Source: Clostridia bacterium (lineage in GTDB: Bacteria; Bacillota; Clostridia; Oscillospirales; Acutalibacteraceae). Taken from it: a stretch of 34,825 bases of DNA. The DNA lies in the NCBI GenBank assembly GCA_017473435.1, contig JAFULG010000052.1, forward strand, positions 1 to 34,825, given 5' to 3'. The translations under genes were made by a program, and so were the position numbers. Positions within the stretch are counted from its first letter, which is position 1. Every line of letters begins with the position of its first letter. The notes under the pieces were generated by a model. It made no database searches. It saw only the letters and a list, made by a program, of their open reading frames with translations, and was not told where the DNA came from. Below, in pieces: positions 1 to 34,825 of the stretch.

Positions 1-13
1 CTCTTCTTGGCAC
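1..13 (-). CDS. rpsG: 30S ribosomal protein S7, first codons only (partial)
   Basis: A GTG start at 13-11 is followed by codons for P-R-R, which fits the usual S7 N-terminus (MPRRG). The ribosome binding site GAAGGAGG lies just upstream at about 21-28. Position downstream of rpsL in the same direction is the conserved str-operon order (rpsL-rpsG-fusA-tuf). Only four codons plus one base are in the window, so the call rests on the start motif, the strong ribosome binding site and the gene order. S7 nucleates assembly of the 30S head and binds 16S rRNA. The GTG start is notable because rpsL also lacks an ATG start. Confidence 0.75.
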
Positions 14-126
14 TGCGCTTCCCTCCTTCATAATAATGATATCATAGGTACTCGAGTGACAAATTCCCGTCGGCACCAATGCAGAGGCATATACATTCAA
101 AATATATATACACTCTTACATCATAT

Positions 127-154
127 TTAATATGCCTGCAAGAAGATTTGTCAA
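127..154 (-). promoter_or_regulatory. Candidate sigma-A promoter for rpsG
   Basis: Read on the minus strand, TTGACA (154-149) is followed after 16 bases by TATTAA (132-127). It lies in the 203-base gap between rpsL and rpsG, which is long for the str operon. It would give rpsG and its downstream genes a promoter of their own. The -10 is imperfect. Confidence 0.45.
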
Positions 155-216
155 TTCATAGTTTTTTCCGTCTGACTACGGATTTTAAAAAAGTTTTTTA
201 GTTTGAAATAATTAAA

Positions 217-639
217 TTATTTCTTAGCTGCCTTAGGACGCTTTGCACCGTACTTTGAACGGGACTGCATTCTTCCGTTAACGCCCTGGGTATCAAGTGT
301 ACCGCGAACGATGTGGTAACGAACACCGGGAAGGTCCTTAACACGGCCGCCACGGATGAGAACAACGCTGTGCTCCTGAAGGTTATGACCTACGCCGGGA
401 ATGTAAGCTGAAACTTCGATTCCGTTTGTAAGACGAACTCTTGCGATCTTACGAAGAGCTGAGTTCGGCTTCTTCGGTGTAGCTGTCTTAACTGCTGTGC
501 AAACGCCGCGCTTCTGAGGAGAGTTATGATCAGTCATAACATTCTTCTTTGAGTTGAGACCCTTGAGAAGAGCAGGTGCCTTAGGCTTCTTTACGAGTGT
601 TTCTCTACCGTTACGAACTAACTGATTAAAGGTAGGCAA
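217..639 (-). CDS. rpsL: 30S ribosomal protein S12
   Basis: S12 sits at the decoding centre of the 30S subunit and controls translational accuracy. The sequence is plainly S12: [48 protein letters not shown] and the basic SRSKYG tail. The two lysines whose mutation gives streptomycin resistance (in TPKKPNS and in GRVKDLPG) are both wild type. I place the start at TTG 639. This gives the canonical [14 protein letters not shown]-terminus and 140 residues, and puts the ribosome binding site AAAGGAG nine bases upstream. The in-frame ATG at 648 abuts that ribosome binding site and adds three residues (MLR) not usual in the family, so it is unlikely. It is the first gene of the str operon behind a perfect promoter. 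Confidence 0.95.
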
Positions 640-692
640 TCGTAGCATCTCCTTTCCTGAAATATTATGTACGCATAATCGCACACTTTGGT

Positions 693-721
693 ATTATATA
701 TCAAGTGTAAAGGCTTGTCAA
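693..721 (-). promoter_or_regulatory. Perfect consensus sigma-A promoter for rpsL
   Basis: On the minus strand TTGACA (721-716), a 17-base spacer and TATAAT (698-693) match the vegetative consensus at every position. This is what is expected for a ribosomal protein operon. The transcript would start about 45 bases before the TTG start. Confidence 0.85.
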
Positions 722-793
722 GATATTTTTTCGTTTTTTTGAATAATTTTTCGAATATTTTTTTGTTCACTTTTTACTGAAGTAAAGTGTTAC

Positions 794-824
794 AGCGGAG
801 AAGTGACGTAAACACTTCTCCGCT
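794..824 (-). terminator. Hairpin terminator after the 833-3082 gene
   Basis: A perfect 12-bp stem (AGCGGAGAAGTG / CACTTCTCCGCT) with a 7-base loop lies 9 bases past the stop codon of the secreted protein gene. The run of T after it is poor, so termination may be partial. It separates that gene from the rpsL promoter. Confidence 0.6.
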
Positions 825-832
825 GATCCTAA

Positions 833-3082
833 TTATTTGGTTTTAGTTTTAATGCATAAATAGCTTGAATAAAGATTGAGTGACGTATTATGCACCCTTA
901 CTGCTCTTACAAAATAAGTATAGTCCGTTCCGCTCCGGAGATTGGCATCCGTGTAGTAATTCACATCCGCAGGCAGAGTTTTTATAAGCACACTTCTGCC
1001 GTTGACAACTCTGCAAAGCTGATAGTGAGTTGCATATTTAACCTTACTCCAGGCTAACCTTATACTATTATTATAGGAAATCGTTCTGGCGGCAGGTCTG
1101 TCAAGTCCTGTTATTCCCGTCAGTACATCAGAAGGCTTACTGAAGGCAAGACCGTTACTGAGCTTGACGGAAGCAACAACATAATAGTTGCCTGCCGTTG
1201 CACAGCTACCCGTTGCAACATAGCTGTTTGTGTAGGAAACTCCGAGCCACACATACTTTTTTGCAGCTGCATCATAGCGGTAAACAACATAGCCGTAAAC
1301 ATCCGTTTTTGACGGATTCCATGTAAGCTTAAGTCTGCCTGTATCGGAGCCTGTCTGCCTTAAGCCCGTAACCTTTGACGGAAGGGTTGTTGCAACAAAG
1401 TTCTTGTAGTTGCCGTCAAGCCTTGACGAGCCTACAACAGCAAAGGGACGAATAACATAGGTATACTTTGTATCAGCTTTAAGTCCCCTGTCTACATAAT
1501 ACTGATTTCTTGTTTCGGCGATTTTTACATATCTTCCTGCCGAGGTATCATAACGGTAAACGTAATAGCCTGCCGCTCCTGTGCTTTTTGTCCACTTAAG
1601 TCCTATCGAGTTTTCTGTTGTACCTGTAGTAGGCTGTTGAGTTGTAACAGATGAGGGTCTTACTGTTACGGTGCAGGATGCTGTAAGCTTCGCATTCTGC
1701 TTGCTTGTGCAGGTAATAACTACAATACCGGGTGCAACCGCCCTTACAAGACCGTTTGCATCAACGGTAGCAATTTTTGTGTTGGAGGATTTCCAGGTAA
1801 CAGACTTGTCCGTAGTATTCTCGGGAAGAATCGTCGGAGTGAGCGGACCTGCTCTGCCTGCTTCAAGCATACCCGTCTGACGAAGGATAAGGCTCTGTGC
1901 TTTTACAATTACCTGAGTAACCTCCACGGCTTTTCTTACACCTTCAACAACCCATGAGGGTGTGAGGCTGTTCGTCGCCGCAACGGAAACAAGATAGTTA
2001 CCTGCAGGTCTGTCCTTTATAGTATAGCTGTTTTCCGCACTCATAAAGGTATCAAGAAGATTGCCGTTGGTGTCATAAAGATAAATATTGTATTGGTCTG
2101 CACCGCTGAGCTCGTTCCAGGTAAGGCTTATTCCCTCGTTTGAATTATATGACTTTTTAAGGTCGGTAAGCTCCGCTGTTCTGTACTTACCAGAAATGTA
2201 GGTTGCATAATTCAGAACGCTGTAGCCGACTGTACCGTTATACTCAACCCTAGCCCAGACATACTCAACATCTGCAGTTTTTTCATAAACATTAAAAAGA
2301 GCATCTGCAGGAATGCTGCCAATGATTTCAGCTGACGTATCTGCGCTTTTTCTTATATTGAGTGAGCTGTCAGCCTCCATCCGCCAGATCTCACCCTTTT
2401 CAGCCGGAGTTGAAGGATTGGTCGGTGCAGTAGTCCCCTCGTCATCATCATAGGACGGAGGAGTAACCACAGGAGGATTACCTGTTTTATAGGCATCGTG
2501 GAAGTTCACATTTGTATTTGTTCTGTTATTGTTTTTACAGTGAAGCACATATTCAACCCTTGTAAACCAGCTCTTGTCAACCGTAACCCAACGGATGATA
2601 CATCTTGCACCGTAGTTGCAGTCGGTGATGGAAATTTTATTTCCGTTCACACCCGTTACACAAACAGAGTGGCCACCCTCACGGATAATATCTCCTACAC
2701 GAAGCTTTGTTATATCGAGGGTGGAGCTTTCCTCATACTGCAAGCGGTCAACACCGGTAATTTCGTAGGCAATCTGATTTGCATAGCCCATACATTGAAT
2801 TGTACCGTTATAGCTGTTACAGGAGCAGCCGCCGTAATAATTGCAGTTACTGTGGCTGGAGCAGGGAGTATCCGTTACACCGTCGGGATTGTTTTTACTC
2901 GAGCCCATATGGTTCCAGTATTTACCGTGGGGAAATTTTCTTATAAGATAATCAAGCTTTGACATTGTATCGTCAGCAGCAACAGTGCTGACACCGTAAG
3001 CATCATCAACAGCGCTGACAATGCTCACCGAGGAAAACGCTATCAATACCGCAAAAAACAGACTGAATATTCTCTTAATCAT
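833..3082 (-). CDS. Secreted cysteine-peptidase-like protein with SH3b, Big_2 and Fn3 domains
   Basis: A 749-residue exported protein. Residues 1-24 are a signal peptide ending VSA. Residues about 40-185 form a Cys-rich domain with the phrase FPHGKYWNH, then QCMGYAN (Cys97), GGHSV (His138) and TDCNYG (Asp154/Asn156). This order of Cys, His and an acidic or amide residue suggests a CHAP/NlpC-like amidase or peptidase. A proline/threonine linker (about 200-228) leads to an SH3b domain (231-296, LNIRKSADTSAEIIG), an Fn3-like domain, a Big_2 Ig-like domain (about 391-475, VTWKSSNTKIATVD) and three more Fn3-like repeats to the C-terminus. There is no sortase motif. The start has AAAGGAG five bases upstream. 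I infer a role in wall remodelling or surface adhesion; the substrate is unknown. Confidence 0.75.
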   Translation of the reverse strand: MIKRIFSLFFAVLIAFSSVSIVSAVDDAYGVSTVAADDTMSKLDYLIRKFPHGKYWNHMGSSKNNPDGVTDTPCSSHSNCNYYGGCSCNSYNGTIQCMGYANQIAYEITGVDRLQYEESSTLDITKLRVGDIIREGGHSVCVTGVNGNKISITDCNYGARCIIRWVTVDKSWFTRVEYVLHCKNNNRTNTNVNFHDAYKTGNPPVVTPPSYDDDEGTTAPTNPSTPAEKGEIWRMEADSSLNIRKSADTSAEIIGSIPADALFNVYEKTADVEYVWARVEYNGTVGYSVLNYATYISGKYRTAELTDLKKSYNSNEGISLTWNELSGADQYNIYLYDTNGNLLDTFMSAENSYTIKDRPAGNYLVSVAATNSLTPSWVVEGVRKAVEVTQVIVKAQSLILRQTGMLEAGRAGPLTPTILPENTTDKSVTWKSSNTKIATVDANGLVRAVAPGIVVITCTSKQNAKLTASCTVTVRPSSVTTQQPTTGTTENSIGLKWTKSTGAAGYYVYRYDTSAGRYVKIAETRNQYYVDRGLKADTKYTYVIRPFAVVGSSRLDGNYKNFVATTLPSKVTGLRQTGSDTGRLKLTWNPSKTDVYGYVVYRYDAAAKKYVWLGVSYTNSYVATGSCATAGNYYVVASVKLSNGLAFSKPSDVLTGITGLDRPAARTISYNNSIRLAWSKVKYATHYQLCRVVNGRSVLIKTLPADVNYYTDANLRSGTDYTYFVRAVRVHNTSLNLYSSYLCIKTKTK

Positions 3083-3149
3083 AAGAACTCCTTTTCTTTG
3101 AAAATCCGTGCATATCGTGAAAGTTACAATTTTGTTACCTATACTATAT

Positions 3150-3178
3150 ATAATAGCACAGAATTATATTTTTTGCAA
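3150..3178 (-). promoter_or_regulatory. Candidate sigma-A promoter of the secreted peptidase-like gene
   Basis: Minus-strand TTGCAA (3178-3173), 17-base spacer, TATTAT (3155-3150), about 70 bases before the ATG at 3082. Correct spacing, two mismatches overall. Confidence 0.5.
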
Positions 3179-3197
3179 GTATTGTGGTTTTCATTTT

Positions 3198-3722
3198 TTA
3201 ATATAAAGTCATACGTACAAAAAACGAGGCAAGAAGAAATGTTGTAAAATCAGCAAGGAGACCTGCATAAAGAGTGTGACGTGTATTTCTGATGCCTATA
3301 GCCGAATAGTAGACCGTAACGGCATAAAGAGTAGTATCCGTAGAGCCCATAAGCACCGACGCCACCTGTCCGAGAAAGCTGTCGGGTCCGTGCTCTTTAA
3401 GCACCTGCTCAAAAAATGTCATTGATCCGCCACCGGAAACGGGACTGATAAGAGCCATCGGGATAACCTCGGAGGGTATGTTCAGCTTATCGGCAAGGGG
3501 CGCAAAGACCTCGGAAAAAATTGTAAGAGCACCGCTTGCCTTAAGCATAGTTACAGCCACAACAAGACCCGTAATTGAAGGTAAAAGCTCATATACTGTA
3601 TGTAACCCTTTTTTTGCACCTTCCATAAAACAGTCAAAAACCTTTACCCTTTTGTAAAGACCAAAAAGCACCGTAACAGTAACCGTAACAGGAAGCACCC
3701 AATATGAAAGCGTATCAACCAT
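3198..3722 (-). CDS. spmB: Spore maturation protein B
   Basis: SpmB is a polytopic membrane protein of the nucleoside-recognition (Gate) family. With SpmA it is needed for normal dehydration of the spore core in Bacillus. The sequence has the family's pattern of hydrophobic helices and the segment LISPVSGGGSMTFFEQVL, followed by LMGSTDTTLYAVTVYYSAIGI. I choose the ATG at 3722 (MVDTLSYWVLP), giving 174 residues, close to the Bacillus length. The longer reading frame from 3785 would run far into spmA. AGAGG lies just upstream. The start overlaps the end of spmA by 8 bases, so the two are translationally coupled. Confidence 0.9.
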   Translation of the reverse strand: MVDTLSYWVLPVTVTVTVLFGLYKRVKVFDCFMEGAKKGLHTVYELLPSITGLVVAVTMLKASGALTIFSEVFAPLADKLNIPSEVIPMALISPVSGGGSMTFFEQVLKEHGPDSFLGQVASVLMGSTDTTLYAVTVYYSAIGIRNTRHTLYAGLLADFTTFLLASFFVRMTLY

Positions 3723-4308
3723 GATGCTTACCTCTTTTAAAACGGTTGCCGAGCTTTGCGGAAAGTACTGCGACAAAAAGAGCACAGAAGCTTGTCAGAA
3801 AGGATGCAGGCAGAATTGACATAGGACTTACCGAGCCGTACTGACCGCGAAGGGTTGCAACGGTTGTGGGGATTATATGCATAGCCGCCGTGTTCATCAC
3901 AACAAAAACTACCATTTCATCACTTGCCCGGGAGGTATCGGAGTTTATATTCTGCAATCGGCGCATAGCCTCAAGACCGAGAGGAGTAGCCGCATTGCCA
4001 AGTCCCAATACGTTAGCAGTAATGTTCATAGTTATAGCTTCAAGGGCATCCTTTTCCCTTCGGATACGGGGAAAAATAAGCTTTATCAAGGGTGAAAGCA
4101 ATTTTGAAATACCCTTTGTAACCCCCGAACGGTCGGCGATTTCCATTATTCCTCCCCACAGACACAGCATTGAAACCAATCTGATAAGAAGCTCAACGGC
4201 ATTTGTACCGCCCTCTATAACAGCAGCGGAAAGCTCACTCATACTCCCTGTTGCCGCCGCTGAAATAAAAGAGAGAACAACAAGAACCGGAAAAACGTAA
4301 TTCATCAT
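3715..4308 (-). CDS. spmA: Spore maturation protein A
   Basis: SpmA, partner of SpmB, is a membrane protein of the nucleoside-recognition (Gate) fold and is linked to spore core dehydration and heat resistance. At 197 residues it has the expected length. It shows the family segments WGGIMEIADRSGVTKGISKLLSPLI and NITANVLGLGNAATPLGL, plus VFVVMNTAAMHIIPTTVATLR. Two adjacent ATGs (4308 and 4305) could serve as start; the ribosome binding site (GTGAAG) is weak. It is first in a two-gene operon with spmB. A possible mother-cell promoter lies about 30 bases upstream. Confidence 0.92.
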   Translation of the reverse strand: MMNYVFPVLVVLSFISAAATGSMSELSAAVIEGGTNAVELLIRLVSMLCLWGGIMEIADRSGVTKGISKLLSPLIKLIFPRIRREKDALEAITMNITANVLGLGNAATPLGLEAMRRLQNINSDTSRASDEMVVFVVMNTAAMHIIPTTVATLRGQYGSVSPMSILPASFLTSFCALFVAVLSAKLGNRFKRGKHHG

Positions 4309-4337
4309 ATATCTTCACAACCTTGTCCTTTTCTGAA

Positions 4338-4364
4338 AGTATATGAAAAACCGTCTCCGGGTAT
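4338..4364 (-). promoter_or_regulatory. Possible sigma-E-type promoter before spmA
   Basis: Minus strand: ATA (4364-4362), 16 bases, then CATATACT (4345-4338), close to the sigma-E pattern ATA-N16..18-CATACAnT. No good sigma-A promoter is seen in the same gap. In this AT-rich DNA such short matches arise by chance, so this is tentative. Confidence 0.35.
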
Positions 4365-4430
4365 TACAGTAAAAAACCAAGCCGTAAAATATGAGCTGTA
4401 AAAATCTGAGATACCATAAAACAAGATAAC

Positions 4431-4470
4431 AAAAGGGTTCCCCGACGATTGAAAAAGCATCGGGAAACCC
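4431..4470 (-). terminator. Rho-independent terminator of the flavoprotein operon
   Basis: An 11-bp stem with one G-U pair (GGGTTTCCCGA / TCGGGGAACCC on the minus strand, 14-base loop), then TTTTGTT. It lies 135 bases past the DUF1667 gene and upstream of spmA, so it ends the 7694-4605 operon. Confidence 0.8.
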
Positions 4471-4604
4471 TTTAAAGCATATTAAAAGTGATAAAATCTG
4501 CAAATAACGCTGTTTCTTTATGTTTTATTCCATAAAGATTATTTTTCGCTCAGCTTGTTCATTCTGCATCTTTTTTCACGCCCCTGCAAAGGAGCTATTA
4601 AAGC

Positions 4605-4961
4605 TTACACCTCATTGGTTGCAACAATATCGGCACCTGTATCACAGATATTGCAAATGAGCACCTCGCCCGTTTTTATCGGTGCATCAACAACCTGATT
4701 ATTGATTTCAGCCATACATTCAAACATTTTTCCCTTAGGAATAGGGACAGAGGTTTTTACCGGCACAACAGGAAGAGAGCCGCCGTTAACCTTGATTGTT
4801 GTTGTAAGCATTCTGACGGGGTTTGTACACTCATCCTTAGCGTACTGCTCTCCTCTTTTGCAGGTGTTACCCGTAACGGAAACAACCTCTTTTTTTCTGT
4901 TCATTTCCACGCTCATCATACAACCTATAGGACAAGCAACACAAACAAGCTCTTTAACCAT
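4605..4961 (-). CDS. DUF1667 Cys-rich protein of the flavoprotein operon
   Basis: An 118-residue protein matching the DUF1667 family, which occurs next to GlpA-like and NAD(P)/FAD oxidoreductases in Clostridia. Cysteines at 7, 10, 14 (CVACPIGC), 34, 45, 82, 103 and 106 suggest metal or Fe-S binding, probably an electron-transfer subunit. The start at 4961 overlaps the end of the preceding FAD gene by 8 bases, showing translational coupling. It is last in the operon before the terminator at 4431-4470. The biochemical role of the family is not established to my knowledge; a role equivalent to a GlpC-like electron carrier is inference. Confidence 0.85.
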   Translation of the reverse strand: MVKELVCVACPIGCMMSVEMNRKKEVVSVTGNTCKRGEQYAKDECTNPVRMLTTTIKVNGGSLPVVPVKTSVPIPKGKMFECMAEINNQVVDAPIKTGEVLICNICDTGADIVATNEV

Positions 4962-6237
4962 TTTTGCCCACCTCCAGCTTCACCGTAATTTCATTGCTTT
5001 CAAGACAAGCGATATCCTCAAGCTTAACGGTTACGTTTTCCATTTCACCGGGAGCAAGCTTTCTCTTTTTCTTTCTGTAAAGCTCCTTATCACCGCTCGT
5101 AACAACAACATAGGTATCCTTGTAAATATCGGAAACGCGGAAATAAACCTTGACGTCCCTGTCTGTTGAACGGTTGATGTTCTGCGGAACAACATATCTG
5201 ACACCGTCTTTCGCTTTTACGTGTATATCCTTACCGTTTCTTGATTTTCCGCCTTTGCTCTTTCCCTTGGAAAGAATGTACTTTGCTGCGCCTTCACCGG
5301 CAATCTGACTTTCCTCGGTAACATAGTCAACAAGGTCATGCACCTGAAGAACATTACCGCAGGCGAAAACACCGCTGCGGCTTGTCTGACGGTATTCGTC
5401 AACAATAGCGCCGTTTGTTACCGGGTCAATAATAATTCCTGCCATACGGGTAAGCTCATTTTCAGGAATAAGTCCTACAGAAAGGAGCAATGTATCACAT
5501 TCAACAAACTGCTCTGTACCGGGTATAGGTCTTCTGTTTTCATCGACATTGGCAACAGTAACGCCTTCAAGTCTGCCTATACCGTGAGTTTTTATAACGG
5601 TACAGCTCAATTTAAGAGGAATACCGAGATCGTCAAGGCATTGCACAATGTTACGTGTAAGTCCGCCCGAATAAGGCATAAGCTCACATACCATCTCAAC
5701 CTTTGCACCCTCAAGAGTCATACGCCTTGCCATAATAAGTCCGATATCACCCGAGCCGAGGATAACTATTTTTTTGCCGGGCATATAGCCGTTGATATTC
5801 ACATACTTCTGGGCAGTACCTGCTGTCATAATGCCTGAAGCTCTTGAGCCGGGCATGTCAAGGGCACCTCTCGGTCTTTCGCGGCAGCCCATCGCAAGGA
5901 TGATAGCCGTAGCGTTTATGCGCAGCATTCCGTCAACATTGTTAGTTGCAATTACCACATTTCCGGGCTGAATTTCTGTTACCATTGTATCAACCTTAAC
6001 GTCGATATCTGTTTTTTCCAGCTCCTTGATAAAGCGGTAGGCATATTCGGGACCCGAAAGCTCCTGACCGAAATAATGAAGTCCGAAGCCCGTATGTATA
6101 CACTGTTCAAGTATACCGCCGAGAGTTTCCGATCTTTCAAGAATGATGATTTTTTTCACTCCGCATTCTTTTGCTTTAAGTGCCGCAGCCATACCTGCAG
6201 GGCCTCCGCCTACAACTACAAGATCATATTTCATCAT
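4954..6237 (-). CDS. FAD/NAD(P)-dependent oxidoreductase
   Basis: A 427-residue flavoprotein of the pyridine nucleotide-disulfide oxidoreductase class. The FAD-binding Rossmann motif VVVGGGPAGMAAA is at the N-terminus, and a second nucleotide-binding motif KKIVILGSGDIGLIMARR is near residue 155. GCRERPRGALDMPGSRASG resembles sarcosine oxidase alpha and related amine/polyol oxidase subunits. The FAD-site signature GVFACGNVLQVHDLVD is near residue 290. The C-terminal 90 residues are a Lys-rich extra domain. ATG-ATG at 6237/6234 are alternative starts. It lies 11 bases after the GlpA-like gene and overlaps DUF1667, so all three probably form one complex that passes electrons from a substrate such as glycerol-3-phosphate to a soluble carrier. 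The substrate is inferred. Confidence 0.85.
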   Translation of the reverse strand: MMKYDLVVVGGGPAGMAAALKAKECGVKKIIILERSETLGGILEQCIHTGFGLHYFGQELSGPEYAYRFIKELEKTDIDVKVDTMVTEIQPGNVVIATNNVDGMLRINATAIILAMGCRERPRGALDMPGSRASGIMTAGTAQKYVNINGYMPGKKIVILGSGDIGLIMARRMTLEGAKVEMVCELMPYSGGLTRNIVQCLDDLGIPLKLSCTVIKTHGIGRLEGVTVANVDENRRPIPGTEQFVECDTLLLSVGLIPENELTRMAGIIIDPVTNGAIVDEYRQTSRSGVFACGNVLQVHDLVDYVTEESQIAGEGAAKYILSKGKSKGGKSRNGKDIHVKAKDGVRYVVPQNINRSTDRDVKVYFRVSDIYKDTYVVVTSGDKELYRKKKRKLAPGEMENVTVKLEDIACLESNEITVKLEVGKNG

Positions 6238-6248
6238 CTGCCCTCACC

Positions 6249-7694
6249 TCACTTTGTTTTATCGAAAAGTATCTTTGAGCCGTTACCGTATTTGGTTACC
6301 TTGTTCATCGGGATATCCAGCTCCCTTGCAAGGATTTCAACAACCTTGCTTCCGCAGAAGCCACCCTGACATCTGCCCATTCCCGAGCGTGTTCTGCGTT
6401 TAACGGCATCAACATCTCTTGCACCGCAAGGCGCCTTGATTGCGTCAACAATCTCGCCCTCGGTAATACCCTCACAGCGGCAGATTATTCTGCCGTAGCG
6501 GCTATCCTTTTTAATAAGCTTTGCTCTTTCCTCAAGTGAAAGCTCATTAACTCTTACAGGGGCCGGTCTTGTCGCCTTGAAATCCTTTTTCTTCTCATAT
6601 TCAGGAGCAATTTCATTGAAAATTTTACCCACATATCTTGCAATGGCAGGAGCTGCCGTAAGTCCGGGTGACTCAACGCCCGCAACATTGACAAAGTGAT
6701 TGTTAACCTCACTCGGGGCAATGAGGAAATCGCTGTCCTCGCCTGCTCTGTGAGCGCGTATGCCTGAAAATGAGGTTATGGCATTTCTTGTTGTCATCTG
6801 CGGAATAACGCCCTTCACCGATTTCTTTACGGTATCAAGTCCGTCAATAGTCGTATCAAGATCAAGCTTACTGTCAAAGTCAAGATCAAGAGCCGTGGGA
6901 CCCATAAGCACATTACCGTGAACCGTGGGAGAAACAAGGATACCCTTACCCATAGGCGACGGACACTGGAAGAGGACGTGGTTGACCATTTTCTTTTCCG
7001 TTTTGTCAAGAAGATAGTATTCACCTTTACGGGGAATAAGCTTAATGGATGTATCGCCTATCATAGCGGCGATTTTATCAGAAAAAATTCCGGCACAGTT
7101 TACTACATATTTAGCCTTGATAACACCTGATGCCGTTGAAAGGTAAAACAAGCCGTCCTTATATTCAATGTCAAAAACACCGCTGTTTCGCTTAACTCTT
7201 GCACCGTTCATAATTGCGTTTTCAACAGCGGCAATAGCAAGCTCATAAGGACTTACTATACCTGCAGTAGGAGCCCACAACGCACCGATAGCCTCCTCGC
7301 TTATATAAGGCTCCATAATTCTGAGCCTTTCCTGACTGATGATTTCCATATTGGGAACACCGTTGTTGAAGCCTCTTTCGAAAAGCACCTCAAGAGTCTG
7401 CATATCATCCCAGTCATAAGCAACTACAAGTGAGCCGATATTTTTATAAGGCACGGAAAGCTTGTTGCAGTAATACGCCATAAGGGACGCACCCTGAACA
7501 TTAAGCTTAGCTTTAAGCGAGCCTACCTCAGCATCAAATCCGGCGTGAACTATTGCGCTGTTAGCCTTTGTTGCACCCATAGCAACGTCGCTGCATTTTT
7601 CCACCAGCATAAGATTGAGGTTATATTTACTCAGTTCTCTTGTAATCATCGCACCGACAACGCCCGCACCGATTACAACTACATCGTATTGCAT
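6249..7694 (-). CDS. GlpA-like FAD oxidoreductase with C-terminal BFD-like [2Fe-2S] domain
   Basis: A 481-residue protein. Residues 1-370 are a DAO-type FAD oxidoreductase (VVVIGAGVVGAMITRELSKY at the N-terminus; GIRAHRAGEDSDFLI and NVAGVESPGLTAAPAIA near the C-terminal side), the fold of anaerobic glycerol-3-phosphate dehydrogenase GlpA and L-2-hydroxyglutarate oxidase. The C-terminus carries a BFD-like cluster domain: IICRCEGITEGEI, then GRCQGGFC. It is the first gene of the flavoprotein operon, with GGAGGAG seven bases before the ATG. Glycerol-3-phosphate is the most likely substrate by analogy, but related Clostridial proteins are poorly characterised, so I give no gene symbol. Confidence 0.87.
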   Translation of the reverse strand: MQYDVVVIGAGVVGAMITRELSKYNLNLMLVEKCSDVAMGATKANSAIVHAGFDAEVGSLKAKLNVQGASLMAYYCNKLSVPYKNIGSLVVAYDWDDMQTLEVLFERGFNNGVPNMEIISQERLRIMEPYISEEAIGALWAPTAGIVSPYELAIAAVENAIMNGARVKRNSGVFDIEYKDGLFYLSTASGVIKAKYVVNCAGIFSDKIAAMIGDTSIKLIPRKGEYYLLDKTEKKMVNHVLFQCPSPMGKGILVSPTVHGNVLMGPTALDLDFDSKLDLDTTIDGLDTVKKSVKGVIPQMTTRNAITSFSGIRAHRAGEDSDFLIAPSEVNNHFVNVAGVESPGLTAAPAIARYVGKIFNEIAPEYEKKKDFKATRPAPVRVNELSLEERAKLIKKDSRYGRIICRCEGITEGEIVDAIKAPCGARDVDAVKRRTRSGMGRCQGGFCGSKVVEILARELDIPMNKVTKYGNGSKILFDKTK

Positions 7695-7727
7695 ATTAAC
7701 TCCTCCGTTTCACATTGTTTTTTTATA

Positions 7728-7756
7728 ATAATACCACCCCTTGTAGTGATAGTCAA
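7728..7756 (-). promoter_or_regulatory. Sigma-A promoter of the flavoprotein operon
   Basis: Minus-strand TTGACT (7756-7751), 17-base spacer, TATTAT (7733-7728), 33 bases before the start codon at 7694. It is transcribed away from the lepA promoter 100 bases to the right. Confidence 0.75.
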
Positions 7757-7856
7757 CAAAAACATTGTACATTAATCACAAAAAATGTTTATTTTATATT
7801 TTTTTCTGCTCAAACAGCTCTCTCGAAATCACTGTTTGCGTTTTTTGCTTTTTCCC

Positions 7857-7885
7857 TTGATTAAAGGTTTATTTTATGCTAAAAT
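7857..7885 (+). promoter_or_regulatory. Sigma-A promoter of lepA
   Basis: TTGATT (7857-7862), 17-base spacer, TAAAAT (7880-7885). The transcript would start near 7892, downstream of the in-frame ATG at 7876. This supports the TTG start at 7924 for lepA. Confidence 0.7.
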
Positions 7886-7923
7886 ATATTAATATTTTTA
7901 TACCCCATATACGAGGTGATATT

Positions 7924-9741
7924 TTGGCTAAGAAGAAAGAAAATATAAGAAACTTCTCTATCATTGCCCATATTGACCACGGTAAGAGTACCCTTGCTGA
8001 CAGACTTCTTGAGCTTACCGACTCCGTTGCAAAGCGTGATATGTCCGCACAGATACTTGACGATATGGACCTTGAAAGGGAAAGAGGAATTACAATAAAG
8101 GCTCACGCTGTAAAGCTCGACTACAAGGCCGCTGACGGTGAAATTTATGAGCTTAATCTCATAGATACTCCGGGTCACGTTGACTTCAACTACGAGGTTT
8201 CCCGTTCTCTCGCCGCCTGCGAGGGTGCAATTCTCATCATTGACGCGTCCCAGGGTATTGAGGCTCAGACCCTTGCTAACACTTACCTTGCTCTTGACCA
8301 CGACCTCGAGCTTGTTCCCGTTATCAACAAAATCGACCTGCCTGCCGCAGAGCCTGACAGAGTTGCCGCAGAGGTTGAAGAAATCATCGGTCTTGACTGC
8401 ACCGAGGCTCCGAGAGTTTCAGCTAAAACAGGTGAAAATGTTGAAGCCGTGCTTGAAAAGATAGTACGTGATATTCCCGCTCCCTCAGACTGTGACGATA
8501 ACGCTCCCCTTAAGGCACTTATCTTCGACTCTGTTTACGATAACTACAAGGGTGTTATAGTTTACGTAAGAGTTATGCAGGGTACACTTAAAGCAGGCGA
8601 AACTATGAAAATGATGGCTACGGGTGCAGAGTTCAATGTTGTTGAGGTCGGCTATATGAGAGCTACCGGGCTTGAAAAATGCGATCAGCTTTCCGCAGGT
8701 GAGGTTGGCTACATAACAGCTTCAATAAAGACCGTCCGTGACGCAAAGGTCGGCGACACCGTTACAAAGCTTGAAAATCAGGCAAGTTCTCCCCTTCCCG
8801 GCTACCGTAAGGTTAATCCTATGGTTTTCTGCGGTGTTTATCCTGCTGACGGTGCAGACTATGAGGCTCTTCGTGATGCCCTTGAAAAGCTTCAGCTCAA
8901 CGATGCTTCACTTTCCTACGAGCCCGAAACCTCAGGCGCTCTCGGCTTCGGATTCCGATGCGGCTTCCTCGGTCTACTCCACCTTGAAATTATTCAGGAA
9001 AGACTCGAAAGAGAATATAATCTTGACCTTGTTACAACAGTCCCTTCTGTTGTTTACAAAATTCACCTTACTGACGGTGAGATTGTTGAAATCGATAATC
9101 CCACAAACTATCCCGACCAGGCAAAAATCGACTATTGCGAGGAGCCTATCACCAACGCTCACATCTATGCTCCCAGCGACTATGTCGGCACAATTATGGA
9201 CCTTTGTCAGGACAGACGCGGTGTATTCAAGGATATGAAATATATCACCACCGACCGTGTTGATATTCACTATGAGCTTCCTCTTAACGAAATCATTTAC
9301 GATTTCTTCGATGCCCTTAAATCAAGAACGAGAGGCTACGCCTCCTTTGACTATGAAATTTTCGAATACAGACGCTCAAGCATGCAGAAGGTTGATGTCC
9401 TTCTCAACGGCGATGTTATTGATGCTCTTTCCTTTATTATTCATACAGAAAAAGCAATGAGCAGAGCAAGAAAGATTGCGGAAAAGCTTAAGGAGCACAT
9501 TCCCAGACAGATGTTCGAAATTCCCATTCAGGTTGCCATCGGCAGTAAGGTTATTGCAAGAGAAACCGTAAAGGCTATGAGAAAAGACGTGCTTGCAAAG
9601 TGCTACGGCGGTGACATTACACGTAAAAAGAAGCTTCTTGAAAAACAGAAGGAAGGTAAAAAGCGTATGCGTCAGTTCGGTACGGTTGAGGTGCCTCAGG
9701 AGGCGTTTATGGCTGTGCTTAAGCTTGACGATACACAGTAA
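7924..9741 (+). CDS. lepA: Elongation factor 4 (back-translocating GTPase LepA)
   Basis: LepA/EF4 is a ribosome-associated GTPase related to EF-G, implicated in back-translocation and in 30S biogenesis. The protein shows the G1 motif AHIDHGKST, the G3 segment DTPGHVDF, the G4 segment NKIDLP and the LepA-specific C-terminal domain ([21 protein letters not shown]). I choose the TTG at 7924 ([12 protein letters not shown]). It has GAGGTG five bases upstream and gives 605 residues, typical of the family. An in-frame ATG at 7876 would add 16 hydrophobic residues unlike LepA and lies inside the promoter. It is followed by hemW, the neighbour order also found in Bacillus. Confidence 0.96.
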
Positions 9742-9855
9742 GCAACGCCGATGCCGTTGCAATGAAATATCTGCTTTGCAGATATGAAATCTGCCTGACG
9801 GCAGATGAAATTTCGTCAAAGACGAAATGAAATATTTACCTCAGCAGGCAAATAT
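9742..9855 (+). repeat. Array of five small hairpins joined by ATGAAAT
   Basis: Directly after the lepA stop codon come five inverted repeats: 9742-9760 (GCAACG/CGTTGC), 9767-9785 (ATATCTGC/GCAGATAT, loop TTT), 9789-9806 (ATCTGCC/GGCAGAT, loop TGAC), 9810-9828 (ATTTCGTC/GACGAAAT, loop AAA) and 9832-9855 (ATATTT-A-CCT / AGG-C-AAATAT, one mismatch). The heptamer ATGAAAT joins them at 9762-9768, 9784-9790, 9805-9811 and 9827-9833. Stem sequences differ from unit to unit while pairing is kept, so structure, not sequence, is conserved. No long T run follows, so it is not a classical terminator. It may act in mRNA processing or stability between lepA and hemW. Confidence 0.85.
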
Positions 9856-9880
9856 AAATGGTCTGCGACGCTATTATAAG

Positions 9881-9911
9881 CTCGGCCCTCGGCCCTTGGC
9901 CCTTGGCCCTC
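9881..9911 (+). repeat. GGCCCTY heptamer tandem repeat (CTCGGCCCT family, copy 1)
   Basis: After CTC, four tandem 7-mers GGCCCTC, GGCCCTT, GGCCCTT, GGCCCTC occupy 9884-9911, shortly before hemW. Related tracts beginning CTCGGCCCT occur at 12701-12731 (same strand) and 12221-12243 (reverse strand). It is a small GC-rich dispersed repeat with no visible coding or hairpin role. Confidence 0.75.
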
Positions 9912-9935
9912 ACACCACGCTATGAATTTAAACTT

Positions 9936-11024
9936 ATGACAGGAATATATATACACATCCCTTTTTGTAAAACAAAATGTCCTTACTGTGATTTCTATTC
10001 CTTCACCCCAAGTGATACACAAAAGGACAGCTATCTCAAGGCTGTCCTTTTATGTCTTTCAAGCTATAAAGACAAGGTAAAAGACGGTGTTGACACCCTT
10101 TATTTCGGTGGCGGCACACCTTCGTATTTCGGCGGTGAAAGGATAAAAAAGGTCATAGAATATGTAAGGGAAAACTATAATTTAACCGATGCGGAAATTA
10201 CTGTTGAATGTAACCCATCAAGCGTTGACGAAGAGCTTGTCCGCTGTCTTTCCGAGGCAGGAGTCAACCGTATTTCAATGGGTATGCAGTCAGCTGTTGA
10301 CAACGAGAGAAAGGCTCTCGGCAGGTCAAGTGACCGCAGACAGGTTGAAAATGCGATAAGGCTTTTTAAGGCTCACGGCATAGATAATATTTCTCTTGAC
10401 CTTATGCTCGGTGTCCCCTATCAGACAAGAGAAAGCCTTAAGGAAAGCCTTGACTTTATTATAAGTCAGAATGTAAAGCATATAAGTGCTTATATGCTCA
10501 AAATCGAGGAAGGTACTCCCTATGCAGAAATGAGCCTTCCCCTTCCCGACGAGGACGAGGTATGCGAGCTTTACCTTTACACCTCGGACTACCTTGAGGC
10601 AAGAGGCTTTGAGCATTACGAGATTTCCAACTTTGCCCTCAAGAGCTTTGAAAGCAGGCATAATTTAAAATACTGGCACACCGAGGAATATATAGGCATA
10701 GGCCCTTCAGCACACTCGTTTTTCGGTGGTGAAAGATTTTACTATCCCCGTGATTTTGCTTCCTTTCTTGAAAATCACGCACCCGTCCCGGACGGTAAGG
10801 GCGGTGACGAGGAGGAGTATGTTATGCTCGCCTTAAGACTTAAGGAAGGTCTTACGGAAAAGGGCTTTTACGAACGCTTCGGAAAAAGCATTCCGACAGA
10901 AATTTCCGAAAGGGCAAAAAACTTTGAAAAATCAGGTCTTCTGACAGTAACAGAAAAAGGCATAAGCCTTACAAAAAAAGGCTTTTTATTATCAAACAAT
11001 ATCATTGCTGAATTATTATATTAG
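9936..11024 (+). CDS. hemW: HemW-type radical SAM protein
   Basis: A 362-residue radical SAM protein. The N-terminus MTGIYIHIPFCKTKCPYCDF holds the cluster motif C11xxxC15xxC18 with Phe20 where coproporphyrinogen III dehydrogenase HemN has a fourth Cys. This points to HemW, the haem chaperone-like member, and not HemN. Further family segments are TLYFGGGTPS, ITVECNPSSVD, GVNRISMGMQS, SLDLMLGVPYQT and a C-terminal HemN_C-like domain (LKYWHTEEYIGIGPSAHSF). I take the ATG at 9936; an upstream in-frame ATG at 9858 would translate the GGCCCT repeat and is rejected. No good ribosome binding site precedes 9936. lepA-hemW is a conserved neighbour pair. Confidence 0.93.
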   Translation: MTGIYIHIPFCKTKCPYCDFYSFTPSDTQKDSYLKAVLLCLSSYKDKVKDGVDTLYFGGGTPSYFGGERIKKVIEYVRENYNLTDAEITVECNPSSVDEELVRCLSEAGVNRISMGMQSAVDNERKALGRSSDRRQVENAIRLFKAHGIDNISLDLMLGVPYQTRESLKESLDFIISQNVKHISAYMLKIEEGTPYAEMSLPLPDEDEVCELYLYTSDYLEARGFEHYEISNFALKSFESRHNLKYWHTEEYIGIGPSAHSFFGGERFYYPRDFASFLENHAPVPDGKGGDEEEYVMLALRLKEGLTEKGFYERFGKSIPTEISERAKNFEKSGLLTVTEKGISLTKKGFLLSNNIIAELLY

Positions 11025-11035
11025 GAGTTGATATT

Positions 11036-12214
11036 ATGTCACATTACGGACTTGTACTTGCAGGCGGCGGAGGCAAGGGTGCTTATCAGATGGGAGCATG
11101 GAAGGCTCTCAGGGAAATGAACATAACCTTTGACGCCATTGCCGGTGTATCAATCGGCTCAATCAACGGTGCGCTGATTGCTCAGGGCGACTACGAAAAG
11201 GCTATGGAAATGTGGGAAAGCGTTTCCATTGACAAGGGCGTTAACATCACCGAGGCTCTCCCCGACCCTGAAAACCTTTTCAGCAAAAAGAACTGGGCCG
11301 CACTTTTCAAGGAGGTTATCCGCAAGGGCGGTATTGACGCTTCACCTGCGGAGGGCTATATAAAAAACTACATTGACGAAAAGAAAATCCGCGAAAACGG
11401 TATTCCCCTCGGCATCATCACCGTTCAGCTCAATCAGAAGGCAAGCGGACTTGAGCTTTTTATTGACGATATCCCTGAGGGTGAGCTTGTTGACTATCTT
11501 ATGGCGTCGTCAAGCATTCCCCTTGTAACCAATATAGGTCCCGAGGGTGAAAAATTCCTTGACGGCGGTGTTTACGATAACACCCCCGTAATGACCCTTA
11601 AAAAGCGTGGATACAACAAGCTTATTGTTATTGACATTGCAAACATCAAGGGCGTTGCCCATAACCTTGATTTTTCCAACTGTCAGGTGGTTTATATCAA
11701 GCCTTATGATTCCGACGACCTCGGTGCTGCCTTTGATTTTGATACGGAGCTTAACAGAAAAAGAATGCAGCTGGGCTACCTTGACGCCAAAAAAGCCTTC
11801 GGCGACCTTTCGGGTAACATTTATCACTTCCTGCCTGCCACCTTCCGTGAGCTGACGGCAAAGTACGGCGTTGACGAGGTTTACGAGCTTGAGCTTTTAG
11901 CCAACAAGCTTGGTGTTTCAAAGTTTGAAATCTACTCCGAGGAAACCTTCCTGCTCACACTTAAGGAAGCCTATGAAAAGGAAAAGGCAGAGCTTGCCGC
12001 AAAGGAAGAGGCAAAGAATAAAAACACCGAAGCTGCCGCAGAGCTTACTCCTGCAGAGGGTGAGCTGACGGCAGAAAACGAAAAGGCAGAGGGCGGACAT
12101 TTCAATTTCAGCGCACTTAAAAGCACGGTGCTGAAAAACTACTTTGCACAGAAAAAGACCGGCTTAGAGGGATATGAAAAAGCGGTAGAGATTCTGGAGA
12201 AGATGGATGCGTAG
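11036..12214 (+). CDS. Patatin-like phospholipase
   Basis: A 392-residue protein with the patatin catalytic features: oxyanion motif LAGGGGKGAYQMG near residue 8, nucleophile elbow GVSIGSING (Ser near residue 42) and the Asp of the dyad in FLDGGVYDN near residue 180. Family members are Ser-Asp acyl hydrolases acting on phospholipids or other acyl esters. There is no signal peptide, so it is likely cytosolic or membrane-associated. The C-terminal 70 residues are rich in Glu, Ala and Lys and low in complexity. The ATG has GGAGTTGAT upstream and lies 11 bases after hemW, so it is co-transcribed with lepA-hemW. A strong terminator follows at 12273. Confidence 0.88.
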   Translation: MSHYGLVLAGGGGKGAYQMGAWKALREMNITFDAIAGVSIGSINGALIAQGDYEKAMEMWESVSIDKGVNITEALPDPENLFSKKNWAALFKEVIRKGGIDASPAEGYIKNYIDEKKIRENGIPLGIITVQLNQKASGLELFIDDIPEGELVDYLMASSSIPLVTNIGPEGEKFLDGGVYDNTPVMTLKKRGYNKLIVIDIANIKGVAHNLDFSNCQVVYIKPYDSDDLGAAFDFDTELNRKRMQLGYLDAKKAFGDLSGNIYHFLPATFRELTAKYGVDEVYELELLANKLGVSKFEIYSEETFLLTLKEAYEKEKAELAAKEEAKNKNTEAAAELTPAEGELTAENEKAEGGHFNFSALKSTVLKNYFAQKKTGLEGYEKAVEILEKMDA

Positions 12215-12220
12215 TAGTAA

Positions 12221-12243
12221 GGGCCAAAGGGGCGAGGGCCGAG
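12221..12243 (-). repeat. CTCGGCCCT-family repeat (copy 2, reverse)
   Basis: Read on the minus strand it is CTCGGCCCTCGCCCCTTTGG and so on, sharing its start and the heptamer composition with copies at 9881-9911 and 12701-12731. It begins six bases after the patatin stop codon. Confidence 0.6.
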
Positions 12244-12272
12244 TGTCGGCAAAAGAGATTTATACCATATAG

Positions 12273-12300
12273 GGGCGGATATTATCCGCCCTTTTTGTTT
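12273..12300 (+). terminator. Rho-independent terminator of the lepA-hemW-patatin operon
   Basis: Perfect 8-bp stem GGGCGGAT / ATCCGCCC with loop ATT, then TTTTTGTTTT. It lies 58 bases past the patatin stop codon. Confidence 0.92.
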
Positions 12301-12324
12301 TGGCTGAGGATGTGTTTATTTCAC

Positions 12325-12408
12325 CGCGTAGGGGACGCCCCACGTGGCGTCCCTTGTCGGGCGAAACGGCGATGTTACCGGGCGACCACAGGGGGGCGCT
12401 CCTACGCG
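12325..12408. repeat. Palindromic GC-rich intergenic element with CGCGTAGG ends
   Basis: An 84-base segment bounded by the inverted repeat CGCGTAGG (12325-12332) and CCTACGCG (12401-12408). Inside is a second perfect hairpin GGGACGCC / GGCGTCCC. It is far more GC-rich than the DNA on its right. The form is that of a small non-autonomous palindromic repeat; no open reading frame or transposase is present. A partial relative (GTAGGGACAGG on the minus strand) lies near 12690-12700. Confidence 0.6.
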
Positions 12409-12432
12409 TATATTCCCCCATCGTGAGAACAA

Positions 12433-12617
12433 ACTAACAAACATAACAGACTTTATATAAACCTATTTTACTACTCTTTTATTATTTTACTTTTTTATAT
12501 AAATATATGTTAGGTATGTTAGGAATAGCCGTGAGCCCTTTATTTATAAGGGTTTCCCGCCTAACAAAAACCTAACAAAAACCTAACAAACTCCTGACAA
12601 AGCTTAAAACTGTTAGG
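12433..12617. repeat. Iteron-like cluster of TGTTAGG/CCTAACA beside an AT-rich tract
   Basis: TGTTAGG occurs at 12508-12514, 12517-12523 and 12611-12617. Its complement CCTAACA occurs at 12560-12566, 12571-12577 and 12582-12588, with a variant CCTGACA at 12593-12599. These last four are spaced exactly 11 bases apart, one helical turn. A related ACTAACA is at 12433-12439. Between the two orientations is a small hairpin (CCCTT / AAGGG, 12536-12552). To the left lies about 70 bases of almost pure A/T. There is no gene here. The pattern resembles a binding array for a replication or regulatory protein, possibly a phage or plasmid remnant; that reading is inference. Confidence 0.65.
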
Positions 12618-12629
12618 CGGATACAGCAA

Positions 12630-12656
12630 AACGGACGGCATAATCAGCCGTCCGTT
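12630..12656 (-). terminator. Bidirectional hairpin terminator after dapB
   Basis: Perfect 10-bp stem AACGGACGGC / GCCGTCCGTT with a 7-base loop. On the minus strand it lies 73 bases past the dapB stop codon and is followed by TTTTGCTG; on the plus strand it is followed by TTTTTTG. It probably ends dapB transcription. Confidence 0.75.
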
Positions 12657-12700
12657 TTTTGTTTTAACTTATTTTGCGGACACGGCACAACCTGTCCCTA

Positions 12701-12731
12701 CTCGGCCCTTTGCCCTTGCCCCTCGGCCCTC
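12701..12731 (+). repeat. CTCGGCCCT-family repeat (copy 3)
   Basis: Starts CTCGGCCCTTTGCCC and ends GGCCCTC, like the copy at 9881-9911. Its last bases overlap the dapB stop codon, so insertion or growth of the repeat may have set the C-terminal end of DapB. Confidence 0.65.
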
Positions 12732-13470
12732 ATTCCAGAATATCGTCCATATTATAAAATCCTGCATCCTTACCTACAAGGAAGCTTGCGGCGGTAAGTG
12801 AGCCCTCAGCAAAAAGTCCGCGGTTTTCAGCCTCGTGAGTGAGGGTGATAACCTGGGAATCCATTGCAAAAATAACCTCGTGAGTGCCTACCTCGTTGCC
12901 CATACGGATTGAGTGGATACCGATTTCATTCTTCTGTCTCTTGCCGTTTTCGTGTCTGCCGATGTTGTACTCCACCTCTTCTTTGACACTCTTTATTCCG
13001 TTTGCAAGAAGAAGTGCAGTACCGCTGGGAACATCAAGCTTTCTGTTATGATGCTTTTCGATGATTTCGATGTCTGCATCGGGAAGAGCCTTTGCGGCAA
13101 TTTTTGCAAGGCAGTTAAGAAGTGCCACACCGAAGGACATATTCTGTGAATAGAAAAGAGGAATTTTTGTTGAAGCCTCTCTGATAATGCTCATTTCAGC
13201 CTCGTCCTGACCTGTTGTTGCAATAACAAGGGGAAGATTTCTCTTTATTGCATAATCGGTAATCTGCTTTGTTGCAAGGTGTGACGAAAAGTCGATGATG
13301 CAGTCAGCCTCACCGTCAAAGGCAGCAATATCTGAAAAATGCATATCATCCTCACAGCCCTTGTATTCAAGGCTGCAGTAAGCTGCAACGGTGTGCTTTT
13401 CACTGTTTTCTATAATTCCGCAGAGGGTCTGACCCATTCTGCCTGCGGCTCCGTTAACTACAATTTTCAT
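12730..13470 (-). CDS. dapB: 4-hydroxy-tetrahydrodipicolinate reductase
   Basis: DapB reduces the product of DapA with NAD(P)H to tetrahydrodipicolinate, a step to lysine, diaminopimelate for the wall, and dipicolinate for spores. The 246-residue protein has the nucleotide-binding motif NGAAGRMGQT (residues 6-15), IDFSSHLAT, ATTGQDE, the catalytic/substrate segment IEKHHNRKLDVPSGTA and GNEVGTHEVIFA. The ATG has AAAGGA seven bases upstream. It lies 148 bases after dapA on the same strand, but the gap holds a palindromic repeat and a terminator-like hairpin, so its expression may depend on readthrough. Confidence 0.95.
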   Translation of the reverse strand: MKIVVNGAAGRMGQTLCGIIENSEKHTVAAYCSLEYKGCEDDMHFSDIAAFDGEADCIIDFSSHLATKQITDYAIKRNLPLVIATTGQDEAEMSIIREASTKIPLFYSQNMSFGVALLNCLAKIAAKALPDADIEIIEKHHNRKLDVPSGTALLLANGIKSVKEEVEYNIGRHENGKRQKNEIGIHSIRMGNEVGTHEVIFAMDSQVITLTHEAENRGLFAEGSLTAASFLVGKDAGFYNMDDILE

Positions 13471-13484
13471 TTTAATTTCCTTTC

Positions 13485-13511
13485 AAAAAAGCCGCAGCCA
13501 AAGACCGCGGC
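13485..13511 (-). terminator. Intrinsic terminator-like hairpin between dapA and dapB
   Basis: Minus strand: stem GCCGCGGTC / GGCTGCGGC (9 pairs including two G-U, loop TTT, 13511-13491), then TTTTTT (13490-13485). The dapB ribosome binding site follows within two or three bases. It would cut dapB mRNA relative to dapA unless it is read through. Confidence 0.7.
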
Positions 13512-13524
13512 AAATGTTAGCTTG

Positions 13525-13606
13525 AGGTTGCCCTCTCCGTCAGACCTTACGGTCTGCCACCTCTCCCGAAGGGCGAGGCAAGACCTCTTCCCGCCTGAAG
13601 GGGAAA
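13525..13606 (-). repeat. Dispersed palindromic repeat of the GAGAGGTGGCAGACC type
   Basis: On the minus strand it reads TTCCCCTTCAGGCGGGAAGA, then GCCTCGCCCTTCGGGAGAGG, then TGGCAGACC-GTAA-GGTCTGACGGAGAGGG. It contains a perfect hairpin CAGACC/GGTCTG (13541-13556) and a near-perfect one (13560-13578). I recognise the type as a common intergenic repeat of Clostridia. It sits between dapA and dapB. Confidence 0.7.
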
Positions 13607-13618
13607 ATTTATTGCGAA

Positions 13619-14509
13619 TTAAACGTTGATGCCTGCTTCTCTCATTCTCTGAAGAAGAACAGCCTTTGTGTTTTCCTCCATGGGAGTAAGGGGAAGGCGT
13701 ACATAGTCCTCGCAGAAGCCCATAGCTGCCATTGCTGCCTTTGCAGGAATGGGGTTAACCTCGCTGAAGAGAGCCTTTACAAGGGGGAAGTATTTGAACT
13801 GCATCTGTGCAGCACCCTTAACGTCACCGTCAAGGAACTTGTGGCACATTTCGCTTGTTTCCTTGGGAAGTACATTTGAAAGAACGGAGATTACACCCTT
13901 GCCGCCAACGGACATAAGGGGAATAATCTGATCGTCGTTACCTGAATAAAGGTCAAGCTTGTCACCGCAAAGAGCCATTGTTTCAACAATCTTGTCAATC
14001 TGACCGTTTGCTTCCTTGATACCCTGAATCATGGGATGCTCTGCAAGTGCGGCATATGTAGCAGGCTCAATATTAACGCCTGAGCGTGAAGGCACGTTGT
14101 AAAGAATGATGGGCTTTGTGCTTGCGTCTGCGATAGCGTTATACATTTTGATAAGACCCTTCTGGGTAGCCTTGTTGTAGTAGGGAGTTACAACGAGCAT
14201 AGCGTCACAGCCTACCTCACAAGCGTACTTTGTAAGGTCGATAGCATATGCTGTATCGTTTGAGCCTGTACCTGCAATGATGGGAACTCTGCCTGCAGCT
14301 CTTTCAACGGAGAACTTAAGAACCTCTCTGTGCTCCTCGTCGGTAAGGGTTGAGCCTTCACCTGATGTGCCTGCGATTACAAGAGCGTCGATGCCCTCTT
14401 CAATCTGCCAGTCGATGAGTCTGCCGAATGCCTCGTAGTCAACACCGTTTTCGTTAAGGGGTGTTACAAGAGCTGTTGCTGCGCCGGTAAAAATAGGATT
14501 TCTTGACAT
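13619..14509 (-). CDS. dapA: 4-hydroxy-tetrahydrodipicolinate synthase
   Basis: DapA condenses pyruvate and aspartate semialdehyde, the first committed step to diaminopimelate and lysine. The 296-residue TIM-barrel protein has the Schiff-base Lys165 in IKEANGQ, Tyr137 in ILYNVPSRSG, TPYYNK at 108-113 and AGTSGEGSTL at 46-55. In the last, Thr-Ser replaces the Thr-Thr of the Escherichia coli enzyme, a common and conservative change. The ATG has AAGGAG upstream. The gene sits behind a lysine riboswitch and an intrinsic terminator, so lysine should switch it off. dapB follows on the same strand. Confidence 0.96.
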   Translation of the reverse strand: MSRNPIFTGAATALVTPLNENGVDYEAFGRLIDWQIEEGIDALVIAGTSGEGSTLTDEEHREVLKFSVERAAGRVPIIAGTGSNDTAYAIDLTKYACEVGCDAMLVVTPYYNKATQKGLIKMYNAIADASTKPIILYNVPSRSGVNIEPATYAALAEHPMIQGIKEANGQIDKIVETMALCGDKLDLYSGNDDQIIPLMSVGGKGVISVLSNVLPKETSEMCHKFLDGDVKGAAQMQFKYFPLVKALFSEVNPIPAKAAMAAMGFCEDYVRLPLTPMEENTKAVLLQRMREAGINV

Positions 14510-14580
14510 AATAATTACTCCTTTTTTTCGATAAATGTTATATTACCGAAAGCTTCAATTATGATTTATAATTCTGCTTT

Positions 14581-14613
14581 ACAAAAGTAAACACCCGATT
14601 TTGCATCGAGTGT
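14581..14613 (-). terminator. Regulatory terminator of the lysine riboswitch
   Basis: Minus strand: stem ACACTCGAT / ATCGGGTGT (9 pairs, one G-U, 14613-14591), loop GCAAA, then TTACTTTTGT. It lies between the aptamer and dapA, 70 bases before the start codon. The segment between aptamer and terminator (GCAGTAAA...TTTACTGC) could form the competing structure. Confidence 0.65.
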
Positions 14614-14657
14614 AAAATTACAGCCTGAGCAGTAAAAAATTTACTGCGTTGACAATT

Positions 14658-14820
14658 ATAATAGCACTCCGCAAAATTGCGACAGTCAAAGAGCTGTTAC
14701 TCCCTTTGCCCAGGACATCTTTCGCCTGATGCCTTCGGCGGTCTCCCCTTTTGCGTGAACGGATTCTGCGTTAATCCTTTTTCAGCTCACGGTACTCTTG
14801 TCAACCGCACCTCTATCTTT
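14658..14820 (-). ncRNA. Lysine riboswitch (L-box) aptamer
   Basis: The leader of dapA on the minus strand carries the L-box landmarks in order: GATAGAGGTGCGG near the 5' end, AAGAGTA, a GTGAGC...AAGGAT arm, GGGGAGACCGCCGAAGGC, a CTGGGCAAAGGG segment, GACTGTCGC and the closing GAGTGCTATT that pairs with the 5' strand. Position between a strong promoter and dapA, with a terminator after it, is as expected for lysine-sensing control of the pathway. I recognise it by motif order; it was not folded by program. Confidence 0.87.
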
Positions 14821-14843
14821 AATTGAATTATTCGGTTTTGTAT

Positions 14844-14872
14844 ATATTATCACCAATATTTACCTGTGTCAA
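14844..14872 (-). promoter_or_regulatory. Sigma-A promoter of the riboswitch-dapA transcript
   Basis: Minus-strand TTGACA (14872-14867), 17-base spacer, TAATAT (14849-14844), preceded by TG as in an extended -10. It lies about 25 bases before the riboswitch. Confidence 0.8.
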
Positions 14873-14922
14873 GTTATTTTGCAGAAATTTATTAGTTTAA
14901 AGTGCAGAAAACTGATTTTTTA

Positions 14923-15147
14923 TCAGAACAGGTCATATATAATATTTTCAAGGGTTGTTTTTCTGTTCCCTACGGTGATTTCAAATCCCTTCTCGCCTCT
15001 TGAAATTTCAACCTTATCGTACTGTGTCATATCTATGTTATACTGTGTTCTTTCTCTTACAAAAATTATACCGCATAAAAGAGCAGCAGCGCATAAAATT
15101 ACAAAAACAGAAAAGGCATACTGCCTTAAAACCGTCTTAAGCCCCAT
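14923..15147 (-). CDS. Small single-pass membrane protein coupled to spoIIP
   Basis: A 74-residue protein of no family I recognise. Residues about 9-29 form one hydrophobic helix (AFSVFVILCAAALLCGIIFV), then a charged extracytoplasmic or cytoplasmic tail of 45 residues (EISRGEKGFEITVGNRKTTLENIIYDLF). The ATG at 15147 overlaps the last 11 bases of spoIIP, and GAGG lies 9 bases before it inside spoIIP, so translation is coupled. The location suggests a sporulation-associated role, but nothing in the sequence defines it. Confidence 0.65.
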   Translation of the reverse strand: MGLKTVLRQYAFSVFVILCAAALLCGIIFVRERTQYNIDMTQYDKVEISRGEKGFEITVGNRKTTLENIIYDLF

Positions 15148-16294
15148 CTTTCTTTACCTCATATTCCTCAAGTATTCCGCACAGTGCCCTGCCAAGCATT
15201 TTTCCCGAATAAACCGCCTCATCAAGAGTGTTTGCATCACTTCCCATTTCTACTAAAAGAGAGCAGGGAGTAAGCCCCATATTATAGCTTCTGGCGCAGA
15301 AGAAAACCGGTCTTGTAAGCCCCGGATAAAGGCTTTCCATGCTCTGCTGAAGCTTTAATGCAAAGGTAAGATTTTTCTCCCAGTCGGGCAGGTCCGTGAT
15401 ACCGTTACCTTCCTCCTGACAGCCTGAAATCAGCATAATCTGAGCCGCCTTTTTGCCGTTAATCAAGGCTGTTGGCTTCGTTTTTTCTCCGCTGTCATTC
15501 TGTATTGCGTCACGGTGAACATCAAGAGTTATTATTACTGACGGATTCTTTTCAAGCAGCTTTTTCACCGCATCCTCTGAGCGGTAATACGCCCCTGTAT
15601 AGGGGTTATCGTAAACATTCGTATCATGGATAACCTTAAAGCCCTGCTTTTCAATCTCCTCGGCTATCGCCTTGCCTACCCGTATCATATTAAGAGCCTT
15701 ATCGTTGCTTCTTGAAAGGTAACCCTGAGCATAAAAATCACGGTCGAGCATCTGATAGGTTTCCGTAGTATGGGTGTGATAAATCAGCACGGCAGGCTTA
15801 TCGCGGCTTACGGTCAGAGGAAGCCTTTCTCCCAGCTTTTTTTCAATATCAATTTCAGTCCTGTTTGTATTTTTCACTCTGACATTTTCAAACTCATCGG
15901 TAACACCGTCATCTGTAAAGGTGTACTCGATTATGTCGCCGTCCTTTTTATCCTTGGCGGCGTTTTTTTCTGCCTGCTTTACAGCCTTGGCAATGTCATC
16001 ATCCGTAACGGTAAGCGTATCCTTTTTACTCTCTGAATTCATAGGCTTTACAGTAATCGCAGCCTGTGAATCCGCTTTTGACACAGCCTGAGCCGATGTG
16101 ACCTGTGTCGCCTGTGTATCGGGTACGGTATTCAGGCTGATCCCCTTTGACGGCAGATAGGTTTTCACACTCTGAACCGTGAGAAAGGCAAGCATCTGCG
16201 TTACCTCACGGTTAAAAAAGCAGCAGCATACCGCAAGCACAACTAAAAGCAGCGTCCTCACAGCAGCTCTTACGTACCTTTCCTTCGCCCTCAT
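15137..16294 (-). CDS. spoIIP: Stage II sporulation protein P
   Basis: SpoIIP is a mother-cell peptidoglycan amidase and endopeptidase. With SpoIID and SpoIIM it degrades septal wall and drives engulfment of the forespore. The 385-residue protein has an N-terminal membrane segment (TLLLVVLAVCCCFF), a polar region of about 120 residues, and the amidase domain with AVLIYHTHTTETY, GFKVIHDTNVYDNP, VIITLDVHRDAI and LLVEMGSDANTLDEA, whose His and Glu residues fit zinc binding. AAAGGGG lies 9 bases before the ATG. It follows gpr by 45 bases, the same pair order as in Bacillus. Confidence 0.93.
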   Translation of the reverse strand: MRAKERYVRAAVRTLLLVVLAVCCCFFNREVTQMLAFLTVQSVKTYLPSKGISLNTVPDTQATQVTSAQAVSKADSQAAITVKPMNSESKKDTLTVTDDDIAKAVKQAEKNAAKDKKDGDIIEYTFTDDGVTDEFENVRVKNTNRTEIDIEKKLGERLPLTVSRDKPAVLIYHTHTTETYQMLDRDFYAQGYLSRSNDKALNMIRVGKAIAEEIEKQGFKVIHDTNVYDNPYTGAYYRSEDAVKKLLEKNPSVIITLDVHRDAIQNDSGEKTKPTALINGKKAAQIMLISGCQEEGNGITDLPDWEKNLTFALKLQQSMESLYPGLTRPVFFCARSYNMGLTPCSLLVEMGSDANTLDEAVYSGKMLGRALCGILEEYEVKKDGA

Positions 16295-16339
16295 AATCGC
16301 ACCCCTTTTTAAAAATCTATTCGCAAAAAAGAGAAAAAA

Positions 16340-17239
16340 TTACACCGTGGCAACAATGCTCATTATTTCCCCGGCTGTAAGCTTAGGCTGAAGGGCACGG
16401 TTTATCGCAAGGGAAACAAGTCCCGAGGCTCGCTTTATCACAAGGTCAATTTCCTTAGGAGTTACCATCATTCCCTTTTCGCCTGACAGAATTGCGTCAC
16501 GCTTGCTGCTGTCAAGCTCAATGCCACCTGCTTCAAGCACATCAAGGGCAACGGTGATACCGTCAACAACGGTGGGCACTCCTACGGCAATTACGGGTAC
16601 TCCGAGAAAATCTTTATTTATCTCCCTTCTTCGGTTACCTACCCCAGAGCCGGGGGAAACACCCGTATCACACATCTGTACAGTATTACCGAGTCTTTCA
16701 AGGCTCCTTGCCGCAAGTGCATCAATCACTATTACTGCAACGGGCTCTATCTGACGGACGATTCCCTTTAATATCTCCGCCGTCTCAATGCCCGTGTTTC
16801 CGAGAACGCCCGGAACAATACCCGCAACGCTGTTAAGCTCGGAAAGTGCCGCGGATTTTCCTATTTCGTCCTTTATATGTCTCGTTGCAAGTAAAAGAGA
16901 TATACATTCCGGGCCGAGAGCATCGGGAGTTATATCACGGTTGCCCAGACCTGCCACAAGCACAGTACCCTCCTTTTCGGGAAGAAGCTTTTTTATTTCT
17001 TCCGAGAGAATTTCACTCCACTCGTCAAGCATATCTGAGGTGCTTTCAGAATCGGGCAATTCCGCGGTAATGTATCTTCCCATTTTTTTACCGAGGTTTT
17101 TTTCTCCCTCTTCGTCGGTGACGGTAATGTGACTTATTTTTATGCCGTTGATTTCCTTTTTCTCCATAGTGATCCCTCTCAGAGATTCATCCTTTACGCT
17201 TTCGTGTCTTTCTATTGCAAGATCTGTTCTGAAATTCAT
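16340..17239 (-). CDS. gpr: Germination protease GPR
   Basis: GPR is the aspartic-type endopeptidase that degrades small acid-soluble spore proteins during germination. It is made as an inactive zymogen in the forespore. The 299-residue protein opens with MNFRTDLAIERHE; TDLAIE resembles both the autoprocessing site of the enzyme and its SASP cleavage site. Core segments are VAGLGNRDITPDALGP, HIKDE, GIETAEILKG, VIDALAARSLERLGNTVQ and DTGVSPGSGVGNRR. The ATG has ACGGAG upstream. It is divergent from rpsT and leads the gpr-spoIIP-small protein operon. I found no convincing sigma-G promoter by eye. Confidence 0.94.
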   Translation of the reverse strand: MNFRTDLAIERHESVKDESLRGITMEKKEINGIKISHITVTDEEGEKNLGKKMGRYITAELPDSESTSDMLDEWSEILSEEIKKLLPEKEGTVLVAGLGNRDITPDALGPECISLLLATRHIKDEIGKSAALSELNSVAGIVPGVLGNTGIETAEILKGIVRQIEPVAVIVIDALAARSLERLGNTVQMCDTGVSPGSGVGNRRREINKDFLGVPVIAVGVPTVVDGITVALDVLEAGGIELDSSKRDAILSGEKGMMVTPKEIDLVIKRASGLVSLAINRALQPKLTAGEIMSIVATV

Positions 17240-17331
17240 TTTTTTCTCCGTAATCTATTGCATTATTTTAAATTATATGCTATCATTATTGGCGCTTTGA
17301 AAAAAAGTATATCTTAAATTGCAAAAATATC

Positions 17332-17360
17332 TTGATTTTTCTTAAAAATGATGATATTAT
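17332..17360 (+). promoter_or_regulatory. Sigma-A promoter of rpsT
   Basis: TTGATT (17332-17337), 17-base spacer, TATTAT (17355-17360), 42 bases before the rpsT start. Confidence 0.75.
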
Positions 17361-17402
17361 ATCTTCTGCATGACGCTATGAGAATAAGAGGAGGTGTAAA
17401 CT

Positions 17403-17663
17403 ATGCCAAACATTAAATCAGCAAAGAAGCGTGTTCTTGTTAACGCAACAAAGGCAGCACGCAACAAGTCAGCTAACTCCGCTCTTAAGACAGCTCTTAA
17501 GAAGGCTAACGCTGCTATCGAAGCAAACTCTGATGATAAGGAAGTAGCTGTTAAGCTCGCAGTTAAGAAGATTGACCAGGCTGTTGCTAAGGGTCTCCTT
17601 CACAAGAACAACGCTGCAAGAAAGAAGTCAGCTCTTACAGTTAAGCTCAACGCTTCAAAATAA
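17403..17663 (+). CDS. rpsT: 30S ribosomal protein S20
   Basis: S20 binds 16S rRNA early in 30S assembly. The 86-residue, Lys/Ala-rich protein begins MPNIKSAKKRVLVNATKAAR and ends with the conserved HKNNAARKKSALTVKLNA. AGGAGGTG lies 7 bases before the ATG. It stands alone between its own promoter and a terminator, divergent from gpr, the same neighbour arrangement as in Bacillus. Confidence 0.97.
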   Translation: MPNIKSAKKRVLVNATKAARNKSANSALKTALKKANAAIEANSDDKEVAVKLAVKKIDQAVAKGLLHKNNAARKKSALTVKLNASK

Positions 17664-17686
17664 TTGAGCATTAAAAGAGAAATTAC

Positions 17687-17713
17687 GAGATGGGTAATAC
17701 CCGTCTCTTTTTC
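17687..17713 (+). terminator. Rho-independent terminator of rpsT
   Basis: Stem GAGATGGGT / ACCCGTCTC (9 pairs, one G-U) with loop AAT, then TTTTTCTTTTTT, 24 bases past the stop codon. Confidence 0.9.
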
Positions 17714-17778
17714 TTTTTTATGTTTGTTGCCGTTTTTTTATATTTTTTTAAAAGATAATAAGAATTGGAATTTATATA

Positions 17779-17807
17779 TTGTTTTTTATTACATAGTATG
17801 GTATACT
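17779..17807 (+). promoter_or_regulatory. Sigma-A promoter of the 17839 surface-protein gene
   Basis: TTGTTT (17779-17784), 17-base spacer, TATACT (17802-17807), 31 bases before the ATG. Confidence 0.65.
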
Positions 17808-17838
17808 CTGTATACAAATATAATGGAGGAATACTATT

Positions 17839-20046
17839 ATGAAACGTAAAATTTTTAAATCCCTTGTATTTCTCGTTTTCTTCACGGCGCTTTCGGCTGT
17901 TTTTGTTTTTAATTCATCGGCTGCCGGATATTCAAAGCAAGGTGATTTTACCTTCTACATTGACGGCGCAAAGGCAACTGTAACCCAATATAACGGCACA
18001 TCCGCTCAGGTTACAGTTCCCTCAAAGGTCGGCTCAGCTACGGTTGTAGCCGTCGGAAGTCAGGCCTTCTGGTCGAAAAAGAACATCACCTCCCTTACCC
18101 TTCCCTCAACTATCCAGGCCATTGGAAAAGCCGCCTTCAATGAATGTACGGGACTTACAAGGCTTGTTCTCCCCTCTTCGCTGAAAATTATTTCAGACAG
18201 CGCCTTCTGGTACTGCACAGGACTCAGAGCAATGTACATACCGCCTTCGGTAACATCCATTTCTTCAACCGCCTTCAAGGGCTGCTCCAATCTTACTGCT
18301 TACGTTATCCCCGGCTCCTATGCCGAAAAATTCGTAAGCGCAGACCCCAATGTCAAGCTCGGCTACAGATTTGCCAGCTCCGTAAAATTCATTTCATCAA
18401 AAACCACGGTTGCAATAGGCTCAACGCCCAAGCTTATATATACGGTCTATCCCTCAAACGTCTACAGTAAGGCCGTTGTTTTCAAATCAAGCAATCCGGC
18501 TGTAGCAACAGTTTCCGCTGCCGGCGTTGTAACCCCCCTTAAATGCGGTCAGACCGTTGTCACCGTTACAACCGCCGACGGAAGCAACAAATCCTCTAAG
18601 GTAACCGTTACCGTTGTGCCTCAGCAGGTTACGGGAGTCGCACAGCCTACAACAAGCGCCTCCGGCTATACAATAACCTGGAACGCTTCAAGGGGTGCCG
18701 CCTCATACGGTATTTACAGATATAATACCTCAACCAAGGCATGGGATCTTGTAAGCATACAGTCAGCACGTTCTTATTCCGTAACAGGTCTTAAGCCGGG
18801 CAATTATGCCGATTACAGAATTCTCGCCTTCACAAAAATAGGAAGCACCTTCTATAAGGCCCTCCCCTCCGCTACCTTCCGAGCAACAGTTCTCACACCG
18901 GGTACGGTAAGCAACGTAAAGGTCACCCAGGCAGTAAATTCCGTTCAGCTTTCATGGCCAGCAACAGTCAACACAACAGGCTACAACATTTATATTTACA
19001 ATCAGCTTTCAAAAAGATATGAGCTTTATACCCAGACCCCGAAGACATCGGTAATAATCAAAAACCTTCCCTCTAACAGTAAAAATATCTTCGCGGTTCG
19101 TTCTTATCTGATTTACGGCGGAAAAACCTATTTTGCTCCGTCCTATGCAGGTAACATCATCGGATACACTCTTCCCGAAAGAGTTACGGGCCTTAAGGCA
19201 GATGCCTCCTCCCTTACACAGACAAGTGCAAGACTCACCTGGAATATGCTCAAGGGTGTAAGCGGCTACGAGCTTTATCGTGTCGATGGTGATTCCAAGC
19301 AGACCCTTATCGCAAAGCTCGGAAACTGTGCCTTTACCGGCTACACCGTTGACGGACTTGAGCCCGGTAAGGCAGTAAAATACATCATAAGAGCCTACGA
19401 CTCAAACGGTACCGTCCGCTACGGTCAGTTCTCTGATACCGTTACCGTTCAGACGGCAACAGCTCCGGCAAACAATGCAGAGGCCTTCAACGGCTTCATA
19501 TACGCCCTTAACAGCTCAAAGTCAAGTCAGGACAGCTTCTACCTTATCAAAACCACCGAGGTTTCAAACCTTGCAGGTAATCAGACAAGCGACTGCGCCG
19601 AAATTCTTGACACTGTAGCCAAGACTAATTTTTCAAAGCTTTATTTCAAAAACGGATTGGAGACCGAAACCGCACTCACCGCAGAAAGCTTCGTAAGCCC
19701 TTACAACACCCCCTCACAGCTTAAGCTTGACGAGGTGAAGAGCTTTGAATACTCCGAGGACGGTGACGGCTACAAGGTCATCATTGAGCTTAAGGAAGAA
19801 ACCGAGCAGAACGGTGTAAACGCAAAAATCGCCCCCGTAATCAACTGGGGAGTTGTAGCAGGTCAGCATAACGGCTTCGTTTTTGAGCGCTGCCTTTATG
19901 AGGGAACAGTGATTGAAGCAAAGGTACTCAACGGAAAAATTGAATATATGACAATCACAATGCCTCTTCAGTTTGCTTTTACCTTCAACTCATCACCTTA
20001 CCTCTTCTCGGAAACAATAACCCACAACTACATTTTCGGTTGGTAA
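17839..20046 (+). CDS. Secreted LRR (BspA-like)/Big_2/Fn3 protein
   Basis: A 735-residue exported protein. Residues 1-28 are a signal peptide (ending SSAAG). Residues about 55-165 are BspA-type leucine-rich repeats (ITSLTLPSTIQAIGKAAFNECTGLTRLVLPSSLKIISDSAF and onward). A Big_2 domain follows (about 180-262, VVFKSSNPAVATVSAAGVV), then three Fn3-like repeats to about residue 540. The last 190 residues (from AFNGFIYALNSSKSS) form a domain that seems shared with the next two genes (YKVIIELKEE, HNGFVFE). There is no sortase signal or anchor. GGAGGA lies 9 bases before the ATG. Such proteins usually mediate adhesion or protein binding at the cell surface; the ligand is unknown. Confidence 0.8.
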   Translation: MKRKIFKSLVFLVFFTALSAVFVFNSSAAGYSKQGDFTFYIDGAKATVTQYNGTSAQVTVPSKVGSATVVAVGSQAFWSKKNITSLTLPSTIQAIGKAAFNECTGLTRLVLPSSLKIISDSAFWYCTGLRAMYIPPSVTSISSTAFKGCSNLTAYVIPGSYAEKFVSADPNVKLGYRFASSVKFISSKTTVAIGSTPKLIYTVYPSNVYSKAVVFKSSNPAVATVSAAGVVTPLKCGQTVVTVTTADGSNKSSKVTVTVVPQQVTGVAQPTTSASGYTITWNASRGAASYGIYRYNTSTKAWDLVSIQSARSYSVTGLKPGNYADYRILAFTKIGSTFYKALPSATFRATVLTPGTVSNVKVTQAVNSVQLSWPATVNTTGYNIYIYNQLSKRYELYTQTPKTSVIIKNLPSNSKNIFAVRSYLIYGGKTYFAPSYAGNIIGYTLPERVTGLKADASSLTQTSARLTWNMLKGVSGYELYRVDGDSKQTLIAKLGNCAFTGYTVDGLEPGKAVKYIIRAYDSNGTVRYGQFSDTVTVQTATAPANNAEAFNGFIYALNSSKSSQDSFYLIKTTEVSNLAGNQTSDCAEILDTVAKTNFSKLYFKNGLETETALTAESFVSPYNTPSQLKLDEVKSFEYSEDGDGYKVIIELKEETEQNGVNAKIAPVINWGVVAGQHNGFVFERCLYEGTVIEAKVLNGKIEYMTITMPLQFAFTFNSSPYLFSETITHNYIFGW

Positions 20047-20100
20047 TAATTGTTTGTTAAAACAAATTACATAAATCATTATGAATGGAGGACACTAAAA

Positions 20101-22641
20101 ATGAAAAAAACACTCAAAACAGCTTTAGTCATCCTCATCTGCATTGCTACTATCTCAGCAACAATGCTCATGGCTTCAGCTGTAGGCACACCCACTGCCA
20201 AAGTAAAGGCAGTAACCTACAACTCTGTATCTCTCTACTGGACAGCAGTATCAGGTGCTGACTATTATCAGATTCAGAGAAAGACCAGCACAACAAACTG
20301 GGTAAACCTTTCCACAGCCTATACAGGCACATCCTACACAGACACTAAGAGCCTTGTAACCGGTACAATTTACGGCTACCGTGTACGTGCAGTTGATAAG
20401 GGTCTTTTCGGTAAGCTTACCTACGGCGCATGGACCTCCATGGTTGTTGCAAAGCCCCTTCCTGCTCAGGTTACAGGTTTAAGAGTAAGTGCCGCAAACC
20501 ACACAGCAGTTCAGCTTACATGGAACAAGGTTGCAGGTGCTACAGGCTATACTGTTCAGTTCCTTAACGGCAGCAAATGGCAGAACTACAGAACATTGGC
20601 AGGCAATGTTCTCGTTGTTGGTAACCTTTCTCTCGCAAGAACCTACAGCTTCCGTGTTCTCGCTTACAGAACTGTTTCAGGCAAATACATCTACGGTTCT
20701 GCAAGTGCAGTGCTCAAGACAGCTCCCGTGCTCCTTGCTCCTGCAAAGGTAGTTCTTCCTGCAGTTACTGCAACGGCGGTTAAAATCCAATGGTCAGCAG
20801 TTTCAGGCGCAAAGGGCTATGAGGTTTATAACTATGACACAAAAACATGGGTAAACAGAGGCACAAGCACCTTTGCCCTTTTCACAAATCTTAAGCCCGG
20901 CTCAAAGCATCAGTATAAGGTAAGAGCTTACTACGGCACAGTAAAGGGTAAGGAAACCGCAACCTACACCTTCCAGACCAACCCCTCAGTTCCCGCAAAT
21001 CTCAGAGCAGTAAGCGCTACAGACAAGTCAATCACCTTCACCTGGGATAAGTCAGAAGGCGCTCTCGGTTATCAGTATCAGTACTATAACCACTCAACAA
21101 AGAAGTGGTCAAGCGGCTATACCACAACCTCAAACACCGTAACCGTTTCAGGTCTTACCGGTAACACAACCTACGGCTTCAAGGTTCGCGCTTATATCGC
21201 TAACACAAACGTTTACAACATCAGCCAGTATGCATTCAGTAACTTTGCTCCCACAATCGCATACAAGACTGTTCTTCCTGCTTCAACCCTTACAGTAACA
21301 GGTGCAGACAGCACAACAATCAACCTTAAGTGGACAGCAGTATCAGGCGCAAGAGGCTATGTACTTGAAAAGTATGACGCTTCACGCAGCGAATGGTTCG
21401 TTTACGATTTCAACGCTTCCCAGTGGAAGTCAGCTTCAAACCTTACTGAAAACAGCGTAACCGAAACAACAGCTCTCTCTCTTGCAGACAGAGGTGCAAC
21501 AGGCAGATCCGACCTCTACCGTGTAAGCGCTGTTGATGCTACCGGCAGAAAGTGCACACCTTCAGCTGAAGTATTCGGCTACACAACAAACGTATTTGTT
21601 GGCGCTGCTACTCACAAAAACGGTACACACGCCTTTGATATTCAGCAGATTATCAGATTCCCCAAGATAAGCGGTGCTACATCATACCGTGTATACACAA
21701 GAACTCCCATCACAGAGGTTTATGTTGACCTTGCTTTAGGCGAGCTTGTTGATAAGGGCACACATTATCAGGCAGCAATTTACATGGCTCCCAAGTCAAT
21801 CCATTCAATTATGGTAATCGGTATGGATTCAGCCGGCAAGACATTAAGCAGTGCTACTAACTGGTTGACCTTCAAGCTCGGCGAAATTCCCATGTACGCA
21901 AGCAACCACGGCTACTACAACATTTCAGTAAACTCACAGCTTCTTTACGCTGTAAGAGCTATCAACAACACCAAGGCTTACAAGGGTGAGCTTACAGTCA
22001 AGAACAATTCAGTTCTTTCCTATTCAATCAACTCCCTTAAGATTCCTCTCTTCCTGGTTAACCTCAAGACTCCCGAAGAAGTTGAAGCATACTTCAAGAA
22101 GTATGAAAGCGAAGGCGAGACACTTGATACCAACTCATCCGAAGTTTACAACTCAACACTCGTATTCAACGACGGTACAGCTAAGAACGATGAAGGCAGA
22201 ACAGTTTACCTCAAGACATACCTTGAGCCCTCTGCCAACTCAACAAAAACTGCTTACCTCTATAACAGCAAGAACTACGCAGCTTGGAGAAACGGCATAA
22301 CTAACGTAAAGACCGTTAAGAATGCTGACGGCGGCTACACTATCTCCTTCACAATCAAGCAGGAGGGTCAGGCTGCAAACTACCACAACGGCTTCATTTC
22401 ATCCCTTAATGCTATTGACTTCGGTGCAGCTGACGGCTTCAATATGGAGAACTTCAGAGTTGGTGCTTCAAACATCAAGGTAACAGTTGGTCCCGACGGT
22501 CTTCTTAAGGCATTCAACGCTTCCTCACCCTATTCAGCAACCTTCAAGGCAAGCTTCGTATCCGGTGAAGATTCAAGCATTGCCTCAATGGAAATGGGTA
22601 TGGCTGGCAGCAACATTTTCAACTACAGCTTCACAAAATAA
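20101..22641 (+). CDS. Secreted multi-Fn3 protein with shared C-terminal domain
   Basis: An 846-residue exported protein starting MKKTLKTALVILICIATISA (signal peptide to about residue 28). Five to six Fn3-like repeats follow, each with the pattern V.L.W..V.GA.GY.V and G....YRVRAY, to about residue 600. The C-terminal 210 residues carry the domain seen in the neighbours (LLYAVRAINNTKAYKGELTV, then ADGGYTISFTIKQE and YHNGFI). I place the start at 20101, with GGAGG 9 bases upstream; the reading frame opens earlier at 20050 but adds 17 non-signal residues. It is Ala/Thr/Ser-rich with codon use of a highly expressed gene, and follows the LRR gene by 54 bases, probably in one operon. Confidence 0.8.
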   Translation: MKKTLKTALVILICIATISATMLMASAVGTPTAKVKAVTYNSVSLYWTAVSGADYYQIQRKTSTTNWVNLSTAYTGTSYTDTKSLVTGTIYGYRVRAVDKGLFGKLTYGAWTSMVVAKPLPAQVTGLRVSAANHTAVQLTWNKVAGATGYTVQFLNGSKWQNYRTLAGNVLVVGNLSLARTYSFRVLAYRTVSGKYIYGSASAVLKTAPVLLAPAKVVLPAVTATAVKIQWSAVSGAKGYEVYNYDTKTWVNRGTSTFALFTNLKPGSKHQYKVRAYYGTVKGKETATYTFQTNPSVPANLRAVSATDKSITFTWDKSEGALGYQYQYYNHSTKKWSSGYTTTSNTVTVSGLTGNTTYGFKVRAYIANTNVYNISQYAFSNFAPTIAYKTVLPASTLTVTGADSTTINLKWTAVSGARGYVLEKYDASRSEWFVYDFNASQWKSASNLTENSVTETTALSLADRGATGRSDLYRVSAVDATGRKCTPSAEVFGYTTNVFVGAATHKNGTHAFDIQQIIRFPKISGATSYRVYTRTPITEVYVDLALGELVDKGTHYQAAIYMAPKSIHSIMVIGMDSAGKTLSSATNWLTFKLGEIPMYASNHGYYNISVNSQLLYAVRAINNTKAYKGELTVKNNSVLSYSINSLKIPLFLVNLKTPEEVEAYFKKYESEGETLDTNSSEVYNSTLVFNDGTAKNDEGRTVYLKTYLEPSANSTKTAYLYNSKNYAAWRNGITNVKTVKNADGGYTISFTIKQEGQAANYHNGFISSLNAIDFGAADGFNMENFRVGASNIKVTVGPDGLLKAFNASSPYSATFKASFVSGEDSSIASMEMGMAGSNIFNYSFTK

Positions 22642-22655
22642 GTAAAAACTCAGGA

Positions 22656-22689
22656 ATCAAGGGATACTTTCCGGGTATCCCTTGATTTT
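22656..22689 (+). terminator. Hairpin terminator between the 20101 and 22722 genes
   Basis: Perfect 12-bp stem ATCAAGGGATAC / GTATCCCTTGAT with a 7-base loop, then TTTTA. The T run is short, so readthrough into the next gene is likely; no separate promoter is evident for that gene. Confidence 0.75.
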
Positions 22690-22721
22690 ATAGGAATTCC
22701 TTGTGAAAGGATAAAAGCCTT

Positions 22722-23657
22722 ATGACACAGAAAAAATTCTTTCAGATTGCCGGCATTGCAGTTATCGCAGTTTGGGTGTTCTGTATCACCTTTGCAATCG
22801 CTTATAAGATACAGACACGTTCATCGGATAAAAATCATCCTGTAACAAGCCCTACGGCAACCACCACAACAACACCCTTTGTAAACACAACAGGCTATTA
22901 TGGTGTGCAGCCGTCAACTGATCCTGTTTTTGCGGCATCTCCGACAACTGCAGGCAATCAGAGCTTAATCAATCCCACGTCATCCGTAACAACAGCTCCT
23001 ACTACACAGGCAAGCAATGTACCTCAGGATAAAGGCGAAATCATCAACGCATACGTCAACGGTGTAAATCAGCTCAAGAATACGCAAAACTTTTCAATGA
23101 ACAAAAACGACACCCTTAATGTAAACATTACGGATGTTCAGATTTCAGGCGGAAGTGCATTCAAAAGCGCAGTTATGGCTTTTGCTAACAAAATGATTGC
23201 TCCTCCCGCCCCGGAAAGCTATACCTTTATCGGCGGTGTGGACGCAGCAACGGGCGAAACACCTAACTCTACAATCGCACCTCTTAATGTTGCTGCTCAG
23301 GTAGATATCAACGCTGTAACCAACGCTACAGCAGCACCTACAGCTGACGGCGGTTATACGGTTTCACTCACAATTCAGCCTGAAAATCAGACAATGTACG
23401 CTCCTGCCCCCAACCTTTCAACTATGGTTGAGATTATTGATGTTCAGTCACTTCTTCCCGCTAACGCAACCTTAAGTGATGTAAATATCAGTTATGCTCC
23501 TTCCACAGTTTCAGCCGTTTTCGACAGCCAGAACAGAATCGTTTCAATGGAGCACCGTCTCGAATCCAAGGGCGGCGGTACAGGTAAAATGATCGTCGAA
23601 GCGACCATGACAATGGAAGGTAATTATACAAGTAATTATACTATTACTTACAATTAA
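22722..23657 (+). CDS. Membrane-anchored protein with Thr-rich stalk and shared C-terminal domain
   Basis: A 311-residue protein. Residues about 6-29 (FFQIAGIAVIAVWVFCITFAIAY) form an N-terminal membrane anchor without a clear cleavage site. Residues 38-100 are a low-complexity Thr/Ser/Pro/Ala stalk. From KGEIINAYVNGVNQLKNTQ on lies the same domain as in the two genes before it (TADGGYTVSLTIQPEN, near residue 215). AAAGGAT lies before the ATG. This gene contains little besides the shared domain and an anchor, so it may hold the cell-bound member of a three-protein set. No function can be assigned. Confidence 0.72.
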   Translation: MTQKKFFQIAGIAVIAVWVFCITFAIAYKIQTRSSDKNHPVTSPTATTTTTPFVNTTGYYGVQPSTDPVFAASPTTAGNQSLINPTSSVTTAPTTQASNVPQDKGEIINAYVNGVNQLKNTQNFSMNKNDTLNVNITDVQISGGSAFKSAVMAFANKMIAPPAPESYTFIGGVDAATGETPNSTIAPLNVAAQVDINAVTNATAAPTADGGYTVSLTIQPENQTMYAPAPNLSTMVEIIDVQSLLPANATLSDVNISYAPSTVSAVFDSQNRIVSMEHRLESKGGGTGKMIVEATMTMEGNYTSNYTITYN

Positions 23658-23670
23658 AATCCGAAAACTA

Positions 23671-23699
23671 TTGACTTGAAAGAGTCAGAATGATATAAT
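23671..23699 (+). promoter_or_regulatory. Strong sigma-A promoter of the 23733 gene
   Basis: TTGACT (23671-23676), 17-base spacer, TATAAT (23694-23699). One mismatch to consensus; 33 bases before the start codon. Confidence 0.82.
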
Positions 23700-23732
23700 T
23701 ACAGAGTAATATTATTTATGGAGGAATTTACC

Positions 23733-23921
23733 ATGGAAACATTCAAGAAGATTGCAAAAATTGTAGCTATCATTGTCGCTGTTGCAGCAGCAGTTGCAGG
23801 TATTTATTTCGCTGTTACAAAGCTTATCGAAAAGAAAAAGGCTAAGAACGCAGACGAAAGAGAAAACTATGTTTCCTGCTCCTGCATGGAAGCTGACTTC
23901 ATTTCAGAAACAAACGCATAA
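23733..23921 (+). CDS. Small membrane protein with C-terminal SCSC motif
   Basis: A 62-residue protein starting METFKKIAKI. Residues about 8-32 are one long hydrophobic helix (IVAIIVAVAAAVAGIYFAVT), followed by a Lys-rich stretch and the tail ENYVSCSCMEADFISETNA. I choose the ATG at 23733 because GGAGGA lies 7 bases upstream; an earlier in-frame ATG at 23718 is part of that ribosome binding site. A near-consensus promoter and own terminator make it a single-gene transcript that is probably well expressed. I know similar short proteins with a conserved Cys pair tail only as hypothetical proteins of Clostridia. Confidence 0.72.
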   Translation: METFKKIAKIVAIIVAVAAAVAGIYFAVTKLIEKKKAKNADERENYVSCSCMEADFISETNA

Positions 23922-23932
23922 GCAAAAAAAGA

Positions 23933-23983
23933 AAAGTTCTTTTGTTTCTTTTCTTCCAAGAAAAGAAAGCCCGACCGGCGAGG
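23933..23983 (+). repeat. Dispersed repeat A (AAGTTCTTT ... palindrome ... GGCGAG), copy 1
   Basis: Contains AAAGTTCTTTTG, then a perfect 11-bp palindrome TTTCTTTTCTT-CC-AAGAAAAGAAA (23945-23968), then GCCCGACCGGCGAGG. The copy at 26511-26556 has the same order: AAAGTTCTTTG, ATTCTTTCTT-AC-AAGAAAGAAT, GCCCCGCGGCGAG. The palindrome arms differ between copies while pairing is kept. Confidence 0.7.
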
Positions 23984-24016
23984 TCATAAAACAATTATTC
24001 AATAATTAACAGTAAA

Positions 24017-24048
24017 AGCAGGTGTTTTTATCGAACACCTGCTTTTTT
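24017..24048 (+). terminator. Rho-independent terminator after the 23733 gene
   Basis: Perfect 10-bp stem AGCAGGTGTT / AACACCTGCT with a 7-base loop, then TTTTTTG. On the minus strand A-rich sequence also gives T runs, so it may serve the convergent kinase gene too. Confidence 0.88.
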
Positions 24049-24062
24049 GTAATATTTTTATG

Positions 24063-24128
24063 TGTAAGGGGTTTCACCCCTTACCAACCCTGACAAGCTT
24101 TTGTAAAAGCTTGACCAAAACTTTTCTT
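24063..24128 (-). repeat. Dispersed repeat B (hairpin + AAGCTTTTGTAAAAGCTT), copy 1
   Basis: A hairpin GTAAGGGGT-TTC-ACCCCTTAC (24064-24084) followed by CAAGCTTTTGTAAAAGCTTG and GACCAAAACTTTTCTT. The 35 bases 24094-24128 are identical to 26645-26679. It abuts the kinase stop codon. Confidence 0.85.
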
Positions 24129-24129
24129 A

Positions 24130-24963
24130 TTATTCACCTAACAGCTCAAGCAAATAAGGCACTGCCCTTTCAAAATCAACACCGTATGTATTTGAGCCCG
24201 GTGTTTCAAAGGTAATGCGGATACACTCAGCAGTATACTTTGCCGCAACGGTAAGAGCCTTTTTCCAGTCAAGACCGCACATCATCGCACCCATACATGT
24301 GCTTGAGAAGATGTCACCAGTGCCGTGGTAGGAGCAGGGAAGCTTGGGTTGCTCGAAGTAGAAGTATTCATCGTTAACTCTGTCGTAACCCATAACGCCC
24401 GTTTTACCGTCTTCGAAGCCTACACCCGTAAGCACAGAAATTTTAGCACCGAGTTCTGAAAGACCTGCGAGAAGCTCCTTTACGTAAGCCTCATCATACT
24501 TTTCCTTGTATTCCTTGCCGAGCATAAAGCAAGCCTCGGTAACATTTGGAACAATCATATCAGCCTTTTCACAAAGGGTAGCCATATACTTTGCATAGCT
24601 TTCGTCAAAGGTGGGATAAAGCTTGCCGTTGTCTGCCATTGCAGGATCAACAAGGATAATGTTGTCCTCTGTTTTAAAGTCAGCAAAGAACTCCTTCATA
24701 AGGTCTATCTGCTCAAAGGAGCCGAGATAGCCGGTATAAATACCGTCAAACTTGAAGCCTTCCTTTTTCCAATGCTCGGAGATGGGCTTGATTTCACTTG
24801 TGAGATCCTTAACGGTAAAGCCCGAGAACATTGTGTGTGTTGAAAGCACAGCGGTGGGAACAATAGCAGCTTCAACACCCATTGCGGAAATGATGGGAAG
24901 TGCAACGGTAAGTGAACACTTACCCACGCAGGAGATATCCTGAATTGTTACGATTCTTTTCAT
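24130..24963 (-). CDS. Pyridoxal/pyridoxamine kinase (PdxK/PdxY-like)
   Basis: A ribokinase-family enzyme that phosphorylates pyridoxal, pyridoxamine or pyridoxine to feed pyridoxal phosphate salvage. The 277-residue protein starts MKRIVTIQDISCVGKCSLTV and has the family segments VPTAVLSTHT, YTGYLGS, VDPAMADNGKLY, NVTEACFMLG and the anion-hole motif CSYHGTGDIFSS. The conserved Asp is the likely catalytic base. I choose the ATG at 24963, with AAGGTG 6 bases upstream; a GTG at 24972 lies within that ribosome binding site. It is divergent from a MocR-type regulator, the classic layout for PdxR control of vitamin B6 genes. Whether the preferred substrate is pyridoxal or pyridoxamine cannot be read from sequence. 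Confidence 0.9.
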   Translation of the reverse strand: MKRIVTIQDISCVGKCSLTVALPIISAMGVEAAIVPTAVLSTHTMFSGFTVKDLTSEIKPISEHWKKEGFKFDGIYTGYLGSFEQIDLMKEFFADFKTEDNIILVDPAMADNGKLYPTFDESYAKYMATLCEKADMIVPNVTEACFMLGKEYKEKYDEAYVKELLAGLSELGAKISVLTGVGFEDGKTGVMGYDRVNDEYFYFEQPKLPCSYHGTGDIFSSTCMGAMMCGLDWKKALTVAAKYTAECIRITFETPGSNTYGVDFERAVPYLLELLGE

Positions 24964-24991
24964 TATAAACACCTTACTTTTTTAAATTTTA

Positions 24992-25021
24992 TTGTTTACA
25001 AAATACTCAATATATATTATA
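24992..25021. promoter_or_regulatory. Overlapping divergent promoters of the kinase and MocR genes
   Basis: Plus strand: TTGTTT (24992-24997), 17 bases, TATTAT (25015-25020), toward the regulator. Minus strand: TATAAT at 25021-25016, toward the kinase, without a good -35 at 17 bases, as if it needs an activator. The two -10 boxes share five bases. A tandem AATCAG-AATCAG (25044-25055) upstream of the minus promoter is a possible operator, since MocR proteins often bind direct repeats. Confidence 0.55.
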
Positions 25022-25088
25022 CTATTTGTGACCTTATTAAAATAATCAGAATCAGTTTAATTTACATAGTCAATTGAGGTGAAAATTT

Positions 25089-26489
25089 ATGCTCACTTAC
25101 TCCTTTGAAAACCGCAACGGTATTAGCCTTTACGAATATCTTTATAACTGCATAAAGGAGGATATTCTCTCCTTCCGCCTTGCACCCGATGAAAAGCTTC
25201 CGTCAAAGCGCGCTCTTGCAAAAAACCTGAACATCAGCACCATAACCGTTGAATCAGCTTACGGTCAGCTCACTGCAGAGGGTTATATCTACTCTGTTCC
25301 CAAAAGCGGCTTTTATGTGTCTCGCATTGCCTCCTCAAAGGCTGTTAGGGAAGCAGAATCTGAAGCAGCAAGCGGCTCCCCAACAGAAAAAAGCGAGGAG
25401 CTTTTTGCCGATTTTGTAAAAAACAATGCCGCAAGTGACAACTTTCCCTTTGTCACCTGGACAAAGCTGATGCGCGAAACAATGTCAGATGAGCAAAAAA
25501 AACTTATGGTCAGTTCTCCGTCAGTGGGCATTTATGAGCTGAGAAAAGCCATTGCCGACTACCTTTTTCAGTTCCGCGGAATGAAGGTGAGTGCTGACAG
25601 AATCATCATCGGTGCGGGTACGGAATATCTTTACTCGCTGATTATTCAGCTTCTGGGCAGAGGCAAGCGTTACGCCCTTGAGGATCCCGGCTACAGAAAA
25701 ATTTATCACATTTACAAGGCAAACGAGGTTGACTGTGTTCACGTGCCCCTTGACGGTCAGGGCATTGATGTGGATATGCTTGAAAAAAGCAGAGCGGATG
25801 TGCTTCACATTTCACCGTCACACCACTTTCCCACGGGCATTGTAACCCCCGTCAGCCGCCGATACGAGCTTTTATCCTGGGCATCGAAGTCAAAGGACAG
25901 GTACATCATTGAAGACGAATACGACAGCGAATTCCGCCTTTTAGGTAAGCCTATTCCCTCGCTTCAGAGCATTGATGTGCTTGAAAAGGTAATTTACATC
26001 AACACCTTTTCAAAGTCGCTAACGCCTACTATACGAATCAGTTATATGGTTTTACCCGAGGAGCTGATGAAAAAGTACAACGAAAAGCTGAGCTTTTACT
26101 CCTGCACGGTGGCCAATTTTGAGCAGTACACCCTTGCCTCATTCATAAAGCGTGGCTACTTTGAAAAGCACATTAACCGTATGCGAAACTTTTACCGCAC
26201 CCAGCGTGACGGAATGATGGAAACGATAAAAAGCCACCCTCTTTACGAGAGAGTGACCGTAACCGAGGAGAACTCGGGGCTGCATTTTCTTCTGACCGTG
26301 CGTACGAACTTAAGTGACGGTGAGCTTATTAAAAGGGCGAGAGAAAAAGGAATCAATGTTTCGTGCCTTAGTCAGTATTATTTTGACGGCAGGAACAGCA
26401 AGGAGCACACGCTGATTATCAACTACTCGGGAATTGAGAGAGAGAGGATGAAGGAAGCGGTGGAGAGATTGTTTGAGGCGGTGCTATAG
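25089..26489 (+). CDS. MocR/PdxR-type GntR regulator with aminotransferase domain
   Basis: A 466-residue fusion of an N-terminal GntR-type winged helix (residues about 10-75; LAPDEKLPSKRALAKNLNIS, TVESAYGQLTAEGYIYSVPKSGFYV) and a fold-type I aminotransferase domain. The latter has IIIGAGTEYLYSLI, YALEDPGYRKIYHIY, HISPSHHFPTGIV, IIEDEYDSEFR and the PLP-binding Lys in INTFSKSLTPTIRISYMVLP. MocR/PdxR proteins sense pyridoxal phosphate and control its synthesis or salvage. Divergence from a pyridoxal-type kinase makes PdxR function likely, though other MocR proteins regulate unrelated pathways. GAGGTG lies 7 bases before the ATG. Confidence 0.88.
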   Translation: MLTYSFENRNGISLYEYLYNCIKEDILSFRLAPDEKLPSKRALAKNLNISTITVESAYGQLTAEGYIYSVPKSGFYVSRIASSKAVREAESEAASGSPTEKSEELFADFVKNNAASDNFPFVTWTKLMRETMSDEQKKLMVSSPSVGIYELRKAIADYLFQFRGMKVSADRIIIGAGTEYLYSLIIQLLGRGKRYALEDPGYRKIYHIYKANEVDCVHVPLDGQGIDVDMLEKSRADVLHISPSHHFPTGIVTPVSRRYELLSWASKSKDRYIIEDEYDSEFRLLGKPIPSLQSIDVLEKVIYINTFSKSLTPTIRISYMVLPEELMKKYNEKLSFYSCTVANFEQYTLASFIKRGYFEKHINRMRNFYRTQRDGMMETIKSHPLYERVTVTEENSGLHFLLTVRTNLSDGELIKRAREKGINVSCLSQYYFDGRNSKEHTLIINYSGIERERMKEAVERLFEAVL

Positions 26490-26510
26490 GGTAAAAATAA
26501 AGAAACAAGC

Positions 26511-26556
26511 AAAGTTCTTTGATTCTTTCTTACAAGAAAGAATGCCCCGCGGCGAG
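26511..26556 (+). repeat. Dispersed repeat A, copy 2
   Basis: AAAGTTCTTTG, perfect 10-bp palindrome ATTCTTTCTT-AC-AAGAAAGAAT (26522-26543), then GCCCCGCGGCGAG. Same order as copy 1 at 23933-23983. It follows the regulator gene as copy 1 follows the 23733 gene. Confidence 0.7.
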
Positions 26557-26580
26557 CGATGGAAATAATTATATAAAAGA

Positions 26581-26610
26581 AAGAGGGCGGAAAACCGTCC
26601 TCTTTTTTGT
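26581..26610 (+). terminator. Rho-independent terminator after the MocR-type gene
   Basis: 10-bp stem with one G-U (AAGAGGGCGG / CCGTCCTCTT, loop AAAA), then TTTTTTG. Confidence 0.88.
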
Positions 26611-26617
26611 TAAAACC

Positions 26618-26679
26618 AAGAGGGCTCTGCCCTCTTGACTTCCGCAAGCTTTTGTAAAAGCTTGACCAAAACTTTTCTT
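26618..26679 (-). repeat. Dispersed repeat B, copy 2
   Basis: Hairpin AAGAGGGC-TCT-GCCCTCTT (26618-26636) and, at 26645-26679, the 35 bases identical to 24094-24128, including AAGCTTTTGTAAAAGCTT. It abuts the end of spoVAE, as copy 1 abuts the end of the kinase gene. Confidence 0.85.
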
Positions 26680-26685
26680 GTTTTC

Positions 26686-27054
26686 TCATTTTCTGTCCTT
26701 CGGCCTTGCGAACACCGATGCCACAAGTCCGCATATAATCGCCGCCATTGTGCCCACCGAAGCCGCCGAAAGCGGTCCGCTCAGAGCTCCCAGCAAGCCC
26801 TCCTCATCAACCGCCTTTTTCGTTTCCCTCGCGAGGGTATAACCAAAGCCCGTCAGCGGCACCGTTGCACCTGCTCCGCCGAAATCAGCAATAGACTCGT
26901 ACACACCTAAAGCACCGAGGATAACTCCCACAACAACAAACATCACAAGTATTTTTGCCGGTGTAAGCTTTGTGTAGTCGATTAACAGCTGACCTATAAC
27001 ACATATAACTCCCCCGACAACAAACGCCTTAAGCAGCATTATAATAACATCCAT
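26686..27054 (-). CDS. spoVAE: Stage V sporulation protein AE
   Basis: SpoVAE belongs to the SpoVA complex of the spore inner membrane, which moves Ca-dipicolinate in during sporulation and out during germination. The 122-residue protein is highly hydrophobic with about four membrane helices and the family segments GGVICVIGQLLIDYTKLTPAKILV, GVYESIADFGGAGATVPLTGFG and GGVxx-like GLLGALSGPLSAASVG. AAGGAG lies 8 bases before the ATG at 27054. The ATG overlaps the TGA of the small upstream gene (TGATG), so translation is coupled. It is last in the operon. Confidence 0.93.
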   Translation of the reverse strand: MDVIIMLLKAFVVGGVICVIGQLLIDYTKLTPAKILVMFVVVGVILGALGVYESIADFGGAGATVPLTGFGYTLARETKKAVDEEGLLGALSGPLSAASVGTMAAIICGLVASVFARPKDRK

Positions 27055-27227
27055 CAGATCAGCTCCTTAATGAAACTACAGCCACACTTACCCGTACCGA
27101 GAAGCTTAATTCCAAGCACAGCCGCAATAACAACAGCTGAAACACACAGTACCTTTTTGGTGTAATAAAGGTACTTACTGCATTTGCCGATATAGTAAAG
27201 ACACTTAAGATGTTTTGCATATTTCAT
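27054..27227 (-). CDS. Small Cys-rich membrane protein inside the spoVA operon
   Basis: A 57-residue protein I do not recognise. It has a Tyr/Lys/Cys-rich N-terminus (MKYAKHLKCLYYIGKCSKYL), one hydrophobic helix (about 27-46, VLCVSAVVIAAVLGIKLLG) and a KCGC segment near the C-terminus; cysteines at 9, 16, 28, 48 and 50. The ATG at 27227 has AGGAG 8 bases upstream; a GTG at 27236 is closer to the ribosome binding site than usual. It lies 14 bases after spoVAD and overlaps the spoVAE start, so it is a genuine operon member. Forespore expression with SpoVA is inferred from position only. Confidence 0.7.
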   Translation of the reverse strand: MKYAKHLKCLYYIGKCSKYLYYTKKVLCVSAVVIAAVLGIKLLGTGKCGCSFIKELI

Positions 27228-27241
27228 ATAATTCACTCCTG

Positions 27242-27643
27242 TCAGATAACAAAATGTAAAAGATGAGCAATTCCCGGGATGCTCTCCCCTTCCCGTGAGG
27301 AAACAGGCGACATCAATGCACCCGTGGCAACAAAAAGCAGATTTTTAAGCTTTCCCTTACGCATCTCGTCAAGTATATAACTGCACAGCACACTTCCGCA
27401 GCAGCCGCACCCCGAGCCTCCCGAATGAACATCCTGCTTTTTACGGTCGAAAATCATCAGTCCGCAATCCTGATGCACCGCTGAAATATCGAGGTTATCC
27501 TCCTTTTGCAAAAGCTCACGGAGAAGACGGCTGCCCACAAGTCCGAGATCACCTGTGAGAATCATATCATAGTCCGAGGGCAGTGTGTTCGTGTCACGGA
27601 GAAAATCGGAGATGGTTTTGCGGGCGGAAGGGGTAAATGTCAA
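27242..27643 (-). pseudogene. spoVAD: Stage V sporulation protein AD, C-terminal part only (interrupted)
   Basis: SpoVAD is the soluble thiolase-like SpoVA subunit that binds dipicolinic acid; the full protein is about 340 residues. Only the last about 130 are here: YDMILTGDLGLVGSRLLREL, DISAVHQDCGLMIFD, SGGSGCGCCGSVL, NLLFVATGALMSPVS and ESIPGIAHLLHF all align with the end of Bacillus SpoVAD. The fragment begins near TFTPSARKTI, matching the MAPAAADTI region of the full protein at about residue 206. The reading frame is intact to its stop, but upstream the DNA turns AT-rich, meets a stop within ten codons and has no ribosome binding site. A mobile element therefore splits the gene here; the N-terminal part is not in the window. 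Confidence 0.85.
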
Positions 27644-27861
27644 GAGAAAACCATAAAATTTTTCAAAACCTCAAAACCCTTGATTTTACTGGATTTGTGG
27701 CACTTCAATTATGGGTGCAGCTATGGGGTGGTTGGTGTTAAACATAGACCATATGGCAATTTTATTGTAAGTTTTTCACAAAAAGATACGCATAAATTTG
27801 ACATCAAATTTTGTAGGCGAAAATTATTATCTTAAACAACAAATATTTTTCTTGACAAATC

Positions 27862-27892
27862 AAAAAACTGCCATTATAAAAATAGCAGTTTT
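27862..27892 (-). terminator. Terminator after the dprA-like gene
   Basis: Minus strand: 12-bp stem with one G-U (AAAACTGCTATT / AATGGCAGTTTT), 5-base loop, ending in a T run. It lies 9 bases past the stop codon and ends the ATPase-RecQ-DprA transcript before the spoVAD junction. Confidence 0.85.
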
Positions 27893-27900
27893 CGATATAA

Positions 27901-28878
27901 TTAATCAAAGAAACTTAATTGAACACCTACATTTTTTTTAACTTCACTTTGAATTGATTTGACTTTTGACTTGTCAAATTCAATTTTGGTTATAACTCCA
28001 CTCCAATTTTCATCTATCGGAATTGCACCCATTTTTATAAGTTCCAAATTTCCGGAATATTCGATATTGCGACAATACTCGGTACACCAACCCTTTTTTA
28101 GGTTTTCGATTGCTCCGTTCCAAGTACCACCTTTGTTTTTATCAGTTTTTATGACAATGGTTGCATCACTTTGAGAGTAGATGTATTTATTTCTCATCAT
28201 AGCAAATCCTACATTAAATCCCGCGGTTGGGATTGAAGCAGATAATAACAACAAATTACCTCTATTAATAGATTTCACTATATCTGCCTTTCGCATTTTT
28301 TGCATCATAGAATCAGCTAAGTATTCTATAACAAAGCCATTATTATCTAATGCTGTTTGTGTGGATACTGTATCAATTCCCTTGGCACCACCCGTAACGA
28401 TGCCATAACCCTTTTGCATTACTTTTGATACGGTGTTTTGAGTAAAACCAATATCATCGTCATTAACAGTTCGTGAACCTACAAAACCAACAGACTGCTT
28501 ATTTAAAAGTTCAATGTTACCTGCGGTGTAGAAAATTGGTGGACAGTTATTACCTAATTTTTGTTTTAACAACCTTGGGTAATTATTTTCGGCTCGCGTT
28601 GTAATCATAATTCCCATATTTTCATATTTGGAAATCTCAAAGCTTATACTGCCGCTTCTTTCCAATAGTCGCAAATATCTATTTGCCATCATTTCATCTA
28701 CTTCTAACTTTTCTAAAAAATCAGATTTACTGAAAATCAACAAATCATTAGGCTCCAACCCTTTAGAAAACAAACGCGAAGCAAGTTCTCCCCATTCCCT
28801 AGGTTCTAATGGTTTAATATCTGCATCGACACACAAATGACTGCAAAAGATCACTATTGCTTCTGAATTTTTATTCAT
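27901..28878 (-). CDS. DprA/Smf-like DNA-processing protein
   Basis: A 325-residue protein of the DprA/SLOG Rossmann family. In competent bacteria DprA binds incoming single-stranded DNA and loads RecA. The core is at residues about 95-290: PPIFYTAGNIELLN, SVGFVGSRTVND, GYGIVTGGAKGIDTVSTQTAL and MRNKYIYSQSDATIVIKTDKNKGGTW, matching DprA in order but diverged at the usual GAxxRN and phosphate-binding residues. The N-terminal 90 residues could be a helical domain. The C-terminus VQLSFFD resembles a sliding-clamp binding motif. AAGGAG overlaps the end of the RecQ gene and the ATG lies two bases after its stop, so the two are tightly coupled. It is not the housekeeping dprA by context. Confidence 0.85.
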   Translation of the reverse strand: MNKNSEAIVIFCSHLCVDADIKPLEPREWGELASRLFSKGLEPNDLLIFSKSDFLEKLEVDEMMANRYLRLLERSGSISFEISKYENMGIMITTRAENNYPRLLKQKLGNNCPPIFYTAGNIELLNKQSVGFVGSRTVNDDDIGFTQNTVSKVMQKGYGIVTGGAKGIDTVSTQTALDNNGFVIEYLADSMMQKMRKADIVKSINRGNLLLLSASIPTAGFNVGFAMMRNKYIYSQSDATIVIKTDKNKGGTWNGAIENLKKGWCTEYCRNIEYSGNLELIKMGAIPIDENWSGVITKIEFDKSKVKSIQSEVKKNVGVQLSFFD

Positions 28879-28880
28879 AA

Positions 28881-30929
28881 CTACTCCTTACTGCTGCTAT
28901 CAGCTAATGCAAATGGAACAACCTGTTCACAACCGGCTTGCATAAGTAAATAACCACAAACTGTTAATGTCCATTTGGAATCAACAACATCATCAACCAA
29001 AATCAGTTTTTGAGGTATATCGTTACACGATTTAACAGAAAAAGAATTTAATGCATTATTGCACTGATAAGTACTGTTTTCCATTTCCTTTTGTGGACTT
29101 GCATCTGATTTTTCTAATAAATCCACATATTTTAACCCCAATTTATTCGCCAATCTCTCAGCAAAATCTGACACAAGATTGCTTCTTAGCGAAGATACAT
29201 TGGTTATAGCATATCCGGTTAAATCTATGCGTTCTTTCAAAACATTTGCCGCTTTAGCGACTAATTCATCAGAAAATTGTTCTTTATTTGAATACTTGCC
29301 TTCTTTAACCATTTGTCCATATCCGGGGTCTCCATATTTGGAAAGACAAATTCCTTTTTCCATAATATGCTCTATTTTCTTACCATTAGGCCATCTTTTT
29401 CTTGGCTCGATTTCCAAAATCAAAGCATTTATATATTCGGCCGCTTTTTCCCTTGACGCTAACGATATTGATGATCCATCAATTATATCCTTACCGGTAC
29501 AATTAGAGCATTTACCGCAATTTTCAGCAGTTTTATCATCTAAGCAATTAACACAGAACTTGCTATAACAATCGTTTGTTTCTATAAGCTGCTTCATCTG
29601 TAAAAGCTCCGCTCTGCGAATTCCTGTAACTTCGTTATAATGTTTTTCATCATAATTGAATGGTTTTGGTGTTCTGTAATATAATCTGTCTTTTGTGATA
29701 AAACCTTCACTCTGCAAGAATGACAACGCCTTTTCAATTCTGCCTGTTCTTGCATTCACATCATTAATAATTTCTACTTTCTTGCTTCCGTCACGACTTT
29801 CAATACTGCTGATAACTTTTTCTGCTTCATATCTTGTAGGAAATGCGGTATCAATAAAATAGTTATTAATATCTTCATCCTCTTTACCGGACATTAAAAA
29901 GATATATGCATCATCTATATTTCTTCCGGCTCTGCCGATTTGTTGATAATATGCTACAATATTGGATGGAGATTGATAATGAATAACAAAAGATATATCA
30001 TCTTTATCATATCCCATACCAAGCTTAACCGTCGCAACAATTGCTTTGATTTTGTTGTTTTTAAAATCATCCAAAGCTACTTCGTTGGTATGCTCCATAT
30101 CCTGGCTTTTTGAATAATATGACATAGCCGATATATTATTTTTACTTAAAAAATCAGCTAAATAATCACAGTCTCTCTGAGTTAAGCAATATATAATACC
30201 GGTACCGGGAATTTTATTTAAATTCTCCAAAAGCCATGCATATCTATCGACCTTATTCTGCAAATCAAGGACTTGCATATGCAAAGATTTTCTTGATAAA
30301 GGTCCGCGAGATACAAAAACATCCTCGTTAAACTGCTTTTTTAAATCTTTTATTACTCGATCATTTGCAGTTGCGGTTGTTGCTAAAACTGCGACATTAG
30401 AAGATAATGTGCTTATAATTTTTCCAATTTTACCATATTCTAAACGAAAATCATGACCCCAATCGGAAATACAATGTGCTTCATCAACAACAAATAATCC
30501 GATATTGAACTGATGCAATCTACTTTGCACTTCTTCATTAAAAAGTGTCTCAGGTGTAATAAAAATCAAATCTAGTTTGTCAGTGGCCAAATCATCTAAA
30601 ATTTCACTTCGCCTTTCTTTAACCGTACTATTTAATACATCACAACGAATGCCAAGTTTTTTAGCCATTTCTGCCTGATTTTCCATAAGCACCAAAAGAG
30701 GACTAATTACCATTGTAAAGCCACGGTTTCTTTTTCTGAACATTTTAGTACACATAAAATACACAAGGCTTTTTCCCCAACCGGTTCTTTGTACTACTAA
30801 TGTTCTTCTGTTTGTCATCGTAGCTTCAATAGCTTCATATTGACCATCACGGAAATTAGCATCTTCTCCGTACACAGATTTTAATATTTTGTATGATTCC
30901 TTATAAATTTCAGGATTTTTTATTTCCAT
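28881..30929 (-). CDS. RecQ-family helicase fused to a ComF-like phosphoribosyltransferase domain
   Basis: A 682-residue protein. Residues 20-350 are a RecQ superfamily 2 helicase: QRTGWGKS (Walker A, 47-54), DEAH (149-152), TTAT (184-187) and QQIGRAGR (motif VI, 329-336). Cysteines 454, 459, 462, 471, 474 and 477 form a zinc module (CGKCSNC). Instead of a normal HRDC end, residues about 565-682 are a type I phosphoribosyltransferase-like domain: LRSNLVSDFAERLANKLGL and the PRPP-loop-like LILVDDVVDSKWT (642-654). Helicase, phosphoribosyltransferase and DprA are also the parts of the competence set ComFA/ComFC/DprA. The gene follows the ATPase by 24 bases and precedes the dprA-like gene. A role in defence or in processing foreign DNA is inferred. 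Confidence 0.88.
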   Translation of the reverse strand: MEIKNPEIYKESYKILKSVYGEDANFRDGQYEAIEATMTNRRTLVVQRTGWGKSLVYFMCTKMFRKRNRGFTMVISPLLVLMENQAEMAKKLGIRCDVLNSTVKERRSEILDDLATDKLDLIFITPETLFNEEVQSRLHQFNIGLFVVDEAHCISDWGHDFRLEYGKIGKIISTLSSNVAVLATTATANDRVIKDLKKQFNEDVFVSRGPLSRKSLHMQVLDLQNKVDRYAWLLENLNKIPGTGIIYCLTQRDCDYLADFLSKNNISAMSYYSKSQDMEHTNEVALDDFKNNKIKAIVATVKLGMGYDKDDISFVIHYQSPSNIVAYYQQIGRAGRNIDDAYIFLMSGKEDEDINNYFIDTAFPTRYEAEKVISSIESRDGSKKVEIINDVNARTGRIEKALSFLQSEGFITKDRLYYRTPKPFNYDEKHYNEVTGIRRAELLQMKQLIETNDCYSKFCVNCLDDKTAENCGKCSNCTGKDIIDGSSISLASREKAAEYINALILEIEPRKRWPNGKKIEHIMEKGICLSKYGDPGYGQMVKEGKYSNKEQFSDELVAKAANVLKERIDLTGYAITNVSSLRSNLVSDFAERLANKLGLKYVDLLEKSDASPQKEMENSTYQCNNALNSFSVKSCNDIPQKLILVDDVVDSKWTLTVCGYLLMQAGCEQVVPFALADSSSKE

Positions 30930-30953
30930 AATATTTTAACCTCTGCTTTTAAT

Positions 30954-32150
30954 TTACCAACTATCACGCAAAAGGAAATCTGCAATATGTGTAATTTCAA
31001 TTCCGTTATCGTTACCGATTGCAAGTGTATCTCTGCAAACGACATATTTGTGATAGTGGTCTTTGATTTCCATAAGGTTGTCTGTTTCTCTTGTTGATTC
31101 AGTCGGCAGTTCAACGCAAACCTGAACATAAATCTTTTCATCTCTGCGAACACCGATGAAATCTATTTCTTTAGTACCGTTTTTACCGATATAGACATCA
31201 TAACCTCTGCGTTTCATTTCAAGAAAAACAATGTTCTCAAAAACAGCTGACAACATTTTTCTGTCAAAGCCTTGTAAGCTATACTTTATTGAAATATCGG
31301 AAAGATAATACTTTTCCTGGGTTTTCAGGATTGCTTTACCTTGCAAATCATATCTTTTGCAAGGATAGATGATAAATGCTTCGCTGAGCCATTTGAGATA
31401 ATTATATATCGTTTCAACAGAAAGACTTCTGTTTTCACTTTTAAGAAATTTTACTATTGAAGAAGCAGAGAACGTCAGACCTACATTTTCAATAATATAT
31501 CTTACAACTCTGTCAAACAGATCTTTGTTCCTTATCTTGTGTCTTTTAGAAATATCTCTCGTTATTACAGAAGCATAAATCCCCTCAACAACCTGATATG
31601 CTGATTTTGTATCAAAATCGCTTATGCCCACAATAGGAAAGCCACCATACTGCACATATTCATCAAAAGCTTCTCGAGCATTTTTAATATCCTTGTTTTT
31701 AAAAGTCAGATATTCCTTAAAAGAAAGAGTGTAAACAGGAATCAGAACATATCTGCCTGTTAAATATGTTGATATTTCACTTGACATCAGCTTTGAGTTT
31801 GAGCCTGTAACATATATATCAACATCAAAGTCTTCCATAAGAGAGTTTACAGTCTTTTCCCAACCCACAATTTCCTGAAGCTCGTCAAGGAAAAGATAGC
31901 ACCTTCCTTTTTCTTTTATGGCATCTTTTAAATCGGTATACATCTTTTTTGCCTTAAAGTCGTCATAATCAGGATTGTTATATTTTCTTTCAATAATGTT
32001 ATCGGGAGAAACACCTTTATTTTTGATTTCCTGTACTAACATTTCAAAAATTGTTGATTTACCGCATCGACGGACACCGGCAAGAATTTTCACAAGCGGT
32101 GCATCTATAAAAGGAGTAATTGCATTAATATAATCCGGTCTTAAAATCAT
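30954..32150 (-). CDS. AAA_14/DUF4143 ATPase
   Basis: A 398-residue protein of the AAA-ATPase/DUF4143 family. Walker A is GVRRCGKST at residues 25-33, Walker B is YLFLDELQEI near residue 92, and TGSNSKLMSSEISTYLTGR follows as sensor region. The C-terminal DUF4143 half has YYLSDISIKYSLQG and FENIVFLEMKRRGYDVYIG...KEIDFI, which resembles a restriction-endonuclease-like fold. The function of the family is unclear; members are common on mobile DNA. The ATG at 32150 has GGAGGT 8 bases upstream. Its own promoter lies just before it. It could be an independent passenger or the first gene of the RecQ-DprA operon; the 24-base gap favours co-transcription. Confidence 0.85.
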   Translation of the reverse strand: MILRPDYINAITPFIDAPLVKILAGVRRCGKSTIFEMLVQEIKNKGVSPDNIIERKYNNPDYDDFKAKKMYTDLKDAIKEKGRCYLFLDELQEIVGWEKTVNSLMEDFDVDIYVTGSNSKLMSSEISTYLTGRYVLIPVYTLSFKEYLTFKNKDIKNAREAFDEYVQYGGFPIVGISDFDTKSAYQVVEGIYASVITRDISKRHKIRNKDLFDRVVRYIIENVGLTFSASSIVKFLKSENRSLSVETIYNYLKWLSEAFIIYPCKRYDLQGKAILKTQEKYYLSDISIKYSLQGFDRKMLSAVFENIVFLEMKRRGYDVYIGKNGTKEIDFIGVRRDEKIYVQVCVELPTESTRETDNLMEIKDHYHKYVVCRDTLAIGNDNGIEITHIADFLLRDSW

Positions 32151-32172
32151 TCTGACCACCTCCGTTACCTAA

Positions 32173-32201
32173 AGTATATCGAAAAACTATGCTAAAGTCA
32201 A
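32173..32201 (-). promoter_or_regulatory. Sigma-A promoter of the ATPase-RecQ-DprA operon
   Basis: Minus-strand TTGACT (32201-32196), 17-base spacer, TATACT (32178-32173), 22 bases before the ATG. Around the -35, AAACTAT and ATAGTTT form an inverted repeat (7-base arms, 10 apart), a possible operator. Confidence 0.75.
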
Positions 32202-32265
32202 TAGTTTATACTTCTAAACCGATAAAACTTTGTAATATTATATATTTTTTCGGGTTTAGATAATG

Positions 32266-32616
32266 TTATTCTTTTTCTTTATCTTCTCCCCAAATCCACG
32301 TTTCATCAACTTTTTTCTTGCTCGGTCGCGCACGTTTTCTGATTTTTTGTTTCTCGAACAAAGCTTTGTAATCGGGTTGAGGTTCAGGTATTAAAATATC
32401 TAAATTTTCTGAAAGTCCGATTTCATTCAAAATCTTAATCAGATTTGAAAGCTTCGTATCATATCCCATTTCTGTACGGGCAACAGTCTTAAGAGAAAGT
32501 CCGCATCTTTGTGCAAGCTCTGATTGTGTAATATTCAAGGAAATCCTGTACTGCTGAATACGGTTTCCCAATTCCACTAATATTGATTTTTCATCATTAT
32601 AATTTAAAATCTTCAT
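32266..32616 (-). CDS. XRE-family regulator, HipB-like
   Basis: A 116-residue protein starting MKILNYNDEKS. Residues about 15-72 form a helix-turn-helix of the Cro/CI type (GNRIQQYRISLNITQSELAQ, RCGLSLKTVARTEMG). The tail PDYKALFEKQKIRKRARPSKKK resembles HipB-type antitoxins, yet no hipA follows. The start at 32616 has GGAGG 4-5 bases upstream; the frame continues upstream to 32640 but with no ribosome binding site. The promoter in front is embedded in palindromes, so it likely represses itself and perhaps the downstream operon. Confidence 0.82.
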   Translation of the reverse strand: MKILNYNDEKSILVELGNRIQQYRISLNITQSELAQRCGLSLKTVARTEMGYDTKLSNLIKILNEIGLSENLDILIPEPQPDYKALFEKQKIRKRARPSKKKVDETWIWGEDKEKE

Positions 32617-32627
32617 AGAGCCTCCAT

Positions 32628-32696
32628 AATAACAAGTCAAATTTGTACTATTATAATATCAAATCCGCTTTAATAAGTCAAGTTTGACTTGTTATT
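32628..32696 (-). promoter_or_regulatory. Promoter and palindromic operator of the XRE regulator
   Basis: Minus strand: TTGACT (32681-32676), 17 bases, TATTAT (32658-32653). The 14-base sequence AATAACAAGTCAAA (32628-32641) and its exact complement TTTGACTTGTTATT (32683-32696) flank the promoter. A third arm AAGTCAA (32675-32681) makes the palindrome AAGTCAA-GT-TTGACTT that contains the -35 box. This suggests three binding sites for autorepression. Confidence 0.8.
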
Positions 32697-32760
32697 TTTC
32701 TTTTATAAATGCACAAAAAATATTTTTCTCAAAATACAGCTATATACCCTATTGATAATT

Positions 32761-34458
32761 TTACGCAGACTTTTTATCTGCCTCTTCAACGATTTCTTTA
32801 TTCATTTCAATATAGTTAACCACATTTTCATAAGCATCGTTGAACTTGAATTTAATGGTAATGTTGCCGCCCTCATGAACGAGAATTTCATCAATAAGTT
32901 CAACCACCATAGGCCTGTTAAGTGTTTCAATATTGCCGTACTGCTTGAAGTGTGAAATAAACTCATTCTCGCTATTCAGACCTTGTGCGTACTCTTCTGC
33001 TGTTTTTGTAAGACTTTGGATTGTGCTGTCTATTGACTCGATTTTCTCGGTAAGGTTGGCTTTTAACTGCATATATTCTTCCCTTGTAATTACGCCTTGC
33101 TTCCAGTCAGGATATAAATCAAGAGACATTTTTATGCACTTCTCACGCTCGGCAGATTGAGTTTTAATCATCTTCTGAAGATGTGTTGACTCCTTTTTTC
33201 GCTTACTGCTCTGATTGATTATTTCAAGAATTTCATCAAATTCAATGGCCGTATCAATCATTTTCTGCAGGGTAACAAGTACTGCAGTTTCAAGCTTATC
33301 AATACGGATTGTGTGATTGGTGCAGGCGTCCTTGCTCATTTTTCTTGATGTCATACATCTGTAATAGCGGTAGGTACCGTATGAATGTTTGTTGGTTTTT
33401 TTGTTCATAATACGGTGACAATCAGCACAGCGTACAAGTCCCGAAAACAAATCAACCTCTTTTTTGACAGGCGAAGAACGGATATTCTTTCTGAAAAGTG
33501 ACTGAGCCTTATTGAAGGTATCCTTGTCAATAATGGCTTCGTGTGTGTTTTCAACAACAATCCATTCGTCTTTCGGTATGGCTCTGCATTGCTTGATTTT
33601 GTAGCTGATTGTCGTGTTCTTGCCCTGCACCATATTACCGATATACATTTCGTTCTGCAGGATTCTTCGCACAGAGCTGTCGTGCCACAAGCCGTCGTTA
33701 CTCTTTCCCATAGGATGACGGTAGTTAAGCCCTTTCAGTTTTTTATGCATTGACGGGTTGGGTATGCCCTCATCATTCAAGGCTTTTGCAATGCCGATAA
33801 TGCTTTGTCCTGCAATAAATCTTTCAAAAATCATACGAATAACGGGTGCAGTTTCTTCATCAATAATAAGCTGATGATGGTCATTAGGATCCTTGAGATA
33901 GCCATAGGTTGGAAACGAGCCGATAAACTTGCCCTGTGCTCTGTTTACATTAAGAGTACCTCGTACATTTACAGAAGTTGTCGCCGCAAGGCTTTCGTTG
34001 ATAACATTGGTAACACCTACAGAAATGCATTGAGTTGCCGCATTCATACTGTTTGAAGCGGTATCAATTCCGTTGTTAAGAGCAATAAAACGCACCTTCA
34101 GACGCACAAAAACGTTATCAAGATAATAGCCTGCATCTGTATAGTTTCTGCCAAAACGTGACAAGTCTTTTACAATTACGCAATCCACTTTTTTCGCATA
34201 AACATCTTCCATCATTCTGGTAAACTCAGGTCGTTCAAAGCTTGTACCACTCCAACCGTAATCAACATAAAAATCATGCAACTCAATATCAGGATGAAGC
34301 TTGAGATATTCTTTTAAAATTTCACGCTGTGAAGTAATTGAATAACTTTCAGCTTTGTCACCGTCTTCTTTAGAAAGACGAATATAAAGAGCAGCCTTCC
34401 AAGACCTGATTGCTTGGTTGGGCTGCCCAAAATAATCTGCATATTTAGTATTTGTCAT
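32761..34458 (-). CDS. Large serine recombinase (site-specific integrase)
   Basis: A 565-residue large serine recombinase that would integrate and excise the element. The resolvase domain (about 20-165) has the catalytic Ser29 in ALYIRLSKED, DYGWSGTSFERPEF and VIVKDLSRFGRNY. The recombinase domain follows (GKFIGSFPTYGYLKDPNDHH, EGIPNPS, SSVRRILQNEMYIGN). A zinc ribbon (GLVRCADCHRIM, YRYYRCMTSRKMSKDAC) and a coiled coil (about 430-510) complete the usual layout. In the linker, NESLAATTSVNVRGTLNVNR differs from the common DISKKVRSA form. The ATG at 34458 has GGAGGTAGG upstream; a TTG at 34473 lies in that site. It is full-length and apparently intact. Confidence 0.95.
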   Translation of the reverse strand: MTNTKYADYFGQPNQAIRSWKAALYIRLSKEDGDKAESYSITSQREILKEYLKLHPDIELHDFYVDYGWSGTSFERPEFTRMMEDVYAKKVDCVIVKDLSRFGRNYTDAGYYLDNVFVRLKVRFIALNNGIDTASNSMNAATQCISVGVTNVINESLAATTSVNVRGTLNVNRAQGKFIGSFPTYGYLKDPNDHHQLIIDEETAPVIRMIFERFIAGQSIIGIAKALNDEGIPNPSMHKKLKGLNYRHPMGKSNDGLWHDSSVRRILQNEMYIGNMVQGKNTTISYKIKQCRAIPKDEWIVVENTHEAIIDKDTFNKAQSLFRKNIRSSPVKKEVDLFSGLVRCADCHRIMNKKTNKHSYGTYRYYRCMTSRKMSKDACTNHTIRIDKLETAVLVTLQKMIDTAIEFDEILEIINQSSKRKKESTHLQKMIKTQSAEREKCIKMSLDLYPDWKQGVITREEYMQLKANLTEKIESIDSTIQSLTKTAEEYAQGLNSENEFISHFKQYGNIETLNRPMVVELIDEILVHEGGNITIKFKFNDAYENVVNYIEMNKEIVEEADKKSA

Positions 34459-34516
34459 ACAGCCTACCTCCAATTAAAATCAACCGGCGGTATGCTTTTT
34501 ATCTCTACACAATGAG

Positions 34517-34545
34517 ATTTTAACACAATCACCGCTTAATTTCAA
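34517..34545 (-). promoter_or_regulatory. Candidate promoter of the serine recombinase
   Basis: Minus-strand TTGAAA (34545-34540), 17-base spacer, TAAAAT (34522-34517), 59 bases before the ATG. The -35 box overlaps the stop codon of the DUF6870-like gene. Confidence 0.55.
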
Positions 34546-34793
34546 TGGTAATTATTCCTGATAACCCTCTCAATCGCATCAGAAAATTCACATTTTCCTC
34601 CGAACTCAACTTTTACCACAACGTCCCCTACTTTAAAAAGATACGGGTTCCGAATCTGCCGAAAGAAGCTGACCATCTTGTCATTTACGGGCAAAGCATT
34701 GTCAAACGAAACTTCGCACAAGTCAGCAAGGTTGGCTTCATCACACCCGCAAATCGGAACCTCACTCAGCTTTTGCAATTCATCTTTCGTCAC
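34542..34793 (-). CDS. Small DUF6870-like protein
   Basis: An 83-residue protein beginning MTKDELQKLSEVPICGCDEANLADL, with the central phrase FFRQIRNPYLFKVGDVVVKVEF. It resembles DUF6870 proteins, short proteins of unknown role found beside recombinases and on conjugative or integrative elements of Clostridia. The start is GTG at 34793 with AGGTGG upstream. It precedes the recombinase by 83 bases on the same strand. Family assignment is from memory of the pattern. Confidence 0.65.
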   Translation of the reverse strand: MTKDELQKLSEVPICGCDEANLADLCEVSFDNALPVNDKMVSFFRQIRNPYLFKVGDVVVKVEFGGKCEFSDAIERVIRNNYH

Positions 34794-34825
34794 AACACCA
34801 CCTGCCCTTAAATGTATTTTTACCC

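Follow-up and report, generated by a model that had tools for sequence, protein, structure and literature searches.

Elements that interrupt sporulation genes include skin in sigK, SPbeta in spsM, vfbin in spoVFB, gin in gerE and yin in yabG, and both sigK and gerE act in the mother cell (PMC5595907, PMC10747680). Since the mother cell dies, excision there costs the element nothing. The other intervened sporulation genes named here likewise act in the mother cell. A further group of relevance is that of integrative elements with large serine recombinases (LSRs). The recombinase of Tn4451 needs no directionality factor for either integration or excision (PMC5704250), and LSR elements share target genes, among them those for a magnesium chelatase/ATP-dependent protease and a prolyl isomerase (PMC10083194).

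The window, i.e. the whole stretch of DNA analyzed here, comprises 34,825 nucleotides of a Clostridia bacterium (contig C42 of the draft genome). It contains the 3' half of spoVAD, a gene required for the loading of spores with dipicolinic acid (DPA), and the features around it are listed in Table 1. G+C content falls from 0.445 to 0.35 at the boundary between host and element. According to the original prediction, spoVAD is split by a recombinase-bearing element with its junction at the codons matching MAPAA; this was borne out by the recombinase gene and both halves of spoVAD, and the crossover was placed within the Pro codon of MAPAA. The 5' part it expected was located on the minus strand of contig C56 of the same genome, in the orientation expected if C42 continues into C56, and the element would measure at least 7.2 kb (C42) plus 30.9 kb (C56) if the contig ends abut. 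Regarding the two other contrary outcomes it had raised, an intact second spoVAD and an out-of-frame join, a profile search of the contigs found no third or intact copy in the draft genome, and the latter is ruled out as the rejoined halves are in frame (NMGAAMA/PSARKT) and open over 331 aa.

Table 1. Features of the split spoVAD locus, with positions in the window unless contig C56 is named.
Feature	Position	Strand	Remarks
Undamaged downstream gene block	26686..27236	-	
spoVAEB, downstream of spoVAD	26686-27054	-	Undamaged; PF03862 2-116 of 117
Small ORF downstream of spoVAD	27054-27236	-	Undamaged; no Pfam match
spoVAD 3' half (SpoVAD C-terminal part)	27242..27631	-	129 codons from Pro of MAP/SARKT to end, plus stop; open frame; PF07451 positions 201-326, E 5.6e-51
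Inferred crossover dinucleotide CC	27630..27631	-	Common to attL and attR by junction comparison; host sequence ends here
Element, left portion	27632..34825	.	Runs off contig; other end is C56, 1 to about 30947
attR element arm, ATGGTTTTCTCTTGACATTTACC	27632..27654	-	Conserved in most of the 3' junctions read, variants included
Inverted attL-like sequence in element	27708..27756	+	spoVAD-like ATGGGTGCAGCTATGG, then arm-like stretch
PsyrA-like (DprA-type) cargo	27901..28878	-	PADLOC PsyrA 1.1e-93
PsyrT-like RecQ-family helicase cargo	28881..30929	-	PADLOC PsyrT 1e-234
AAA_14/DUF4143 ATPase	30954..32159	-	Candidate defence gene PDC-S01
HTH regulator	32266..32640	-	PF01381
Large serine recombinase, 570 aa	32761..34473	-	PF00239, PF07508, PF13408, PF14287 (resolvase, recombinase, zinc-ribbon, DUF4368); same orientation as spoVAD
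DUF6870 protein adjoining recombinase gene	34542..34823	-	PF21757; runs off contig
spoVAD 5' half	C56, about 30948-31573	-	PF07451 profile positions 3-207 match G000:C56:30935-31555; final 13 bases of match are element

Comparison of the junctions, which had been proposed as a means of finding a short core, yielded the dinucleotide CC, with element sequence preceding CC on the 3' side and following it on the 5' side. Of the 35 right ends, 15 had an attL-like inverted match at a distance of 54-79 bp from the core. Some attL arms contain a terminator-like hairpin (by eye), which speaks against read-through from spoVAD. A pattern search of 398 genome assemblies for attP, the excised circle, found none, the single match (G263) having been rejected as a promoter-like chance match. 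A small peptide after attL was also dropped, its length not being conserved.

A split at this codon occurs in at least 35 of the 398 sampled genomes of the host family, with a junction read for each, and thus in about 10% of the spoVAD-bearing genomes of the family sampled (35/346, a lower bound). It was likewise found in 12 of 147 relatives, in genomes of other families, and in the isolate Oscillibacter valericigenes An890, in whose genus 2 of 61 genomes are split. Chance is excluded: dozens of genomes have this split, and the arms at their junctions are alike. Split genomes, which are drafts, yielded no full-length spoVAD match (G275, with both states, is not counted as split). A recombinase was found in 17 of the 35 3'-side stretches and not found in the other 18, of which many are short and some span 7-18 kb. 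G142 shares the split codon but differs in its junction, and the 18 kb read on the 3' side of its gene yielded no recombinase. Removed from the split count were G333, whose contigs overlap by 20 bp in intact order, G210, in which the gene is intact past the site, G371, whose contig ends at the core, and G275, a mixture of states. In G275 one contig has its end precisely at the crossover and shares an overlap of exactly 141 bp with another on which the gene is uninterrupted. Such contig ends at the core, in G275 and G371, are what mixed empty and filled sites would give, although the intact G275 contig has no break on the attR side, contrary to the prediction for a full mixture. Separately, G010 and G061 have unsplit spoVAD genes with breaks elsewhere, and other spoVAD genes are cut at other positions by contig ends (G203 and G298 are located at contig ends).

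A quick tree was generated from the recombinases of 42 of the 44 loci (L076 and L079 left out) and seven others. One clade, to which the window recombinase belongs, had 25 of its 27 rows at spoVAD, representing 24 different sequences there since L061 and G132 are the same genome; L068 and L069 were placed at spoVAD indirectly, through a 5' half that stops at position 205 elsewhere in the genome and a contig equal in length to that bearing the G163 3' half. The clade rows not placed at spoVAD were L060 (contig end) and L071 (off-site, spoVAD intact). L075 is located at spoVAD, outside the clade, and groups with spoIVB recombinases, subject to a long-branch warning. Related recombinases split spoIVB, in frame in 4/4 genomes, and also a csp germination protease, as in Blautia isolates. 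Recombinase dS was 0.5-0.82 in seven of the nine pairs compared (0.02 and 1.8 in the remaining two) and below spoVAD dS in all nine, the lowest spoVAD value being 0.93 and many being saturated. Lower divergence of the recombinase than of the host spoVAD points to movement between hosts. A vertically inherited insertion was looked for in genera g116 and g21, and no old insertion was proven. In g116 the element proteins of G273 and G346 are closer than their spoVAD, and the G163 element is more distant; in g21 the recombinase has diverged as much as spoVAD, but near-end ORF lengths differ, which leaves an old insertion unproven.

The elements range from 6.6 kb to at least 38 kb and carry large serine recombinases, mostly of a single clade, while some also encode a relaxase, MobC, TnpV and defence genes. 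Relaxase and MobC genes are present in G032 (Pfam) and G005 (by likeness), and the relaxase of the studied genome (G000) is truncated to 142 of 487 aa. The relaxase belongs to the MobA/VirD2 Pfam family, and its nearest NCBIfam model, of MobP type, scores far below cut-off. The element proteins scanned, a part of all ORFs, included TnpV; no resistance genes were seen among them, and no phage structural families among those scanned with Pfam. An IMG/VR scan matched 20 recombinases, all of them distant and none above 40% identity. The recombinase promoter appears SigA-like and vegetative (by eye). A DUF6870 gene also adjoins the recombinase in G032 and L072, and TnpV, DUF6809 and DUF6870 are candidates for a directionality factor.

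The best reading is that these are site-specific integrative elements, some mobilizable, with spoVAD as attB and reversible by precise excision. The insertion biology is nearly certain, while the full account, a family of elements using one spoVAD codon as attachment site from which excision would restore the gene scar-free, is the one we modestly favour. The serine recombinase would cross over at CC in the Pro codon of MAPAA; integration at that codon would thereby make two silent spoVAD halves and excision would leave no scar. The element would move between hosts, sit harmlessly in a gene dispensable for growth, and by its excision allow at least part of the sporulating cells to regain spoVAD. 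Restoration of spoVAD function in some cells is given slightly better than an even chance.

The state of the halves bears directly on this. The original prediction noted an undecayed fragment, and halves are undecayed in all hosts read: reading from the core, an open frame of 100 codons or more was present in 35/35 3' halves (including G142 and both from G271) and 27/27 5' halves (including G371 and G142), so that 0/62 are decayed, in a search that favours recognisable halves and with the proviso that young, still polymorphic disabling insertions would look undecayed too. All 25 rejoined pairs are open. Unique amino-acid changes numbered 129 in split 5' halves vs 136 in the nearest intact genes (12 of 27 usable) and 171 vs 225 for 3' halves (24 of 35 usable); in neither half does amino-acid change exceed that of intact relatives. 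Of the 41 confirmed split genomes 37 retain SpoIVA, as do 12/12 intact genomes, compared with 1/6 without spoVAD. The lack of decayed halves and of excess protein change, the retention of SpoIVA, the occupancy of about 10% and the presence of most of a diverse recombinase clade at one target argue against plain disruption, in which spoVAD is a disabled safe haven and the element is not excised in development. We consider that explanation possible while leaning away from it. Persistence could then be due to the gene being unused in growth, to DPA-poor spores sufficing in the gut, or to young insertions being purged or replaced. Consistent with it, disruption of dispensable genes by site-specific serine-recombinase elements has precedent (PMC5704250), as has their sharing of conserved targets (PMC10083194), spores with a disruption of spoVAC, rather than of spoVAD, still form and are heat-sensitive (PMC4959285), the insertions can be young given the less diverged recombinases, and no excised form was found among the 398 genomes.

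Synthesis of the two halves as separate polypeptides assembling into a working SpoVAD is very improbable. Both halves are open and not relaxed, and an in-frame ATG lies just before the core in seven 3' halves (G142, G163, G273, G346, G448, G238 and G429), but a start codon with a Shine-Dalgarno sequence at proper distance was found in 0/35 3' halves, including the window copy, and the cut falls inside the SpoVAD chain known from 3lma/3lm6. Although many genomes are metagenome bins and most splits extend across two contigs, an assembly or binning artefact is more improbable still, given both halves on a single contig in G005 (34 kb), G032 (11.8 kb), G400 (13.6 kb), L067 (6.6 kb) and G544 (19.4 kb) and the split in isolate An890.

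With respect to reversible insertion, neither half is damaged and the frame is preserved between them, which means that clean excision would restore spoVAD. The earlier remark that a forespore gene is an odd target stands: SpoVA is a forespore product under SigG control (PMC5629000), and spoVAD is listed among the SigG-dependent genes of a clostridium (PMC3738446). Because SpoVAD works in the forespore, an excised circle would have to travel with the spore and re-enter the chromosome after germination; otherwise it would be lost. Excision timed to the forespore is doubtful, and slightly more doubtful is a specialisation on genes of the forming spore, whereby the element would leave the forespore chromosome, persist as a circle in the spore and reintegrate on outgrowth. 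Under such hopping, spoVAD (and, via related recombinases, spoIVB) would be off in growth, departure from the germline would form part of a reversible cycle tied to the host life cycle, and defence cargo might represent payment to the host. A SigG-like motif was detected upstream of spoVAD in 1 of 47 cases, no more than in shuffles (mean 1.95); the scan may have searched the wrong place, because spoVAC seems to lie directly upstream in G005 and G032 (by eye).

Elements in gut bacteria thus insert repeatedly at one exact spoVAD codon, leaving both halves undamaged and in frame, and the insertion is common in the family sampled and present in a cultured isolate. This matters for predicting sporulation from gut metagenomes, as a split spoVAD may be scored absent. 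Developmental excision, if real, would set this element apart from known cases, SpoVA being a forespore product, and the spoVA target breaks the mother-cell rule of the named intervened genes. The question raised is how the element survives germline excision, or how the host tolerates lost DPA uptake.

As with other LSR elements (PMC10083194), a diverse set of recombinases targets a single site within a conserved gene. What sets spoVAD apart from those targets is that it serves sporulation and that the studied genome yielded no second copy. Tn4451 carries tnpV, and a TnpV gene is also present in some spoVAD elements. In contrast to Tn4451, the spoVAD elements are highly specific for one codon and carry defence cargo, with no resistance gene in the scanned set. 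They resemble Tn4451-type integrative mobilizable elements in their serine recombinase, 2-bp core and, in some copies, own relaxase, the latter of the MobA/VirD2 family vs MobV for Tn4451 (PMC5704250). As in the case of intervening elements, a sporulation gene is cut in two by an element with a recombinase and regains its frame when the halves are joined; gin is a non-phage example of these (PMC5595907, PMC10747680). The split gene, site-specific recombinase, in-frame short core and failure to find an intact copy all conform to that class. spoVAD is not among the intervened genes named in the extracts of PMC5595907 and PMC10747680. Its product arises in the forespore, and the forespore passes its chromosome on, in contrast to the mother cell in which the known intervened genes act. 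Also unlike intervening elements, some copies at spoVAD look mobilizable, and one and the same insertion is encountered in several genera and families.

The genome to which the window belongs as contig C42 (G000, a 2.56-Mb draft in 91 contigs, 97% complete) carries spoVAD in two parts, as the original prediction had proposed. The 3' part lies at the window's right, and the missing 5' codons, predicted to lie on the minus strand, were recovered there on a second contig, C56. A search of the draft with the SpoVAD profile (PF07451) returned no match beyond these two parts. Beyond the 3' part the DNA is AT-rich (G+C 0.35 vs 0.445), and this block holds the serine recombinase together with HTH, DUF6870 and cargo genes. 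The downstream gene spoVAEB is complete; the original prediction had likewise called this operon intact. The order C42, element, C56 fits both parts and, assuming adjacency of the contig ends, would give an element of at least 38 kb.

Features of the split spoVAD and its element in G000
Feature	Location	Strand	Remarks
spoVAD 3' part	window 27242-27631	minus	129 codons left
spoVAD 5' part	C56 30935-31555	minus	PF07451 positions 3-207
Inverted attL-like sequence	window 27708-27756		54-79 bp inside the element across 15 right ends
PsyrTA, PDC-S01, and type III-D CRISPR genes	window 27901-32159 and C56 8099-17286		defence cargo
Truncated relaxase gene	C56 3405-3833		142 aa, vs 487 in G032

The junction on the 5' side (attL) reads ...ATGGGCGCGGCAATGGCA-CC-TGTAGATGTTAAAATAGAACCAT and that on the 3' side (attR) ATGGTTTTCTCTTGACATTTACC-CC-TTCCGCCCGC; the dinucleotide CC, common to both sides and within the MAPAA codons, would be the short core repeat sought at the junctions. 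Comparison of junctions across hosts assigned the sequence before CC on the 3' side and after CC on the 5' side to the element, and the remainder to the host gene. In a second junction type (genera g21 and g116, and genome G142) the pre-core arm itself reads ATGGC[A/T]CC. Based upon these boundaries and this arm type, the crossover is placed at CC, within the MAPAA codon for Pro. Excision would return the host's own codon. The expected in-frame product was borne out at the sequence level: wherever the set contained the two halves of a genome, 25 cases in all, the joined frame was open, at 328-342 aa and with NMGAAMA meeting P at the join.

Splits near profile positions 200-207 were found in 12 of 147 relatives, 129 of which have spoVAD; this count takes in G142, whose junction differs. 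Of 398 evenly sampled Acutalibacteraceae genomes, 346 have spoVAD and at least 35 carry the split, each of these having its attL or attR junction read; the figure is a lower bound, drawn from the matches listed and from genomes with weak best scores only. Beyond this family, splits occur in G132 and G134, which belong to other families of its order, and in the isolate Oscillibacter valericigenes An890, where the 3' junction was read; one further split genome (G544, attL read) was found among 61 of that genus. In five cases a single contig holds the two halves, and the insert between them measures 6.6, 11.8, 13.6, 19.4, or 34 kb. The G271 bin contains, along with a single 5' half, two different 3' halves (contigs C63 and C40), each adjoining an element arm.

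A recombinase was detected in 17 of 35 3'-side stretches, always oriented as spoVAD and at a distance of 0.1-5.3 kb from the core. The G378 recombinase adjoins attL instead, co-oriented with spoVAD, and that of G163, on a contig matched by its length, seems to be >40 kb away from the 3' half. A quick tree grouped 27 recombinase rows, 25 of them at spoVAD, in one clade (support 100), and placed the recombinase of locus L075, also at spoVAD, outside it. All 20 recombinases from viral contigs were ≤40% identical. MobC-, relaxase-, and DUF6870-like genes are common to G032 and G005 (76-96% identity; Pfam run on the G032 copies). The 5' half is followed by a TnpV gene in G032 and, by likeness, in G027, and by a DUF6809 gene in G000, with similar ORFs seen by eye in g116. 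Cargo varies between elements, comprising defence genes in G000 (including type III-D CRISPR genes) and an AbiL-like gene in G005. The G000 relaxase gene is truncated, so this element may be unable to mobilise itself. By eye, the 6.6-kb element at L067 seems to bear an argC-like gene and other biosynthetic cargo on the minus strand (5190-9437), and at L071 (13281, genome G489) an element with a 95% identical recombinase lies outside spoVAD, upstream of a transporter-like gene, spoVAD there being intact. The inverted attL-like sequence, also found in 14 other right ends, comprises spoVAD-like and arm-like parts and may serve the recombinase as a decoy or a regulatory site.

The spoVAD halves are open throughout (35/35 3' halves and 27/27 5' halves). 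Relative-rate counts of unique changes, split vs nearest intact, were 129 vs 136 and 171 vs 225, with intact controls at 463 vs 556 (42 triplets) and 329 vs 372 (46); no relaxation was seen in the split halves. SpoIVA, used as a single marker gene, occurs in 37 of the 41 genomes whose split is confirmed (completeness is 69-86% in the other four), 12/12 intact genomes, and 1/6 without spoVAD. Given the open, unrelaxed halves and SpoIVA retention, the hosts appear to be spore formers in which one gene is split. Recombinase divergence was lower than spoVAD divergence, suggesting that the insertions may be young, and youth by itself would explain undecayed halves. The single-contig genome G039 has SpoIVA and no PF07451 match.

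Related splits were observed in other genes. Four rabbit-gut genomes (G552-G555; loci L072, L073, L074, and L077) have a split spoIVB, a forespore gene, with a nearby tandem pair of related recombinases 40-42% identical to the window's. The Peptidase_S55 parts cover positions 2-194 and about 189-210; in 4/4, ...VTHV closes the 5' part and THVF[I/V]ND opens the 3' part, in the same frame. No whole copy was found in these four genomes, the gene being whole in two control genomes, and in G554 the parts lie 65.7 kb apart on one contig. In Lachnospiraceae, including isolates, more distant tandem recombinases lie next to the 3' part of a split germination protease of csp type (13 genomes, G556-G568; loci L078, L080-L087, L089, and L092-L094). 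At least six of the 13 also have a 5' part, which ends at position 226; 3' parts begin at about 223, and 11 have a further csp match around 632-1099. In two isolates the parts share one contig, at a distance of 21.5 kb in Blautia massiliensis GD8 and 19.7 kb in B. schinkii MSK.6.26.

In the inserted state the 5' half reads on for 8-56 codons beyond the core before a stop in 25 of 27 cases, the other two running off the contig, and the 3' half lacks a ribosome site, so that SpoVAD should be off. Growth would not be expected to need SpoVAD. Excerpted sources place SpoVA synthesis in the forespore under SigG (PMC5629000, PMC3738446) and describe SpoVAD as binding DPA and being required for its uptake (PMC4959285). 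Excision would yield an exact spoVAD gene and, to benefit the spore, would have to take place before division or within the forespore. Unless lost, the excised element would then be carried along as a circle and reintegrate.

Judging by sequence, the insertion could be reversible. No attP, the site of an excised circle, was found in the 398 family genomes. One G275 contig stops precisely behind CCTG and overlaps the contig of the uninterrupted gene by an exact 141 bp, and a G371 contig stops at the core. Such ends are expected where one sample holds both empty and filled sites; a strain mixture gives the same pattern. No corresponding break occurs in the intact G275 contig, and when G275 was searched with the site only those two contigs matched well, the filled branch not being seen. 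By eye, the recombinase promoter is vegetative-looking and SigA-like; it overlaps a dyad resembling the att arms, which suggests that the recombinase regulates itself.

Titles and abstract openings in the openly licensed literature gave no report of an element within spoVAD. Nor did it give a paper on an intervening recombinase or prophage element in spoIVB, a gene that appears in none of the 20 matches listed out of 128. An excerpted report describes spoVA genes as cargo of mobile elements (PMC6907783). The Tn4451 recombinase, according to an excerpted source, requires no directionality factor (PMC5704250), and by analogy low-level excision in any cell is plausible.
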